This document shows, in pieces, positions 1-64,000 of a stretch of 64,000 bases of DNA; position 1 is the first letter of the stretch, and every line of letters begins with the position of its first letter. The stretch lies in assembly GCF_009759685.1 (NCBI RefSeq), contig NZ_CP046654.1:124001-188000 (forward strand), written 5' to 3'. A model generated the notes under the pieces. That model did no database searches, was not told where the DNA came from, and saw only the letters and a list, made by a program, of their open reading frames with translations. This DNA is from Acinetobacter baumannii (GTDB lineage Bacteria; Pseudomonadota; Gammaproteobacteria; Pseudomonadales; Moraxellaceae). The translations under genes were made by a program, and so were the position numbers.

Positions 1-291
1 GAACACGGAGCATCAATCCTTGGTTTAAAACAAGAGTTATTAAAATATAATGCATCAAAAAATTCACACCACGTAACAAAAGATAATTACGCTGATCTTG
101 ATGTTGTTAGTTTGGCTCATCATTATGGTTCAGATGCTTGTGTTATAACGTGCGAGCAAAGAAATCCTTTTTTAAACTGGGATGCTAAATCACAAGGCCA
201 CAACATGAAAGTTCCCAATATTTGTGAAAAACTAAATATTGAATGTGGTAACTGGTCTTATTTATTTTCAAAACTTGGATTTTTGTTTTAA
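1..291 (+). CDS. 3' end of a PIN-like, possible DUF4411 family protein (partial)
   Basis: The reading frame is open from the window edge and gives the last 96 residues. Near the middle it reads DLDVVSLAHHYGSDACVIT, and it ends with a KVPNICEKLNIEC stretch. Acidic residue, alanine-rich helix, VIT(C)E strand and K-(I/V)-P-x-(I/V)-C-x-x-L are the layout I associate with the C-terminal half of DUF4411 PIN-like proteins. Some members of that group sit beside an HTH or ImmA-like partner. The N-terminus and the first catalytic aspartate lie outside the window, so activity cannot be judged. A terminator follows at 314-341. The family call is tentative; the reading frame itself is convincing. Confidence 0.5.
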   Translation, partial: EHGASILGLKQELLKYNASKNSHHVTKDNYADLDVVSLAHHYGSDACVITCEQRNPFLNWDAKSQGHNMKVPNICEKLNIECGNWSYLFSKLGFLF

Positions 292-313
292 TTATTTTTA
301 TATTTCCCCATCC

Positions 314-341
314 AACCCACCACCACGGTGGGTTTTCTTTT
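314..341 (+). terminator. Intrinsic terminator after the partial PIN-like gene
   Basis: An 8-bp perfect stem (AACCCACC 314-321 with GGTGGGTT 327-334) has a 5-nt loop and is followed by a T-rich tail. It separates the partial gene from the next transcription unit. Confidence 0.75.
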
Positions 342-360
342 GTCTATTAAAGCATAAAAA

Positions 361-422
361 ATCGGATTTTCTATAAAAATATCGGATTACCTATTGACTA
401 ATAATATCGGAAATGCGATATT
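361..422 (+). promoter_or_regulatory. Sigma-70 promoter with repeated ATCGG operator-like motifs
   Basis: TTGACT (394-399) and GATATT (417-422) are 17 bp apart and form a good sigma-70 promoter. Three ATCGG repeats, at 361, 381 and about 406, lie before and between the promoter elements (the first two continue as ATCGGATT). This is the arrangement expected of a phage repressor operator. The repeats and promoter are seen; repressor control is inferred. Confidence 0.55.
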
Positions 423-439
423 TATCTCACAGACAACAA

Positions 440-472
440 AAAAGTCCCAGACATTCGACCGACGGGACTTTT
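440..472 (+). promoter_or_regulatory. Leader hairpin, attenuator-like
   Basis: AAAAGTCCC (440-448) pairs perfectly with GGGACTTTT (464-472). The stem ends in a T run and falls just after the predicted transcription start and about 20 nt before the pentapeptide-repeat gene. It looks like an intrinsic terminator in a leader, so it could attenuate the operon. A role as a terminator from upstream is also possible. Confidence 0.5.
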
Positions 473-492
473 ACTCAATGAGTGAGAAGATT

Positions 493-933
493 ATGACACA
501 GAAATTCGAAATTAAAAATCGCTTCACAGAAGAAGTCCTTTTTACCTGTGATGTTCCTGAAGGTATGGAATCAGGAATGATTGCTCGTCATGTATTAGAA
601 AGTGCGATTGCTGCCGGTGCCGACCTTAGCTGTGCCAACCTTCGCGGTGCCAACCTTCGCGATGCCAACCTTCGCGGTGCCGACCTTTTTGGTGCCAAAG
701 CTGCCCCGCTCATTGTTTACGGATTGCGCTGGAATGTGATTATTAGTGGCTTGGGGAAAATGCGAATTGGCTGCCAAGAACACAGTGTTGAAGATTGGAA
801 ATCATTTGATGATGCGCGTATCACGCGCATGGATAGCGAAGCGCTTGAATTTTGGAATCAACACAAATCAATGCTTTTGAATATGTGTGATAGCTACGTT
901 CATCCAGTTCAGGAGGAATCTAGCAATGACTGA
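493..933 (+). CDS. Short pentapeptide-repeat protein (phage early region)
   Basis: The product is about 146 residues from ATG 493. I chose this start because GAGAAG lies just upstream and because the more upstream in-frame TTG at 394 is the promoter -35 box. An in-frame ATG at 478 is an alternative. After about 40 residues come five A(D/N)Lxx pentapeptides, which would form a short right-handed beta-helix. A non-repeat C-terminus of about 80 residues follows. Similar small proteins occur in Acinetobacter prophages; I know no assigned function. The repeats are encoded by a 15-bp tandem repeat. The stop overlaps the next gene's start, so translation is probably coupled. Confidence 0.75.
   Translation: MTQKFEIKNRFTEEVLFTCDVPEGMESGMIARHVLESAIAAGADLSCANLRGANLRDANLRGADLFGAKAAPLIVYGLRWNVIISGLGKMRIGCQEHSVEDWKSFDDARITRMDSEALEFWNQHKSMLLNMCDSYVHPVQEESSND
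616..690 (+). repeat. Five tandem 15-bp repeats encoding the pentapeptides
   Basis: Five consecutive 15-bp units resemble GGTGCCAACCTTCGC; three of them share the run TGCCAACCTTCGC. Each encodes one pentapeptide (GANLR, DANLR and similar). The high DNA-level identity suggests recent slippage or recombination that could change repeat number without breaking the frame. Confidence 0.8.
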
Positions 934-1111
934 GAATAAATATTCAATCAAGCAAGCGTTTGTTGATGGTACGTCAGGATTCTTATTGTTCTGGGTAGTT
1001 TTCTTTTTAGCTGTAGGTTTTTTACGTAGCTGTGCCGACGAACAAGCAGCAAACGAACTCAAAGCAAAACAGAACATGTATGTGCGTGTGCAAGTGGAAG
1101 GAGCTAACTAA
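926..1111 (+). CDS. Small single-pass membrane protein, unknown function
   Basis: The product has 61 residues. The start at 926 is fixed by a near-perfect AGGAGG at 911-916; upstream in-frame alternative starts have no such site. Residues about 16-36 (GFLLFWVVFFLAVGFL) form one transmembrane helix, followed by a charged C-terminal tail of about 25 residues. The start overlaps the upstream gene's stop, and its TAA overlaps the next ATG (TAATG at 1109-1113), so it lies inside a tightly coupled phage early operon. I do not recognise a family. A superinfection-exclusion role would be speculation. Confidence 0.65.
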   Translation: MTENKYSIKQAFVDGTSGFLLFWVVFFLAVGFLRSCADEQAANELKAKQNMYVRVQVEGAN

Positions 1112-1302
1112 TGAACTCAAAAGCATTATGCCTCCAGGCAAACCCGAACCTTTATTGTAAGCCTATTGGTGCTGGCATGTTCCAGTTTTACCAAATCTTT
1201 GAAGGCCAATATTTCTTTGCTAACTCAGCTAATACTGAAAAAGCAGCATGGGATTTAGCACTTAAGAAGTTGGAAGAAGACAAGGAGCCCTCTCATGGAT
1301 AA
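1111..1302 (+). CDS. Small hypothetical phage protein
   Basis: The product has 63 residues and is soluble-looking, with a central aromatic patch (MFQFYQIFEGQYFF) and an acidic C-terminal helix. I do not recognise it. The ATG overlaps the preceding stop, GGAAGGAG lies just upstream, and the gene runs 8 nt into the next one. This packing supports it being real. Confidence 0.6.
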   Translation: MNSKALCLQANPNLYCKPIGAGMFQFYQIFEGQYFFANSANTEKAAWDLALKKLEEDKEPSHG

Positions 1303-2065
1303 CTACAAAATCAAAGTTAAAGATGAAGCTAGCGCAGATGAAGCAAGGGATCTATTTAAAAAGATTGGTTACCAGCCTGATAACTCTTCATATGAACCAT
1401 ATGTGGGATGGGTTGCAGTTTTTGAAGATGGTAGCGGAAGTTTCTACCGCCACAATATGAATTTGGATGAGTGCGTAGAAATTACTATAGCTCAACTCCG
1501 CGACCTTGTCGTGTTGAAGCGTAATGATGTGAGAGATGCGACACATCGCGACAAGCTGGATGAATCAATCTATTTAACTAGCGATAAGGTCATTTATTAC
1601 TGGTGTGGAGAATGGTGTAAATCAGCAATTAATAAATCAAATGACTATGAAGATTATATTGCGAATAGCCTGACGCCTATTACTCAACCCCAAGACCCAG
1701 CCTTGATTAGCGGTGCGGAGGCAAAGCTTGCGTGGGCTAATGGAGTTGATATTCAAATCAAGAATGTAAATTGTGTCAACTGGTATGACTTAGATGAGAG
1801 CAAATACAATCTTGATATTTTTGATAATGTTCGTGTTGATTTCCGCCTCAAACCTCAAACCATCAAGCTTGAACTTGAGCTACCGAAGCCTTTTGAGCCA
1901 GAAGTTGGTCAAGAAGTTTGGTTTATTGATGACAATAGCAAATGTGGCTACTCGCGATCTGCTGAATATGGGAGTGACATTTACTCTTACTTTGGTTGGT
2001 GGCGCACCGAAGAAGAAATCAAGCAAGTCGTAGCGCAACTCAGAAAGATACGAGGTGCCTCATGA
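1295..2065 (+). CDS. Hypothetical phage protein, 256 residues
   Basis: The start follows AAGGAG at 1282-1287 and overlaps the previous gene. The protein is acidic and rich in aromatic residues. It has an N-terminal segment of about 90 residues, a middle part with a WCGEWCK motif, and a C-terminal part with WFIDD and YFGWW. The C-terminal piece resembles segments shared among small Acinetobacter prophage proteins, but I cannot name a domain. Its TCATGA end overlaps the next tiny reading frame. Confidence 0.65.
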   Translation: MDNYKIKVKDEASADEARDLFKKIGYQPDNSSYEPYVGWVAVFEDGSGSFYRHNMNLDECVEITIAQLRDLVVLKRNDVRDATHRDKLDESIYLTSDKVIYYWCGEWCKSAINKSNDYEDYIANSLTPITQPQDPALISGAEAKLAWANGVDIQIKNVNCVNWYDLDESKYNLDIFDNVRVDFRLKPQTIKLELELPKPFEPEVGQEVWFIDDNSKCGYSRSAEYGSDIYSYFGWWRTEEEIKQVVAQLRKIRGAS

Positions 2066-2130
2066 TCATAGCCCTTTTATACATCTTGATGTTTAACCTC
2101 ATCTTGGCGGTTCACTGGGGGATTATCTAA
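2062..2130 (+). CDS. 22-residue hydrophobic microprotein
   Basis: ATG at 2062 opens a 22-codon frame ending in TAA at 2128-2130. The product is almost entirely hydrophobic (MIIALLYILMFNLILAVHWG then II), enough for a single membrane span. It overlaps the previous stop as ATGA and the next start as TAATG, and GAGGTG lies upstream. The double coupling suggests translation. It could also serve only as a ribosome bridge between its neighbours. Confidence 0.5.
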   Translation: MIIALLYILMFNLILAVHWGII

Positions 2131-2690
2131 TGAATATGTTAGCCCTTAAACCCGAGCTGCTATGCCCTTCTTTCCCTTACTTAGATATGTCTACTGACAT
2201 TCAAGTCGAAGGTGAGACGGTCTATTTCGATCTAACTTACGGCTGCAATGTTCTTAACTGCCAGATCAAAGCCGAAACGACTTATGACACTCGTGAAGTA
2301 ACTGATCAGTTCAGTGGTTGTGCACATGACCAAGAGTATGAAGTGCTTGTAGTAGACACAAGAACTCATGCTGTTGTGACTGATAAAGACGGCATTGAGT
2401 CACCAATTGGCTTACGTTTCAAGCTTACAGATGCACAAGTACATAGCTTAAACGAGCAGCTTAAATACTACGCCGAAGAATTGGCAGATGAAGAGCGGGA
2501 GTGGTGTGATCAAGTGCATGAGAAAAGAAAACTACTTGAAGCCATTGATGTGCTTATCCGTCGTCCTGCTTCAGCAACAGAGACAACACTTGCTGAGGCA
2601 ATGGCCTACTTCAAGATGCTAATTGAGGAGTCTACACAAGGACAAATTGAAGTCCGGTATTCAGACACTACTCAGCAGTTGCCATTTTAA
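2130..2690 (+). CDS. Hypothetical phage protein, 186 residues
   Basis: An N-terminal beta-rich part (about 1-95, with several cysteines) is followed by a helical charged region (about 110-165, including YYAEELADEEREW). I do not recognise a family. It lies directly upstream of the RecE-like nuclease, separated by 16 nt with a GGAGAAG Shine-Dalgarno. It is therefore likely part of the recombination or early-replication operon. Confidence 0.6.
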   Translation: MNMLALKPELLCPSFPYLDMSTDIQVEGETVYFDLTYGCNVLNCQIKAETTYDTREVTDQFSGCAHDQEYEVLVVDTRTHAVVTDKDGIESPIGLRFKLTDAQVHSLNEQLKYYAEELADEEREWCDQVHEKRKLLEAIDVLIRRPASATETTLAEAMAYFKMLIEESTQGQIEVRYSDTTQQLPF

Positions 2691-2706
2691 GAATTAGGAG
2701 AAGATT

Positions 2707-3558
2707 ATGAATGCGCCAGTTTTGGTACATAACATGTCGAATGCAGCGTATCACGCTCATTCGGCTGTTAGTAGCTCTCAGCTTAAAACCATTCTGCGTT
2801 CTCCTGCCCACTTCTTTGCTGAGCATATGAGTGATAAGGAACACAAGCAGACTCCTGCAATGGCACTTGGTACTGCGGTTCATGTTCTATTCCTTGAACC
2901 AGAAGTTTTTAACGATGAAGTTGCAATCGAACCAATCGTTAATAAGCGAACAAATGTAGGTAAAGAAGCAATAGCAAAGTTCTTACAGGACAATGCAAGC
3001 AAGACAATCATTACCGAAGAACAGTATCAAGCAGCCGCTAAAGCTGCGGAAGCAATGAAACGCCACCCAATGTACAACATGATTTTATCGGGTGGTATTC
3101 GTGAAGCTTCAATCTTTTTTGATGATGAAGAAACAGGTCTTGAATGTCGTATTCGCCCTGATTGGCATGTAGCACCTGAAACAAGTGAATATTTCCCTAA
3201 CGGGTTAATTGTAGACATCAAAAAGACAACGGATGCGCGTGCGAATGCATTTTCAAGAAGTTGCCAAAACTATGACTACTCACTTTCAGCGGCTATGTAT
3301 ATCAATGGATACAAGGCTTATTACGGTGATGAATACAACCCTTCTTTCCTATTTTTTGCAGTAGAAGAAGACGATCCGCATGAGTCAATCATCTATTACG
3401 CATCAGATGAAATGCTGTTTATTGGTGAGCAGAAACGCCGATCTGCAATGCTGACTCTACTTCAATGCAAAGAGTCAAATGAGTGGCAAGGCTACACAAA
3501 ACAGATTCAACCAATTGATTTGCCTTTATGGGCTAAGAAAGAATTTCTAGGAGAATAA
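2707..3558 (+). CDS. RecE/exonuclease VIII-like PD-(D/E)XK nuclease
   Basis: This is predicted to be a phage 5'-3' exonuclease that makes single-stranded tails for annealing recombination. The 283-residue protein has the features of the RecE C-terminal nuclease (DUF3799/PDDEXK) family. SSSQLKTIL is near residue 22, GTAVH ends at His59, RPDW has Asp152, VDIKK has Asp170 and Lys172, and a QNYDY motif is near 187-191. The length matches the nuclease domain alone, as in many phages, rather than full E. coli RecE. The next gene starts 2 nt later and is a plausible annealing partner, as in recET and red pairs. Confidence 0.8.
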   Translation: MNAPVLVHNMSNAAYHAHSAVSSSQLKTILRSPAHFFAEHMSDKEHKQTPAMALGTAVHVLFLEPEVFNDEVAIEPIVNKRTNVGKEAIAKFLQDNASKTIITEEQYQAAAKAAEAMKRHPMYNMILSGGIREASIFFDDEETGLECRIRPDWHVAPETSEYFPNGLIVDIKKTTDARANAFSRSCQNYDYSLSAAMYINGYKAYYGDEYNPSFLFFAVEEDDPHESIIYYASDEMLFIGEQKRRSAMLTLLQCKESNEWQGYTKQIQPIDLPLWAKKEFLGE

Positions 3559-3560
3559 CA

Positions 3561-4457
3561 ATGAATATGCTTGCAACATTAAATCAAGGCATTGTTCCTC
3601 AAGCTGAAACAGCAGCAAACGTACTTGCAGCACAAGCAAAGGCTCAAGTTGAAGCGCGTTATATGATGGCTATGCATCGCCCTAGAAATTGGGATGCTGT
3701 GCGCCAAGACCTTTTAAAAGAATGCCGTCGCCCTTCATTTGCTGACAATACATCTACCTACTACAAAAAGCCCGTAGGTGGTCGATCTGTAACAGGTTTA
3801 GGAATACGTTTTGTTGAGGTCGCAATTCGCTGTATGACAAATATTCTTGTTGAAACAACAATGATATTTGAAGATGAACATAAGGAGATTCATCGCGTCT
3901 CAGTAACTGATCTTGAGTCAAATACAACATACCCACAAGACATAAAAATCAATAAAACAGTGGAACGCAAGGCAATTGCGGGTCGTGATGTTGTTAGTGA
4001 GCGCCTCAATAGTGAGGGTCAAAAAGTATATGAGGTTGTTGCCACTGAAGATGAAATGCTTAATAAGCGAAATGCGGCAATTTCAAAAGCTATTCGTAAT
4101 GCTGGACTTCGTATCATTCCAGGTGATCTACAGGATGAAGCAGAGCATTTAATTCTGCAAACCCGTCAAAGTGGCATCAAAGAAGATCCAGAGAAGTACC
4201 GCAAACAAATTGTAGATTCATTCAACACCATTGGTGTTAAAGCTCAAAACCTTGTTGATTATATCGGCTGCCCTCTTGATCAGTGCTCACCTGCCCAAAT
4301 TGACGAATTGCGCGCTGTCTTTGGTGCAATCAAAAACGGTGAAACTACATGGCAAACAGTTATTGCTGAGAAAAACGAGCAAGAGTTATCAGAAGGCAAA
4401 AAAGCTCCTTCAAATGACATCAATGCAGTAAATCAAGCAATTCAGCAACAAGGGTAA
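3561..4457 (+). CDS. Probable phage single-strand annealing protein
   Basis: The 298-residue protein is immediately downstream of the RecE-like nuclease. Recognisable pieces are YYKKPVGGRSVTGLGIRFVE near residue 72, AISKAIRNAGLRIIP near 173-187, and a GETTW segment near 270 at the C-terminus. These are features I associate with phage recombination proteins that partner RecE-like nucleases. I cannot firmly assign it to RecT, Erf or another annealing superfamily by eye. The gene order strongly supports an annealing role. The alternative is an uncharacterised recombination accessory. Confidence 0.55.
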   Translation: MNMLATLNQGIVPQAETAANVLAAQAKAQVEARYMMAMHRPRNWDAVRQDLLKECRRPSFADNTSTYYKKPVGGRSVTGLGIRFVEVAIRCMTNILVETTMIFEDEHKEIHRVSVTDLESNTTYPQDIKINKTVERKAIAGRDVVSERLNSEGQKVYEVVATEDEMLNKRNAAISKAIRNAGLRIIPGDLQDEAEHLILQTRQSGIKEDPEKYRKQIVDSFNTIGVKAQNLVDYIGCPLDQCSPAQIDELRAVFGAIKNGETTWQTVIAEKNEQELSEGKKAPSNDINAVNQAIQQQG

Positions 4458-4466
4458 GGTGGCAGC

Positions 4467-4730
4467 ATGAAACAAATCGAATTAAACACAATTAGCGGTA
4501 CTTCTGACCAGATCGCAGAAGAGATTTTTAAGAAAATTATTGGGCCTATGGTTGATGAAATGAATAGCCAAGATAAAGACTCAGCAAAGGTTTTCACATT
4601 CTCAGTAATGTGGCTTGGTATGGCTCTATATGCTGCTCAATTTGAACCGCACAATGCCAAGAAAACAATTCAATTTAGTGTTGATCAGTTCATGCAAACG
4701 TTCGACAAATTCAGCAAAAGACCGAGCTAA
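4467..4730 (+). CDS. Hypothetical phage protein, 87 residues
   Basis: A small, mainly helical protein with no clear membrane span; the central VFTFSVMWLGMALYAAQF stretch is amphipathic or buried. A Shine-Dalgarno-like AAGGTGG precedes the ATG. It continues the early operon after the recombination pair. I do not recognise it. Confidence 0.55.
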   Translation: MKQIELNTISGTSDQIAEEIFKKIIGPMVDEMNSQDKDSAKVFTFSVMWLGMALYAAQFEPHNAKKTIQFSVDQFMQTFDKFSKRPS

Positions 4731-4741
4731 GGAGCAGCAGC

Positions 4742-5164
4742 ATGACAGATTTGAATAAGGGAAGAGAGCTAGAAGCTCAAATTGAAGTTTTCAAGAAAGA
4801 AACTATGGAGCTTTGGTTTGTGCCTGATTTAGCTGACACGTACAAAAATAAGGATCTATTCAGCTATTCAATTATGGATGGTGAAGTCTTCTTTATGCGT
4901 GAACAGGCACGCCAATTATGGAGTTTTTGGAATAAAGCCAAAGCTCAGGCGGTGCCAGAGAAAAAGATTTACTTAACCTGTGAGCAATTATATGCAGCAG
5001 CAAACTTTGGTGCACCAAACAAAGATCCAGAACTTTTAGAAACTGAATTAACAATTGCTTGGTTTGAGGAAGCTCATAGCGGCAGTGGTTACTACGTTTA
5101 TATAAGTGAGTATCCAGAAGAAGGTGCAATGAAGCTGGAAAGCGAATCGGGAGCTGAGGGATGA
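4742..5164 (+). CDS. Hypothetical phage protein, 140 residues
   Basis: A soluble acidic protein preceded by AAGGAG about 10 nt before the ATG. It has an aromatic, helical N-terminal half and a YVYISEYPEEG segment near the C-terminus. No family recognised. The stop overlaps the next start as ATGA at 5161-5164. Confidence 0.6.
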   Translation: MTDLNKGRELEAQIEVFKKETMELWFVPDLADTYKNKDLFSYSIMDGEVFFMREQARQLWSFWNKAKAQAVPEKKIYLTCEQLYAAANFGAPNKDPELLETELTIAWFEEAHSGSGYYVYISEYPEEGAMKLESESGAEG

Positions 5165-5352
5165 GTGAATTTAACTTTGAGCAACTTTATCTAATGGCTC
5201 TCATGAATAGTAAAAAGCCAAAGTACGTTTTGAATTGGGTTCATGTATCCAGACATGGGCCAGGTGCGACAAAAGCTACAGAAATTTGTGAATATTTTGG
5301 GATAGATCCAGAAGGCACTGATTTTAGAAAAGCGGAAAGTAAGGAGGGGTGA
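5161..5352 (+). CDS. Small hypothetical phage protein, 63 residues
   Basis: The start is coupled to the previous stop by an ATGA overlap. The product has a helical N-terminus and ATEICEYFGIDPEGTDF near its end, which resembles a short helix-turn-helix-like piece seen in phage accessory proteins. That reading is weak. The next gene begins 1 nt after the stop, with GGAGGGG serving as its ribosome site. Confidence 0.55.
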   Translation: MSEFNFEQLYLMALMNSKKPKYVLNWVHVSRHGPGATKATEICEYFGIDPEGTDFRKAESKEG

Positions 5353-5353
5353 A

Positions 5354-5626
5354 ATGACAGCAATTGCGAATATAGGTAGTAACTTTGTTGTAGCGTTACC
5401 ACCTTCGGACATCTGGCTTAATGACTCCCAAGCTGCTGAGTTCTTGGGATATGGAGATGTACATTTTAAGGCAGCAGTTTGCTGCCTACCAACCTTCCCT
5501 AAACCGCGCTATGTTATTAAGTGCGGTCAAGGAAGACGATGGAACTTGGCAGAGTTGTCAAACTGGTTGAACGAACAGTCAGATGATGAACCTAAAAGAG
5601 GACGACCACGTAAAATAGCCAAGTGA
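5354..5626 (+). CDS. Excisionase/AlpA-like DNA-binding protein with AT-hook
   Basis: This 90-residue protein is the best candidate for the element's recombination directionality factor. Residues 21-37 (IWLNDSQAAEFLGYGD) read as the first helices of a MerR/AlpA-type winged helix. RRWNLAELSNWL near 60-73 reads as the wing and last helix. The tail KRGRPRK is an AT-hook. Position supports the call: last gene of the early operon, near the integrase. A repressor or Cro-like role is the alternative. A strong GGAGGGG precedes the start. Confidence 0.65.
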   Translation: MTAIANIGSNFVVALPPSDIWLNDSQAAEFLGYGDVHFKAAVCCLPTFPKPRYVIKCGQGRRWNLAELSNWLNEQSDDEPKRGRPRKIAK

Positions 5627-5663
5627 TTTGACAATGAATCGAATTGAATGTAATTTAAATATG

Positions 5664-5681
5664 CACCCGCAAAATCGGGTG
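5664..5681 (+). terminator. Small hairpin after the excisionase-like gene
   Basis: CACCCG (5664-5669) pairs with CGGGTG (5676-5681) across a 6-nt loop, followed by TTT. It is probably a weak terminator of the early operon. Confidence 0.45.
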
Positions 5682-5716
5682 TTTGGATTGGTCTCCAAAA
5701 GTTTCTCAAGGTCGAA

Positions 5717-5743
5717 AGACCGCATTTAGCGGTTTTATTTTGC
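5717..5743 (+). terminator. Intrinsic terminator upstream of the C4-like RNA
   Basis: ACCGC (5719-5723) pairs with GCGGT (5729-5733) and is followed by TTTATTTT. TATAAT at 5745-5750 comes next and could be the -10 box for the following RNA, although no good -35 is visible. Confidence 0.55.
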
Positions 5744-5772
5744 CTATAATTTTCTACACTCTGTGGAAAATG

Positions 5773-5880
5773 CCCTGTTATGGTGGGTTAGGCGGAAGTG
5801 CTTCGGCACGCTAGACCCTTGAGACTAGTAAGACCAATTCCGTTTAACCTGCCACCCTAATTGATTGGTCTCAATTTTGG
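5773..5880 (+). ncRNA. C4-type antisense RNA element upstream of the antirepressor
   Basis: The stretch begins CCCTGTTATGGTGGG and closes with GCCACCC, which I recognise from C4 antisense RNAs placed before phage antirepressor genes (P1/P7 family). Pairings seen: GGTGG 5782-5786 with CCACC 5852-5856; GTTA with TAAC; CGGAA 5793-5797 with TTCCG 5838-5842. GTGC-TTCG-GCAC at 5798-5809 forms a UUCG tetraloop hairpin. Two unpaired segments, TTGAGAC (5819-5825) and GACCAAT (5832-5838), are complementary to ATTGGTCTCAA at 5864-5874, 40 nt before the antirepressor ATG. This fits antisense repression of antirepressor synthesis. Confidence 0.72.
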
Positions 5881-5913
5881 TGGTGAAAATCCCTATCTCA
5901 AGGAGTATTCACC

Positions 5914-6702
5914 ATGAATGCAATTTCTAATTTTACTTTTCATAATGATTATAATGTTCGCGTTCAGTTAATTGATGCTGAGCCGTGGTTTTGTCTTGCT
6001 GATGTCTGCTGTGTTTTATCAGTTGATCGTACTTCTCGTTTATTACGTGATTTGGATGAAAAGGGGTTGGCAGATTGCCACACCCCTACAAATGGTGGAA
6101 ATCAAAAGATTAAATTTGTTAATGAGCCAAATCTTTATCGGATCATCTTTCGTTCAAATAAACCAGAAGCAAAACAATTCCAAGATTGGGTATTTAACGA
6201 AGTTTTGCCAACCATCCGCAAAACAGGCAAATACGAAGCACCAAAACCAATCGAAAAACGCAATTATATCAACAACAATGACATGTTAAACATCAAGCGT
6301 CTGATTTGGTGCTGTGCAGGTCACTTAGATCAGAAGCAATCAGTCAGCAGCGCAATTTGGTACTCGCTTCGCAATGTGACTGGCGTACCGAGCCCTGCTA
6401 AGTTTGAGGTTGAACATTTGCCATTGCTGGCACAAGAATTTAATCGCATTCTAAGCATCATTGAGCCATACCTAAAAGCACGTTACGCATGTGAGGAAGC
6501 ATTAGTTAAGCGCTTACTTCGAGATCGTGAAGACGCTCAATCTTTACTGGCTAAGTTGCTTGATGAAATGAAGGCGGCTACACAGGATTTTGAAAAAGGA
6601 TTACAGAAACATTTGCCAATGGTTTTTCAAGGCGAATGTTTAAATCTTGTTGAGCGTAAACCATGTGGTATTGATCATCACGAATTTAATCGTTGGGCTT
6701 AA
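5914..6702 (+). CDS. Bro-N domain phage antirepressor
   Basis: The 262-residue protein has a Bro-N domain at about 8-105, with PWFCLADVCCVL, the LRDLDEKG turn, FVNEPNLYRIIFRSNKPEAKQFQDW and the NEVLPTIRKTGKY end typical of the family. Phage antirepressors of this type block the lytic repressor and can trigger induction. The C-terminal 150 residues are helical and not assigned; they differ from the usual KilA-C or Ant-C ends. A CAAGGAG site precedes the start. A C4-like antisense element immediately upstream probably controls it. Confidence 0.8.
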   Translation: MNAISNFTFHNDYNVRVQLIDAEPWFCLADVCCVLSVDRTSRLLRDLDEKGLADCHTPTNGGNQKIKFVNEPNLYRIIFRSNKPEAKQFQDWVFNEVLPTIRKTGKYEAPKPIEKRNYINNNDMLNIKRLIWCCAGHLDQKQSVSSAIWYSLRNVTGVPSPAKFEVEHLPLLAQEFNRILSIIEPYLKARYACEEALVKRLLRDREDAQSLLAKLLDEMKAATQDFEKGLQKHLPMVFQGECLNLVERKPCGIDHHEFNRWA

Positions 6703-6712
6703 TCTTGGATAT

Positions 6713-6739
6713 GCAACGGGGCTAATCTAGCCTCGTTGC
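6713..6739. terminator. Hairpin between convergent antirepressor and integrase genes
   Basis: A 12-bp stem (6713-6724 with 6728-6739, one G-T wobble) with a 3-nt loop lies between the two gene ends. The integrase stop codon (6722-6724 on the minus strand) sits in the stem. No long T run follows on either strand, so termination is probable but not certain. Confidence 0.5.
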
Positions 6740-7708
6740 AATTTCACTTGCAGTAGCATTGTAATAGACCATCAAGCTTCTTAAGTCTTTATGCCCAATC
6801 ATACGGGCCAAGTCTAAAACTTCTAATTTCCTTGCAAGGCGTGTACAAGCCTCATGGCGTGTATCATGGAAATGCAAATCAGTGATTTGACATCTATCTC
6901 TTAATTTACGCCAAAGCGTATCAAAGCTTTGGGAATTACAAGTAAAGACCTGCTTTTTATCAAGACCTTTTAATAAAGTAAGCAACTCAACTGCACGCTT
7001 AGATAGTGGTACATTTCGTTTAGTACCATTCTTTGTTTCAGTTAAAACTAAATATCTATCTTTTAAATAAACACGATCCCAAGTCAACCCAACAATCTCA
7101 CCAGCACGCATTGCTGTTTCAATTGCAAAGAGAAAGGCAATTATAATTTGCTGAGTTGAATTTACTGGTACATTGTTATCCCAATTTGCTGCAAGACATA
7201 ATCTATCAATCTCATCCTGAGCAATTCGTCTATCTCGGTGCTTTGATGGTGGTGGTAAAGTCAAGTCGGCCATTGGAGACTCTTTAATCCACTTCCATTC
7301 TTTCCGGGCAACAGTAAATAAAGAAGCTAAAATATTTGCTTCACGCCGGACAGTAGCACCCTGCACTTCTTTTAATCGGGAGTCGCGCCATTGCACTAAA
7401 TCGTCAGTTGTGACTTTGGCCAATTGCTTTTGACATAGCTTTTTATACTCACGCTTGAAGAAAGCCATTCGCTTGACTTCATTCTCATGAGTTTTCTTTT
7501 TAACACTCACTTCACTTAAGTAGCGTTCAATAGCTTCTAAAAAAGAGTGATCTGGTAATTTGCCATGCGATTGTTCGCGTAACTGAGTCTCGCGTTTAGA
7601 TGCCCAAGCTCGTGCCTGTGCTTTTGTATCAAAGGTTGCACTTTCGCGAATTCCGTTTACACTTATCTCGGCTCGCCATGTATTGTTGCGTTGTCTAAAT
7701 GAAGCCAT
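6722..7708 (-). CDS. Tyrosine integrase
   Basis: A 328-residue tyrosine recombinase that would insert and excise this element. It has an N-terminal arm-binding segment (1-50, with WRAEI and FDTKAQARAWA), a SAM-like core-binding domain (about 55-150) and a catalytic domain (160-328). Catalytic residues are visible: Arg201 (AMRAGE), Lys226, His281 and Arg284 (HDTRHE), His306 (GHKD) and nucleophile Tyr315 (LMVYYN). The set is intact, so activity is expected. It is the outermost element gene on the right; its upstream region carries repeated sequences that may be its binding sites. Confidence 0.9.
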   Translation of the reverse strand: MASFRQRNNTWRAEISVNGIRESATFDTKAQARAWASKRETQLREQSHGKLPDHSFLEAIERYLSEVSVKKKTHENEVKRMAFFKREYKKLCQKQLAKVTTDDLVQWRDSRLKEVQGATVRREANILASLFTVARKEWKWIKESPMADLTLPPPSKHRDRRIAQDEIDRLCLAANWDNNVPVNSTQQIIIAFLFAIETAMRAGEIVGLTWDRVYLKDRYLVLTETKNGTKRNVPLSKRAVELLTLLKGLDKKQVFTCNSQSFDTLWRKLRDRCQITDLHFHDTRHEACTRLARKLEVLDLARMIGHKDLRSLMVYYNATASEIATRLD

Positions 7709-7745
7709 AATTTTGTGGCGTAATCTTGGCGTAATTGTGATAACC

Positions 7746-7830
7746 GAAATAATAGGAAAAAATAAGAAATAATAGAAGTACAGATTATTGGCTAATTTGG
7801 CATTTGATTGTTTTGTATGAAATAATAAGA
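7746..7830. repeat. Direct repeats GAAATAATA, possible integrase arm-type sites
   Basis: GAAATAATA occurs at 7746, 7766 and 7819 in a run of similar A-rich sequence just upstream of the integrase. The first two are exactly 20 bp apart. Arm-type integrase sites usually look like this and lie inside the element near attP. The site role is inferred. Confidence 0.45.
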
Positions 7831-8005
7831 AAAGATAAAAAAACCTAAGAAGTTGTTATTTTTGATCAAGTGCCCGCCGAGCGCACCATTTTATATATAA
7901 TAACTTCATAAATTTATCTCAATTTTATAAAATTCCGACTATTTTACTTGGTTTATTAATCATTATCGCTCAAAATATACCCCTCTTTCATAATGTGAGA
8001 ATTTC

Positions 8006-8941
8006 ATGACTGATGCTTTGGTTTTAAGAGATTTGTCCAAAACATATCGTAATGGTTTTCAGGCGTTAAAAGGTATTAACCTCACTGTGCCTGAAGGTGA
8101 ATTTTATGCGTTGTTAGGTCCAAATGGCGCCGGCAAATCAACAACCATTGGTATTATCAGCTCCCTCACGAAAAAGACCTCAGGAACAGTTGAGATTTTC
8201 GGACATAATCTCGATACTCATCCATCCTTGGCAAAACAGCAGCTTGGCGTTGTCCCTCAGGAATTTAACTTTGGGCAGTTTGAAAAAGCATTTGATATTT
8301 TAGTAACGCAAGCTGGTTATTACGGTATCCATAGAAAGATTGCAGAAAAGCGCGCAGAACATTATTTAGAAAAACTGGGCCTATGGGAAAAACGTAATAT
8401 ACAAGCACGTATGCTGTCAGGTGGTATGAAACGCCGTCTTATGATTGCCCGTGCCATGATGCATGAGCCTAAACTTCTTATTTTAGATGAGCCTACTGCA
8501 GGTGTAGATATTGAGTTACGCCGTTCTATGTGGGATTTTCTGACTGAAATGAACGAAAACGGTACTTCTATTATTTTAACGACACATTATCTCGAAGAAG
8601 CAGAAATGTTGTGTCGTCAAATTGCCATCATTGACCGTGGTGTCATTAAAGAAGATACCAGCATGAAAAGTTTCTTAAACCAGCTGAGTGAAGAGTCTTT
8701 TATTTTTGATTTGGCTGAACCTATTGCCCCACTCCAGCTCAATATTATTGGTGTGAAGTTCAACTTAATTGATAGTAGTACTTTAGAAGTAACAATGGAT
8801 AAAGCACATACATTAAATGATTTATTCCAACTTTTAGAGTCACAAGGTATTCGTGTTCGCAGCATGCGAAATAAATCGAATCGTCTTGAAGAGCTATTTG
8901 TCAAAATGGTCGAGAAAAATCTTGAAGGAGCGGCAAAATGA
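8006..8941 (+). CDS. ABC transporter ATP-binding protein (ABC-2 type exporter)
   Basis: A 311-residue ATPase with all nucleotide-binding motifs: Walker A GPNGAGKST near 38-46, the signature LSGGMKRRLMIARA near 138-151, Walker B LLILDEPTAGVD near 157-168 and the switch histidine in TTHYLEEAE. The C-terminal 80 residues are an accessory domain. The overall form matches YadG-like and multidrug ABC-2 ATPases. Its stop overlaps the permease start by 4 nt (ATGA). The substrate is unknown. It is the first chromosomal gene after the integrative element. Confidence 0.9.
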   Translation: MTDALVLRDLSKTYRNGFQALKGINLTVPEGEFYALLGPNGAGKSTTIGIISSLTKKTSGTVEIFGHNLDTHPSLAKQQLGVVPQEFNFGQFEKAFDILVTQAGYYGIHRKIAEKRAEHYLEKLGLWEKRNIQARMLSGGMKRRLMIARAMMHEPKLLILDEPTAGVDIELRRSMWDFLTEMNENGTSIILTTHYLEEAEMLCRQIAIIDRGVIKEDTSMKSFLNQLSEESFIFDLAEPIAPLQLNIIGVKFNLIDSSTLEVTMDKAHTLNDLFQLLESQGIRVRSMRNKSNRLEELFVKMVEKNLEGAAK

Positions 8942-9711
8942 ACTTTAACCAACTGCAAATTGCCCTCTGGACTCTAGTTCGTAAAGAAGTACGCCGATTT
9001 CTACGCATTTGGCCGCAAACCTTATTACCACCTGCAATTACCATGAGTTTGTACTTTGTCATTTTCGGTAATTTGGTTGGCTCACGTATTGGTGAAATGG
9101 GTGGCGTAAGTTACATGCAATTTATTGTACCTGGCCTCATCATGATGGCTGTCATTACCAACAGTTATGCCAATGTATCATCGAGTTTCTTTAGTGTGAA
9201 ATTTCAAAAAAGCATTGAAGAGCTGATTATGAGTCCTGTGCCCTTACATATTATCTTATGGGGCTATGTTATTGGTGGTATTTGTCGAGGTGTCTTGGTT
9301 GGTGCAATCGTTACCGCGATGAGTATGTTTTTTACTGACCTTTTTATCCATAACTGGTTCGTAACTATATATACAGTATTAATTACATCCGTTTTATTTT
9401 CTTTAGGCGGTTTTATTAATGCAGTCTACGCAAAATCATTTGATGATATTTCTATTATTCCAACATTTGTACTTACTCCACTTACCTATTTAGGTGGTGT
9501 GTTTTATGCCATTAGTGCACTTGGTCCTTTTTGGCAAAAACTTTCTTTAATTAATCCTATTGTTTATATGGTAAATGCTTTCCGTTTCGGCATTTTAGGT
9601 CATAGTGACGTGAACGTTTCGTTCTCTTTAATCATTGTGACATTATGCTGTGCTGTACTTTACGGAATTGCTTATTATTTACTTGCTCGTGGTTCAGGAA
9701 TGCGTGAATGA
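8938..9711 (+). CDS. ABC-2 type transporter permease
   Basis: A 257-residue inner-membrane protein with about six hydrophobic spans and the ABC-2 family pattern, including KSIEELIMSPVP in the loop that contacts the ATPase. It resembles YadH. It forms a transporter with the overlapping upstream ATPase. The queF start overlaps its stop as ATGA, so the three genes are very likely one operon. Nothing in the sequence identifies the substrate. Confidence 0.88.
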   Translation: MNFNQLQIALWTLVRKEVRRFLRIWPQTLLPPAITMSLYFVIFGNLVGSRIGEMGGVSYMQFIVPGLIMMAVITNSYANVSSSFFSVKFQKSIEELIMSPVPLHIILWGYVIGGICRGVLVGAIVTAMSMFFTDLFIHNWFVTIYTVLITSVLFSLGGFINAVYAKSFDDISIIPTFVLTPLTYLGGVFYAISALGPFWQKLSLINPIVYMVNAFRFGILGHSDVNVSFSLIIVTLCCAVLYGIAYYLLARGSGMRE

Positions 9712-10520
9712 GTGTCGAACAGTCTTTATTGGGTAAAGAAACCCAATATCCAACTAGCTATCAACCCGATGTGTTATTTCCAATTGCACGTGCTCAATCT
9801 CGTGAAAAATATGCTCATATCGAAGGTATAACCCAAGGTAAAGATTGGTGGCACGTTTTCGAAATTTCTTGGTTGAATGCTCACGGTATTCCACAGGTTG
9901 CTATCGGCAGAATTACACTGCCAGCTTCTTCACCGAATTTGATTGAATCAAAGTCATTAAAACTTTATTTCAATAGTCTTAACTTCACTCAGTTTGACTC
10001 TACACAGTCATTCATTGAAACAGTTGAAAAAGATTTATCTGCTGCGGCAGGTGCAAAAGTTGAATTAACCCTATTTCAAGTAGATGATTTAGAGATTTCT
10101 AAACCTCAAGGGATCTGTATTGATGATCTTATGCCAGAGCGTTTAGAACAACATCCTGATGCTACTCTCTTAAAACTTGATGAGTCAGATGAAGAAATCG
10201 AAGTTGAACTGTATTCTCATCTTTTGAGAAGTAACTGCCCAGTCACGGGTCAACCGGATTGGGGGACAGTTTTTATTCGTTTTAAGGGCAAAAAACCTTG
10301 TTATCGTAGTCTTTTAGCCTATATTATTTCGTACCGTCAGCATAACGGTTTCCACGAACAATGTGTCGAACAAATCTTTGCCGATATTTGGCAAAATTTG
10401 CAACCTGAAAAGCTGATGGTTTATGCAACTTATACTCGCCGCGGTGGACTTGATATCAATCCTTGCCGAGTATCGGATCTTACATGGATGCCAAAACCGA
10501 TTCGATTGGCACGACAATAA
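9708..10520 (+). CDS. queF: NADPH-dependent 7-cyano-7-deazaguanine reductase QueF
   Basis: QueF reduces preQ0 to preQ1 in queuosine biosynthesis for tRNA modification. The 270-residue length is that of the two-lobed (E. coli-type) enzyme. Motifs seen: ESKSLKLY near 80-87 for NADPH and substrate binding, SNCPVTGQPDWG with the catalytic Cys177 and Asp184, and a RRGGLDINP segment near the end. It is translationally coupled to the ABC permease upstream, though no functional link is obvious. Confidence 0.93.
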   Translation: MSVEQSLLGKETQYPTSYQPDVLFPIARAQSREKYAHIEGITQGKDWWHVFEISWLNAHGIPQVAIGRITLPASSPNLIESKSLKLYFNSLNFTQFDSTQSFIETVEKDLSAAAGAKVELTLFQVDDLEISKPQGICIDDLMPERLEQHPDATLLKLDESDEEIEVELYSHLLRSNCPVTGQPDWGTVFIRFKGKKPCYRSLLAYIISYRQHNGFHEQCVEQIFADIWQNLQPEKLMVYATYTRRGGLDINPCRVSDLTWMPKPIRLARQ

Positions 10521-10543
10521 AACGAATAATTTGAGGATACACC

Positions 10544-11194
10544 ATGCCGTTTTTTGGTTTTACCCCTTCTGAAGGCTTATTGAACGATATACAGACTGGA
10601 ATTGCGAATAAAAATTCTAGTGAACCGTTATATCCACTTCGAGACAAAATCGCTTTACAACTCAATGAAGAAATTATTGAAAATGTACTTACCCAGTTAG
10701 TACAACATTTCCCAGCGAGTGAAAAAAGAGATACTGCCGAAAAACTAGCTGGTTATGTCAAATCAACAGTTGCCGTGCTTTTAAAGCAATTACTCAGCAA
10801 AGCGCCAAACGATGTGGTTAAACAGTCAGTTGAGTTTTCAGAGAAAAGCTTATTTAAAGATCCGCAAGGCCAATATAAAGTTGGCGTTGCTTTAGATGCT
10901 GGCCTAGTTACCAACTTGAAGCATAATTTTGCCGAGCTTCAGGCGGGTAATGACATTAATAAAGCAGCATTAGCAGAACTATATAAACAGTTCGGTGATG
11001 CTATGGTGAGACATTTTATGTCTGACTTTAATAAAACATTAGATTTAGGCATGATTAAGCGTAAAGCAGCCGATATTGGCGCTGCTGCTGTAACTAAAGC
11101 AGTTCATATTGCGATCGACAAACTCATTCCAAGTTTAAATCGCACTGAACTAAAAGCGATGGCTGAATATCATGATGGACTATTCTTTAACTAA
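10544..11194 (+). CDS. Conserved hypothetical protein, 216 residues
   Basis: An apparently cytosolic, largely helical protein with no signal peptide and no membrane span. I do not recognise a named domain. A GAGGATAC ribosome site precedes the start, 23 nt after queF, so it is likely the last gene of the ABC-queF operon. A strong terminator follows at 11214-11238. Confidence 0.7.
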   Translation: MPFFGFTPSEGLLNDIQTGIANKNSSEPLYPLRDKIALQLNEEIIENVLTQLVQHFPASEKRDTAEKLAGYVKSTVAVLLKQLLSKAPNDVVKQSVEFSEKSLFKDPQGQYKVGVALDAGLVTNLKHNFAELQAGNDINKAALAELYKQFGDAMVRHFMSDFNKTLDLGMIKRKAADIGAAAVTKAVHIAIDKLIPSLNRTELKAMAEYHDGLFFN

Positions 11195-11213
11195 TAAAAA
11201 ATAGTCTATCGGA

Positions 11214-11238
11214 AACCTGGTGAGAGCCAGGTTTTTTT
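11214..11238 (+). terminator. Intrinsic terminator of the queF operon
   Basis: AACCTGG pairs with CCAGGTT around a TGAGAG loop and is followed by seven T residues. Confidence 0.85.
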
Positions 11239-11322
11239 ATTGCAAAATATTGATATACATTGTCATAAATCAGGTTTATGTTAGCATGCGCCAAGCACTG
11301 ATTGACCTTTAGTTAAAGCCGC

Positions 11323-12465
11323 ATGTCTCCTAGTCCACAATATAAATTTTTACGCCAAGCTCCTCGAGATGGCCTTAGTACTGCCATGCAACCTTCGCGC
11401 TGGCAGCAGCTTCATATTGACCCTTGGTTATGCCTATTTTTATTCCTAAATGCATTGTTAGGTTTAACGGTACTTTATAGTGCATCTGCACAAGATGTGG
11501 GACTCGTCAGTAAACAGGCCATGAGCTTTGGTATCGGCTTTCTGGTCATGATTAGCCTAGCGCAAATTCCACCCAAGGTTTATCAAGCTTTTTCACCTTA
11601 TTTTTATTTATTTGGCCTGTTTTCCTTAATTGGCGTTATGGTTTTTGGTGAAGTTCGCATGGGCGCGCAGCGCTGGATTGATATTCCGGGGTTCGGGAGT
11701 GTTCAACCCAGCGAATTTATGAAAATTGGCATGCCAATGATGGTTGCATGGTTTTTAGCTCGTAAACCTCTTCCTCCTAGCTTCTCGCAGGTTATTTTGT
11801 CTTTAATGTTAATTGGTGTTCCATTTTTACTTATTGCAGAACAGCCTGACCTAGGAACATCACTATTAGTATTAGCAAGTGGGATTTTTGTACTGTTCTT
11901 AAGTGGGCTATCTTGGCGCATGATCGGTGCAGCAGCAGCTTGTGCAGCTATTGTGATTCCAATTGCATGGGAATTCCTTTTACACGACTATCAACGTCAA
12001 CGGGTATTAACGTTGCTTGACCCAGAAGCGGATGCTTTAGGAACAGGCTGGAACATTATTCAGTCCAAAACAGCAATCGGTTCTGGTGGGTTCTCAGGGA
12101 AAGGTTTCCTCGAAGGTACTCAATCACATTTGCACTTCTTACCAGAAGGCCATACTGACTTTATTATTGCTGCTTACTCAGAAGAATTCGGTTTAATTGG
12201 TGTACTTATATTAGTAATTCTTTATTCGGCCATTATTTTTAGAACATTTCAAATCGGTTTACAAAGCTTTCACAATTATGGCCGATTAGTGGCTGGCGCG
12301 TTTGGTTTGTCTTTTTTTGTTTATGTATTTGTAAACGCAGGAATGGTCAGTGGTATTTTACCTGTAGTGGGTGTTCCCTTACCTTTTATGAGTTATGGCG
12401 GTACCGCTATTATTACTTTAATGGCCACTTTTGGTTTAGTCATGTCTATTCATACACATCGATAA
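11323..12465 (+). CDS. mrdB: RodA, SEDS peptidoglycan glycosyltransferase
   Basis: RodA polymerises lipid II with PBP2 in the elongasome. The 380-residue protein has about ten membrane spans and the SEDS signatures: QPSEFMKIG near 127, EQPDLGTSLLV near 174, the LPEGHTDFI and AAYSEEFG loop near 270-290, and PFMSYGGTA near the C-terminus. Length fits the family. It is followed by mltB (20 nt) and then rlpA, giving a local cell-wall cluster. Confidence 0.95.
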   Translation: MSPSPQYKFLRQAPRDGLSTAMQPSRWQQLHIDPWLCLFLFLNALLGLTVLYSASAQDVGLVSKQAMSFGIGFLVMISLAQIPPKVYQAFSPYFYLFGLFSLIGVMVFGEVRMGAQRWIDIPGFGSVQPSEFMKIGMPMMVAWFLARKPLPPSFSQVILSLMLIGVPFLLIAEQPDLGTSLLVLASGIFVLFLSGLSWRMIGAAAACAAIVIPIAWEFLLHDYQRQRVLTLLDPEADALGTGWNIIQSKTAIGSGGFSGKGFLEGTQSHLHFLPEGHTDFIIAAYSEEFGLIGVLILVILYSAIIFRTFQIGLQSFHNYGRLVAGAFGLSFFVYVFVNAGMVSGILPVVGVPLPFMSYGGTAIITLMATFGLVMSIHTHR

Positions 12466-12484
12466 TCTGGAATTTAAAAAAGAT

Positions 12485-13486
12485 ATGTTGTCTCAATTTG
12501 TTAATAAAACTTTAAAAGTGCTTGCCTTGTGTACTGGCCTTATTAGCACAAGTCATTTTGCTCAGGCCAATGATTTTGTAACTCATCCTAACTATTTAAA
12601 TTTTAAACAAAAAGCCATGAGCACTTATGGCTTAAGCGGTGAACAGGTTGACGCCGCTATGAATGGTGCAAAAAATTTACCAAACATTATAAATATTATG
12701 ACTCGCCCTGGTGAAAGTAAGCCTTGGTACGACTATCGCTCTATGTTTTTAGTCGAAGGTACTATTCAACGTGGTGTCCGCTTTAAAAACCAATATGCCG
12801 ATGCTCTCAATCGTGCTGAACAACAATTTGGTGTTTCTCAAGCGGTTATTCTAGGCATTTTAGGTGTTGAAACAGGTTATGGAGCCAATAAAGGTTCGTT
12901 TATTACTCGTGATGCACTTGCAACGTTAGCATTTGGCTACCCACGCCGTGCTGAATATTTTGGCGATGAGTTAGCTGCTCTCATTGCATGGACTTACAAA
13001 GAAGGTTATCCAACCAATAGTATTGTAGGTTCTTATGCTGGTGCCATTGGCTTCCCGCAGTTTATGCCAAGCAACATTAGTAAGTACGGGGTCGACTTTG
13101 ATGGTAATGGTCATATCGACCTACGAAACTCTGCAGAAGATGCGATTGGCTCAATCGCAAATTACTTAGCAAAACAAGGCTGGCAACGCGATCAACCTAT
13201 TGGTTTTATGGCTCGTTACACGGGTTCAAATCCGGAAAGTATCATTGCTAAAGATTTGACCCAGCCCACTCCGTATGGTGCACTAAAAAATCAAGGGATT
13301 TCCCCTTTAAATCCGTTAGTCAAAATTGATGACTTAGATATGGTAAATGTTATTCAATTACAAGACTATAACGGTCCAATTTACTATTTAACCTATCCGA
13401 ACTTTCAAGTAATTACGACTTATAACAAAAGCCGAATGTATGCGACTGCCGTATGGTTGTTAGGTACAGAAGTAGCTAGCCGATAG
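12485..13486 (+). CDS. mltB: Lytic murein transglycosylase B
   Basis: A 333-residue glycan-cleaving transglycosylase. The catalytic glutamate is Glu129 in GVETGYG. SYAGAIGFPQFMPSN and the FDGNGHIDL loop are family hallmarks. Residues 1-28 are a signal peptide ending in FAQA. There is no lipobox, so unlike E. coli MltB the product is predicted to be a soluble periplasmic enzyme. It lies 20 nt after rodA and is probably cotranscribed with it. Confidence 0.93.
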   Translation: MLSQFVNKTLKVLALCTGLISTSHFAQANDFVTHPNYLNFKQKAMSTYGLSGEQVDAAMNGAKNLPNIINIMTRPGESKPWYDYRSMFLVEGTIQRGVRFKNQYADALNRAEQQFGVSQAVILGILGVETGYGANKGSFITRDALATLAFGYPRRAEYFGDELAALIAWTYKEGYPTNSIVGSYAGAIGFPQFMPSNISKYGVDFDGNGHIDLRNSAEDAIGSIANYLAKQGWQRDQPIGFMARYTGSNPESIIAKDLTQPTPYGALKNQGISPLNPLVKIDDLDMVNVIQLQDYNGPIYYLTYPNFQVITTYNKSRMYATAVWLLGTEVASR

Positions 13487-13776
13487 GCTAGCTTTTTGAT
13501 GAGTTTATGTAAAAGTCAATAAATATTTTTGTTAAATCGATCACAATACAAACATTTTAAACACCTTGTTACATATTTGGTTATTTTTTAACCTAAAACT
13601 GTAAGTTTTTGCCCTTTTTGTAACTATTTCTCGTTAAAGACTAGACACTCTCCGTAAGCGATGAATATTATCCACCCCAATCAAGCAATTGCAAAAGTGA
13701 ATAATTAGGCATGTTCACTTCAATTTTTAGCTCTTTGGCTAAATGAAAAAGTGCATGTTCTCAGGAGTTTATATAA

Positions 13777-14394
13777 ATGCAGTTATCGCTGAAATACATT
13801 CTTGCACTGACGGCTAGTTTAAGCATGGCCCCACTGCACGCTGAAATGATGCAATCATCATCATTAAATAGCGATGTAGATGGTCCAAATGCAAATTTAG
13901 CTGCTCGTGTGTTGAGTAAAGATACTCAAAACTTTAATTCTCGTTTCTCTAATATTAACAGTCTTTCAATCACTGAACGTTCTGGCGATCAAATCCGTCG
14001 TCAAGCTATCGCAGCTAAAATTGAAATCCCTGAAGATGAGCCTTCAGTGATTGAAAAACTTAACACAGTAGCTTCAAATACTGTTCGTAAGTTTAGCCAA
14101 ACTGGCATGGCATCGTGGTATGGTCGTCAATTTCATGGCCGTAAAACTGCAAGTGGTGAAACATTCGATATGAATGCACTTACTGCTGCTCACCGTAGCT
14201 TACCGCTTAACTGTTATATCCGTGTCACCAACAAAGACAATGGCAAAAGCGTAGTGGTAAAAGTAAACGATCGTGGTCCTTTCCATGGTAATCGTGTGCT
14301 TGATTTATCATACGGTGCAGCTAAACGCCTTGGTATTACCAATGCTGGTACTGCTAAAGTAAGTATTGAGCGTGTAGACGGTCCTACTTCATAA
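13777..14394 (+). CDS. rlpA: RlpA-family septal ring lytic transglycosylase
   Basis: A 205-residue protein with a signal peptide (1-22, ending LHA) and a double-psi beta-barrel at about 110-200. GMASWYGRQFHGRKTASGE, MNALTAAHRSLP and VNDRGPFHGNRVLDLS are the RlpA core, with the catalytic Asp in VNDRG. No SPOR domain follows, so this is a short form. RlpA enzymes cleave denuded glycan at the septum. A 290-bp gap separates it from mltB, so it likely has its own promoter; an AGGAG site lies upstream. Confidence 0.9.
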   Translation: MQLSLKYILALTASLSMAPLHAEMMQSSSLNSDVDGPNANLAARVLSKDTQNFNSRFSNINSLSITERSGDQIRRQAIAAKIEIPEDEPSVIEKLNTVASNTVRKFSQTGMASWYGRQFHGRKTASGETFDMNALTAAHRSLPLNCYIRVTNKDNGKSVVVKVNDRGPFHGNRVLDLSYGAAKRLGITNAGTAKVSIERVDGPTS

Positions 14395-14416
14395 GCGATT
14401 ACTCCTCGAGTTCATG

Positions 14417-14447
14417 AAAAAGCCACCAGTTAAGTTGTGGCTTTTTT
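14417..14447 (+). terminator. Intrinsic terminator after rlpA
   Basis: AAAAGCCAC pairs with GTGGCTTTT across a 10-nt loop and ends in a T run. Confidence 0.8.
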
Positions 14448-14949
14448 AATATAAAAAGAGCAAAAAAAAACTATAAAAATTTTGTGTCTAGATTCGTTTT
14501 TTCATTACAAAAATGATTATTTTTTAACCCAAAAACACACTGATTTATTCTTTATCGATTTTTGCGCATATTTTTCGATTACAGCCATTTTAAAATAATT
14601 CCGCTACCCTAGTACCACTTTAGTCTAAAAAGAGTTGTTTAACGCGTTTTAAGACAAGATGAGTTGAGTATTTTTCTATTATTTTCCCATTCTTCATGAA
14701 AATGAGGTTTTTTTGAGGATTTGACTCTCTCAAAATCACAAATAAATAATCTGAAATTTTTGAGCTCATCCTCCCTTTCTTCAGTGCTGTTTTTCATTTT
14801 TGTGCCGAAATGAATAAACTTTAAATTTTAGGCTTACTTGATTTAACAAACATGTCGATATACAACTTGTCTTGTCTCTCCCGATAACGAGAGGATAAAA
14901 TATAAACAGAAAAAGAATGACTCAAAATTAGACAAGGAGAACAAGGTCT
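14448..14949. other. AT-rich intergenic stretch, no gene seen
   Basis: Both strands lack a convincing reading frame. TTGACT near 14721 with AAATAA 17 bp later is a possible weak promoter toward the DUF962 gene. A small hairpin (CTCTC/GAGAG) lies near 14875-14893, and an ACAAGGAGA ribosome site precedes the next start. I see nothing else that I can name. Confidence 0.4.
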
Positions 14950-15401
14950 ATGAAATCTATCGGTGAATGGTTTGATGAATATAGTGAAAGTCATCAAAAC
15001 CCGATAAATAAGAAAATTCACTGGGTATGTGTTCCAGCTATTTTATTTTCGATTATTGGAATTATTGCTCACTTTAGTGCCCTACTCACCGCTTTACTCG
15101 TAGTACTGACACTCATTTTTTATGCTCGGCTTGATCTTGTACTTGCAGTAGCAATGGCTGCTCTACTTGTTGTGATGGCATGGCTTATTTATGTTCTACC
15201 AGTAGGTGTAGGATTTTATATTGCTCTTTTTGTGTTTGCCTGGATTGGACAATTTTATGGACATAAAGTTGAAGGAAAAAACCTTCTTTCTTTAAAGATT
15301 TGCAATTTCTCTTGATTGGTCCGGTCTGGTGTATGGATGCTTATCTTGCAAAGATATTACCTCATTGGAAAAGCCGTCAAAAGAAACTGATTGCTCAATA
15401 A
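14950..15401 (+). pseudogene. Frameshifted DUF962/Mpo1-like membrane protein
   Basis: The first frame (14950-15315) reads as a DUF962 protein: GEWFDEYSESHQNPINKKIHW, several membrane spans and AWIGQFYGHKVEGK. It then shifts into an unrelated tail. If one A were added to the six-A run near 15276-15281, the frame would continue as KKPSFFKDLQFLLIGPVW and end at TAA 15399-15401, giving about 150 residues, the usual family length. DUF962 relatives include yeast Mpo1, a fatty-acid dioxygenase. A real mutation, homopolymer slippage or a sequencing error are all possible. Confidence 0.8.
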
Positions 15402-15410
15402 ATTTTGAAG

Positions 15411-15438
15411 AAGCTGAATCCTAAAAAGATTCAGCTTT
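15411..15438. terminator. Bidirectional terminator between DUF962 gene and azlD
   Basis: AAGCTGAATC pairs perfectly with GATTCAGCTT around CTAAAAA. It serves the convergent genes on both sides. Confidence 0.7.
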
Positions 15439-15441
15439 AAC

Positions 15442-15759
15442 TTAATGATTTATTAGAAAATTTATAAAATAAAAAAATGCTAGGCTCAGCAGAACGCTCG
15501 GTAACACTTTTTTAAAATAGAAAGCCACGACAGTACAAAATATCGTTGCGTATAAGTAAGGATTATCTAAAAATCCTCTTAATTCATTATTTTCAAAAAA
15601 AATTACTGGAATACAAATAGCACTTAATAAACAAGGAGCTGAATAATTCAACATTTTATTCATAAGTACTGGTAATTTAACTTTTACGTTTGGTTCCAAA
15701 AAATAATAACGATTAAAAAATACGATAGCTGCCAGTCCTAAAATCATAAGCCATGACAT
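15442..15759 (-). CDS. azlD: AzlD-family branched-chain amino acid exporter subunit
   Basis: A 105-residue membrane protein with about four hydrophobic spans and the LPVLMNKMLNYSAPCLLSA pattern of AzlD. AzlD works with AzlC in exporting branched-chain amino acids or related compounds. Only 1 nt separates it from the azlC stop, so the pair is an operon. Confidence 0.82.
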   Translation of the reverse strand: MSWLMILGLAAIVFFNRYYFLEPNVKVKLPVLMNKMLNYSAPCLLSAICIPVIFFENNELRGFLDNPYLYATIFCTVVAFYFKKVLPSVLLSLAFFYFINFLINH

Positions 15760-15760
15760 T

Positions 15761-16477
15761 TTATTTTTCTCCCATTTTATTTTCGACTATTACCGCAATA
15801 AACATCCCCAATAAACCAGAAATTAGAATGGCACCTTCTATATGAAAAAATTTAAGCACAAAACCACTGACACAAGTCATTAAAATGCCTGCCATTACAG
15901 GCTTCCCTTTACACATAGGAACAATCATGGCAACAAAAATAGCAATAATGGAAAAATCCAAATGATAATTTAATAAGTTAGGTAGCGCCGTTGCTAATAA
16001 AATACCCACTAAACTAAAAACCACCCAAAATAAATAAAAGCAAAGACCTGCTCCGAATAAGTATTGAGGATGTTTTTTCTCATTAGGAACACTTACTGCA
16101 AATAATTCGTCGGTAAGCAGAAAACCTAAAGTTAATCTTTTTGAGAGAGGCAAAATAGAAATGTCATTTCTTAAAGTTAAAGCATAAATAAAATGTTGAG
16201 CAGTAAGAAAGAAAATAGTGACATAGATGGTTAATAACGATGCACCTTCCATCACCATGCTTAAACTTACTAATTGCGCAGCGCCAGCAAACACAATTCC
16301 TGACATCGCTAGTGCTTTATAAAATGATAAACCCGCATGAACTGCCATTGATCCAGCTAAAATAGCCCATGGTATAACCGAAATAGATAGTGGCAATATA
16401 TCTATCACCCCTCGTAAAAAAAGATGCGGTGGTCGGCTTTTAGAAAATCTAATAGATTGATTTAAATGAGTATTCAT
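15761..16477 (-). CDS. azlC: AzlC-family branched-chain amino acid exporter
   Basis: A 238-residue inner-membrane protein with the AzlC motifs: PLSISVIPWAILAGSMAVHAG near the N-terminus, SGIVFAGAAQLVS, and TAQHFIYALTLR. It has six to eight spans. It is the large subunit of the AzlCD exporter. An AraC-family gene lies 94 bp upstream on the same strand and is a likely regulator, an arrangement common for azlCD. Confidence 0.88.
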   Translation of the reverse strand: MNTHLNQSIRFSKSRPPHLFLRGVIDILPLSISVIPWAILAGSMAVHAGLSFYKALAMSGIVFAGAAQLVSLSMVMEGASLLTIYVTIFFLTAQHFIYALTLRNDISILPLSKRLTLGFLLTDELFAVSVPNEKKHPQYLFGAGLCFYLFWVVFSLVGILLATALPNLLNYHLDFSIIAIFVAMIVPMCKGKPVMAGILMTCVSGFVLKFFHIEGAILISGLLGMFIAVIVENKMGEK

Positions 16478-16571
16478 CCCTAGACATCTATAACAGTTAT
16501 TATTTATAGATTTTCTGGTATTTAGCTCAGCTTCGCTTGAACAAAATTGCGGTTAGCACTGCAAATAAATT

Positions 16572-17396
16572 TTAAAGATTAAGACTCGCCACATATTGGG
16601 TTGGTGTAACACCCATCGCCTTCTTAAAATGACGATTAAAATGGCTTTGATCAGAAAAACCACATTGCTGTGCAACCATTACAATTTGAACGCCTTGTTT
16701 TAATAATTGTCTCGCTTTTTGCAAACGCGCCTGTACTAACCATGCATGAGGCGGTAAACCCACATGTTTTTTAAATTGTCTTAAAAAATGCCATGCACTT
16801 AACCCGACCATATCAGCCAATTCCTGCAAAGAAAAATTCTTTTCAGGCATATCAGCTAACAAATCTTTAACTTTTAATACTTTTGAATAAGCTTCTGGTA
16901 ACTCGCAAAAGGTGTGTCTTGACTTACCATGACGCACCATTAAGCATGCCAATGTCGATAAATACATGGTTTCTTTAAGCAAAAAATTGTCTTTTTGTTC
17001 TAATAAATCAAATAATAAACAGAGTTGTTGAGATAATCCCAAGTCCTGAATTACAGCTTGCGGAAACCAAGGTGCCCCATGGCCTTGCTCAAAAAAATCT
17101 TGGCTTACTTCAGCAAGCATTTCGGGCGTAGGATAGATTGCACGGTAACGCCAGCCCGATTCGACAGCAGATGAGCCGGTGTGAATTTCATCTGCATTAA
17201 CCAAAATAATGTCACCTTTAGGGGCAACATGTAGCTGACCCGTCCTAAAAAAAGACTGTGCACCCTCTTCAATGACACCAATACAATATCCTTCATGAGT
17301 ATGCTTTGAAAACTGTGTTTGGTGATAATGTGCTTTTAATAATTCTAAACCGCCCAACTCTCGCAAATGCAAGTAGTCAGCCTGTTCCCGGTGCAT
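16572..17396 (-). CDS. AraC-family transcriptional regulator
   Basis: The 274-residue protein has an N-terminal cupin-type sensor (about 15-95, with KHTHEGYCIGVIEEG and the DIILVNADEIHTG turn). A C-terminal double helix-turn-helix (about 175-272) shows SLQELADMVGLSAWHFLRQF and QCGFSDQSHFNRHFKKAMG. The inducer is unknown. Its position upstream of and codirectional with azlCD suggests control of amino-acid export. Confidence 0.9.
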   Translation of the reverse strand: MHREQADYLHLRELGGLELLKAHYHQTQFSKHTHEGYCIGVIEEGAQSFFRTGQLHVAPKGDIILVNADEIHTGSSAVESGWRYRAIYPTPEMLAEVSQDFFEQGHGAPWFPQAVIQDLGLSQQLCLLFDLLEQKDNFLLKETMYLSTLACLMVRHGKSRHTFCELPEAYSKVLKVKDLLADMPEKNFSLQELADMVGLSAWHFLRQFKKHVGLPPHAWLVQARLQKARQLLKQGVQIVMVAQQCGFSDQSHFNRHFKKAMGVTPTQYVASLNL

Positions 17397-17494
17397 ATAT
17401 ACATCTCATCTATTTATCTACAAAAAAACATAGCATGTTTTAAAAAGATGCATAGAACAAAATTGCTGTTATGCGGAAATGGATACCCTATTTT

Positions 17495-17977
17495 CTATTG
17501 GTAAATACGACCATTATGTTTCAACCAACCATTTTCATGGCGGTTCTGTGGATCATGATGCGTCCAATGTAATACTCCACCTTTTTCGTTATATTCATAT
17601 TCCCCGTTAAATTCGACAATATCACCCTTTCTTAAATCTTCAATTTTTGGTGCTAAATCAATATTATGTGCTACTAAAATTGAAAGTCCATTTTTTAATA
17701 TCAGAATAAATTTCTGGTGTCTCGACCCATCATTATCTTCTTTTAAGATTGCTTTTACTCGACCACTACCCTGCACTTGAACGTTACTTTGTCTACGTTC
17801 ATAAGCAGCCTTTATGGTATCTACTCCATCATTTGAAAACGTCGTTTCAGTACGCTGATTCGCAGGTATGCTTGATGGCGTCGGATTGTTTTTATGCCCA
17901 GATAAGTCCAGACCCAAATATGCAGCAATCAATAAAACAATTATGCCACCAATACCTAGATTCTTTTTATTTGTCAT
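17495..17977 (-). CDS. DUF3465-family exported protein
   Basis: A 160-residue protein with an N-terminal signal or anchor helix (about 8-24) and a linker rich in Pro, Ser and Asn. The C-terminal domain is predicted beta-barrel (VQGSGRVKAILKED, HQKFILILKNG, VEFNGEYEY, VLHWTHHDP). This is the DUF3465 pattern, an OB-like periplasmic domain of unknown function. It starts about 30 nt downstream of the tsf terminator. Confidence 0.78.
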   Translation of the reverse strand: MTNKKNLGIGGIIVLLIAAYLGLDLSGHKNNPTPSSIPANQRTETTFSNDGVDTIKAAYERRQSNVQVQGSGRVKAILKEDNDGSRHQKFILILKNGLSILVAHNIDLAPKIEDLRKGDIVEFNGEYEYNEKGGVLHWTHHDPQNRHENGWLKHNGRIYQ

Positions 17978-18003
17978 CTTTAGATTCCGTTTTCAACAGA
18001 GAT

Positions 18004-18031
18004 AAAAAAAGCCCCATAGGGGGCTTTTTTT
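18004..18031 (-). terminator. Terminator after tsf
   Basis: AAAAGCCCC pairs with GGGGCTTTT with A/T runs on both sides, so it can terminate the leftward tsf transcript. Confidence 0.8.
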
Positions 18032-18042
18032 GAAGATACGAA

Positions 18043-18918
18043 TTACTTCGCAGCAGCTTGAGCAGCAGCAACTTCTTCAGCAAAGCTAAGTTCAGCTTTT
18101 TTCTCGATACCTTCACCAACTTCGAAACGTACGAAGTTAGCAACATTTGTACCAGTCGCTTTTAATACGTCAGCAACTTTTTTCTCGTTGTCGATAACGT
18201 ACATTTGACGGTCAAGAGCAACTTCGTTTAAGTATTTCTCAACAGAACCAGTTACCATTTTCTCAACGATGTTCGCTGGTTTACCAGATTCTAACGCTTT
18301 CGCTTCAGCAATTTCTTTCTCTTTAGCGATAAGGTCAGCTGGAACAGCTTCAGCATTTACTGCTACTGGGTTGAATGCAGCAACGTGCATTGCAATACCT
18401 TTACCAGTGTCAGCATCACCAGTATAAGAAACTACAACACCGATTTTTAAACCGTGTTTATAGATAGCCAATTGTTCGCCTTCAACGATTTTCGCACGAC
18501 GAACTTGGATGTTTTCACCGATTTTTTGAACAAGCGCGATACGAGCTTCTTCAACTGATTGGCCATCAGCTAATTTTAATTCAGCAATTTTAGCAGCATC
18601 AGTTTCGCCAGCAGCTAATGCAGCAGCAGCAACTGTGTGTGCAAAGTTAGAGAAGTTTTCGTCTTTAGCAACGAAGTCAGTTTGACAGTTTACTTCAACT
18701 AAGATCGCTTTATTACCGTCTTGAACGATAGTGATTGCACCGTCAGCAGCAATGTTGCCAGCTTTTTTAGCAGCTTTAGCTTGACCAGATTTACGAAGGT
18801 TATCAATAGCAAGTTCGATGTCACCGTTCGCTTCTGTTAATGCTTTTTTGCATTCCATCATTGCAAGACCAGTACGGTCACGTAATTCTTTTACCATGCT
18901 TGCAGTAATTGCAGTCAT
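18043..18918 (-). CDS. tsf: Elongation factor Ts
   Basis: EF-Ts recycles EF-Tu-GDP. The 291-residue length fits. The N-terminal UBA-like domain (MVKELRDRTGLAMMECKKAL), the EF-Tu contact TDFVAKDENF near 80-90 and the core domain are all present. It follows rpsB, as in most bacteria. A hairpin lies between the two. AGGAGAT precedes the start. Confidence 0.97.
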   Translation of the reverse strand: MTAITASMVKELRDRTGLAMMECKKALTEANGDIELAIDNLRKSGQAKAAKKAGNIAADGAITIVQDGNKAILVEVNCQTDFVAKDENFSNFAHTVAAAALAAGETDAAKIAELKLADGQSVEEARIALVQKIGENIQVRRAKIVEGEQLAIYKHGLKIGVVVSYTGDADTGKGIAMHVAAFNPVAVNAEAVPADLIAKEKEIAEAKALESGKPANIVEKMVTGSVEKYLNEVALDRQMYVIDNEKKVADVLKATGTNVANFVRFEVGEGIEKKAELSFAEEVAAAQAAAK

Positions 18919-18960
18919 GTTGATCTCCTAAAATCGGTAGAAAATAAATCTGTTCAACAA

Positions 18961-18989
18961 AAACGGCCCAAAGAAACTCTGGGCCGTTT
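18961..18989 (-). terminator. Terminator-like hairpin between rpsB and tsf
   Basis: AAACGGCCCA (18961-18970) pairs with TGGGCCGTTT (18980-18989); on the minus strand it is followed by a T run. Since tsf is normally read from the rpsB promoter, it probably acts as a partial terminator that lowers tsf relative to rpsB. Confidence 0.7.
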
Positions 18990-19055
18990 GCACTCTCGAC
19001 GCTTAATTTGCCACCATTACATGTCGCAAAAATGACAAGCCTGCGTCAAAACGCA

Positions 19056-19808
19056 TTAAGCCTCAGAAGCGTCTTTCGCAGCGTCATCGCCTTTTGCTTG
19101 AGCGTTCGCTTGAGATTGAGCGTATTCTTTACCAGCAAGAATTGCATCAGCCATAGCTGAAGCATATAAAGTTACTGCACGGATCGCATCGTCGTTACCA
19201 GGAATAACGTAATCTACGTTGTCTGGGTTAGAGTTTGTATCAACGATACCGATAACAGGAATACCTAAGTTTTTCGCTTCTTTGATTGCAATCGCTTCGT
19301 GATCAACGTCGATTACAAATAATGCGTCAGGTAAACCACCCATGTTTTTAACGCCGCCTAAAGAGCGCTCAAGTTTTTCCATCTCACGAGTACGTTCTAA
19401 AGCTTCACGTTTAGTAAGCTTAGCAAAAGTACCGTCTTGAGATTGAGTTTGAAGATCTTTTAAACGGTTGATAGATTGGCGAAGTGTTTTCCAGTTCGTC
19501 AACATACCACCTAACCAACGGTGATCTACGTATGGTTGACCAGCGCGTTGAGCTTGTTCACGGATGATGTTAGAAGCAGCACGTTTTGTACCAACGAACA
19601 AAACTTTGTTCTTTTTGCTTGCTAATTGGTTAGCGAAGTTCAAAGCATCATTTAACGCAGGAACAGTGTGCTCAAGGTTGATGATGTGAATTTTGTTACG
19701 CGCGCCAAAAATGTATTGACGCATTTTTGGGTTCCAGAAACGAGTTTGGTGACCAAAGTGCGCACCTGCTTGAAGAAGGTCGCGCATGCTTACGTTGTAA
19801 TCTGCCAT
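19056..19808 (-). CDS. rpsB: 30S ribosomal protein S2
   Basis: The product has 250 residues from [21 protein letters not shown] chose ATG 19808 because homologues begin at this methionine; an upstream extension to 19859 would add 17 unrelated residues. Family blocks present: [28 protein letters not shown] and the DTNSNPD turn. The C-terminal tail is Ala-rich. The leader of roughly 150-200 nt between it and map is the sort of region where S2 autoregulation occurs in gammaproteobacteria; I could not identify the hairpin with certainty. Confidence 0.96.
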
Positions 19809-20017
19809 TTTCTTTACCTTAAAAGTTGGGTTAGGCCTCCATATATCCGCATTCTCCACCTTTTTACGGGCACCCAGAGTAATGTGACGATATATGTGCG
19901 GATTTTTACTCCATCTATCAAAATTCTTCGTAAAAGATATTCACGAAAAGCATTTGATAAAATGGGCGGCTATTTATACCATAGACGCTTGTAAATTACC
20001 AAAAGTTTTTAGAGATC

Positions 20018-20845
20018 ATGAACAGTACTTATACAGCTCCACGTCGATTAATCAAAACTCCAGATGAAATTGAAAAAATGCGCATTGCAGGACGACTGGC
20101 GGCTGAAGTTCTAGATATGATCAAGCCGCATATTAAAGCTGGTGTAAGCACACTCGAGCTTGATACGATTTGTCGTAATCATATTGAAAATGTACAGCAC
20201 GCTATTCCGGCCTGTGTAGGTTACGGTGGTGCGCCAGGACGCCCTGCTTTTCAACACTCTATCTGTACTTCGGTTAACCATGTTGTATGTCATGGTATTC
20301 CTTCTGAAAATAAAATCTTAAAAAACGGCGATATCCTTAACATCGACGTGACCGTCATTAAAGATGGTTATCATGGCGATACCAACATGATGTATATCGT
20401 GGGTGGTGAAACTTCTATTCTGGCAAATCGTTTATGTAAAGTAGCTCAAGAAGCGATGTATCGTGGAATGGCAACAGTTAGAGATGGTTCGTATTTAGGC
20501 GATATTGGACATGCCATCCAAAAATATGTCGAATCAGAACGTTTTAGCGTAGTGCGTGAATATTGTGGTCATGGCATTGGTACCGTTTTCCATGATGAAC
20601 CTCAAGTGTTGCACTATGGCCAAGCTGGTACGGGCATGCGTTTAGAAGCTGGTATGACTTTCACTATTGAACCTATGGTAAATGCGGGTGTTTGGCAAAC
20701 CAAATTGCTTGGTGACAAATGGACAGTTGTAACCAAAGACCATAAACTTTCAGCTCAATATGAACATACTATTTTAGTCACTAAAACAGGGATTGAAGTA
20801 TTAACAGCTCGCCCAGAAGAAGATCTTTCACGCTTCAATCAATAA
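20018..20845 (+). CDS. map: Type I methionine aminopeptidase
   Basis: Removes the initiator methionine. The 275-residue length matches bacterial type I enzymes. The M24 metal site is intact: NIDVTVIKDGYHGDTNMM gives two aspartates, CGHGIG the histidine, FTIEPMV a glutamate and QYEHTILVT the last glutamate. It is divergent from rpsB, a conserved neighbourhood. A possible promoter is TTGATA (about 19953) with TACCAT 17 bp on. Confidence 0.96.
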   Translation: MNSTYTAPRRLIKTPDEIEKMRIAGRLAAEVLDMIKPHIKAGVSTLELDTICRNHIENVQHAIPACVGYGGAPGRPAFQHSICTSVNHVVCHGIPSENKILKNGDILNIDVTVIKDGYHGDTNMMYIVGGETSILANRLCKVAQEAMYRGMATVRDGSYLGDIGHAIQKYVESERFSVVREYCGHGIGTVFHDEPQVLHYGQAGTGMRLEAGMTFTIEPMVNAGVWQTKLLGDKWTVVTKDHKLSAQYEHTILVTKTGIEVLTARPEEDLSRFNQ

Positions 20846-20860
20846 TTTAATTAAAATTAA

Positions 20861-20890
20861 GAAAAGGCTGCTTTATGTAGCCTTTTCTTT
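20861..20890 (+). terminator. Terminator after map
   Basis: GAAAAGGCT pairs with AGCCTTTTC across a 9-nt loop and is followed by TTTTT. Confidence 0.85.
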
Positions 20891-21049
20891 TTCATTTTGT
20901 ACTTTTTATTAATAAAACTTTCCAAATATAAACAAATATTTCAAAAAAATTACAATTATTAATTTTTAATACACAATTATTTCAATAAAACGCGTTATGG
21001 TGGGCTCAATAAAAATCAGTAAACAAATGCTCGGACATGGAGTCCTTTT

Positions 21050-22144
21050 ATGATGAAAAAGTCATTATTTTGTATGACAGCTGCCTTATTTGCTCTGCCA
21101 ACAGTCACTTCCGCCGCTTCCCCATATTTTAGTTTAAAAGATGGTGATGGTTTCAAACGTTTTTCAGTCTCAGCTGGTCCTTTATATGTCAAACCAACAG
21201 GAAAAGCCCAACCTGTTTTTGTGAATACTGCTGTGAAAAAAGGTGAACAAGCTCAGGTTGGCGATGTCTCTATTAAGACAGTCAAAGAGAGCATGTCTAA
21301 AGATATGGATCCCAACTTATCTACATTCTTTATAGATTTCTTAGATAAACTAGGAAAAGAAAAACTACCAGCAGAATTAAGTGGTAATGCGAATATTTAT
21401 GGATTAGATCAATGGGATAATCCGGGGACAGGTTTAGAAGCAGATGATGTTACAACACTAGGCATCATGACAAACTACTTCTTTACCGATAATGTTTCAT
21501 TAGAAATAAAGGCAGGTATTCCCCCAAAAGTCGACTTACAGGGTAAAGGTAAAATTTATGCTCCCCTTAAAGCCCAAGCTCATCCATCAATTGAGCTACC
21601 TTTAATTGGGGGTATTGGTTTACCATCTATTGATTTAGAAAAACAAATTTTTATCACTGACCTTGAAGGCCATGGAAGTGCGGCATCAGCTCGAGCTTGG
21701 ACACCAGCATTTGAATTTCAATATCATTTTGGCAAGACCGGTGTAAATAAATTCAGACCTTATATTGGACTAGGTGTGATGTATGCATATTTCAATGAAT
21801 TAGAAATAAATCCTGAAATCGAAAAAGATTTAGTAAATGCTGGTCATATGATTGTCAATATTAAAGATGGCAAAGCGGGAGCTGCTCTTGATCGTTTAAA
21901 AAGTTCTGGTGATCCAAAAGTAAATCTTGAGGCTTCCGATGCCATTGCACCTGTTGCGACTGCTGGTTTCACCTATGACTTTAATGACAAATGGTATGCT
22001 GTTGGCTCTGTGTCTTATGCTCACTTAAAAACGGACACAACTATTACAGTCAATGATGCCAAGTACGGTGAGTTAATTAATGCAAAAGCAGATATCGAAA
22101 TTAATCCAATATTAGGTTATGCCGGTATTGGTTACCGATTCTAA
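21050..22144 (+). CDS. OmpW-family outer membrane protein
   Basis: A 364-residue protein with a signal peptide (1-22, ending TSAAS). OmpW-like strands are visible: FSVSAGPLYVKP at the start, TTLGIMTNYFFTDNVSLEIKAGIPPK in the middle, FRPYIGLGVMYAYF, and the terminal LGYAGIGYRF with the C-terminal Phe needed for BamA recognition. It is much longer than classical OmpW (about 210), because two charged insertions lie in the extracellular loops. OmpW forms small hydrophobic-solute channels; the substrate here is unknown. Confidence 0.82.
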   Translation: MMKKSLFCMTAALFALPTVTSAASPYFSLKDGDGFKRFSVSAGPLYVKPTGKAQPVFVNTAVKKGEQAQVGDVSIKTVKESMSKDMDPNLSTFFIDFLDKLGKEKLPAELSGNANIYGLDQWDNPGTGLEADDVTTLGIMTNYFFTDNVSLEIKAGIPPKVDLQGKGKIYAPLKAQAHPSIELPLIGGIGLPSIDLEKQIFITDLEGHGSAASARAWTPAFEFQYHFGKTGVNKFRPYIGLGVMYAYFNELEINPEIEKDLVNAGHMIVNIKDGKAGAALDRLKSSGDPKVNLEASDAIAPVATAGFTYDFNDKWYAVGSVSYAHLKTDTTITVNDAKYGELINAKADIEINPILGYAGIGYRF

Positions 22145-22159
22145 ATCTCAAAAGCACAC

Positions 22160-22198
22160 AAGCTATAAAAGCTTTACTTAAGCTTTTATAGCTTTTTT
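22160..22198 (+). terminator. Strong terminator after the OmpW-family gene
   Basis: A perfect 15-bp stem (22160-22174 with 22180-22194) has a 5-nt loop and is followed by a T run. Confidence 0.9.
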
Positions 22199-22401
22199 AT
22201 TTATCCTGCCAAAATTGCTTCTTTTTAAACCAAAATGCCAAAAAAATGAGCATTTTTTAGAAACGTGTTTACTAAGCTCAACCTTCTTTATTTTTTATTA
22301 TCACCTCTTCTTTTAATTCCTTTTCTCTAATCATTTTATGTTAGACAACTAACCTAATAAAATTAAAAACTAAGATTTTCCTTTTAGTAAAAATTATCTT
22401 T

Positions 22402-22417
22402 TGGCACGCACTTTGCT
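22402..22417 (+). promoter_or_regulatory. Consensus sigma-54 promoter of narK
   Basis: TGGCAC-GCACT-TTGCT matches the RpoN -24/-12 consensus (TGGCAC-RNNNN-TTGCW) at every defined base. Counting from the -12 C at 22416, transcription should start near 22428, five bases before the first leader hairpin. Activation by NtrC under nitrogen limitation is inferred. Confidence 0.85.
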
Positions 22418-22432
22418 TTATTTATGACATGA

Positions 22433-22481
22433 TGAATCAATGGCGATTCAATGGATAAACCAAGACGGCCAAAGATGTCCG
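22433..22481 (+). promoter_or_regulatory. ANTAR-type two-hairpin RNA leader upstream of narK
   Basis: Hairpin 1 is TGAATC (22433-22438), loop AATGGC, GATTCA (22445-22450). Hairpin 2 is CGGCC (22466-22470), loop AAAGAT, GTCCG (22477-22481), with one mismatch. Both hexanucleotide loops have A at position 1 and G at position 4, the signature bound by ANTAR antiterminators such as NasR and NasT. No clear terminator follows, so the output mechanism is uncertain. Confidence 0.65.
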
Positions 22482-22556
22482 CTCTGATCGGTATGCAAAT
22501 AGACAATTCATTTTGTCGTGCAAATTAAAATTTCGTTCAGTTCAGGGGGACGGCGT

Positions 22557-23903
22557 ATGTCTTCAAATATTAATTTAGATGCAAAAAAAGCGACTGAAAT
22601 TAAATTATTCAGTTTTTCAACCCCAGCCATGCGTGCTTTCCACATGACTTGGCTTGCGTTCTTTGTCTGCTTCTTCGCATGGTTTGCTTGCGCTCCATTA
22701 ATGCCCGTTATTAAAGGTGAGTTCGACTTAACCAAAGATCAAATTGCCAATATTAATATTGCCGCCGTTGCAATTACAATTTTAGTGCGGCTTGCTGTCG
22801 GACCACTTTGTGATAAATATGGTCCGCGTATTACTTACACCACCCTTCTCTTACTTGGCAGTATTCCTGTATTTGGTGTTGCCGCTGCCAACAGCTATGA
22901 ATCTTTTCTTTTCTTCCGTTTACTCATCGGTGCAATTGGCGCAAGCTTTGTCATTACGCAATATCATACCAGTATCATGTTTGCACCAAATGTCGTAGGC
23001 ACAGCAAATGCAGCTGCTGCGGGTTGGGGTAATGCTGGCGGTGGTGCAACACAAGCTCTAATGCCTTTATTACTCGGTGCAATTGTAATGTTCGGTGTCG
23101 AGCAAACTATGGGTTGGCGCGTTGCATTAATCGTACCAGGCGTAATGATGGTAATTGTTGGGGTTCTTTACTGGAAACTTACCCAAGACTGTCCTCAAGG
23201 AAACTTTAAAGAAGTTCGTGCACAAGGTATTGAGGTGGGTAGTGGTAAAAAAGGTGGCATGGCAATCTTAATGCAAGCGGCTCGTAACTACCGTGTCTGG
23301 ATTTTATTCCTCGCTTATGGTGCTTGCTTTGGTATTGAAATTTTCATCCATAATGTTGCCGCAATGTACTATGTTGACCAATTCAAAATGGATTTAAAAA
23401 CAGCAGGGTTAACCGCAGGTATATTTGGACTTCTTGCCTTATTTGCACGTGCATTGGGCGGTATTATTTCCGATAAAGTCGCACTCAAAAAAGGTTTAGA
23501 CGGACGTACTAAAGTACTTGTACTGATGATTTTAGGCGAAGGTTTATTCTTAATACTCTTCTCTCAAATGAACGTCGTAGCTCTTGCAATTATTTCCATG
23601 ACAGTTTTTGCATTGTTTACCCATATGGCTTGCGGAGCAACATATGCACTGGTCCCTTTTATTGACCGAAATGCATTAGGCGGCGTCGCAGGCATTATTG
23701 GCGCAGGTGGAAATGTGGGCGCAGTAGCAGCTGGTTTCTTACTAAAAGGCGTACTTGATATTCAAACTTGTCTATTTATTTTAGGTGGACTGGTTATGGT
23801 TGCAGGCTGTAGTGTAATTTTGATTCGCTTCACAACCGAGCACAAAGAAAAAGAAAAAGTACTTTTTGAACAGGCTCTACTTGAACGCAATTCAGCAGCT
23901 TAA
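22557..23903 (+). CDS. narK: Nitrate/nitrite MFS transporter, NarK/NasA type
   Basis: The product has 448 residues from ATG 22557, chosen because AGGGGG lies 7 bp upstream; the in-frame GTG at 22518 would add 13 residues without a ribosome site. Twelve membrane spans are predicted. Nitrate-porter signatures are seen: FFAWFACAPLMPVI, RLAVGPLCDKYGPR, GWGNAGGGATQALMPL and GAGGNVGAVAAGF. A sigma-54 promoter and an ANTAR-like leader point to an assimilatory role. A terminator follows at 23911. Confidence 0.93.
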   Translation: MSSNINLDAKKATEIKLFSFSTPAMRAFHMTWLAFFVCFFAWFACAPLMPVIKGEFDLTKDQIANINIAAVAITILVRLAVGPLCDKYGPRITYTTLLLLGSIPVFGVAAANSYESFLFFRLLIGAIGASFVITQYHTSIMFAPNVVGTANAAAAGWGNAGGGATQALMPLLLGAIVMFGVEQTMGWRVALIVPGVMMVIVGVLYWKLTQDCPQGNFKEVRAQGIEVGSGKKGGMAILMQAARNYRVWILFLAYGACFGIEIFIHNVAAMYYVDQFKMDLKTAGLTAGIFGLLALFARALGGIISDKVALKKGLDGRTKVLVLMILGEGLFLILFSQMNVVALAIISMTVFALFTHMACGATYALVPFIDRNALGGVAGIIGAGGNVGAVAAGFLLKGVLDIQTCLFILGGLVMVAGCSVILIRFTTEHKEKEKVLFEQALLERNSAA

Positions 23904-23910
23904 TTCTGAT

Positions 23911-23944
23911 AAGAAGCAGAAATCACAAATGATTTTTGCTTCTT
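23911..23944 (+). terminator. Terminator after narK
   Basis: AAGAAGCA-AAATCA pairs with TGATTT-TGCTTCTT around CAAA, one mismatch. Confidence 0.65.
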
Positions 23945-24008
23945 CACCTTTTTCATAATAATTCGAAATCTCTAAGATACTTTTTAATTTTTCTTAAAAT
24001 AATTTTAT

Positions 24009-24036
24009 AGATATATCGATATTATTCGATATATCT
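24009..24036. promoter_or_regulatory. Perfect inverted repeat, probable operator of the MFS gene
   Basis: AGATATATCGA (24009-24019) and TCGATATATCT (24026-24036) are exact inverted repeats around a 6-bp spacer, 41 bp before the MFS start. Symmetry and position suggest a dimeric repressor operator. The regulator is not in the neighbourhood and is unknown. Confidence 0.55.
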
Positions 24037-24077
24037 TCTACAATGATTTATCACATTCTTATAATTTTCTACTCACA

Positions 24078-25292
24078 ATGACTAAAACAAGCCATCAGTT
24101 TTCTCAATCACTCATTTATATGCTCATTGGAAGTGCCATTATTTTGGCTTTGTCACTAGGTGTACGACATGGTTTTGGGCTTTATTTAGTCCCGATGAGT
24201 CATGAGTTCGGTTGGGGACAGCATGTTTTTAGTCTAGCAATTGCCATGCAAAATCTAATCTGGGGTGCAGTTCAGCCTTTTACTGGGGCAATTGCAGATA
24301 AATATGGCAGTAAAGTTGTGGTAACAGTCGGCGGATTACTTTATACCCATGGCTTACTCTTAATGGCTTTTAGTTCAAGTGTACTCATTTTGAATTTAAG
24401 CTTAGGTCTGATTATTGGTTTAGCTTTATCAGCAACTTCTTTTACAGTTCTGCTTAGCGCAGTAGGCCGAGCTGCTCCGCCAGAAAAAAGAAGTATGGCA
24501 ATGGGTATTGCCAGTGCAGCCGGTTCTTTTGGCCAATTTATTATGCTGCCTTCTACCCTTCTCTTACTTAAGACAGTGGGGTGGTCATCAGCTTTAATGG
24601 TAAGTGCGCTGTTAATCGCTCTTATTATTCCTCTAGCATGGATGTTAAAAGGGCCAAGCAACCAAACCCCAAAAGCAATTGCCCAACCTCAGCTCACCTT
24701 TAAACAAGTACTTCACATTGCGAGAAAACATAAACCTTTTTGGTGGTTAGCTTTAGGCTTTTTGGTATGTGGCTTCCAAGTTGTCTTTTTGGGTGTTCAC
24801 CTACCAGGTTATTTAATCGACCACGGCTTTGATGCCGCTACAGGTACGGTGTTTCTTGCTTTAGTCGGATTATTTAATATCGTAGGGACTTATGGCGCAG
24901 GCTGGTTAGGAGATCGTTTCTCGAAACCTAAGTTATTAATGGCACTTTATGGTAGCCGCGGCATCGCAATCATTGCTTTCTTATTATTACCTCTAAGCAC
25001 TTATACAGTATATGCTTTCGGTATTATCATGGGGCTTCTATGGCTTTCTACGGTTCCTCTCACCAATGGTATCGTGGCAAATATGTTTGGTGTTAAATAC
25101 CTTTCAATGTTAAGTGGTATTGTATTTTTCACCCATCAAGTCGGGTCTTTCTTTGGTGGTTGGCTTGGTGGTGTTAACCATGATTTAACAGGTAATTACA
25201 ATGCGATTTGGCTCTGTTCTATCGCATTGAGTATATTAGGGGTAATCGTACATTTCTTTGTAAATGAGGAGGCTGTTATTCATGACGCATAA
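24078..25292 (+). CDS. MFS transporter (OFA/MCT-like)
   Basis: A 404-residue, 12-span major facilitator. LSLGVRHGFGLYLVPMSHEF in span 1, ADKYGSKVVV in the 2-3 loop, and WLGDRFSKPKL in the 8-9 loop are standard MFS motifs. The span 1 sequence resembles oxalate/formate or monocarboxylate porters. Substrate not predictable. An 11-bp inverted repeat lies upstream. Its 3' end overlaps a small membrane-protein gene. Confidence 0.85.
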   Translation: MTKTSHQFSQSLIYMLIGSAIILALSLGVRHGFGLYLVPMSHEFGWGQHVFSLAIAMQNLIWGAVQPFTGAIADKYGSKVVVTVGGLLYTHGLLLMAFSSSVLILNLSLGLIIGLALSATSFTVLLSAVGRAAPPEKRSMAMGIASAAGSFGQFIMLPSTLLLLKTVGWSSALMVSALLIALIIPLAWMLKGPSNQTPKAIAQPQLTFKQVLHIARKHKPFWWLALGFLVCGFQVVFLGVHLPGYLIDHGFDAATGTVFLALVGLFNIVGTYGAGWLGDRFSKPKLLMALYGSRGIAIIAFLLLPLSTYTVYAFGIIMGLLWLSTVPLTNGIVANMFGVKYLSMLSGIVFFTHQVGSFFGGWLGGVNHDLTGNYNAIWLCSIALSILGVIVHFFVNEEAVIHDA

Positions 25293-25416
25293 TGCCGTAC
25301 TTTTGAAAACAATTGTGACTTTCCTCATCTTAGCTCTTCTGGTTTTATCTATTGTTTTATGGAAACAGACACCTGATTTGTTTGAATATTTTAATCAAGC
25401 ATTTTGTGCACACTAG
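25282..25416 (+). CDS. 44-residue single-span membrane protein coupled to the MFS gene
   Basis: ATG 25282 lies 10 nt before the end of the MFS gene in another frame, with AGGAGG about 10 nt upstream. The product has a short N-terminus, one strongly hydrophobic helix (TIVTFLILALLVLSIVLW) and a short polar tail. The overlap and ribosome site make translation likely. It could be an accessory subunit of the transporter. I know no named family. Confidence 0.6.
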   Translation: MTHNAVLLKTIVTFLILALLVLSIVLWKQTPDLFEYFNQAFCAH

Positions 25417-25486
25417 AGGGATGAGACGCTGAAATCACTCTGTACATTGTCATAAAAATATAAAAAACATATGGTCTAATAAAAAT

Positions 25487-25515
25487 AAAAAAGCCCGCAA
25501 GTTTGCGGGCTTTTT
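25487..25515. terminator. Bidirectional terminator between the MFS unit and sthA
   Basis: GCCCGC and GCGGGC pair around AAGTTT, flanked by A and T runs. Confidence 0.9.
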
Positions 25516-25535
25516 CATGAAAAACTTATTTAAAA

Positions 25536-26948
25536 TCAAAATAAACGATTCATACCATTAAGTGCAGCTACACGGTATGCTTCAGCCATGGTTGGATAGT
25601 TAAATGTCGTTTCAACAAAATATTTCAAAGTATTGTTTGGGCTGTGCATAACTGCTTGTCCAATGTGGATAATTTCAGCAGCATTATTACCAAAACAGTG
25701 AATACCTAAAATTTCCAAAGTGTCACGATGGAAAAGAATCTTCAACTCACCTACTGTATCACCGGTAATTTGTGCACGCGCTAAATGACGGAAAGAAGCC
25801 TGACCGACTTCATACGGAATTTTCTCTTCCGTTAATTCCTGTTCATTCTTACCAATAGATGAGATTTCCGGAATGGTATAAATACCTGTAGGGATATCAC
25901 GTACTGGCTTCGCATCTTCACCACTCATGTTTGCACCAGCACAGCGCCCTTGGTCATAGGCAGCCGAAGCAAGTGAAGGCCAACCAATCACGTCACCAGC
26001 AGCATAGATGTTTTCAACTTCAGTTTGATATTGATCATTTACAGAAAGTTGACCACGACTATTTGGTACCAACCCAACATTTTCAAGACCTAAACCTTCT
26101 GTGTTACCTGAACGGCCATTACACCAAAGAATCGCATCAGCTTTAATCTTTTTACCACTTTGTAAATGTAGAACAACGTGGTCATCAAATGTTTCAAGAT
26201 GATCCATTTGTTCATTGTGACGAATCAACACGCCCTGTTCACGTAAGTGATAAGACAAAGCATCGGCAATTTCATCATCTAGATAACTTAAGAGTTTTTG
26301 TTGAGTATTGATCAAATCAACTTTGTGGTCTAAACCAATAAAGATTGAGGCATATTCACAGCCAATAACACCTGCGCCGTAAATAATGATTTTTTGAATT
26401 GAGTAATCAAGATCAAGAATTTTGTCCGAATCAAATACGCGCGGGTGGTCAAAATCAAGACCTTGCGGATGATAAGGACGACTACCTGTCGCGATCACGA
26501 TTTGCTTACAGATAATTGTTTCTTTAATGCCTTCGTGGCTAAAAACTAAAACTGTATTTTTGTCTTGAATATATGCACGACCATGGAAGACACCAATTTT
26601 GTTACGGTCATAAAAGCGTGTATGCGTATCAACCTGTTGTTGAATCACTTTGTGCGCATTACGCAAGACCTGTTTCATAGTGAACTGTTTCCATTCACCT
26701 ACTTTTTGAAACATTGGATCACGCTGATAGCGAATAATGCTAGAAACTGTTTGACGTAATGCTTTACTTGGAATGGTTCCTACGTGTGCACAGTTACCAC
26801 CGAGTTGATCACGTACATCTACAATTGCAACACGCTTACCAGCTTTTGCAAGCTTCATTGCCGCGCCTTCACCTGCAGGTCCAGAACCGAGAACTACCGC
26901 ATCGTACTTAACGAAATTCCCACTAACGACCTCTTTTTTACGTGGCAT
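25536..26948 (-). CDS. sthA: Soluble pyridine nucleotide transhydrogenase SthA
   Basis: Transfers hydride between NADPH and NAD+. The product has 470 residues from MPRKKEVV; this start has GGAAGGAG upstream, unlike the start 10 codons earlier. The FAD fold [17 protein letters not shown]-binding [13 protein letters not shown] and the AGDVIGW turn are clear. In place of the CxxxxC of disulfide reductases it has NCAHVGT with a single Cys, as expected of SthA rather than lipoamide dehydrogenase. Confidence 0.93.
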
Positions 26949-27144
26949 TGAAAGCTCCTTCCTCTGTTGAATGACCATATTTTATAATAAATTATGGCTA
27001 ATATGCGGTGAATTTATGTATTTCTCAACCCTATATTTCTGAATAGCCACATTTATTATATGAATAGTTATTTTCCGCTATTACTTGTAGAAGTCCGCTA
27101 TAATACAATGTCAATGTCTCTATAAACGAGTGGAAAAGTTAAAT

Positions 27145-28158
27145 ATGTCAGAACACCGTAAACCTGAACAGGGTGTAAAACTTCGTGGCGCAGAAAAAGT
27201 CGCAAGAATTCCTGTAAAAGTTGTACCTACGGTTGAAGTGCCGCGTAAACCTGACTGGATTCGTGTCAAGATGACGGCACCAGAAGAAGTTCAGCGTATT
27301 AAAACGACTTTACGTGCTCAAAAACTCCATACCGTTTGTGAAGAAGCAGCTTGTCCGAACCTTCCAGAATGCTTTGGCGGTGGTACAGCAACATTCATGA
27401 TCATGGGTGATATTTGTACACGTCGTTGCCCTTTCTGTGACGTAGCGCATGGTCGTCCCAATGCATTGGACCCTGATGAACCACGCCACATGGCAGAGAC
27501 AATTGCCAATCTTAAGCTCAAATACGCAGTAATCACTTCGGTTGACCGTGATGACTTGCTTGACGGCGGTGCACAACACTTTGTGGACTGTATTAAAGAA
27601 GCTCGCGCACTTAGCCCAAATACATTACTTGAAATTTTAGTACCAGACTTCCGTGGACGTATGGATATTGCTTTACGCATTATGACTGAATGTCCACCAG
27701 ACGTATTTAACCACAATATTGAGACTGTACCTCGTCTATATAAAGCGATGCGTCCAGGTTCAGATTATCAGCACTCTTTAAACCTATTAAAAATGTTTAA
27801 AGAATACTGCCCAGACATCCCAACAAAATGTGGTTTGATGGTGGGTATTGGTGAAACTGAAGAAGAAGTCATTGCATTGCTTGATGACTTACGTGCTCAC
27901 GATGTCGACTATGTCACTATTGGTCAATACTTGCAGCCTTCTAAACAGCATGCACCAATTGACCGTTTTGTAACACCAGAAGAATTTGAACGTTATGCAG
28001 AGCATGGCCGTAAACTTGGCTTTAGTAATATTTGGTCTGCACCAATGGTTCGTTCAAGCTATTTTGCTGATCGCCAATACTATGGTGAACCTGTTCCTGA
28101 AGTTCGTCGCAAGGTAGATCCTGCGAAAAAAATTGCGGTACAAGCAATCGAAGCTTAA
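27145..28158 (+). CDS. lipA: Lipoyl synthase
   Basis: A radical SAM enzyme that inserts two sulfurs into octanoyl domains. The product has 337 residues from ATG 27145 (a GTG five codons earlier is less likely). Auxiliary cluster cysteines are 65, 70 and 76 ([12 protein letters not shown]); radical SAM cysteines are 91, 95 and 98 (CTRRCPFC). The C-terminal RSSY serine that completes the auxiliary cluster is present. It is monocistronic, with a terminator after it. Confidence 0.96.
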
Positions 28159-28173
28159 CACTTCACAAGTATT

Positions 28174-28206
28174 AAAAAGGCCTTCAGATTATGAGGGCTT
28201 TTTTAT
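28174..28206 (+). terminator. Terminator after lipA
   Basis: AAAAAGGCC with an imperfect TCA/TGA extension pairs with GGGCTTTTT and ends in a T run. Confidence 0.7.
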
Positions 28207-28441
28207 TTATACAACAAAATCAATAACATTTCTTGACAAATCGATAAAACAAGCCATTACACTTTCATTCAAAAATATTTTATACCTAAAAGCACGATAT
28301 ATCCCTGCTCTAGCATATACATCAATTGCGACATAAAAAATCAAATTTAAACAGCATTAAAAAATTCGCTAGTTAAGCCTTAAATCTCTCCTCGCTTTTT
28401 TATTATTTCTAACTTGAGGGCTTATCTAGCAAGGAGCAAGT

Positions 28442-30907
28442 ATGATTTTCCTACTCTTTGTTTTAAGTATTGTCATTCAGCTTGTTGCAATATGGGCAAT
28501 TTTCTTTTTTAACCTAAATAGAGTCGCTGGTAGTGTTATTACGATTGCTGTAGCCATACTGACTGCTTTCATTTTAACGCCGTGGGCATTACTTTTAGGG
28601 ATTCCCCTTATTGCACTTAGCATTATTATTTTGTTTAAACCTTTACGGTTTAACTTAATTACCCAACCTGCATATAAAACTCTGGCCAACTCAATGCCAA
28701 GCATCAGTACCACTGAACAAGAAGCCTTAGAAGCAGGAACAAGCTGGTGGGAAAAAGAGTTATTTATGGGGGCTCCAGATTGGTCGCAATTTGAAAAATA
28801 TCCCTATCCTACACTTTCACCAGAAGAACAAAGTTTTATCGATAATGAAGTTGAAGTGCTATGTAGCATGCTTGATGAATGGGAAATTCACCATCAATTA
28901 AAAGACCTTCCTCCTGAAGTTTGGCAGTTCATTAAAGATAAAGGCTTCTTGGGTCTTATTATTCCAAAATCCTTTGGTGGCAAAGAGTTCAGCTCATTTG
29001 CTCAAAGTCGCATTATGAGCAAAATTGCCTCGCGTTCATTAACTGCTGCGGTGAGTTGTATGGTTCCTAACTCATTAGGACCCGGTGAATTACTCATGCA
29101 TTACGGTACAGATGCGCAAAAGCAGCAATATCTACCGGGACTTGCTAAAGGTGAAGAAATTCCATGCTTTGGTTTAACCAGTCCGGAAGCAGGTTCAGAT
29201 GCAGGTGCAATTCCAGATTCGGGTGTAGTCTGCTATGGCGAATATGAAGGTGCTCAAGTTCTTGGGCTGCGCATGAATTTCTCTAAACGTTGGATTACGC
29301 TCGCTCCAATTGCCACAGTGGTCGGTCTAGCATTTAAACTTTATGACCCCGAAGGTTTACTTGGAGATAAGACTAAAACTGAGTACGGGATTACCTGTGC
29401 TTTAATTCCAGCCAATCATGCAGGCGTAAAAATAGGTGCACGACACTATCCGGGCTCTCCATTCATGAATGGGACAGTAGAGGGTGAAGATGTCTTCATT
29501 CCAATTGACTGGATTATTGGCGGACAAGAAAATGCCGGTAAAGGCTGGCGCATGCTGATGGAATGCTTAGGTGTTGGCCGAGGTATTTCACTGCCCGCAT
29601 TAGCCACGGCCGCAGGTGAAATGAGCTATCTCACTGTCGGTGCTTTTGCAAGAATTCGTCAACAGTTCAATATTTCTGTCGGCAAATTTGAAGGTGTACA
29701 AGAAGCAAGCAGTGAAATTGCCAGCGATGCCTATATGCTTGAAGCATTCCGTTATTTAGTGACGTGCGGTCTAAACCAAGGTGGAACCCCTGCTGTAATG
29801 ACTGCCATGGCAAAATACTATGCAACTGAAACGATGCGTAAAGTGGTTAATCACGGAATGGATATTGCTGGAGGACGTGCAATTCAACTTGGGCCACGCA
29901 ATTTCCTTGCTCTCACCTATCAAGCGATTCCAATTGCTATTACAGTAGAAGGTGCAAATATTTTAACCCGCTCATTGATGATTTTTGGTCAAGGCTCAAT
30001 GCGCTGTCACCCTTATCTTTTTGAAGAATTGCAATTACTTCAGTCTGACGACAAAGCCAATGCCGTACAAAAATTCGATGATTTGTTGTTTAAACATTTA
30101 GCCTATACCTTTAACCGCGGTGCAAGATCATTTGCTTATGGTTGGACAGGTGGTTCGAGTGATGCGCCTCAGTCAGCAGATCAATTCACTGCAAGTTACT
30201 ATAAAACCATCAATCGTTTTAGCGCCAATTTTTCACTTGTTTCCGATATGGCACTAGGATTACTCGCAGGAGATCTAAAGCGTAAAGAAATGCTATCAGG
30301 CCGCTTAGCAGATATTCACGCGCACTTGTTTATTGCCACTGCAATTTTAAAATATTATGAGGCTGGACAAAAAACTGAAGCTGAACAACTTCATGCCAAA
30401 CTAGCACTGCAAAAAGCATTCTTGAATATTCAGGAAGCATTTTGGGGACTATTTGACAACTTCCCAGCCAAGCTTCCAGCAGCATTTATCAAATGGATAT
30501 GCTTCCCGTTAGGTCGTGTGATTTCAAAACCTGACGATGAGTTAAAACAACAAGTTGCTGAACTCATGATGGAAGAACATCCGTTTAGAGTGCAACTCAA
30601 ACGCCATGTGTACTATTCAACTGAACCTAATGATGTCACTGGCCGTCTAGAGCACACGTTCCAAATGTTAAGAACCATTGAACCGCTTTGGGATAAGTTT
30701 AAGAAAGCTGAATCCAAAGGCAAGTTTACGGGTCTTACTTTTGAAGAGAATATTGCGCAAGCGATAAAAGAAGGCTTTATTTCTGAAAGCGAAGCTCAAC
30801 AATTATTGCAGTACAACGCAATTCGATTCGATAGCATGCTTACCGATGTTTTTGATGAAAAGTTAAATAAAGACCTACCTTTGTCAAACCCTCATCAAAT
30901 AGTGTGA
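28442..30907 (+). CDS. fadE: Acyl-CoA dehydrogenase FadE
   Basis: Catalyses the first step of fatty acid beta-oxidation. The 821-residue length is that of FadE (about 814 in E. coli). Two or three N-terminal membrane spans (1-75) precede the acyl-CoA dehydrogenase domains: FGLTSPEAGSDAGAIPDSG near 240, NGTVEGEDVFIP near 345, and the VEGANILTRSLMIFGQG block near 500 with the catalytic-region glutamate. A long C-terminal helical extension is typical of FadE. AAGGAGC precedes the start. Confidence 0.95.
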   Translation: MIFLLFVLSIVIQLVAIWAIFFFNLNRVAGSVITIAVAILTAFILTPWALLLGIPLIALSIIILFKPLRFNLITQPAYKTLANSMPSISTTEQEALEAGTSWWEKELFMGAPDWSQFEKYPYPTLSPEEQSFIDNEVEVLCSMLDEWEIHHQLKDLPPEVWQFIKDKGFLGLIIPKSFGGKEFSSFAQSRIMSKIASRSLTAAVSCMVPNSLGPGELLMHYGTDAQKQQYLPGLAKGEEIPCFGLTSPEAGSDAGAIPDSGVVCYGEYEGAQVLGLRMNFSKRWITLAPIATVVGLAFKLYDPEGLLGDKTKTEYGITCALIPANHAGVKIGARHYPGSPFMNGTVEGEDVFIPIDWIIGGQENAGKGWRMLMECLGVGRGISLPALATAAGEMSYLTVGAFARIRQQFNISVGKFEGVQEASSEIASDAYMLEAFRYLVTCGLNQGGTPAVMTAMAKYYATETMRKVVNHGMDIAGGRAIQLGPRNFLALTYQAIPIAITVEGANILTRSLMIFGQGSMRCHPYLFEELQLLQSDDKANAVQKFDDLLFKHLAYTFNRGARSFAYGWTGGSSDAPQSADQFTASYYKTINRFSANFSLVSDMALGLLAGDLKRKEMLSGRLADIHAHLFIATAILKYYEAGQKTEAEQLHAKLALQKAFLNIQEAFWGLFDNFPAKLPAAFIKWICFPLGRVISKPDDELKQQVAELMMEEHPFRVQLKRHVYYSTEPNDVTGRLEHTFQMLRTIEPLWDKFKKAESKGKFTGLTFEENIAQAIKEGFISESEAQQLLQYNAIRFDSMLTDVFDEKLNKDLPLSNPHQIV

Positions 30908-30970
30908 CTGGTGCCTCCACCAATTCACTATTGCAATCATTTTTGATTCGCATTAATTAATAAATAACCA

Positions 30971-30999
30971 TAAAAGCGTCACTCGACGCTTTTATTTTT
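30971..30999 (+). terminator. Terminator after fadE
   Basis: TAAAAGCGTC pairs with GACGCTTTTA around ACTC, then a T-rich tail. The ribosome site of the next gene starts one base later. Confidence 0.8.
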
Positions 31000-31010
31000 A
31001 GGAGAAATTA

Positions 31011-31394
31011 ATGTCTAAGCAAGATTACGAAAATGGATTAAAAGTACGCACAGAAGTGATGGGAGAAGCTTTTGTAAAACGTGCCCAAGAAAATACCGTG
31101 CCCTTTACCCAGCCTTTACAAGACTGGATTAATGAACATGCATGGGGATCAACTTGGCAACGTGAAGGTGTGCTGCCACGTAAATATCGCTCATTAATTA
31201 CTTTGGCAATGTTAACTGCACTCAAATCACCAACAGAACTCAAGGGCCATGTTCGTGGTGCCCTCAACAATGGTTGTACAGTTGAAGAAATTCAGGAAAC
31301 TTTATTGCATAGCCTACCATATTGCGGCGCCCCTGCTACTCAGGAAGCTTTCCGTGCTGCGCTAGAAGTCATTCAAGATTATCAACAACAATAA
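31011..31394 (+). CDS. Carboxymuconolactone decarboxylase (PcaC-like) family protein
   Basis: A 127-residue protein resembling 4-carboxymuconolactone decarboxylase: WGSTWQREGVLPRKYRSLITLAML and HVRGALNNGCTVEEIQETLLHSLPYCGAPATQEAF. PcaC decarboxylates in the protocatechuate branch, and many homologues of this size have that or an AhpD-like role. No other pca genes are nearby, so the exact substrate is open. AGGAG precedes the start immediately after the fadE terminator. Confidence 0.82.
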   Translation: MSKQDYENGLKVRTEVMGEAFVKRAQENTVPFTQPLQDWINEHAWGSTWQREGVLPRKYRSLITLAMLTALKSPTELKGHVRGALNNGCTVEEIQETLLHSLPYCGAPATQEAFRAALEVIQDYQQQ

Positions 31395-31401
31395 CTTCAG
31401 T

Positions 31402-31430
31402 ATGAGCCAGCATTTTACTGGCTCATTTAA
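31402..31430. terminator. Bidirectional hairpin between convergent genes
   Basis: ATGAGCCAG (31402-31410) and CTGGCTCAT (31418-31426) pair perfectly; short T/A tails lie on both sides. Confidence 0.65.
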
Positions 31431-31432
31431 AT

Positions 31433-31969
31433 TTAATTCAATTTAGTCGAATGAATATTTAAATTACGGTCACCAATTACGACAGCCTGACGGCAAATAC
31501 CTTCTGCTTTACGTTGATTCTCAAAAACTGCTGCCGACATCGGCTCAAAACTATCAAAAAAGCAGATTTCATTTTGATCTATAGAATAAATGAGCGACTG
31601 ATTCCCTACCCCTTCTAAAGTGTCGTAGTACACAATCACCATTTTTCCATTATGCGTCTCTGTTTGAATATCTTGATAGCTCAGCGCTGGCCCAGTTGGT
31701 ATTTTTAATATCTTTGCTTCTTTATAGCTCATGCGTTCGCTTGGGCTAATGTTAGGATCATGATCTGAGTGAAATGACACCTCAAAGCCCAACTTTTTTA
31801 AAGCAACGGCTAAAGCAATCGTATAAGTTCCTTCATCATCATAGCGGCAAACTTTAATCAGCTCAGCAACATCAATTTGTACTCCATGATGTTGAAGTAC
31901 CATCCAAACTGCAAAAAGGCCACAGTTCGCTTCGAGATTTGCCAAAGATTCGGGAATATTTAAGGCCAT
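31433..31969 (-). CDS. Peptidase C39-like papain-fold protein, probably inactive
   Basis: A 178-residue protein. Residues 13-28 (EANCGLFAVWMVLQHHG) match the cysteine-helix of C39 peptidases, and a beta-rich C-terminal part (VIVYYDTLEGVGNQSLIYSI then FFDSFEP) matches the remainder of the fold. The histidine expected at the start of that strand appears to be replaced (GNQSLIYS), and the oxyanion-hole Gln before the Cys is not evident. It is therefore likely a pseudo-protease or uses another residue. No signal peptide. Partners unknown. Confidence 0.5.
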   Translation of the reverse strand: MALNIPESLANLEANCGLFAVWMVLQHHGVQIDVAELIKVCRYDDEGTYTIALAVALKKLGFEVSFHSDHDPNISPSERMSYKEAKILKIPTGPALSYQDIQTETHNGKMVIVYYDTLEGVGNQSLIYSIDQNEICFFDSFEPMSAAVFENQRKAEGICRQAVVIGDRNLNIHSTKLN

Positions 31970-32051
31970 AATTTAGATCTAAAGTCGTAATTACGCAGAT
32001 AATAAACAAAACTGGATTGGCACTAAAAGCTTTTCCAAGTACAATGTTCCG

Positions 32052-32152
32052 CTAGTCGAGGGATGCTGCGACAAATGATCGGCACTAAAGATCATTTTGC
32101 CAGGCTCGACGATCGGTTAAACACTCGTTTTAACCAACAACGGCATCCGCGA
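32052..32152 (+). promoter_or_regulatory. S-adenosylhomocysteine (SAH) riboswitch
   Basis: The consensus core is readable: CGAGGGATGCTGCGAC, GCCAGGCTCG and AACGGCATCCGCG. Pairings: TCGAG (32056-32060) with CTCGA (32105-32109), an inner ATGATC/GATCAT hairpin, a variable GGTTAA/TTAACC hairpin, and GGATGCTG (32061-32068) with CGGCATCC (32141-32148) as the pseudoknot. SAH riboswitches switch expression on when SAH builds up, here for ahcY, which starts about 40 nt downstream. Confidence 0.92.
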
Positions 32153-32190
32153 ACAGAATGATCAATACTATTTTTTCCTAGGAGATCCTG

Positions 32191-33573
32191 ATGAACGCGG
32201 TTAATGCTTCATTTACAGATTACAAAGTTGCTGACATCTCACTTGCTGACTACGGTCGTAAAGAAATCAAACTTGCTGAAGCAGAAATGCCAGCTTTGAT
32301 CGGCTTACGTAAACGTTATGCAGCGTCTAAACCACTTGCTGGTGCAAAAATTCTTGGTTGTATCCACATGACTATTCAAACAGCGGTTCTTATTGAAACG
32401 CTTGTTGAATTAGGTGCTGAAGTTCGCTGGACATCTTGTAATATCTTCTCGACTCAAGACCACGCTGCTGCTGCAATTGCTGCTCGCGGTATTCCAGTTT
32501 TTGCTTGGAAAGGTGAAACTGAAGAAGAATATGTATGGTGCCTTGAACAACAAATCAATGTAAATGGCCAACCTTGGGATGCCAACATGATCTTGGATGA
32601 TGGCGGTGACTTAACTGCTCTTGTTCATGAAAAATATCCTGCTCTTTTAGAGCGCATTCACGGTATTACCGAAGAAACTACAACAGGTGTTCAACGTCTT
32701 ATCGAAATGTGGAAAGACGGCACTTTAAAAGTACCTGCAATCAACGTAAATGATTCTGTTACTAAATCTAAAAATGACAATAAATATGGTTGCCGTCACT
32801 CATTAAATGACGCAATCAAACGTGCAACAGATATGCTTTTATCTGGCCGTCGTGCGCTTGTGATCGGTTACGGTGACGTAGGTAAAGGTTCTGCTCAATC
32901 TTTACGTCAAGAAGGCATGATCGTTCGTGTAACTGAAGTTGACCCAATTTGTGCAATGCAAGCATGTATGGATGGTTATGAAGTTGTATCTCCATACAAA
33001 AACGGCGTACAAACAGGTAAAAAAGAAGACATTAACCACGATCTTCTTGGCAACACTGACCTTGTTGTAACAACAACCGGTAACTACCATGTGTGTGATG
33101 CAGCGATGTTAGACAGCTTAAAAGCTGGTGCAGTTGTATGTAACATCGGTCACTTCGATACAGAAATCGACACGGCTTATTTACGTGGTTACAAGTGGGT
33201 TGAAGTTAAGCCACAAGTTCACCAAGTTTATCGTTCAGAAGACGAAAACAACTATCTTATCCTTCTTTCTGAAGGCCGCCTTGTAAACTTAGGTAATGCA
33301 ACTGGTCACCCATCACGTGTTATGGACGGTTCTTTTGCTAACCAAGTTTTAGGTCAAATTCACTTATTCCAAGAGAAATTTGCCGACCTACCTGCAAGTG
33401 AAAAAGCTGCAAAAATTCGCGTAGAAGTTCTTCCTAAGAAACTTGACGAAGAAGTTGCTGCTGCAATGGTTGCAGGTTTCGGTGGTGTACTCACTCAGTT
33501 AACTCAAGAGCAAGCTGATTATTTAGGCGTTGCTGTTGAGGGGCCATTCAAATCTGACGCTTACAAATACTAA
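32191..33573 (+). CDS. ahcY: Adenosylhomocysteinase
   Basis: Hydrolyses SAH to adenosine and homocysteine in the activated-methyl cycle. The 460-residue length fits the bacterial form with an insert. Seen: [15 protein letters not shown], the LDDGGDLT substrate segment, NAD-binding [27 protein letters not shown] and a C-terminal KSDAYKY. An SAH riboswitch lies upstream and metF downstream, so methyl-cycle genes are clustered. A CTAGGAGA ribosome site precedes the start. Confidence 0.97.
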
Positions 33574-33581
33574 GAACATAA

Positions 33582-33612
33582 GGGCAGACGGTGAACCGAC
33601 TGCCCTTTTTTC
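33582..33612 (+). terminator. Intrinsic terminator between ahcY and metF
   Basis: GGGCAG-CGGT pairs with ACCG-CTGCCC (one A-A mismatch) and is followed by six T residues. It lies 9 nt after the ahcY stop. Confidence 0.85.
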
Positions 33613-33644
33613 TAAAAATGTTTCGCTGTTTACAAGGATTTGAC

Positions 33645-34481
33645 ATGACTAAACGTACACCTATTTCTTTTGAGTTTTTTCCGCCAAAAACTGATGCCGG
33701 TGCTGAAAAACTTCGTATTGTTCACCAAGAATTACAGCAATTAAATCCAGAGTTTTTCTCGATTACTTATGGTGCTGGTGGTTCTACTCGTGAACGCACA
33801 CTTGCTGCTATTGAAGATTTCAATGGTAAAGGCACTCCTGTTGCCCCTCACCTTTCTTGTATTGGTGATGATAAGACGCGTATTGCTGAACTACTCGATT
33901 TATACAAAGCTCAAGGCATTGACCGTATTGTCGCTTTACGTGGCGACTTACCATCTGGACAGGTTGGTCTTGGTGAACTTCCTTATGCTCAAGATTTAGT
34001 ACGTTTTATTCGTGAGCACTCAGGCGACCACTTTCATATTGAAGTTGCGGCTTATCCAGAAATGCATCCTCAAGCCGAAAGCCTTGACTCAGATATCCAA
34101 CGTTTTATTGAAAAAGTACAAGCTGGCGCCAATGCGGGAATTACTCAATTCTTCTTTAATCCAGACTCATACTTTTATTTTATAGAGCGTTTGGATAAAG
34201 CTGGAATTAACATTCCAGTCGCTCCTGGTATCATGCCTATTACCAATGCAAGTAATTTAATTCGCTTTGCAGATGGTACTGGTGCTGAAATTCCTCGCTG
34301 GATTCGTAAGCAATTACAAGCCTATGGCGATGACAGTGAAAGTATTAAAGCTTTTGGTCATGAAGTTGTTGTTAAGCTATGCGAACGCCTCATTGCAGGT
34401 GGTGCACCAAGCTTACACTTCTACTCAATGAACCAAGTCGAACCAACTCGTCAGCTTGTTGTTGACCTTGGTTTAAATTAA
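33645..34481 (+). CDS. metF: 5,10-methylenetetrahydrofolate reductase
   Basis: Makes 5-methyltetrahydrofolate for methionine synthesis. The product has 278 residues from ATG 33645, which has AAGGAT upstream; the in-frame GTG at 33591 is inside the ahcY terminator. Family features: ISFEFFPPKTDAG at the start, the FSITYGAGGSTRERT block, IVALRGDLP, and the FFFNPDSYFYF strand, which are FAD- and folate-site segments. It follows ahcY, a functional pairing. Confidence 0.94.
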   Translation: MTKRTPISFEFFPPKTDAGAEKLRIVHQELQQLNPEFFSITYGAGGSTRERTLAAIEDFNGKGTPVAPHLSCIGDDKTRIAELLDLYKAQGIDRIVALRGDLPSGQVGLGELPYAQDLVRFIREHSGDHFHIEVAAYPEMHPQAESLDSDIQRFIEKVQAGANAGITQFFFNPDSYFYFIERLDKAGINIPVAPGIMPITNASNLIRFADGTGAEIPRWIRKQLQAYGDDSESIKAFGHEVVVKLCERLIAGGAPSLHFYSMNQVEPTRQLVVDLGLN

Positions 34482-34499
34482 TTTTGTAAGGCGTGCCCA

Positions 34500-35222
34500 A
34501 TGAATCGTTTTTTTATCGAAACTGAACTTACAGTTGGCTCAACAATTCAACTAACTGAATCAGTCTTCCATCATTGGGTACGTGTTTTACGCGCACAATT
34601 ACAAGAACAAGCTACACTATTTAATGGCCAAGGTGGTGAGTATCTCGCGACATTGACCGAAATTAATAAAAAAAATGCGTTTGTCACTATTGAGAATTTT
34701 AATCCTGTAAACCGTAATGCTCCATTTAAAGCCATTCTTGGTCAGGTCATGAGTAAAGGTGACCGAATGGATTATGCCATTCAGAAAGCAACTGAACTTG
34801 GTGTCAGTAAGATTCAGCTCTTGACCAGTGAACGTTGCGAAATGCGTTTGAAATATGACCGCGATCAAAAAAAATTAGATCATTGGCAAGCTGTTGCAAT
34901 TGCAGCATGTGAGCAATGTGGACTCAATTTAGTTCCAGAAGTTCTAGCACCTATTTCTCTTCATGAATGGTTAAACTCATCTGACCTTCCTGCATCTAAA
35001 TTTGTTTTAGCTCCTGAAAAAGAGCAAAAAGATGTATTGGCAGGGATACAACCTGAACTAGCCCTCTTAATTGGTCCTGAGGGTGGTTTAAGTGACAATG
35101 AAATTACGCAAGCCAATCAAGCTGGATTTATGAACTGGTGTATTGGGGACCGTGTATTACGTACTGAAACTGCACCTGTTGTAGCATTATCTATTTTAAA
35201 TTATCGGTTTTTATCCATATAA
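34500..35222 (+). CDS. rsmE: 16S rRNA m3U1498 methyltransferase RsmE
   Basis: Methylates U1498 of 16S rRNA. The 240-residue SPOUT protein has an N-terminal PUA-like domain (HHWVRVLRAQ near 22-31). The C-terminal knot includes KGDRMDYAIQKATELGVSKI, LLIGPEGGLSDNEI and LRTETAPVVALSIL, which form the SAM site. It starts 18 nt after metF and is probably cotranscribed. Confidence 0.94.
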   Translation: MNRFFIETELTVGSTIQLTESVFHHWVRVLRAQLQEQATLFNGQGGEYLATLTEINKKNAFVTIENFNPVNRNAPFKAILGQVMSKGDRMDYAIQKATELGVSKIQLLTSERCEMRLKYDRDQKKLDHWQAVAIAACEQCGLNLVPEVLAPISLHEWLNSSDLPASKFVLAPEKEQKDVLAGIQPELALLIGPEGGLSDNEITQANQAGFMNWCIGDRVLRTETAPVVALSILNYRFLSI

Positions 35223-35356
35223 ACTTATTGAACATTGATTAAATCAACAATTAAAGTTAACTTACTTTTACGGTATGAATATTAATTTAAATTTTTTTCC
35301 ACTGATAAATCAGATTCTTTCTGTATAAATGTAAAAAAATAGGATAGAAAAATCTT

Positions 35357-38206
35357 ATGTCTGGCCTTCAGGAAGAATATTTACAGCATCAAACAAAAAT
35401 TGAGCAGCTTCGCCTCTCAATTCAATATATCCGCTGGTATCTTGTTAGCCTAATTTTACTGTGCCTAATTTCAGCTATTATTTTCTTTTGTTACTTTACT
35501 TCTTACATTACAAACTTTATTTGGTCAATTGGCTTTACTATTTTAACGCTTACCTGTCTATTATTTGTCCCAAAGCTATTAACACATTATCGTGATATTC
35601 ATTTCATTAAGAAAACCGATTTAATGCTACAAGGCATTTGTTTGACGTCTGGAATTTTAATGGGAATTAATATCATTGTTCTGCATTTTTCCCTTCCTGA
35701 CACTTTAATATCTGTTTCTGATGTTCATATCCTGATAGCATTATTTATTACCTCAGCCCACATTATTGGTCTTACATTTTTAACTCAACAACCTCGATAT
35801 TTTTATTTACTCTTTATTCCAAGTACAGTCCCACTCATTATTGGACAGTTTACTCATTCTCAAATCAACCAACTCCCCTTTTACTTTGCTTATAATTTAG
35901 CTTTCGTCGCAACTTTGCTTTGTGCTTATGCAACTCAGCGTAACTATCAAAAAATTTCTCAACTATTATTTAAAAATAAACAACTTGTTCAAGTAGCAGA
36001 ACAGCATACTCAATGGGCTGAAGAGTTATGTGTACAGCTCCAACAAGAAGTAAATAAATCTAAAGATATTGAAGCACAGCTTCAATTTAATAATCATTTG
36101 CTCGAACAAAAGGTTCGGGAAAGGACATATGACCTCACTAAAATGAATGAGAGGCTTGAAAGCCATCATCATAATTTAGCATTTGCACATGAAACAGCAG
36201 GTATCCGACCGTGGGATTGGGATATTGAGAAACAAAAATTAGAAATAACGTTTTTTGATCAACAAAAACAAACTCAAAATACTCCTTTACACCTCAAGTC
36301 AATTTTAGAGCGCATTCATCCCAATGACCGAAAGTTATTTGATGAACGTTTAAAAGAACACTTGGAAGGAAAATCTGATCACTTCAATATTACCTTCCGT
36401 ATTCTACGTCGTAATGGTTCGTGGCGTTGGATTCATGACGTAGGACGTGTCATTAGCCGTGATCCTAAAACCAATAAAGCTTTACGTATGGTCGGAATGA
36501 CCAGAGATATTCATCAGGAAAAAAAAGATCAAGAACATTTGAGACTTTCTGCGATTGTGCTTGAGCAGGCAGCTGAAGGAATTTTTATTCTAGATGAAAA
36601 ACTCAACTATATTGAAGTTAACCCCTATTATGAGAAATTAACTGGCTTTTCAAAATCTGAATTATTAAGTCAGCAGCTATTTAATATCACAATAAATCAG
36701 AAGCTACAGCAACAACAATTTCACGACTCCATTACTCAACAACTTCTAAAAACTGGCGAATATATGGGCCAATTTGATGAAAAGTTTACATCGGGTAAAA
36801 GTGTCTATTTATGGCTTCATATTAATGCAGTTAAAGATGAGTACAACCAGATTATTAATTATATTGGTTTTGCACGTGATTTAACCGACCAAAAGCGACA
36901 AGAGCAGCATTTATCTTATTTAAAAAACTATGATAGTTTGACTCACCTTCCTAACCGCTTTTACTATTATAATCAATTACATCAATATCTTGTTAATCCA
37001 TCTTATAGTTTTAAAAATTTGGCTTTAATACGTATTAATATCGATAGATTTAGAGCATTTAATGAGTTTCTAAATAATGATAGTGGGGATGAGTTACTTA
37101 AACAATTTGCACAGCGACTACGACTGACCAATATCAATGCAATTTTAGTGGCTTACTTAAACGGCGATGATTTTGCAATTATTTATGAAATATCACCTAT
37201 TCATCCCAACATTGAGCAATATTGCCAAAATATATTACAAGCTTTAAATGCGCCTTTTTATATTGATGAACAAGAATATTTCATTACAGCTTCTATTGGG
37301 GTTGCTTGTTTCCCTGAGCATGGCCGACAAATTGATCATCTCAACAATCATGCCGAACAAGCTTTGTCGGAAGCAAAACGTTTAGGTGGCAATACTATCA
37401 GCTATTATTGTAATAAAACTACAAACCCATATAAGACAGCAGACTTAGAACAAGAGTTGCGTAAAGCCATTCAAAATGATGAATTTGTGGTGTATTACCA
37501 ACCAAAAATTAATTTAAATGACAAATCGATTAAAGGTTTTGAAGCACTCATTCGCTGGCAGCATCCTGAAAAAGGGTTAGTTATGCCAAATATGTTCATT
37601 CCTTTTGCTGAACGTAGTAGCCTTATTTCCGATATTGGTAAAGTCGTTTTAGATAAAGTTGGCAAACAGCTACAAGAATGGAAAAAAGCTGGCTATGCCG
37701 ATGTCCGAGTTTCTGTAAATATTGTTGCTCAACAAATTCATCGAGGTCTTTTACTCAGTGATTTAGACGAAGTTTTAGACACATATCATCTTGATGGTTC
37801 AAATTTAGAACTAGAAATCACGGAATCTGCTTTATTAGATAATACTGACAATGTAAAAAAACTATTGCACTCCATTAAAGAACGTAATATTTCAATTGCA
37901 CTAGATGATTTTGGCACTGGATATTCATCTCTAGCTTATTTAACAGAATACCCAATCGATGTTTTAAAAATTGACCGGGCCTTTGTTTCGAAAATCGGTG
38001 ATCAAAAACAAGAAGCAATTGTGAATGCGATGATTGCGATGGGTAAAAGCATGGGATTAAAGCTAGTTGCAGAAGGTGTGGAAACCGAAGAACAAGTTAT
38101 TTATCTACAAAAGCAGCAATGTGATTTTTTACAAGGCTTTTTCTTTAGCCGTCCACTTCATCCAAATCAGATTCTTCAATATCTACAAACAAATACGCAT
38201 ATTTGA
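35357..38206 (+). CDS. PAS-PAS-GGDEF-EAL cyclic-di-GMP protein with degenerate GGDEF
   Basis: A 949-residue membrane protein. About six spans lie in 1-200, a coiled-coil at about 205-265, and two PAS domains at about 280-385 (WRWIHDVGRVI) and 395-515 (GIFILDEKLNYIEVN). A GGDEF domain follows at about 525-690 and an EAL domain at 700-945. The GGDEF active site reads LNGDDF, so cyclase activity is doubtful. The EAL domain is complete: FEALIRWQ, LEITESALL, ALDDFGTGYSSLAYL and KIDRAFV. A phosphodiesterase regulated by PAS signals, with the GGDEF domain possibly as GTP sensor, is most likely. Confidence 0.88.
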   Translation: MSGLQEEYLQHQTKIEQLRLSIQYIRWYLVSLILLCLISAIIFFCYFTSYITNFIWSIGFTILTLTCLLFVPKLLTHYRDIHFIKKTDLMLQGICLTSGILMGINIIVLHFSLPDTLISVSDVHILIALFITSAHIIGLTFLTQQPRYFYLLFIPSTVPLIIGQFTHSQINQLPFYFAYNLAFVATLLCAYATQRNYQKISQLLFKNKQLVQVAEQHTQWAEELCVQLQQEVNKSKDIEAQLQFNNHLLEQKVRERTYDLTKMNERLESHHHNLAFAHETAGIRPWDWDIEKQKLEITFFDQQKQTQNTPLHLKSILERIHPNDRKLFDERLKEHLEGKSDHFNITFRILRRNGSWRWIHDVGRVISRDPKTNKALRMVGMTRDIHQEKKDQEHLRLSAIVLEQAAEGIFILDEKLNYIEVNPYYEKLTGFSKSELLSQQLFNITINQKLQQQQFHDSITQQLLKTGEYMGQFDEKFTSGKSVYLWLHINAVKDEYNQIINYIGFARDLTDQKRQEQHLSYLKNYDSLTHLPNRFYYYNQLHQYLVNPSYSFKNLALIRINIDRFRAFNEFLNNDSGDELLKQFAQRLRLTNINAILVAYLNGDDFAIIYEISPIHPNIEQYCQNILQALNAPFYIDEQEYFITASIGVACFPEHGRQIDHLNNHAEQALSEAKRLGGNTISYYCNKTTNPYKTADLEQELRKAIQNDEFVVYYQPKINLNDKSIKGFEALIRWQHPEKGLVMPNMFIPFAERSSLISDIGKVVLDKVGKQLQEWKKAGYADVRVSVNIVAQQIHRGLLLSDLDEVLDTYHLDGSNLELEITESALLDNTDNVKKLLHSIKERNISIALDDFGTGYSSLAYLTEYPIDVLKIDRAFVSKIGDQKQEAIVNAMIAMGKSMGLKLVAEGVETEEQVIYLQKQQCDFLQGFFFSRPLHPNQILQYLQTNTHI

Positions 38207-38399
38207 TAATTGTTTTAACAGTCTATTTTACATGCGCTGGTTTTTCCAAAAATGAGCGTTTTTGACTGTGAGAAATAGAGAAGTAGTGTTATATTCTTTA
38301 GCATTTAGCTCACCATGAGGCTATTGGCCATTCGTCTACCTATTATGTTACTTGATATAATTTTGTACATAGTAAGCAGATAAATTACCAACCTTTGTG

Positions 38400-38426
38400 A
38401 GCAACTTGACTAGTTTGCTTTTTTGT
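38400..38426 (+). terminator. Hairpin with T run shortly before maeB
   Basis: AGCAACT pairs with AGTTTGCT (one bulge) around TGACT and is followed by TTTTTT, 17-20 nt before the maeB ATG. It may terminate upstream reading or attenuate maeB. Confidence 0.45.
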
Positions 38427-38442
38427 ATCAATAGAGACTCAG

Positions 38443-40713
38443 ATGGACGATCAATCTTTAAAACAGGCCGCTTTAAATTACCACGAATATCCAAATCCAG
38501 GGAAAATCAGCGTCACGCCAAGTAAGCAACTTGTCAACCAACGAGATTTGGCTCTAGCTTATTCACCAGGGGTTGCTGCTCCATGTTTAGAGATTGAACG
38601 TGATCCTTCAGCTGCTGCAAAATATACAGCGCGTGGTAACTTGGTTGCTGTTGTCAGTAACGGTACTGCGGTTCTTGGTTTAGGTAATATTGGTCCATTA
38701 GCTTCTAAACCGGTAATGGAAGGTAAAGGCGTTCTGTTCAAAAAGTTCGCTGGTGTCGATGTATTTGATATTGAAATTGCTGAAAACGATCCAGATAAAA
38801 TCGTTGATATTGTTGCTTCATTAGAACCAACTTTCGGCGGTATTAACCTTGAAGATATCAAAGCGCCTGAATGTTTCTACATTGAAAAGAAACTTCGTGA
38901 ACGCATGAAAATTCCTGTGTTCCATGATGACCAACACGGAACAAGTATTATTGTAGGTTCAGCATTATTAAATGCTCTACAAATCGTTAATAAGAAAATT
39001 GAAGAAATCAAAATCGTTGCTTCAGGTGCAGGTGCTGCTGCCCTTTCTTGTTTAGATTTACTTTGTGCTTTAGGCGTAAATAAAGAAAACATCATTGTTG
39101 CCGATTCTCGTGGTCTTCTTACAACTTCACGTGAAGGCTTGGATGAATCGAAAAAACGTTATGTACAAGACATTAAAGCGACTCAATTACATGAAGTAAT
39201 GGCTGGCGCGGATATGTTCTTAGGTCTTTCAGCTGCTGGTATTCTCACCAAAGATATGGTGAAACAAATGGCTGAAAATCCGATTATTTTTGCATTAGCA
39301 AACCCAGATCCAGAAATTCTGCCTGAACATGCACATGAAGTACGTCCAGATGTAATCATGGCAACTGGTCGTTCGGACTACCCGAACCAAGTAAACAATG
39401 CTTTATGTTTCCCTTATATCTTCCGTGGTGCACTTGATGTAGGTGCTACAACAATTAACGAAGATATGAAAATTGCATGTGTACACGCAATTGCACGTAT
39501 GGCTCACGTAGAAGCTGACGCAGCTACTTATGGTGAAAAATCTGCTTCATTTGGCCGTGACTACTTAATTCCACGCCCACTTGATCAACGTTTGATTTTA
39601 GAAATTGCGCCTGCTGTTGCTAAAGCAGCAATGGATTCAGGTGTTGCAACTCGTCCTATTGAAGATTTCTCTGCATATCGTCAAAAACTTTCTGAGTTTG
39701 TTTATAACTCAGCATTCTTGATGAAACCAATTTTTGCTCAAGCAAAAACAGATCCTAAACGTATTGCATACGCTGAAGGTGAAGATGAGCGCGTATTACG
39801 TGCTGTTCAAATTGCAGTTGATGAAGATTTAGCTAAACCAATCTTAGTTGGTCGTACAGCAGTCATTGAAGCAAACATCAAAAAATTAGGCTTACGTTTA
39901 CAACACGGCGTAAATATCGAGATTGTAGATCAAGAACAAAATCCGTTATACGAAGAGTTTTGGAAAGACTACTATCAAACTATGCAACGCAAAGGCATCA
40001 CTGTTGAATATGCTCAACGTGAAGCTCGCCGTCGTTCAACACTCATTGCTGCACTTCTAGTTAAGTTTGGCAAAGCAGATGGTATGTTATGTGGTACTTA
40101 CAGTAGCTATAACATTCACCTTGACTTCGTACGCAATGTAATTGGTCTTAAAGAAGGCATGAACAACTTCTTCACGCTTAATGCATTAATGCTTGAAGAT
40201 CGCAACTTGTTTATTGCTGATACTTATGTAAACACTAATCCGACTGCTGAACAACTTGCTGAAATGACTATTTTGGCGGCTGAAGAAGTACGTCGCTTTG
40301 GTATTACACCACGCGTAGCGCTACTTTCTCATTCAAGCTTCGGTAGTGACCAGACAGACTCAAGCGCTCAAAAAATGCGTGAAGTTTATCGTATTTTATC
40401 TGAGCAAGCTCCTGAGCTTGAAGTTGAAGGTGAAATGCATGGTGATGCAGCATTAGACGAAAATATTCGTCATTTTGCATTCCCTGGTTCTCGTTTCAAA
40501 GGTTCAGCGAACTTGCTGATTATGCCGAACTTAGATGCAGCAAATATTTCGTTCAACTTGTTAAAAGCAACTTCTGGTAACAACGTAACAATTGGTCCAA
40601 TTTTACTAGGTGCTGCTAAACCAGTTCATATTTTGACTCCGACAGCGACGACTCGCCGTCTTATCAATATGACTGCTTTAACTGTTGCTGAAATTCAACA
40701 GCAAGAAAAGTAA
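38443..40713 (+). CDS. maeB: NADP-dependent malic enzyme with phosphotransacetylase-like domain
   Basis: Decarboxylates malate to pyruvate, making NADPH. The 756-residue protein is the hybrid MaeB type. The N-terminal malic enzyme domain (1-425) has [24 protein letters not shown] and the NAD(P) fold [15 protein letters not shown]. The C-terminal phosphotransacetylase-like domain (430-756) is usually a regulatory module that binds acetyl-CoA. Its terminator overlaps the ribosome site of cca. Confidence 0.95.
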
Positions 40714-40756
40714 TTTAGAAACCGCTTTTTACGAAAAGCCTTTCTAATGACTTGAG

Positions 40757-40803
40757 AAAACCTCTATTCTGTAGCATGATTGCTTGAAGAATAGAGGTTT
40801 TTT
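40757..40803 (+). terminator. Terminator after maeB, overlapping the cca ribosome site
   Basis: AACCTCTATTC (from 40759) pairs perfectly with GAATAGAGGTT around a 19-nt loop and is followed by T residues to 40803. The AGAGG in the 3' arm (40793-40797) is spaced 7 nt from the cca ATG and looks like its Shine-Dalgarno. Confidence 0.8.
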
Positions 40804-40804
40804 C

Positions 40805-42043
40805 ATGCAAGTGTATTTAGTAGGCGGTGCTGTTCGAGATTATTTACTTGGGCATCCCTATCAAGAAAAAGACTATGTTGTGGTCGGTGCAACGCCGGAA
40901 CACATGCTCGCCCAAGGTTTTCAACCTGTAGGCAAAGATTTCCCTGTGTTTCTTCATCCCGAAACCAAAGAAGAATACGCACTTGCACGAACCGAACGAA
41001 AGTCTGGACAGGGATATCACGGGTTTCAATTCTTTACTGATACAACCGTTAGTTTAGAAGATGACTTAATTCGTCGAGACTTAACCATTAATGCGATTGC
41101 AATGGATCAAGATGGTAAAATATATGATCCATATGGTGGCCAAAACGACTTAGAAAATAAAATTCTGCGCCACGTTTCAGAAGCTTTTGCTGAAGACCCT
41201 TTACGGGTATTGCGAGTCGCGCGTTTTGCCGCCCGATATTTCCCATATGGTTTTCAAATTGCGCCAGAGACATTGCAACTTATGCAAACCATGGCAGATT
41301 CAGGTGAACTTGATGCACTAACACCAGAGCGCGTCTGGAAAGAAACTTCACGCGCTTTAATGGAAAATCATGCCGATATTTATTTCCAAACTTTGCGTGA
41401 TTGTGGGGCTTTAAAACATCTTTTCCCTGAGATTGATGCTTTATTCGGTGTGCCTCAACGTCCCGAATATCATCCTGAAGTGGATTGCGGCATTCATACT
41501 TTAATGTCATTACAGCAAGCTTGTAAGTCGAACTACTCGCTTGATGTACGTTTCGCTGTTTTAGTGCATGATCTTGGTAAGGCCCTCACTCCAGCCGAGG
41601 AACTTCCTCGTCATATCATGCATGAAGAACGTGGAATTAAGCCAGTTACCCAATTATGTGAACGTTTAAGAGTTCCGACACAGACCAAACAATTGGCATT
41701 ATCAGTGTGCAAAGAACATTTAAAATGTCATCAGATTATGTCCTTGAAACCTGGTACTTTATGGCGTCTATTGCAACGCTTAGATGTTTTACGTCGTCCA
41801 GAAAGAGTGGAAGCTTTTGTACAAGCCTGCGAGTGTGATGCAAAAGGCAGATTAGGACTAGAAGATCGTCCATATCCTCAAGCTCAATACATGCGTGAAG
41901 CCATGCAAATTGTTCGCTCCATTAAAGTTCAAGATTTACCAGAGAACATTAAGGGTGCTGAAATTGGTGAAATGCTTATTCAATATCGAATTGAAGCTTT
42001 AGCTGAATTTAAAAATCAGCATCAAAGTCTTAGTCACTCCTAA
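40805..42043 (+). CDS. cca: CCA-adding tRNA nucleotidyltransferase
   Basis: Adds and repairs the 3' CCA of tRNAs. The product has 412 residues from ATG 40805 (MQVYLVGGAVRD); a start 7 codons earlier would be inside the maeB terminator. Head motif GGAVRD, KDYVVVG, DLIRRDLTINAIA, DPYGG, ARFAARY and the HD-domain VHDLGK are all present. This is the gammaproteobacterial form with an HD domain. The Shine-Dalgarno lies inside the maeB terminator stem. Confidence 0.95.
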   Translation: MQVYLVGGAVRDYLLGHPYQEKDYVVVGATPEHMLAQGFQPVGKDFPVFLHPETKEEYALARTERKSGQGYHGFQFFTDTTVSLEDDLIRRDLTINAIAMDQDGKIYDPYGGQNDLENKILRHVSEAFAEDPLRVLRVARFAARYFPYGFQIAPETLQLMQTMADSGELDALTPERVWKETSRALMENHADIYFQTLRDCGALKHLFPEIDALFGVPQRPEYHPEVDCGIHTLMSLQQACKSNYSLDVRFAVLVHDLGKALTPAEELPRHIMHEERGIKPVTQLCERLRVPTQTKQLALSVCKEHLKCHQIMSLKPGTLWRLLQRLDVLRRPERVEAFVQACECDAKGRLGLEDRPYPQAQYMREAMQIVRSIKVQDLPENIKGAEIGEMLIQYRIEALAEFKNQHQSLSHS

Positions 42044-42053
42044 TAAACAACAA

Positions 42054-42083
42054 TAAAAAAAGCCTCAAAATGAGGCTTTTTTT
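42054..42083. terminator. Bidirectional terminator between cca and the serine protease gene
   Basis: AAAAGCCTC pairs with GAGGCTTTT around a short A-rich loop, with A/T runs on both sides. Confidence 0.88.
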
Positions 42084-42092
42084 ATTTAGGTT

Positions 42093-43274
42093 TTAACGTC
42101 TTGGAAGCGGAATATACTGAGATTGTGTATTCTGTGCTTTTCGCTCACCTACCGTCACAACATAGTTTTGTTGTTTACCTTCTCTTTCAACCAGAACATT
42201 AATTTCGCTATTTGGTTCTTGCAAAGCGACATAATTAATTAAATGAGAAGCTGAAGTGATCGGCTCATTATTCACCTGAACAATTTTATCGCCAACTTTA
42301 ATCCCCGCAGCATCTGCCGGACCATTTTTTAAGACATCAGCAACAACTACACCCACTTGCTGTTTAGGTGCCAATACATCGTCTTGTGTAGGTGGAAGTA
42401 AACTAATACCCAACCAACCACGAACAACACGACCATCTTTTAAAATCGAGTTTAATACTTGCTGACAAACCTTTGCCGGAATCGCGAAGCCAATTCCTAA
42501 AGAGCCACCCGATTGTGAGAAAATCGCCGTATTCACACCAATCAAGTTACCAGCCACATCGATTAATGCGCCACCTGAGTTACCTGGGTTAATTGCAGCA
42601 TCAGTTTGAATAAAGTCTTCATAGGTATTAATACCTAAATCAGAGCGACCGGTTGCTGAAATAATCCCTTGAGTTACAGTTTGCCCTACGCCAAATGGGT
42701 TACCAATCGCTAAAACAACATCACCAACTTCATTACCACTGAGCTTAAAAGGCAATACTGGTAATTTATCTAAATCGATTTTAATAACCGCCAAATCTGT
42801 ATCAGGGTCGGTGCCAACAATTGTAGCTTCTGCTCGGCGTCCATCATGTAATGCCACCACAATCTGGTCAGCTTGAGCAATCACATGATTATTGGTGAGA
42901 ATGTAACCATCGGCGCGAACAATAACCCCTGAACCTAAACTATTTTCATTTTGCTGTTGTTGCTCAGGAACCTGATTTCCAAAAAATTCACGGAATACCG
43001 GATCACTTAATAAAGGATGATTTTGTTTAACTTTCTGGGTCGTAAAAATATTAACTACTGCTGGTGCTGCAACTTTTACCGCAGCACTATAAGACACCAC
43101 CCCGCCCGTTCGAGAAGTATCAACCAGTGGCTCAACTTTCTCAGCTGGCATTTGCACCCCATCAACTGCAACAGTTGGTTTCGGCTGATGGTATTTTTGC
43201 CATGCAATAAAACTGGCAATTACAATAATAAGTAACACCCAAGGTAACCATGTAAAGGTGCGGCGCACGTTCAT
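42093..43274 (-). CDS. DegS/AlgW-like membrane-anchored serine protease
   Basis: A 393-residue S1C (HtrA-family) protease with one N-terminal anchor (about 8-28), a trypsin-like domain (about 60-275) and one PDZ domain (about 285-380). The triad is visible: His in TNNHVIAQ, Asp in DPDTDLAVIK and Ser in NPGNSGGALID. A single PDZ plus an anchor is the DegS/AlgW layout, which cleaves anti-sigma factors in envelope stress. DegP/DegQ would have two PDZ domains. The substrate here is not shown. Confidence 0.9.
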   Translation of the reverse strand: MNVRRTFTWLPWVLLIIVIASFIAWQKYHQPKPTVAVDGVQMPAEKVEPLVDTSRTGGVVSYSAAVKVAAPAVVNIFTTQKVKQNHPLLSDPVFREFFGNQVPEQQQQNENSLGSGVIVRADGYILTNNHVIAQADQIVVALHDGRRAEATIVGTDPDTDLAVIKIDLDKLPVLPFKLSGNEVGDVVLAIGNPFGVGQTVTQGIISATGRSDLGINTYEDFIQTDAAINPGNSGGALIDVAGNLIGVNTAIFSQSGGSLGIGFAIPAKVCQQVLNSILKDGRVVRGWLGISLLPPTQDDVLAPKQQVGVVVADVLKNGPADAAGIKVGDKIVQVNNEPITSASHLINYVALQEPNSEINVLVEREGKQQNYVVTVGERKAQNTQSQYIPLPRR

Positions 43275-43461
43275 ATCCTCTACGCAAAGAAGTTTTTAAT
43301 TAAATTAATATATTGAACAAAAAGAGTTTTCAGTTAAGCATTTTAAATTAAATATGTCGATATACATAAAAAAGTCAAAAAAGATTTGTCTAGCTTTAGT
43401 TACACAACAAAATATGTTTCTATAGCTTTAGCAACTTTTACTACTCAATTCAGGAAATATC

Positions 43462-44220
43462 ATGGCAAATTTGCATGAAATTATTCAGTGGTGCGACCAA
43501 ACCTTAAAAGCAGCAGAATTTAAAGATTACGCACCAAATGGCCTGCAAATTGAAGGTTCAACTGAAGTAAAACGTATTCTTTGTGCAGTTACTGCTTCTG
43601 AAGATGCAATTGATGCAGCCATTGCTCAGAATGCCGATCTCTTACTCGTACACCACGGTTATTTTTGGAAGGGCGAACCGTACCCAATTACTGGTATGCG
43701 AGGTAACCGTATAAAAAAACTTATTCAAAATAATATCTCATTAGTCGCTTACCATCTGCCTTTAGATGCACATCCGAGTTTAGGCAATAATATCGCTATT
43801 GCAGAAAAACTAAACTTACAAAATTTAGAACCACTTGATCTAACCGAGAAACATCCAATTGGTAATATCGGTTATTTAGAGCAAACGCTTTCTGTAGAGG
43901 AATTTAAAGCAAAACTACAAAACAGTTTTGATTTTAAAGTGATCCATTTACCGGCTGAAAAACAAAGTATTCAAAAAGTAGGCTTCTGTACAGGCGGTGC
44001 TCAAGATTTTATTGCTAAAGCTGCTTTACAAAGTTGCGATGCTTATATTTCAGGCGAAGTCAGTGAACGAACTTTTTATGAAGCAAAAGAATTAGGCGTT
44101 CATTATTTTGCCTGTGGTCACCATGCAACCGAACGTTATGGGGTTCAACGTTTAGCACAAGCAATTTCAAAACAGTTTGCTATTGAAAGTGAATATTTTG
44201 AATTGAATAATCCGATTTAA
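43462..44220 (+). CDS. Nif3-like dinuclear metal-centre protein (YbgI family)
   Basis: The 252-residue length is that of YbgI. Metal-ligand motifs of the family: HHGYFWKG near 67, AYHLPLDAHPSLGNN near 95, and HYFACGHHATERYG near 215. Related to GTP cyclohydrolase I type 2 annotations, but true function is unsettled. It has its own upstream gap and CAGGAAAT ribosome site, and is divergent from the protease gene. Confidence 0.9.
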   Translation: MANLHEIIQWCDQTLKAAEFKDYAPNGLQIEGSTEVKRILCAVTASEDAIDAAIAQNADLLLVHHGYFWKGEPYPITGMRGNRIKKLIQNNISLVAYHLPLDAHPSLGNNIAIAEKLNLQNLEPLDLTEKHPIGNIGYLEQTLSVEEFKAKLQNSFDFKVIHLPAEKQSIQKVGFCTGGAQDFIAKAALQSCDAYISGEVSERTFYEAKELGVHYFACGHHATERYGVQRLAQAISKQFAIESEYFELNNPI

Positions 44221-44365
44221 TTAAGTCTTTTTTTCAATCTGTGTTATGCGTATTAATTAGATCTTTATTGTGTATAGTTCTTTAAAAGGCTGCCCTATTG
44301 CATCCAGAATCATTTACAATAGAGCCACTTAATTGTATAACCCAGCAAATGCAAGGAATAGGAAC

Positions 44366-44992
44366 ATGACAACCATTACTTTACCTGCACTTCCATATGG
44401 CTATGATGATTTAGCGCCACATATCAGTAAAGAAACTTTAGAATACCATCACGATAAACACCACAATACCTATGTTGTTAACTTAAACAACTTAATCAAA
44501 GGTACTGACCTTGAAGGTAAAACTTTAGAAGAAATCATTAAAGCAACTGCTGGTGATGCATCTAAAGCTGGTATTTTCAACAATGCTGCTCAAGTTTGGA
44601 ACCACACTTTCTACTGGAACAGCATGAAGCCAAACGGTGGTGGTAAGCCTACTGGCGCAATCGCTGCTAAAATTGACGAAGCTTTTGGTAGCTACGAAAA
44701 ATTTGCAGAAGAATTTACTGCTGCAGCAACAACTCAATTCGGTTCAGGTTGGGCTTGGTTAGTTGCTGATGAAGTAAACGGTAAACTTTCTATTACTAAA
44801 ACTTCTAATGCAGACACTCCACTTGCACATGGTCAAATTGCTGTATTAACAATTGACGTATGGGAACATGCTTACTACATCGATTTCCGTAACTTACGTC
44901 CTAAATACATCGCAACTTTCTTAGAAAACCTTGTGAACTGGGACTATGCAAATGCAAAACTTGCAGGCCAACCAGCTGGTGTAGAGAAATAA
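44366..44992 (+). CDS. sodB: Superoxide dismutase (Fe type)
   Basis: The product has 208 residues from [20 protein letters not shown]; the start at 44366 follows AAGGAATAGGAAC and matches homologues, unlike the in-frame start 11 codons earlier. Metal ligands: a histidine in LEYHHDKHH, one in QVWNHTFYW, and Asp and His in [13 protein letters not shown]. The GSGWAWLV and N-terminal patterns point to the iron form. Cytoplasmic. A strong terminator follows. Confidence 0.93.
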
Positions 44993-45006
44993 TTTTATTT
45001 CTTTAT

Positions 45007-45037
45007 AAAAAACCACCCTGTTTTGGGTGGTTTTTTT
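45007..45037 (+). terminator. Terminator after sodB
   Basis: AAAACCACCC pairs with GGGTGGTTTT around TGTTTT, followed by a T run. Confidence 0.9.
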
Positions 45038-45098
45038 ATTTTTAGTACAACAAAAGCATATTAATCAAGCAAACGATTCATTTTCTTTAATATTCTTA

Positions 45099-45127
45099 TT
45101 GACGCTTTTAGATTTCATCCATAAAAT
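45099..45127 (+). promoter_or_regulatory. Sigma-70 promoter of the first tRNA-Asn pair
   Basis: TTGACG (45099-45104) and TAAAAT (45122-45127) are separated by 17 bp; transcription would start a few bases before the tRNA at 45139. Confidence 0.8.
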
Positions 45128-45138
45128 GCGCATCAGAT

Positions 45139-45214
45139 TCTCCAATAGCTCAGTCGGTAGAGCGACGGACTGTTAATCCGCAGGTCCCTGGTTCGAGCCC
45201 AGGTTGGAGAGCCA
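45139..45214 (+). tRNA. tRNA-Asn (GUU), first copy
   Basis: A 76-nt cloverleaf with acceptor TCTCCAA/TTGGAGA, anticodon loop CTGTTAA (anticodon GTT), the GGTTCGAGCCC T-arm and encoded GCCA end. It differs from the other two copies at one acceptor pair (A-T in place of C-G). Confidence 0.97.
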
Positions 45215-45222
45215 TCTACTAA

Positions 45223-45298
45223 TCTCCCATAGCTCAGTCGGTAGAGCGACGGACTGTTAATCCGCAGGTCCCTGGTTCGAGCCCAGGTGGGAGAGCCA
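45223..45298 (+). tRNA. tRNA-Asn (GUU), second copy
   Basis: A 76-nt tRNA, acceptor TCTCCCA/TGGGAGA, anticodon GTT, CCA encoded. It starts 8 nt after the first copy, so both come from one transcript, followed by a terminator at 45306. Confidence 0.97.
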
Positions 45299-45305
45299 AG
45301 ATTCT

Positions 45306-45336
45306 AAAAGCCCACATTCATTGTGGGCTTTTTCTT
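45306..45336 (+). terminator. Terminator after the tRNA-Asn pair
   Basis: AAAAGCCCAC pairs with GTGGGCTTTT and is followed by T residues. Confidence 0.88.
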
Positions 45337-45438
45337 TTCTAATCATTTAATATTTTTCTATTATTTTGAATAAAATCAATGTTTCGAATATTTTTAAACC
45401 AATCAGTTAGATATTCTCACTAATTCCATTATTAACCC

Positions 45439-45467
45439 TTGACCTCGCCCCCTTTCCTGCCTAAAAT
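45439..45467 (+). promoter_or_regulatory. Sigma-70 promoter of the third tRNA-Asn gene
   Basis: TTGACC (45439-45444) and TAAAAT (45462-45467) are 17 bp apart, with a C-rich spacer and discriminator, 12 bp before the tRNA. Confidence 0.8.
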
Positions 45468-45479
45468 CCCTTTCCAGAT

Positions 45480-45555
45480 TCTCCCATAGCTCAGTCGGTA
45501 GAGCGACGGACTGTTAATCCGCAGGTCCCTGGTTCGAGCCCAGGTGGGAGAGCCA
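45480..45555 (+). tRNA. tRNA-Asn (GUU), third copy
   Basis: A 76-nt tRNA identical to the second copy. It has its own promoter and terminator. The 3' flank (AGATTCTAAAA then CCCAC) also matches the flank of the second copy, so a block was duplicated. Confidence 0.97.
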
Positions 45556-45562
45556 AGATTCT

Positions 45563-45595
45563 AAAAACCCACTCCTTATGAGTGGGTTTTTATTT
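45563..45595 (+). terminator. Terminator after the third tRNA-Asn
   Basis: AAAAACCCACT pairs with AGTGGGTTTTT around CCTTATG. Similar in layout to the terminator after copy two. Confidence 0.88.
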
Positions 45596-45610
45596 GTATG
45601 ATGTCTTCAC

Positions 45611-46054
45611 ATGTTCGAATCGAGTCATTTATTTTTTATTATTTTAGGTTGCTTAAGCACCTGTATTTTTCTTCTTGTTTGTTTACGCCCTTATTTATTT
45701 CCCAAACAAAAATTCTTTGCCCGTCCTGTTATTACTAATTTTGAAACTCAAATGTTTATACGCTTAAAACAGAGTTTCCCAAGTTATCATGTTCTAGCAC
45801 AAGTGGCTTTTAGCGCATTAATAACCAGTAATGATTATAAGGTTCGTAGTCAGTTCAACCGTAAAGTCACTGATTTTGTTTTGCTTGATGAAAACATGGA
45901 AGTAATAGCCATTATTGAGCTAGATGACCCTACTCACCTTGAGAAAGTCGAAGAAGATCGTCTTCGTGATCAAATGCTCATAGAGGCAGGTTATATCGTA
46001 AGACGCTATACAAACATCCCGAGTGTACGCCAGCTACAAAAAGATATTTATTAA
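45611..46054 (+). CDS. DUF2726-domain membrane-anchored protein
   Basis: A 147-residue protein with one N-terminal membrane helix (about 8-28) and a domain at about 40-145. SFPSYHVLAQVAFSALI, FNRKVTDFVLLDE, AIIELDDPTHL, and KVEEDRLRDQMLIEAGYIV are the DUF2726 pattern. That domain resembles a restriction-endonuclease-like fold (D, ELD, and K-like positions), often fused to helicases or membrane segments. Function unknown. Confidence 0.8.
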   Translation: MFESSHLFFIILGCLSTCIFLLVCLRPYLFPKQKFFARPVITNFETQMFIRLKQSFPSYHVLAQVAFSALITSNDYKVRSQFNRKVTDFVLLDENMEVIAIIELDDPTHLEKVEEDRLRDQMLIEAGYIVRRYTNIPSVRQLQKDIY

Positions 46055-46063
46055 AAACTACTG

Positions 46064-46264
46064 TTATTTCTTGTCAGAATTGGCAGCTTCTTTCTCAGCT
46101 ATTCTTTTTTCCATTTCTAAACGCTGCTGTTCATATTGTTTCTTATTCTGAGCATCACTTTTTGCAGCCAAAAAAAGTATTCCAATAATCAGAAAAGGAA
46201 TAAGTAAACCTAATCCCATTAATAACCAAGGAACAGATTTTTTTTCAACAGATTGCTGGCTCAT
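46064..46264 (-). CDS. Small single-span membrane protein
   Basis: The product has 66 residues from ATG 46264 (MSQQSVEKKSVPW), chosen because GAAGAA lies before it; an earlier in-frame start is 15 codons upstream. One strong membrane helix (about 15-35) is followed by a highly charged coiled-coil-like tail (QYEQQRLEMEKRIAEKEAA). Unknown family. A terminator lies between it and the hydrolase gene, so it is transcribed separately. Confidence 0.6.
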   Translation of the reverse strand: MSQQSVEKKSVPWLLMGLGLLIPFLIIGILFLAAKSDAQNKKQYEQQRLEMEKRIAEKEAANSDKK

Positions 46265-46315
46265 AAGTTCTTCAAACTCAAATAATATCGATTTCAGAAT
46301 GCGTAACAATATAAC

Positions 46316-46345
46316 AAAAAAGGGCCTTCTTTAAGACCCTTTTAA
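46316..46345 (-). terminator. Terminator after the lipoprotein hydrolase gene
   Basis: AAAAGGG with an inner CTT/AAG pair matches CCCTTTT; on the minus strand a T run follows. Confidence 0.65.
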
Positions 46346-46369
46346 TTTGAATATCTTAAATGCAAAAAA

Positions 46370-47677
46370 TTATTGTGCTATTCCAGTACATTCAACATTC
46401 TTACTAGCATCTATTACTGATGGATCAAGCACTATATTTGTTTTAGCTGGCATCTTAGATTGAACAAATTGATAAATTTCAGCATTTCTACATACAATCG
46501 CTTGAGTATGAGCAGCCCCTAAAACAGGTACAAATGTCACATCAGTTCCCATTTTTTTAAGACCATTTTGCAGGGCATCTGTGACTGGATATGGTACAGC
46601 CATATCAGCAGTACCCTGAACAATCATGACCGGTGAATTAATTTTTTTAGTAGCAGGTTGGTTATCTACCAAGAATTTTTTCACAGTTGGGTTTTCTTGG
46701 AAATTACCAGCTAAACCGGGATAATCTAAAACTGTTTTACCGGCATTAGTAGCCAGGAAATCTCGAATATCATCCGCAAATTTATTATGCAAATCGGTTA
46801 AACATACACCATTTTCACCTGTAGTCCCCTCTGCGAACTCAGCTATACTTTGAGAACGTTGTTGGAAAATTTCACGATAATTAAATTTAGGCTCATACGC
46901 AGTAATACCTACGGTAGTATATGCGGCATATGCAAGAAGCTCAGCATATACTTCTACAGCCGTACCAACAGGTACAGTACCAGCCTGCTCTTTTTTAAGA
47001 ATATCTTGAATTGCTTGTGGTGCAACTGTAGAAATAATATATCCGAGGCTTGAAGCTGGCGCTCCTGCAACTGCCCCTTTGTAATTAGCATCATTATTAG
47101 CAAATTCCGCTGTGCCTAATGAAGCATGTCCACCTTGAGACTGCCCAATCGACATCCATGCACCATTTAACTGATTACCATAATGATCTTTCGCGGCCTT
47201 AACAGCAGCTAATGCTGATTTAGCCTCACTTGATAGATTCAAATATGGATGCATTCCCCGGGTGCCCAATCCTTCATAATCTGGGGCAATCACGACATAA
47301 CCAGCCGCCAACAATGTATCGGCTAAGATCTTAAACCGTGGATTAATTGTATTATTACTTGGTGCACAACTGTCCCCTACACCTACAGTTCCATGTTCCC
47401 ACACTACTACTCGATAACCATCCTTAGGTTGAGTAACTTTAGGAAACATGACCAGTGCCGTTGCTTGAGCTGTTTTTCCTTGTACATTCTCCATGTTATA
47501 GGTCATCACTTTGATAGAGGCAGCACCACTTAAAGTATCTTGAGAATAGTTTTTTTCAGAGATGTACGTTTTATCAGGATTTACTCCAATGTAATCATCA
47601 TCATCGTCATTACATGCTGTAAGAAATAATGCTGAAATTGATAATGTTATAGCTAAAGCAATTTTTGACCGTTTCAT
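46370..47677 (-). CDS. Lipoprotein alpha/beta hydrolase, secretory-lipase-like
   Basis: A 435-residue protein with a lipoprotein signal (lipobox LTAC, Cys22), then NDDDDD. Alpha/beta-hydrolase features: an oxyanion-region WEHGTVGVGDSC, the nucleophile elbow IGQSQGGHAS, Asp in VQGTADMAVPY, and His in GAAHTQAIVC. This layout fits the LIP-type secretory lipase family. The acidic stretch after the lipid-attached Cys may act as a spacer. The substrate is not evident; lipase or esterase is a reasonable guess. Confidence 0.82.
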   Translation of the reverse strand: MKRSKIALAITLSISALFLTACNDDDDDYIGVNPDKTYISEKNYSQDTLSGAASIKVMTYNMENVQGKTAQATALVMFPKVTQPKDGYRVVVWEHGTVGVGDSCAPSNNTINPRFKILADTLLAAGYVVIAPDYEGLGTRGMHPYLNLSSEAKSALAAVKAAKDHYGNQLNGAWMSIGQSQGGHASLGTAEFANNDANYKGAVAGAPASSLGYIISTVAPQAIQDILKKEQAGTVPVGTAVEVYAELLAYAAYTTVGITAYEPKFNYREIFQQRSQSIAEFAEGTTGENGVCLTDLHNKFADDIRDFLATNAGKTVLDYPGLAGNFQENPTVKKFLVDNQPATKKINSPVMIVQGTADMAVPYPVTDALQNGLKKMGTDVTFVPVLGAAHTQAIVCRNAEIYQFVQSKMPAKTNIVLDPSVIDASKNVECTGIAQ

Positions 47678-47738
47678 AGAATATCCTTTTTATGTGTTAT
47701 TTATTCCGCATATTTTTCATGCACAAATATTAAGACAT

Positions 47739-47767
47739 AAAAAAAGTGCTCTGCATAGAACACTTTT
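47739..47767 (-). terminator. Terminator after ubiA
   Basis: AAAAGTG-TCT pairs with AGA-CACTTTT; on the minus strand T residues follow. Confidence 0.6.
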
Positions 47768-47787
47768 CAACCTCACGGTCATTTTTA

Positions 47788-48666
47788 CTATATGAAATTT
47801 AAAAATATTCCTAGAAAAATGATTAATCCAACCCAACGATTGTGACGGAATGCCCAAAAACATACCTGAGGGTTGCGGTCTTTGGTTTTAATTGTTTGAT
47901 ATATAAAATCAAATGCCACTACAACTAAAGCAATAATGGCCCAAGGAAATAAGATATTTTCTAAATATAGCGCTGTACCAATCAAAACAAGACTTATTGC
48001 TTGTAAAAGCGCAATAATCTGGATGTCATATCGACCAAAAAGAATAGCTGTAGATTTCACACCAATCTTTAAATCATATTCGCGATCTGTAATTGCATAT
48101 TGAGTGTCATAAGCCACTGTCCAAGCCAAATTACCAAAATAGAGCAACCAGCAAGTCAGATCCGGAGTTTTACCTACCGCAGTAAAGGCCATTGGAATTG
48201 ACCATGAAAATGCTGCTCCTAAAAAAACTTGCGGTAAGTTGGTATAGCGTTTCATAAATGGATAAATGAAAGCTAAAAATAATGCTCCAAATGACCAGTA
48301 GAAAGTTTCTATGGGTAAAAAGAACAACAAACATGCACTTGCTAAAACAAGACCCAAGAATACATATACTGCTTCTCTGGCTCGAATAACCCCTGTTGCT
48401 AACGGACGTGTTTTTGTACGCTCTACATGACCATCTACTTTACGATCAGCAAAGTCATTAATGGCACATCCAGCAGCGCGCATAAAAATGACGCCTAAAA
48501 TCATGACGAATAAAATACCTAAATTCGGTATTCCTTTTGATGCAACCCAAAGTGCCCACATGGTTGGCCAAAACACCAGTTCAGTACCAATTGGCTTATC
48601 AAATCGGCATAGATAATAATAAGCTTCTAAACGCTGACGCCATGTTGTACCTGTTGCAGTCGTCAT
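47788..48666 (-). CDS. ubiA: 4-hydroxybenzoate octaprenyltransferase
   Basis: Prenylates 4-hydroxybenzoate in ubiquinone synthesis. A 292-residue membrane protein with about eight to nine spans. First Asp-rich motif: NDFADRKVDGHVERTKTRP near 68; second: ITDREYDLKIGVKST near 196; also FGRYD. The start overlaps the ubiC stop (ATGA) and the two make the first steps of the pathway. Confidence 0.95.
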   Translation of the reverse strand: MTTATGTTWRQRLEAYYYLCRFDKPIGTELVFWPTMWALWVASKGIPNLGILFVMILGVIFMRAAGCAINDFADRKVDGHVERTKTRPLATGVIRAREAVYVFLGLVLASACLLFFLPIETFYWSFGALFLAFIYPFMKRYTNLPQVFLGAAFSWSIPMAFTAVGKTPDLTCWLLYFGNLAWTVAYDTQYAITDREYDLKIGVKSTAILFGRYDIQIIALLQAISLVLIGTALYLENILFPWAIIALVVVAFDFIYQTIKTKDRNPQVCFWAFRHNRWVGLIIFLGIFLNFI

Positions 48667-49172
48667 AGTAATTCCTTGTCGTGCTGCTGATATAAAAAAG
48701 CTTCAAAAGCCGGTAAGAATGTTTCTTGAACAATAAATTTACATCCATGCCAAGTATAGCAACTTTGTCGCGTCCAGCCTTCTGGTAAACGAATAATCCG
48801 GCGATCACAAAGTGGTGTTGTTCTTTGAAATAAAAAAAGACCTATTGGCTTAGAACCAATATGCTGAAATATACGGGCTTTTTTTTGTAAACTTTGAATG
48901 GGAAAAATACTTTTTGCTTTCACCCACGGCTCTACATCACTGCCATATAAATAGGTTTCCCTTACCCAAGAAGTGTGGGTATGGGGCATGTTCATCCATT
49001 GACTGTCGGCAAAAGTTAAACGCTGGAAATGTTCTTTGAAAGGCTTTACGCTGAACTTCCCACCACCCAGCTCAGTGAGTTGTTGTGTCAGAGAACCAGA
49101 CGCATACAACCATGTTTTCAATTCAGGATTTAAAGTCTTTTCCTGCTTAAGTACTGGTTGTCGTTTACGCAT
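48663..49172 (-). CDS. ubiC: Chorismate pyruvate-lyase
   Basis: Converts chorismate to 4-hydroxybenzoate and pyruvate. The 169-residue length fits. TSWVRETYLYGSD, the PIGLFLF segment and RRIIRLPEGWTRQSC are UbiC-like, with Arg and Glu residues in the active-site region. The stop overlaps the ubiA start by 4 nt, so product feeds the next enzyme from one mRNA. Confidence 0.92.
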   Translation of the reverse strand: MRKRQPVLKQEKTLNPELKTWLYASGSLTQQLTELGGGKFSVKPFKEHFQRLTFADSQWMNMPHTHTSWVRETYLYGSDVEPWVKAKSIFPIQSLQKKARIFQHIGSKPIGLFLFQRTTPLCDRRIIRLPEGWTRQSCYTWHGCKFIVQETFLPAFEAFLYQQHDKELL

Positions 49173-49257
49173 AATCTGCTCACATGAAAACTCGCACCTA
49201 GTTTACCCCAATTTTTTGATAAAAAACGTAGAGAATTCAATCAACATTCCAAGCAAT

Positions 49258-49286
49258 AAAAAAGCCTGCATAAGCAGGCTTTTTTA
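49258..49286 (-). terminator. Terminator after glnA
   Basis: AAAAGCCTGC pairs with GCAGGCTTTT around ATAA, flanked by A and T runs. Confidence 0.85.
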
Positions 49287-49297
49287 TGAAGTATGTA

Positions 49298-50713
49298 TTA
49301 CAGGCTGTAGTACATATCGAATTCAACTGGGTGAGTAGTCGTGTTAAGACGACGTACATCTTCAGTTTTAAGTTCGATATATGCATCAAGCATTTCTTTA
49401 GTGAACACGCCGCCTTTTAACAAGAATTCGTGATCTGCTTGAAGTGCTTCAAGAGCCATATCTAGGCTATGAGCAACTGTTGGGATTTTTGCTTCTTCTT
49501 CTGGAGGAAGATCATACAAGTTCTTGTCAGCAGCTTCGCCCGGATGGATCTTGTTTTGGATACCGTCGATACCAGCCATTAACAACGCAGCGAAACCTAA
49601 GTACGGGTTCATCATTGGGTCTGGGAAACGAGCTTCGATACGTTTACCTTTAGGGTTAGAAACGTAAGGAATACGGATAGACGCAGAACGGTTACGCGCT
49701 GAGTAAGCAAGCATAATTGGTGCTTCGAAGTGAGGAACCAAACGCTTGTATGAGTTTGTAGATGGGTTTGTGATTGCATTCAATGCACGAGCGTGCTTGA
49801 TGATACCACCGATGAAGTACAACGCCATTTCTGAAAGGCCTGCATATTCATCACCAGCAAACAAGTTCTTGCCATCTTTAGAGATAGACATGTGAACATG
49901 CATACCAGAACCGTTATCACCTACCATTGGTTTAGGCATAAACGTAGCTGTTTTTGCATATTGATGTGCAACGTTCCAAACAGCATATTTGAACTGTTGA
50001 ACTTCGTCAGCTTTACGAACAAGGGTATTGAAGCTCACACCAATTTCTAATTGGCAAGAAGCAACTTCGTGGTGGTGTACTTCTACACGACCTGGGCCCA
50101 TAATGTCTTCAATTTTTGCACACATTTCTGCACGCATATCTTGTGCAGAGTCAACTGGAGGAACTGGGAAGTAACCACCTTTAACACGTGGACGGTGACC
50201 TGAGTTACCAGACTCGTAATCTTTACCAGTAGACCAAGCAGCTTCTTCAGCGATTAATGTATGACGAGCGCCAGACATATCGATGTCCCATTTCACTTCG
50301 TCAAATACAAAGAATTCTGGCTCTGGACCAAAGAATGCAGTATCACCGATACCTGTAGATTTTAAGTATTCTTCTGCACGGCGAGCAATCGAACGTGGGT
50401 CACGTTCATAACCTTGACCAGTTGAAGGTTCAATAACGTCACAAGTCACAACTACTGTTGGCTCAGCAAAGAACGGGTCGATGAAACCAGTTTCTGCATC
50501 CGGACGTAAAATCATGTCAGATGCTTCAATACCTTTCCAACCAGCGATTGAAGAACCATCGAACATTTTACCGTCTTCAAAAGTATCTTCATCAATAGAA
50601 TCAGCTGGGTAAGTTACGTGCTGTTCTTTACCCTTAGTATCAGTAAAGCGAAAATCGACCCATTTTGCGCCACTTTCTTGTATGAGTTGAAGGACCTTGT
50701 TCGCCATGCTCAT
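49298..50713 (-). CDS. glnA: Type I glutamine synthetase
   Basis: Makes glutamine from glutamate, ammonia and ATP. The 471-residue length is that of GSI-beta. Motifs: [33 protein letters not shown], and [10 protein letters not shown]. The adenylylation tyrosine in NLYDLPPEE is intact, so GlnE control is likely. Start is either 50713 or 50707 (two Met). A sigma-54 promoter and NtrC-like sites lie upstream. Confidence 0.97.
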
Positions 50714-50773
50714 TTTGCTCCAATGAAATTTTGTTGCACTTGTTGAGTGCGTGTTAGTTGCTGGTATTTATTA

Positions 50774-50789
50774 AGCAATTCTCATACCA
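50774..50789 (-). promoter_or_regulatory. Sigma-54 promoter of glnA
   Basis: On the minus strand, TGGTAT-GAGAA-TTGCT matches the RpoN consensus in the invariant GG and GC and most other positions. It lies about 60 bp before the glnA start. Confidence 0.75.
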
Positions 50790-50861
50790 ACTTTATAAGA
50801 CTTACCTAAAACATTGAATTACTTATAAGTATTCATGATTTAGGCCCCTTGTCTTGAACCC

Positions 50862-50867
50862 ATTATA
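50862..50867 (-). promoter_or_regulatory. Possible sigma-70 -10 box of glnA
   Basis: TATAAT is perfect on the minus strand, but the -35 region 17 bp upstream (GGTGCA) is poor. It may be the glnAp1-like basal promoter. Confidence 0.4.
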
Positions 50868-50936
50868 CTGTTTGCTTGTGTAAATGCACCATATTCACAC
50901 ATTTTCAAATTATGGCATATTTAAATAGCTCATTAT

Positions 50937-50964
50937 TGCCCTAATTTAGTGCAAAATTGTTGCA
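50937..50964 (-). promoter_or_regulatory. NtrC-like binding sites upstream of glnA
   Basis: The minus strand reads TGCACTAAATTAGGGCA (50937-50953), close to the enteric NtrC site TGCACTATATTGGTGCA. An overlapping TGCA-N7-TGCA palindrome lies at 50950-50964. They sit about 150-190 bp upstream of the sigma-54 site, the right place for NtrC enhancers. Confidence 0.7.
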
Positions 50965-51447
50965 CTGATATAAACCGCTGCATCAATTTCTAACAGTCGT
51001 CCATGATCATAATACTTTCTTATATATAATGCTGAGATTCTTATCGGATTACTTGAAAATAATCACTCCTTTGACATCGATCTTCCCCAGTGAGTTCCTT
51101 TGGTTTATTTCAGCAACTTAAATTTATGCCTTAAACCATCAGTTAAATGCCTTCTGCTTTAGTTAAAATCTAATAATTATTTTTCATTTTTATGAATTTC
51201 TCTAAATAAACGCACTATTTAGTCGCTATCTAAGCAGTTAATAAGACCACATATAGTAGATCTCACATTACTCAGCAAAAAATAAATTTTACTATTCATG
51301 TTCTTTTTCATTCACTTTTTTTATACAGGCCAAACTTGCTTTTATTATTAAAAAAAACTAAAAACTATATGCATAAATTTTTGTTATAAATAAACAAACC
51401 AAAAGTTATGTTTATAAAAAACTTAAAAGCATTCAAGGATTTGAATA

Positions 51448-52988
51448 ATGAAATATGACTTTGAACAATCGGATAAAGCTTTTTTCGGCCATCCTAAACC
51501 ATTACAAACGCTATTTTTTACAGAGCTTTGGGAAAGATTTTCTTATTATGGAATCCGGCCCTTACTCGTTCTTTATATGATTGCGATGGTCAATGACGGC
51601 GGTCTAGCACTTGATCGACCAACTGCCGCAGCGATTGTTGGATTATTTGCAGGCTCCATGTATTTAATGACCGTTTTTGGGGGTGGGTTGCTGATAACTG
51701 GTTAGGCCAAGCACGTGCTGTCTGGTACGGTTCAATTATTATTGCCTTAGGTCACTTATCAATTGCCCTTACATCTGTATTTGATCAATCTTTCTTTTAC
51801 TTAGGTTTAGTACTGATTGTTTTAGGTACCGGATTATTTAAAACATGTATTTCCGTGATCGTGGGAACACTATATAAAGCCAATGATGCAAGACGTGATG
51901 CAGGTTTTTCCATTTTCTATATGGGAATTAACATGGGGTCATTTATTGCCCCACTTATTACAGGGCTTTTGGCGAAAGACCATGGCTGGCATTTAGGCTT
52001 TGGTATTGGTGGCATTGGGATGTTAATTGCTTTATTAATTTTCCGTTTTATGGCAATGCCTCAGCTCCAAACATTTAATGAGCTACGCCAAGAAGCTAAT
52101 AGCTGTAGCAAACCTGTTGTAGAAAATAAAAATGCGCCTAAAATTGTATTTAGCTTTTTATTCGCAGTTGCAGTCGTTATTGCGCTAACCTTCCTCGGTA
52201 TCATTCACATCAATCCCGTCGCTGTCGCAACCTATTTAACCGTAGGTATTAGCATTGGGATTATTGCTTATTTTGCATATTTACTACTTTTCCTGAATTT
52301 AGAGCAACATGAAAAATTTAAAATAATTATTTGCTTCGTTTTATTAGCAGCCTCTGCCCTATTTTGGTCAGCTTTCGAACAAAAACCCACGACTTTTACT
52401 TTATTTGCGCAAGATTATACGGACCGTATTGTTTTCGGATTTGAAATCCCAACTGTATGGTTTGAATCAATCAATGCTCTTTTTATTATTATCTTTGCTC
52501 CCGTTGCAGCTTGGCTATGGGCGAAGCTAGGTAAAGCGAATAAAGATCCAAGCTATATCAGCAAATTTATTATTGCGTTGTTATTCGCAGCAGGTGGCTT
52601 TTTACTTATGTCTCTAGCCAGTCATTTTGCTATTCATGGCGGAGTAGTTTCACCATTTTGGTTAGTCGGTACTTTACTTCTTCTTACCATAGGTGAACTT
52701 TGCTTAAGCCCAATTGGCTTATCAACCATGACCAAACTTGCACCTGATGTCATACGTAGTCAAATTATGGGTTTATGGTTTACAGGTACAGCTCTTGGCA
52801 ACCTTATGGCAGGTTTAATTGGCGGGCAAGTCTCGGCAGATGGTATTAATCATTTACCTAGCCTATTTATGCGCTGTGTATTAGCCTTGGTTATTGGCGC
52901 AATCGTGTTATTTTTATTAAAGAAACCAATGAATAAATTAATGGACAAAAGTACCAACAAAGTTCAACCTGATTTGGAAACGATATGA
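51448..52988 (+). pseudogene. Frameshifted POT-family peptide transporter (DtpA-like)
   Basis: The first 85 residues (51448-51705) are a proton-dependent oligopeptide transporter start: FFTELWERFSYYGIRPLLVLY is the family signature. The frame then fails near 51684. One added T in GGGGGTGGG restores GGWVADNWLGQARAVWYG and joins the second frame, giving a 513-residue protein of normal family length. The downstream part has the FYMGINMGSFIAP and QKPTTFTLFAQDYTDR blocks. Its last codons overlap the aminopeptidase start (ATGA), so it heads a peptide-use operon. Genuine mutation or sequence error. Confidence 0.88.
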
Positions 52989-54787
52989 ACGACTTAACTG
53001 TTCCAGAAAAACTAGCGAAACTTCGTGAACTCATGACCAATCAAAGTATTGATGCTTTGGTTGTCATGAGTGCAGACCCCCATATGTCTGAATATTTACC
53101 AGACTATTGGAAAGCAAGGCAGTGGTTAAGCGGTTTTAGTGGCTCTGTTGGCACTTTAGTTGTGACCCAAAACTTTGCAGGACTTTGGGCCGATGGGCGC
53201 TATTGGGTACAAGCCGAACAACAACTCGCTGGAACTGGCTTTCAATTACAAAAACTGACCAGTGATGAATCTTCTACACATCTCGCATGGATTGAGAAAA
53301 ATCTACTGGCTGGTTCGGTTATTTCAGTAAATGGGCAAACACTTTCAATCCAGCAATTTAAAGCGTTGGAAAATACAGCAAAGCAACGTGGCTTTAAGCT
53401 TGAAACACAGCAAGATTTAATTGGCTTGATCTGGTCTAATCGTCCAGAACTTCCTTTAGAGCAGATTCATTTAATGCCTGAAGGGTTAAATGCCCTATCT
53501 CGTAAAGAAAAAATTCAGGCAATACGCGAAACGTTAAAAACTAAGGCGATTGAAGGACATTTCATTTCATCTTTAGATGATATTGCATGGGTCTTAAATG
53601 CACGTGGACAAGATGTAGAATATAACCCTGTATTTCTTTCGCATTTATATATCAGTGCTCAACAGGCTGTTTTATTCATTGATAGTAACAAAGTTGATTT
53701 AACTACCCAACAGGCTTTTAAAGCTGATGGCATTGAGATTCGTGACTACGAAGATACAGCTCAGTTTTTATCGAATATTTCTGATGCCTCAGTACTTTTA
53801 GATCCAGCCAAAGTCTCGATTTTTCATGAACAAGCCATCGCAAAAGATATTCAGGTTGTCTACGACATCAACCCAAGTACACTTTTTAAATCGCGTAAAC
53901 ATGAAAGCGAAATTGCTCATATCCGTCATGCCATGGTGAAAGATGGTGTTGCCCTTTGCCATTTCTTCAACTGGTTAGAAAAAGCACTTCATCAAGGTCA
54001 ACGCATTTCAGAACTCACCATTGATGAAAAGATTACGGCTTTCCGTGCTCAACAAGAGGGTTTTATAGGCCCAAGCTTTTCAACGATTGCCGGCTTTAAT
54101 GCCAATGGTGCTCTACCTCACTACCGTGCAACTGAAGAACATTACTCATTCATTGAAGGCGATGGCCTATTACTCATTGACTCTGGCGGCCAGTATGTTG
54201 ATGGAACAACGGATATTACCCGTGTTGTTCCTGTAGGAACACCAACAGAGCAACAAAAACGTGACTATACTCTGGTTTTAAAATGTCATATTGCTTTGGC
54301 AAAAACGATTTATCCAGAAGGTTTAGCTGCCCCACTACTCGATTCAATTTGTCGCCATACGTTATGGCAATATGGTTTAGATTATCGTCACGGTACAGGT
54401 CATGGCGTAGGCTTTGCGCTTAACGTGCATGAAGGACCACAAGTTCTTTCTTATTACGCGCCTATTCATGCCTATAGTAAGTTGCGTGAAGGTATGATTC
54501 TTTCCAACGAGCCGGGCTTATACCATGAGGGACAATACGGTATTCGTATTGAGAATCTGGTTGCAAACAGACTTCACTCAGGGTTTGAGAAAACCTACGG
54601 CGATTTCTTAGAGTTTGAAACGCTGACCCTTTGCCCGATTCATTTAGATTGTATTGTCGTTGACATGCTAACGGATGAAGAGAAAGACTGGTTAAATGGT
54701 TATCATGAAACTGTTCAAGAAAGACTGGCTGAACATTTATCTGGCGATGTTTTAGATTGGTTGATTTATAACACACGTAAGATTTAA
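52985..54787 (+). CDS. Xaa-Pro aminopeptidase-like M24B peptidase
   Basis: A 600-residue, three-domain member of the aminopeptidase P family: two creatinase-like N-terminal domains (about 1-300) and an M24 catalytic domain (about 310-540). Metal-site residues appear in LLIDSGGQYVDGTTDITR (two Asp), HGTGHGVGF (His), SNEPGLY (Glu) and RIENLV (Glu). It would remove N-terminal residues before proline. It overlaps the upstream peptide transporter by 4 nt, so uptake and breakdown are linked. Confidence 0.92.
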   Translation: MNDLTVPEKLAKLRELMTNQSIDALVVMSADPHMSEYLPDYWKARQWLSGFSGSVGTLVVTQNFAGLWADGRYWVQAEQQLAGTGFQLQKLTSDESSTHLAWIEKNLLAGSVISVNGQTLSIQQFKALENTAKQRGFKLETQQDLIGLIWSNRPELPLEQIHLMPEGLNALSRKEKIQAIRETLKTKAIEGHFISSLDDIAWVLNARGQDVEYNPVFLSHLYISAQQAVLFIDSNKVDLTTQQAFKADGIEIRDYEDTAQFLSNISDASVLLDPAKVSIFHEQAIAKDIQVVYDINPSTLFKSRKHESEIAHIRHAMVKDGVALCHFFNWLEKALHQGQRISELTIDEKITAFRAQQEGFIGPSFSTIAGFNANGALPHYRATEEHYSFIEGDGLLLIDSGGQYVDGTTDITRVVPVGTPTEQQKRDYTLVLKCHIALAKTIYPEGLAAPLLDSICRHTLWQYGLDYRHGTGHGVGFALNVHEGPQVLSYYAPIHAYSKLREGMILSNEPGLYHEGQYGIRIENLVANRLHSGFEKTYGDFLEFETLTLCPIHLDCIVVDMLTDEEKDWLNGYHETVQERLAEHLSGDVLDWLIYNTRKI

Positions 54788-54802
54788 TCTTCTTGTATGA
54801 CC

Positions 54803-54852
54803 AAGGCAGAATAGTTTTTTATTTACAATAGAAGCTTATTCTGCCTTATTTG
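54803..54852 (+). terminator. Probable terminator after the aminopeptidase gene
   Basis: AAGGCAGAATA (54803-54813) pairs with TATTCTGCCTT (54837-54847) across a 23-nt loop. Confidence 0.5.
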
Positions 54853-55083
54853 TACTTATCTATAATTTCAAAAAACCTCACTTTTTAAAGCCGTTTTTTC
54901 TGCAAATTTCTAACGAATGAAATAGTTAAACTGGTTACTTCTTTTTTTGCTATATTAGCCCATTAGAAAGCGGCTTCTTATTTTTCAAACCTAAAAAGTC
55001 TTTTCTAAACAGTGAGTATGAATGTGAGTAATATTCTAACTACTCATTAAATATATTTTAATTATCATGAGGTTAAGTTCATC

Positions 55084-55668
55084 ATGCTTCTAATGATCGA
55101 CAATTACGACTCTTTTACCTACAACATCGTCCAGTATTTTGGCGAGTTGAATCAGGAAGTAAAAGTAGTTCGCAATGATCAAGTCACATTAGAGGATATT
55201 GAACGATGGCAACCAAAATATCTTGTGATTGGCCCTGGCCCTTGCTCTCCAAGTGAAGCAGGTATTTCAATTCCTGCAATTAATCATTTTGCCGGAAAAA
55301 TTCCTTTACTTGGGGTGTGTTTAGGCCATCAAAGTATTGGGCAAGCTTTTGGTGGGAAAATTGTAAGAGCCAAAACGGTGATGCACGGACGTTTATCTGA
55401 CATGTACCACAGCAATAAAGGTATTTTCAGTAATCTTCCTAGCCCTTTCTCAGCAACTCGTTATCATTCATTAGTCATTGATCAAGAAACACTACCTGAC
55501 TGCCTTGAAGTAACATGCTGGACCAATGAAGCAGATGGCTCAATGGAAGAAATTATGGGCGTTAAACATAAGACACTTCCTGTTGAAGGCGTGCAATTCC
55601 ATCCGGAATCCATTTTGAGCCAACATGGCCATCAAATCTTTAAAAACTTTTTAGACATCTACGCATAA
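55084..55668 (+). CDS. trpG: Anthranilate synthase glutamine amidotransferase component
   Basis: A class I glutaminase supplying ammonia for anthranilate (and possibly aminodeoxychorismate) synthesis. The 194-residue length fits TrpG/PabA. Triad motifs: [15 protein letters not shown] with Cys near 79, HPESIL with His and Glu. The N-terminal [20 protein letters not shown] is characteristic. In many bacteria it sits directly before trpD and trpC; here they are about 6 kb away. No leader peptide rich in Trp is visible upstream. Confidence 0.93.
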
Positions 55669-55718
55669 GTCAGCCGTCAATAGATTGTTTTTAAAGTAAT
55701 TTGATAAGAACCCTTAAT

Positions 55719-55750
55719 AAAAAAGCCAACTACTATCAGTTGGCTTTTTT
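55719..55750. terminator. Bidirectional terminator between trpG and the M1 peptidase gene
   Basis: AAAAGCCAACT pairs with AGTTGGCTTTT around ACTATC, with A/T runs on both sides. Confidence 0.88.
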
Positions 55751-55763
55751 ATGGCTGAATCAA

Positions 55764-58463
55764 TTACAACTTTAACTGTTGCACAATTGACCCATCTTGT
55801 TTTGCTACCAGCGATTCGCAGAGTTGAATACGCTCTTTAGTCTGTTTCAATCCTCTTTCTACCCCGACCAACTCTTTAGTTCGTGGTGCAAAAAAGTCAT
55901 TTAACTGTGCCGCTTGTTGTTGGGTACATGCTGCCCCACTAAACATTGCAGGGAAACGCCCAGCTGAAGATTTACCTAAACGATCAAACACAGCGTCATG
56001 ATTTACCTTAAACCAAGACCATAAGCCACCTTGTTCATCTCCATAATTATTGATTGAGTTGACCACGGTACGAACTTCACCAACTTTAACACGCGGGTTT
56101 AAAATCAACTGACGGGCTTGTTGGCGCGTTGCTTCTTGATTTGCTGAACCCAAGGCTGTAAGTATTGCAAGACGTTGTGTCGGTTGAGTCACGCGTTGTA
56201 ACTCTCCAGACAATCGGTCAAAAGCTGGTTGACCTTTTTCTTGTACACGTACAGCTAAAATGGTTGGCAATAATTCAGGTGTTACTTGCGCAAAATTAAG
56301 CTGCTTTTGAGCAAATAGAACATCAGACTGTTTTAACAGTTGGGTACGAACTTCAGGAACTTGAATATCTAAAGCAAGAAATCTAACCAACTCACTACGC
56401 CATAAACTGTCTTCAGCTGATTCGTCTGTTTTGCTGACATAACCCAACTGATTTAATTTAGGTAAATATAAATTTGCCAAAACTTTTCTAAAATGCTCAC
56501 GTTCAGCTTCTGTTTTCAATACATGACGATGAATGGTACTTAACTGGGAAAACAGCGCTGTACTAATTTGTCGGCTATTTGAATTGGCAAATTTCTTCGC
56601 AGCATCTACGACAGCCAACAAATTAATATCGCCGTGGTTAAAAGCAGCTGAAATCGCATAGGCATAAGCCAACTGTTCAGTGTTAGAAAGCTTTTCTGTA
56701 GCGGCAGTCAGACGAGTAAACTCTTTTTGTGGCAAACTAAATTGGTAGTATCCCGCCGCATCTGCATTTGGTATATACCAGCTGTCAAGGCTGGCACCTT
56801 TGAGTTCAATTTTGGCTTCTGCTTGGTCTACCAATTCACATTGCACTTTACTACCTGCATTTGGAACTTCATAACGTACACATAATGGTACACCCCAGAG
56901 GCTTCTTGCATCACCTTTTGAGCCCACAGGTAAATAACGGCTTTGCTTCACATTTAAAAAGACTTTATTGCCTTCTTGCTGTAGTGAAGTATTGAGTAAA
57001 GGTACACCCGGTTGATCAAGGAAACTTTTCATCGCTCTAGTAAAGCGCTCACCTTGTCCAGACTGCTCTGCTAAAGCGCTAATTAAATCATTGGCTGTCG
57101 CATTACCATATTGGTGCTTATTAATATAATTGCGCACCCCTTGTTTGAATTTTTCTTCACCCAAATAGCTTTCAAACATATTTAAAACAGCCGCACCTTT
57201 TTGATACGTGATACCATCAAAAGCAGTTTGAATATCGGCATTACTTAAAATAGGCTGGCGAATACGGCGCACACTCACCAAGCTATCACTTTTCATCGCA
57301 TCTGCGGTGTCTGTAATACGTTCTAGGTCAGCATTAAATTCAGGATGTAATTTTTGAGTAATTTTACTTTGCATCCATGTGGCAAAAGATTCATTTAGCC
57401 ACAAATCATCCCACCACGGCATCGTGACGACATCACCGAACCATTGATGCGCCAACTCATGTGCATTGACATTAAATGAATTCTGTACAAAAAAAACTGG
57501 CGAGTCCTTATCTAATAACATCAAGTAGTCTCTAAAAGTAATTAACCCCGGGTTCTCCATTGCCCCAGCAGCAAAGTCTGGTGCTGCAAGTAAGTCGAGC
57601 TTGTCAAATGGATAACCAAAGGCAAAATAATCTTCTAAAGTTTTTAAAATGGCTGGCGTTTCAGATAAGGCTTGCTGCATTTTTTCAGCTTTAGCATCGG
57701 GCGCAATACCACGTAACTGGATCGGCTGCTTACGCCATGAAGTTGCTCCAATATCAGGTCCTTTTTGTAATTGCCACGGCCCGACAGCCAATGCAAGTAA
57801 ATATGTTGGTAGTGGTTTGGTTTGTGCAAAACTGAGTGTTTTCCAACCCGACTTCTCTGCTTGCTCCGACGTTTGTTGGGTATTGGCAAACCCTGAATAT
57901 TTGCTTGGAATCGTCAAACGAATATTAAACGGCGTTTTAAAACGTGGTTCATCAAATGATGGGAATGACTGGCGTGCACTAATTGCTTCCATTTGCGTCA
58001 TCACATAAGGTTTACCCTCAAACTCGATTTTATAAATACCATCGAGCTGCTGGTCATACGCCGCATTAAAATCTAGAACGAGTTGATACTGTCCTGCGGG
58101 CAAGGTTTTGGCAAATTTAATTTTACTCACCCCATCTATTTCAGAGGCTTGCTCATATTTTGCCTTGGTTTTAATACCCTCTGCCGATGTAATATTCACA
58201 TCTTTAACCGTTAAATATTTACCATGAATCCAGATGTGATCTGTGGCTTGAGCCAGCTTTAAATGAATAGTGGTTTTACCAGTATAGCCTTTTTGTGCAG
58301 GATCAATCTTAAAATCTAAATCATAAGATTCGGGTACGACCCACTCGGGTAATTTACCAATCGGGATTTGTTCACTGTTATTCGATGCAAAAATTTGAGT
58401 TGCCGATAAAGATAATAATGTTGTAAGTAGCAATCTTTTTTTAAATGAAGGCTTGACCAGCAT
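55764..58463 (-). CDS. Exported M1-family aminopeptidase
   Basis: A zinc aminopeptidase of 899 residues from ATG 58463; an upstream in-frame start would spoil the signal peptide. Residues 1-27 (MLVKPSFKKRLLLTTLLSLS...) are a Sec signal. The M1 catalytic domain contains GAMENPG and HELAHQWFGDVV (HExxH) with the third ligand Glu in WLNESFATW. The C-terminal ERAP-like helical domain is present. It resembles eukaryotic-type and periplasmic M1 enzymes more than E. coli PepN. A TonB receptor gene is upstream on the same strand. Confidence 0.92.
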   Translation of the reverse strand: MLVKPSFKKRLLLTTLLSLSATQIFASNNSEQIPIGKLPEWVVPESYDLDFKIDPAQKGYTGKTTIHLKLAQATDHIWIHGKYLTVKDVNITSAEGIKTKAKYEQASEIDGVSKIKFAKTLPAGQYQLVLDFNAAYDQQLDGIYKIEFEGKPYVMTQMEAISARQSFPSFDEPRFKTPFNIRLTIPSKYSGFANTQQTSEQAEKSGWKTLSFAQTKPLPTYLLALAVGPWQLQKGPDIGATSWRKQPIQLRGIAPDAKAEKMQQALSETPAILKTLEDYFAFGYPFDKLDLLAAPDFAAGAMENPGLITFRDYLMLLDKDSPVFFVQNSFNVNAHELAHQWFGDVVTMPWWDDLWLNESFATWMQSKITQKLHPEFNADLERITDTADAMKSDSLVSVRRIRQPILSNADIQTAFDGITYQKGAAVLNMFESYLGEEKFKQGVRNYINKHQYGNATANDLISALAEQSGQGERFTRAMKSFLDQPGVPLLNTSLQQEGNKVFLNVKQSRYLPVGSKGDARSLWGVPLCVRYEVPNAGSKVQCELVDQAEAKIELKGASLDSWYIPNADAAGYYQFSLPQKEFTRLTAATEKLSNTEQLAYAYAISAAFNHGDINLLAVVDAAKKFANSNSRQISTALFSQLSTIHRHVLKTEAEREHFRKVLANLYLPKLNQLGYVSKTDESAEDSLWRSELVRFLALDIQVPEVRTQLLKQSDVLFAQKQLNFAQVTPELLPTILAVRVQEKGQPAFDRLSGELQRVTQPTQRLAILTALGSANQEATRQQARQLILNPRVKVGEVRTVVNSINNYGDEQGGLWSWFKVNHDAVFDRLGKSSAGRFPAMFSGAACTQQQAAQLNDFFAPRTKELVGVERGLKQTKERIQLCESLVAKQDGSIVQQLKL

Positions 58464-58542
58464 AAGGGGTTTTATCCTCTGTAGTTTTAAATAAAAAGAT
58501 GCAGCAAATGCTGTACCACTTCGCTGCATCCATACATCATTC

Positions 58543-61275
58543 TTAGAATTTATAGTTAAACTCCAACCAACCTTGACGGCCGAATGGTGAATATGATCCT
58601 ACCGGATAATACGGCCAACCGCCTGTGTCATCTCGTTTCACTTTGTCAAACAAGTTATTAATAATGATTGAAGCAGAAGCTTTTGGAGAGATTTGATAAG
58701 TACCACTCCAGTTCACCAAATACGTTGGACTTAGGTAAGCAGTTTGGTCGCCGTTTGGAATTTTGCCATAACGATTAACTAATACTGTTGATGCCCAATC
58801 ACCAAAGCTCCAGCTGAGACTGGTATTAAAACGGTCACGCCAATCAGGAATGGTTAAATCTTTTAAGTAGTCATCTTTCTCGCCATCTTTTGATTGTTGA
58901 TATTCATGTTCTAGTACACGGCTATAATTGATCGTCCAGAGAAAGTTACCAAAGCTGTCTGTTTTCCAGCGCCATCTGCTAGTGAAATCAATCCCGCGGG
59001 TATGGTCTGATGCAGCATTAATCGGAACAATATTAATATTCTTAATTACATTTGGATCGACAACTGCATTTGCAGGGTTACGCTCCACACGTGCTAATGC
59101 ATCAATACAGGCTGCAGAGTTAATATCTTGGTTGCCTAAACGACAATCTGCTTCCAAACGTAGAATTTTGTCCGCACTTAAGTTGGTCACAAGATTATCA
59201 ATTTTGATATCCCAGTAATCGATGCTGATATCAAATTTATTGGTTGGCGACCAAACAAATCCTACACCATAAGATTTACCCTCTTCAGGTTTCAGCTCTT
59301 TGTTTCCGGTTAAAGTGTAGTTCGCCCCAGGTGCGTAATCTTTAAAAGTACATTTATCTAAAGGTTGTCCCGTTTGGCTACAACGTAAATAGTCAGTCGT
59401 ACTTGCGAAATAACCTTTTTGTTGATTTAAAAACAGATAGTTCATATCTGGTGCACGAAAGCTGGTCGCGTAATTACCACGCACCAATAATGTCGGATGT
59501 GGTCTAAACTCGAGACCCGAACCGAAAGTTAGCTTATCAATGCTGTTATCTGACAAAGCATAACGGTCATAGCGTCCGGACAGGGTTAAATTTAACGGTT
59601 TTGCTAAAGGTAAGAATAATTCTGCACCAAGTGCTTGGCGTGTACGAGTACCACTATATTCTCCACTAGAACTCGTATTATAAAACTCACCATTTTCAAC
59701 TGCCTGATCTGGCTTAATCGAAAAGCCTTGACGCCCAATTTCAGCCACTGCTGCAAGTTTGGCAGTTCCCGCAGGTAACTTAAACACATCACCATTCGCA
59801 CTTAAGGTTAAACTTTGTGCCCACGATTTATCTTTTTCTTTTGTTGTGCCCGAAATACTTTCAAATTCACTTGCTGTTAGTGGTCGACTTAAACGATCTA
59901 AATGAGGGGAATAAATAGGAATACCATCTGCATCTGTACCAAGTTGCTGACCTAAGAAGTACTCATCCACATTCGAACGTAATAAGCCTTGACGGTTTAG
60001 CTGACTAGTATAAATGGAACCATTATAGGCTGCTTCATAACTCCAGCTCGTCTCTCCAATATCGCCTCGAATTCCAAAATTTAAGTTAGAAGAAAGTTCT
60101 TTCCATTTTTTATTTATTCGTTCTACCCCACCTAATTCTTCAGGTGCAAAACGGCGATTCCAAATTTCATAATTTCCCGAATCTTGATTTAGGAAATAAC
60201 CACTCGTTGCAGCTAAAGAAGTCCATGTCGGACTACGGGTATTATTTTCAATTTGGTTTGCCCCAATCAAAAAATCTGCAAATAATTGGGTTTTATCATT
60301 TAACTCATAATCTAAACCGAGATAACCATTTTGGCTGCGGTTTTGGGTCTGAACCGTCCAATAAGTTGGCCGTGCCAAACCACTGGCACAATTGTCCGCC
60401 CCTGCTTGTCCAATATTATTGACTGATCCGTTAAATAAACCATTAAAGGCCTGACATCCACCAATAGAAAGGTATTTACCAGTATCGGCATTTTTACGGC
60501 CCACAATCGTGTCTGGTTTTTCTCCCAAACGAGTTCGGCTCTTCATAAAATCCCGATCGGCTGCCCATATCGGTTCACGGCCGCTGAGTTCAACCCCATA
60601 AACCAGACTAAGCTTGTCTAAAGTTTTACTACCACTTAGTTGTAAACGTAAATTTTCACCACCTTCTTTGGTTCCACCTGCCTTAATATTAAATTGAGTA
60701 CCGTCTGTTTTCTTTTTCAGAATAATATTTACCACACCTGCAATTGCATCTGAACCATAAATTGCAGAAGCGCCACCGTTTAATATTTCAATACGGTCAA
60801 TAATGGCAGTTGGAATATTGGCTAAGTTCACGAAATTGACAGAACCGTCGTACGGTACAGGATAGTCTGCAACCCGATGTCCATTAATTAAAGTCAAAGT
60901 ATGATTGGGTCCCAGACCTCGCAAACTAATGGCGTTCGCTGCAGGTGTAAAAGTATTTCCATAATCGGCACCTTGCACAAAACCAGTGTTTTGCGTCAGG
61001 TTATTGAGTGCGTCAAATGCATTACTAAAACCTTGTTTTTCAATATCAGCTGCGGTAATGACGGTCACACTGGTCGGGCCATCTTTTTGTGCTTTTGAAA
61101 TCCGAGAACCTGTCACCGCAACACGAACTACTTTATCTGGTTTAGCTTGGTTTTGTGTTTGCTCTACGGTTTCTTGCGCATAGCTTTTTAATGGATGAAA
61201 CAGTGCAACAAATACAAAAATAAATGAGCGCTTATTTTTTAAAGCCCCTACATATTTCAAGTTATTTAAATACAT
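58543..61275 (-). CDS. TonB-dependent outer membrane receptor
   Basis: A protein of 910 residues from ATG 61275, which opens a signal peptide ending SYAQE. The plug (about 40-180) has VAVTGSRISKAQKDGPTSVTV, NISLRGLGPNHTL-like and GASAIYGSDAIAGVVNIILKK patterns. The barrel ends in WLEFNYKF with the terminal Phe. No substrate is readable. A downstream M1 aminopeptidase (79 nt, same strand) suggests peptide or siderophore-type uptake. The intact plug and barrel argue for a functional receptor. Confidence 0.9.
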   Translation of the reverse strand: MYLNNLKYVGALKNKRSFIFVFVALFHPLKSYAQETVEQTQNQAKPDKVVRVAVTGSRISKAQKDGPTSVTVITAADIEKQGFSNAFDALNNLTQNTGFVQGADYGNTFTPAANAISLRGLGPNHTLTLINGHRVADYPVPYDGSVNFVNLANIPTAIIDRIEILNGGASAIYGSDAIAGVVNIILKKKTDGTQFNIKAGGTKEGGENLRLQLSGSKTLDKLSLVYGVELSGREPIWAADRDFMKSRTRLGEKPDTIVGRKNADTGKYLSIGGCQAFNGLFNGSVNNIGQAGADNCASGLARPTYWTVQTQNRSQNGYLGLDYELNDKTQLFADFLIGANQIENNTRSPTWTSLAATSGYFLNQDSGNYEIWNRRFAPEELGGVERINKKWKELSSNLNFGIRGDIGETSWSYEAAYNGSIYTSQLNRQGLLRSNVDEYFLGQQLGTDADGIPIYSPHLDRLSRPLTASEFESISGTTKEKDKSWAQSLTLSANGDVFKLPAGTAKLAAVAEIGRQGFSIKPDQAVENGEFYNTSSSGEYSGTRTRQALGAELFLPLAKPLNLTLSGRYDRYALSDNSIDKLTFGSGLEFRPHPTLLVRGNYATSFRAPDMNYLFLNQQKGYFASTTDYLRCSQTGQPLDKCTFKDYAPGANYTLTGNKELKPEEGKSYGVGFVWSPTNKFDISIDYWDIKIDNLVTNLSADKILRLEADCRLGNQDINSAACIDALARVERNPANAVVDPNVIKNINIVPINAASDHTRGIDFTSRWRWKTDSFGNFLWTINYSRVLEHEYQQSKDGEKDDYLKDLTIPDWRDRFNTSLSWSFGDWASTVLVNRYGKIPNGDQTAYLSPTYLVNWSGTYQISPKASASIIINNLFDKVKRDDTGGWPYYPVGSYSPFGRQGWLEFNYKF

Positions 61276-61625
61276 ATTTATTAATAGACAAAATAAAGAT
61301 CGCCCTACTATATCCACTTTTATTTGGTTGATTTATACACATTTTTTCTAGATATATTGATGTTTAAGATATACCAAATGGTTAATTATTTATCATAAAA
61401 ACTCACAACAAACTAAAACCTTTTTCAATAAATAAATTCTGTTTATGACTCAAACCCATACCCTAACTGAGCAAAATTTTTAAAACTCTTATCGAACAGC
61501 AAAAATCTTTGGTTATTTTCTGCTAACATAGCTCCCCTAGCTAGTGAATCATGGAACGCAATAGGCCGAACCTCCCACACTCGATCAACTTCACCTAAAA
61601 ATTTTAATCATTAATGCTGTAAATC
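61276..61625. other. Intergenic region between the TonB receptor and trpD
   Basis: A 350-bp divergent region. TAACAT near 61526 is a possible -10 for trpD, without a clear -35. I looked for a Fur-type box for the receptor and a Trp-rich leader peptide for trpD and saw neither. Confidence 0.4.
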
Positions 61626-62681
61626 ATGACTATGAATATCCAACAGGCGCTCAACCACATTACCAAGAACATTCATTTGACTCAGCCTCAAATGGAAGAA
61701 ATTATGCGCAGCATCATGCAAGGTGAGGCAACCGAAGCACAAATTGGTGCTTTAATGATGGGCCTACGCATGAAAGGTGAAAGCATTGACGAAATGACAG
61801 CGGCCGCACGTGTCATGCGAGAATTTGCGATCAAGATCGATGTGAGCGATATCAAACATTTAGTTGATATTGTGGGTACTGGTGGTGATGGACAAAATTT
61901 ATTTAACGTGTCTACAGCGTCTAGCTTTGTGATTGCAGCAGCGGGTGCAACCATTGCAAAACATGGTAACCGCGGCGTTTCAAGTAAATCAGGTTCATCA
62001 GACCTACTTGAACAAGCAGGTATTCATCTTGATTTAGATATGCAACAAACCGAACGCTGTATCCGCGAAATGGGTGTAGGTTTCTTGTTTGCACCAAACC
62101 ACCACAAAGCCATGAAATATGCGGCTGGCCCACGTCGTGAACTTGGTATTCGAAGTATTTTTAATTTACTCGGCCCACTGACCAATCCAGCTGGTGTAAA
62201 ACGCTTTGTGATTGGTGTGTTTTCAGATGAACTGTGCCGCCCAATTGCCGAAGTGATGAAACAACTTGGTGCCGAACATGTCATGGTTGTCCATTCAAAA
62301 GATGGTCTTGATGAAATCAGTCTTGCAGCTCCGACAACTATTGCTGAGCTTAAAGACGGTGAAATTACGGAATGGACCCTTAATCCGGAAGATGTCGGGA
62401 TTGAGTCACAAACATTAAATGGTTTGGTTGTCGCAGATGCAACGGCGAGTCTAAAGCTCATTAAAGATGCTTTAAGCAAAAATAAATCTGATATTGGTGA
62501 AAAAGCTGCAAACATGATTGCGCTTAATGCAGGCGCAGGCATTTATGTAGCGGGCATTACCAAGACTTATGCTCAGGCTGTTGCATTCGCTCAAGATATT
62601 ATTTACGGCGGGCAAGCATTAGAGAAAATGAGTGTTTTAGCTGAATTTACTAAAATATTAAAACAATCTCAGGCAGATTAA
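61626..62681 (+). CDS. trpD: Anthranilate phosphoribosyltransferase
   Basis: Second step of tryptophan synthesis. A 351-residue protein (two ATGs, 61626 and 61632, are both possible starts). [20 protein letters not shown] is the PRPP-binding loop; [18 protein letters not shown] is the second signature; VHSKDGLDE is near the C-terminal metal site. It is followed by trpC 9 nt later, so the two are cotranscribed. TrpG lies upstream beyond two inserted genes. Confidence 0.96.
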
Positions 62682-62690
62682 GGACTTCTC

Positions 62691-63497
62691 ATGATTAATA
62701 TTCAAAATACCATTTTAGGTAAAATTGTTGACCGTAAACATGAGGAACTTGCTGCGCGTTTAAAACAACGTAATTTGCAAGACGTAGAAGAGCTTGCAAA
62801 AGCAGCGACTCCGGTGCGTGGCTTTGCAAATGCTTTACAACATAAACGTCCGGGTGTGATTGCTGAAATTAAAAAAGCATCTCCATCAAAAGGGATCATT
62901 CGCGCAGACTTTAATCCTGCTGAAATTGCTCAGCAATATGAACAAGCTGGAGCAGCATGTTTATCGGTACTGACTGATGTGGATTTCTTTCAGGGTGCAG
63001 ATGAAAATATTGCGATTGCCCGCAATCATTGTGCCCTACCTGCTTTACGTAAAGACTTTTTGGTCGACCCATATAATGTAGTTGAAGCACGTGCTTTGCA
63101 TGCTGACTGTATTTTATTAATTGTTGCTTGTTTGTCTGACCAGCAACTCGAAGAAATGTCTAAAACAGCGTTTGAACATCAACTTGATGTATTGGTTGAA
63201 GTTCATGACGAAGAAGAGTTAGAGCGTGCCTTAAAACTTTCTGAGCAATGTTTACTAGGTGTGAATAACCGTAATTTAAAAACGTTTGATGTAGATTTAA
63301 ATACGTCTATCCGCTTGAAAAAATTACTTCCGTCCTCACGTTTACTGATCACTGAAAGTGGCATTGCGACACCAGATGATGTGCGTATGATGCAAGAGCA
63401 TGATATTCACAGTTTCTTGGTTGGCGAAAGTTTTATGAAACAACCACGTCCAGATCAAGCTTTTACTGCCCTTTTTGGACAACCTCAAACGGTTTAA
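62691..63497 (+). CDS. trpC: Indole-3-glycerol phosphate synthase
   Basis: Fourth step of tryptophan synthesis. A 268-residue TIM-barrel. IAEIKKASPSKG, LRKDFLVDPY, ILLIVACL, LVEVHDEEEL, LLGVNNRNLKTF and LITESGI are the strand motifs, with the catalytic Lys and Glu in place. Not fused to TrpF. It follows trpD closely. Confidence 0.96.
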   Translation: MINIQNTILGKIVDRKHEELAARLKQRNLQDVEELAKAATPVRGFANALQHKRPGVIAEIKKASPSKGIIRADFNPAEIAQQYEQAGAACLSVLTDVDFFQGADENIAIARNHCALPALRKDFLVDPYNVVEARALHADCILLIVACLSDQQLEEMSKTAFEHQLDVLVEVHDEEELERALKLSEQCLLGVNNRNLKTFDVDLNTSIRLKKLLPSSRLLITESGIATPDDVRMMQEHDIHSFLVGESFMKQPRPDQAFTALFGQPQTV

Positions 63498-63506
63498 TGA
63501 AGATAT

Positions 63507-64000
63507 ATGAGTAATAAAGATTCATCGCTTTCTAAAGAGCAACAAAAGTTATTGAAGCAATTTAAAAAGCAAATCTCCAATCCTCATTCAAGCAAAATCG
63601 CAAATCAGCCTGAGTCTAAAAAATCTCAGGCTGAGTCTGAAGGATTGGAAGACACACATCTATTTAAGCAGGCTGTTGCAGGCGTTAAACCCATCAACAA
63701 TAGTAATATTGCCGATGTAAAAACCCCACGTGCCAAAAAAGTTGATGCACAAACACTGGCGAAACGTGCAGCTGCCGAAGGTGGTCGTGATACCGAACAT
63801 GCCGAGCTATCAGATACACAAGCTGCTTTAAATCCGGTCGCAAGCCAAGCAACGTTAAGCTATCGCATTGCGACTCTTCAACATAAGGTTTTTGAAGACT
63901 TAAAAGCAGGCAAGATGCGTTGGTTTGAAGCTGTAGATTTACACGGCTGTACCATTGAACAAGCACGTGACGCAGTTTTACAAATCATCCAGATGGCAAA
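63507..64000 (+). CDS. Smr-domain protein, 3' end outside the window
   Basis: The frame starts at ATG 63507, 9 nt after trpC, and is open to the window edge (164 codons). The N-terminal 110 residues are charged and low in order (Lys, Gln, Ser rich). The start of a Smr domain follows with WFEAVDLHGCTIEQARDAVLQII. Smr domains are nucleases or nucleic-acid binders. It is also called YdaL/SmrA-like in gammaproteobacteria. Probably part of the trpDC transcript. Confidence 0.82.
   Translation, partial: MSNKDSSLSKEQQKLLKQFKKQISNPHSSKIANQPESKKSQAESEGLEDTHLFKQAVAGVKPINNSNIADVKTPRAKKVDAQTLAKRAAAEGGRDTEHAELSDTQAALNPVASQATLSYRIATLQHKVFEDLKAGKMRWFEAVDLHGCTIEQARDAVLQIIQMA

Follow-up and report, generated by a model that had tools for sequence, protein, structure and literature searches.

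What switches on a nitrate transporter gene that stands apart from the nas operon, and what could two small hairpins in its leader contribute? Here we address this question for narK in the window, a stretch of 64,000 nucleotides from an Acinetobacter genome of 3.99 Mb. An earlier note on this DNA had proposed that narK combines a consensus RpoN promoter with an ANTAR-type RNA leader, in the layout of Klebsiella nasF and here on a single gene, and that it is under double control by nitrogen starvation and nitrate. The features on which the argument turns are the following.

22160-22194 (+): terminator-like hairpin of 15 pairs with a T tail, 3' of an OmpW-like gene
22236-22252 (+): degenerate NtrC-like dyad TGCCAAAAAAATGAGCA, 7/10 matches (shuffle fraction 0.39, not significant alone)
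22402-22417 (+): sigma-54 promoter TGGCAC-N5-TTGCT, TGGCACGCACTTTGCT, an exact pattern match with a counterpart at 79/80 Acinetobacter narK loci
22427-22428 (+): predicted transcription start, placed from the -24/-12 spacing
22434-22449 (+): hairpin P1, GAATC-AATGGC-GATTC, hexaloop AATGGC at 22439-22444
22466-22481 (+): hairpin P2, CGGCC-AAAGAT-GTCCG, hexaloop AAAGAT at 22471-22476, with an internal C.U mismatch
22482-22490 (+): conserved CTCTGATCG immediately 3' of P2, which can pair toward the ribosome binding site
22534-22540 (+): conserved CGTTCAG 5' of the Shine-Dalgarno sequence, a possible partner of CTGATCG
22544-22550 (+): Shine-Dalgarno sequence AGGGGGA
22557-23903 (+): narK, NarK-family nitrate/nitrite MFS transporter of 448 aa (TIGR00886)

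A sigma-54 promoter upstream of narK

The RpoN element is borne out: the GG and GC of the -24/-12 element lie twelve bases apart, and the exact pattern TGGCAC-N5-TTGCW occurs a single time in the window, at 22402-22417. Only this exact match is noteworthy, since allowing one mismatch yields 4 sites in the window against 3.46 expected; genome-wide, the exact pattern has 12 sites and the reversed-pattern control 2. A search of 22140-22700 for sigma-70-like promoters gave none. The sigma-54 site is separated by about 200 bp of AT-rich sequence from the hairpin at 22160-22194, which scores on both strands and would insulate the narK unit from the upstream gene, itself OmpW-like at 61.5 bits, far under the model cut-off of 287. 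The narK product matches TIGR00886 with an E-value of 1.4e-91 and 307.3 bits, slightly under the cut-off of 311.7.

Upstream of the promoter, the degenerate dyad of the window sits at the distance where many relatives carry TGCAC-N7-GTGCA, dyads of this kind lying mostly around -154 to -183 relative to the sigma-54 site, and the block around it is conserved in the window and its seven closest narK loci. An NtrC-like dyad passes a shuffle test at 0.05 in 44/82 promoters, so that NtrC activation is likely for the leader group as a whole; with its own dyad degenerate, the window's promoter is only a candidate.

Two conserved hairpins of the ANTAR type

The predicted transcript would open with the two hairpins that the earlier note had described, each a stem of at least three pairs closed by a hexaloop with the A1/G4 signature; in P2 of the window, 4 of the 5 innermost pairs can form around one internal mismatch. 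Their conservation was followed in the best 80 of 586 confirmed relatives from a narK protein search, all 80 of them Acinetobacter loci, some two per genome. The nearest named relatives among these are 96-98% identical in narK, and we take them to be members of the calcoaceticus-baumannii group. A sigma-54 site, TGGCAY-N5-NTGC, precedes narK in 79 of these 80 loci, with TTGCW at -12 in 63. Because the Rfam family RF03032 ('narK RNA') scored the window under its threshold and misses the leader of the nas operon, we built our own covariance model of P1 and P2 (R1) from 78 sequences, 67 from Acinetobacter and 11 RF03032 leaders. R1, which was trained on many of the narK loci later scored with it, matches 79 of the 80 shortly 5' of the start codon; the sole miss, a locus of A. 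boissieri (L078), is also without the sigma-54 promoter. Both loops read A, A and G at positions 1, 2 and 4 in 79/79 leaders, while positions 3 and 6 vary.

The P1 stem covaries. Changes on both sides are seen at 4 of its 5 pairs, and the count of 56 cells compares with 17.9 in shuffles, none of 500 reaching 56; the plain number of pairs changed on both sides (4) is reached by 145 of the 500. Sliding the partner columns by 1 to 3 destroys the pairing. P2, on the other hand, yields no covariation because it hardly varies. Its second pair (22469/22478 in the window) is never a standard pair in Acinetobacter: the 22 distinct P2 sequences all have a pyrimidine-pyrimidine mismatch there, 18 of them C.U and the other 4 U.C. 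In RF03032 leaders the same pair is A-U in 24/25 and U.G in one whose P2 is doubtful (L170), a comparison that is informative only in kind since the assignment rule required three standard pairs. Left to fold freely, P2 seldom forms (mean probability 0.06 in 104 Acinetobacter leaders). The possible pairing of CGTTCAG with CTGATCG is disrupted in a clade carrying CTGTTCG.

One NasT, two sites

The genome encodes a single ANTAR domain, in a 196-aa receiver-ANTAR protein, NasT, followed by a 336-aa NMT1-like protein, NasS, the pair being divergent from the nas operon. The ANTAR protein anticipated by the earlier note is therefore present, but as NasT, with its receiver domain, beside NasS; no NasR, in which a nitrate-sensing NIT domain is fused to ANTAR, was found. 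RpoN is encoded once. Sigma-54 activator domains number three strong and four weak, the strong ones standing after an NtrB-like kinase, after a PilS-like kinase and alone, so that an NtrB-NtrC-like pair is among them (names by sequence reading).

Scanned over the whole genome, R1 scores the narK leader at 58.2 bits, the leader of the distant nirB (nas) operon at 52.6 and the next site at 21.1. There are two strong dual-hairpin sites, with leaders of the same kind, and narK is not the single-gene case that had been supposed. As a search model in the same genome, RF03032 was rejected: its scores stay below threshold, it misses the operon leader and it scores the sigma-54 site of nasT. Alongside nirB and a NirD-NirB-like fusion, the operon encodes a molybdoprotein that matches formate dehydrogenase and assimilatory nitrate reductase best, with no match above the respective cut-off. 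The apparent fusion is a 540-aa protein (L002, 5628-7250, - strand) with a NirD match at its start followed by the reductase part of NirB, beside a full NirB. The nasT gene has an exact sigma-54 site of its own, TGGCACTAATCTTGCT (L002, 10468-10483, + strand); sigma-54 promoters 5' of ANTAR genes are reported in the available part of another study (PMC12316311).

Across the genus, an ANTAR gene is present in 100/119 genomes, with one match in 99 of the 100 and a weak second match in the remaining one. The P2 motif (at most one mismatch) occurs in 88 of these 100 genomes versus 1 of the 19 without ANTAR (Fisher p 1.6e-12); the match in that one genome (G101, L191) was rejected, as it is not a narK leader. 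For the 12 ANTAR-bearing genomes without the motif, nasT-flanking stretches were taken from 10, G031 and G097 being left out. A diverged dual hairpin lies beside nasT in eight of the ten (L192, L193, L194, L196-L200) and was not seen there in L195 and L201; in G097, the locus L093 carries a diverged leader. In part, this co-occurrence of leader and nasT mirrors that of the whole nitrate pathway.

With these sites, the sole ANTAR protein of Acinetobacter would gain two concrete RNA targets. Work in A. baumannii has dealt with one such protein, AvnR, and in the accessible portions of the AvnR literature no RNA target was found for it; from the count of about one ANTAR gene per Acinetobacter genome, we infer that AvnR is the NasT described here.

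A decayed narK copy at the head of the nas operon

Behind the operon leader, an 89-codon in-frame narK remnant is found in 8 of 10 genomes (G000, the source genome, and nine chosen as apparent close relatives), and the gene is intact in L187 and L190. In G000 the remnant (L002, 9821-10162, - strand) heads the nas operon and contains a perfect intrinsic terminator. All eight remnants share GCGAGCC...GGCTCGCTTTTTTT with a variable loop; in L189 a single A to G substitution leaves the position paired as G.U. Neither indels nor stops occur in the eight, and their pooled dN/dS is 0.72. A similar terminator stands at the equivalent position in L092, a further narK remnant. In the P1 loop of the operon leader, position 1 is G instead of A in all ten genomes, the source genome included, which counts against the recognition proposed below. 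Since the operon copy is such a remnant, the genomes that bear it may depend for nitrate uptake on the unlinked narK of the window.

RF03032 as an ANTAR target with its promoter

The Rfam family bears directly on what the leader is. In a 401-base search the window aligns with RF03032 over the full length of the model and scores 24.7 bits (E 0.011), missing the gathering score of 43.2, which no match in the genome passes. Its consensus opens with GGCaC-N5-UUGCU, a sigma-54 element; the one annotated helix corresponds to P1, with the loop AACGGC, and the unannotated 3' end, CGAC-AAAGAC-GUCG, to P2. The order of promoter, P1 and P2 before nitrate genes is thus that of the window. If this is right, the first part of the model would be promoter DNA lying outside the RNA.

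At an E-value of 0.001, RF03032 matches occur in 21/398 Pseudomonadota and 15/293 Pseudomonadales genomes. Ten listed Moraxellaceae genomes outside Acinetobacter gave no match, and at this threshold Acinetobacter gave none either. All 23 genomes with a match also have an ANTAR gene, compared with 15 of 26 without one (the 26 being those listed by the searches and not a random draw), and the ANTAR gene lies within 5 kb of the match in 19 of the 23. The genes behind 13 matches were located, and the seven that were scanned comprise two MFS transporters, three NMT1-like proteins, one molybdopterin reductase and one formate/nitrite transporter; one of the MFS transporters is NarK-like at 307.9 bits, slightly under the cut-off. 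From the parts of the model, the co-occurrence with ANTAR genes and the nitrate genes behind the matches, we conclude that RF03032 is an ANTAR target plus its promoter. Read in this way, RF03032 would be explained as a nitrate switch, part of whose RNA model is promoter DNA. Our literature search, which did not cover the original description of the motif, found no paper on RF03032 narK RNA. One paper reportedly describes the narK motif.

No strong terminator after P2 in Acinetobacter leaders

Despite this likeness, the two leader types differ in what follows P2. By rule, 25 of 36 RF03032 loci could be resolved into P1 and P2 and 11 could not; each of the 25 resolved leaders has a T-tailed hairpin (-25 to -42 kcal/mol) overlapping the 3' strand of the assigned P2, which is the textbook antiterminator layout. 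Among 104 Acinetobacter leaders, only 12 have any candidate of -8 kcal/mol or lower before or at the start region. Because the best of the 104 reaches -13.1 kcal/mol (L057), a strong stop after P2 is judged absent from these Acinetobacter leaders. In the window's own leader, no terminator candidate was found before the start region and no intrinsic terminator overlaps P2, so that the Klebsiella nasF/NasR antitermination layout envisaged in the earlier note is not supported in detail. The element it pointed out is nevertheless real and its class was correctly named, and its interpretation is partly supported: neither a genome devoid of ANTAR proteins nor unconserved loops, two of the refuting outcomes that it had named, was observed.

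The same difference recurs in characterised systems, each considered from the available part of its source. The target RNAs of EutV, NasR and AmiR likewise consist of two short hexaloop stems bearing A1 and G4 (PMC3369931), whereas the window's leader is without a strong terminator after P2. The Klebsiella nasF leader with NasR resembles the present system in that an ANTAR protein acts on a hexaloop leader for nitrate control of nitrate assimilation (PMC3369931); it differs in that the Acinetobacter system has a receiver-ANTAR NasT with NasS, no strong terminator after P2 and two unlinked targets. The Azotobacter nasAB and Pseudomonas aeruginosa nirBD leaders share NasS-NasT control of nitrate assimilation, as cited and briefly mentioned in PMC3795266 and PMC12316311, but by the titles of the cited papers they work through antitermination. 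The genus Acinetobacter seems to run the switch without the transcription stop used by its relatives, and it is the missing terminator and its possible replacement that are surprising.

Start-region masking in operon and orphan leaders

A replacement may be sought at the ribosome site; ANTAR RNA matches without terminators have been suggested to act on translation (PMC3369931, available part). In many operon narK leaders, AAATTTGTAAGACGGCC, made up of the spacer and the 5' strand of P2, is complementary to GGCNATGTCTTCAAATTT, which spans the start codon and first codons, and in many the Shine-Dalgarno sequence has a possible pairing partner in the 3' side of P2. The A. baylyi locus (L037) carries a leader of the operon type. 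We scored masking as the energy by which a leader part closes the start region, compared with dinucleotide shuffles of that part; the idea came from single folds, and the test was run on 24 leaders first and then on all 104. Of the 50 operon leaders (median z 2.36), a set that includes some remnants whose start codon was picked by rule, 37 mask more strongly than shuffles at the 0.05 level, as do 12 of 18 leaders too short to classify. Seven of 36 orphan-classed leaders pass (L006, L019, L073, L076, L077, L083, L085), of which L073, L076, L077, L083 and L085 may be misclassed as orphan. In the window's leader masking is not significant (z 0.48 in the 24-leader test and 0.2 in the 104-leader test), and in its seven closest relatives z ranges from 0.9 to 2.0.

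With P2 formed, the start region is cheaper to open: the mean cost in operon leaders is 7.8 instead of 13.8 kcal/mol, that in orphan leaders 6.7 instead of 9.6, and the cost in the window 7.5 instead of 10.8. These figures have no shuffle control, and any fixed hairpin would contribute somewhat to the fall. The fall is at least 1 kcal/mol in 49/50 operon, 17/18 unclassified and 32/36 orphan leaders. The Shine-Dalgarno sequence alone is on average not freed by P2, its mean unpaired probability over the 104 leaders being 0.29 with P2, 0.31 in free folds and 0.23 with P2 barred.

When the masking part was restricted to P2 and the bases just after it, none of 12 operon leaders passed for the Shine-Dalgarno sequence and three for the start codon; the corresponding counts are two and one for the window and its seven closest relatives, and none and seven for 22 other (non-group) orphan leaders. 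As P2 without the spacer masks little in the 12 operon leaders, it is the spacer that carries their masking signal. In a partner swap, native combinations in operon and unclassified leaders (n=68) average -12.0 vs -10.5 kcal/mol, at a median percentile of 0.21. In orphan leaders (n=30, a set that by choice omits six leaders classed as orphan in the masking test), native pairs are not favoured, at -8.4 vs -9.1 kcal/mol and a percentile of 0.68. Furthermore, L143-L145 lack narK, and their spacer AACAACGGCC is again complementary to the downstream GGUCAGUUGUU, although P1 is shortened there. All these leaders are mutually related, so that the masking counts are not independent. On these folding computations, predicted ribosome-site control has good support in operon leaders and weak support in the window's own leader.

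Proposed mechanism and alternatives

We propose the following sequence of events. The RpoN promoter of narK is probably activated by NtrC under nitrogen limitation, and the first ~55 nt of the transcript would fold into P1 and P2. Nitrate or nitrite would free NasT from NasS, whereupon NasT, as the sole ANTAR protein, would bind P1 and P2 and turn on narK as well as the unlinked nirB operon, the latter through its own copy of the leader. In Paracoccus, nitrate releases NasT from NasS and NasT binds the nasA leader (PMC3795266), and contact with a single hexaloop has been described in ANTAR recognition (PMC8934654), both according to the available parts of these sources. Control by nitrogen limitation together with nitrate, as the earlier note had predicted, is likely and is the best reading because the sigma-54 site, the conserved hairpins, RpoN, an NtrBC-like pair, one NasT and two sites come together; judged from sequence, we consider it probable that RpoN/NtrC and NasT act through the P1/P2 leader, a confidence that excludes the output step.

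The output is the less certain step; in Acinetobacter it is probably ribosome access to the start region and not antitermination. Tentatively, and with less than even confidence, we suggest that the NasT switch may have been rewired from transcription to translation: with the P2-overlapping terminator of Pseudomonas-type leaders absent, the P1-P2 spacer and P2 would have become a decoy on the Shine-Dalgarno sequence, the start codon and the first codons until NasT holds P1 and P2. The complementarity rebuilt in L143-L145 belongs to this picture, and translation of the remnant could gate the nirB operon. If the output did move from a terminator to the ribosome site, one RNA-protein recognition module would have retained its loops and gained a different expression platform. 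Actinobacterial ANTAR RNAs lying over ribosome binding sites are similarly proposed to act on translation; there, by the available text, the two hairpins themselves lie over the site and binding is repressive (PMC8164766), whereas in Acinetobacter operon leaders P2 would make the site accessible, so that binding would be activating. In A. baumannii A118 in the blood of burn patients, nirB, nirD, nasA and a nitrate/nitrite transporter are reported, in the part of the source available, to be co-induced (PMC12425997); this was seen at the RNA level, an observation that control of transcription would explain no less well than control of translation.

Among the alternatives, NasT might act on mRNA stability or Rho-dependent termination and not on ribosome access, which we regard as somewhat unlikely. 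Orphan leaders, which keep both hairpins without a strong terminator and mostly without significant masking, would be accommodated by such an action; the masking of operon leaders and the seven non-group orphans that pass for the start codon with P2 alone argue against it.

Ordinary antitermination of the NasT/NasR type, with a stop that is weak or lies inside the narK coding region and is prevented by NasT, appears unlikely. NasR acts in this way on nasF, and the same has been proposed for NasT (PMC3369931, PMC3795266, available parts), in an abstract also for Bradyrhizobium. The best terminator-like hairpin (-6 kcal/mol or lower) indeed lies 174-214 nt after the start of P2, in the early coding region, in 90/104 leaders, and the decayed operon copies of narK hold strong conserved terminators. 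Against these stand the weakness of the T-tailed hairpins before the start codon relative to RF03032 and the origin of the intragenic hairpin in intact narK, which was rejected as a terminator: only 16 of 81 genes beat a synonymous-codon control at 0.05, the window's narK standing at 0.69, and the hairpin is largely due to the protein sequence.

That the hairpins are chance or functionless relics is highly improbable. In favour of this reading, the window's leader folds with an ordinary energy (z 0.17), a measure set aside as uninformative by itself; genus-wide conservation, covariation and co-occurrence with an ANTAR gene strongly disfavour this reading.

Elsewhere in the window, an Rfam isrK match adjoins a C4 antisense RNA at 5663-5859, which may mark a phage or satellite remnant.
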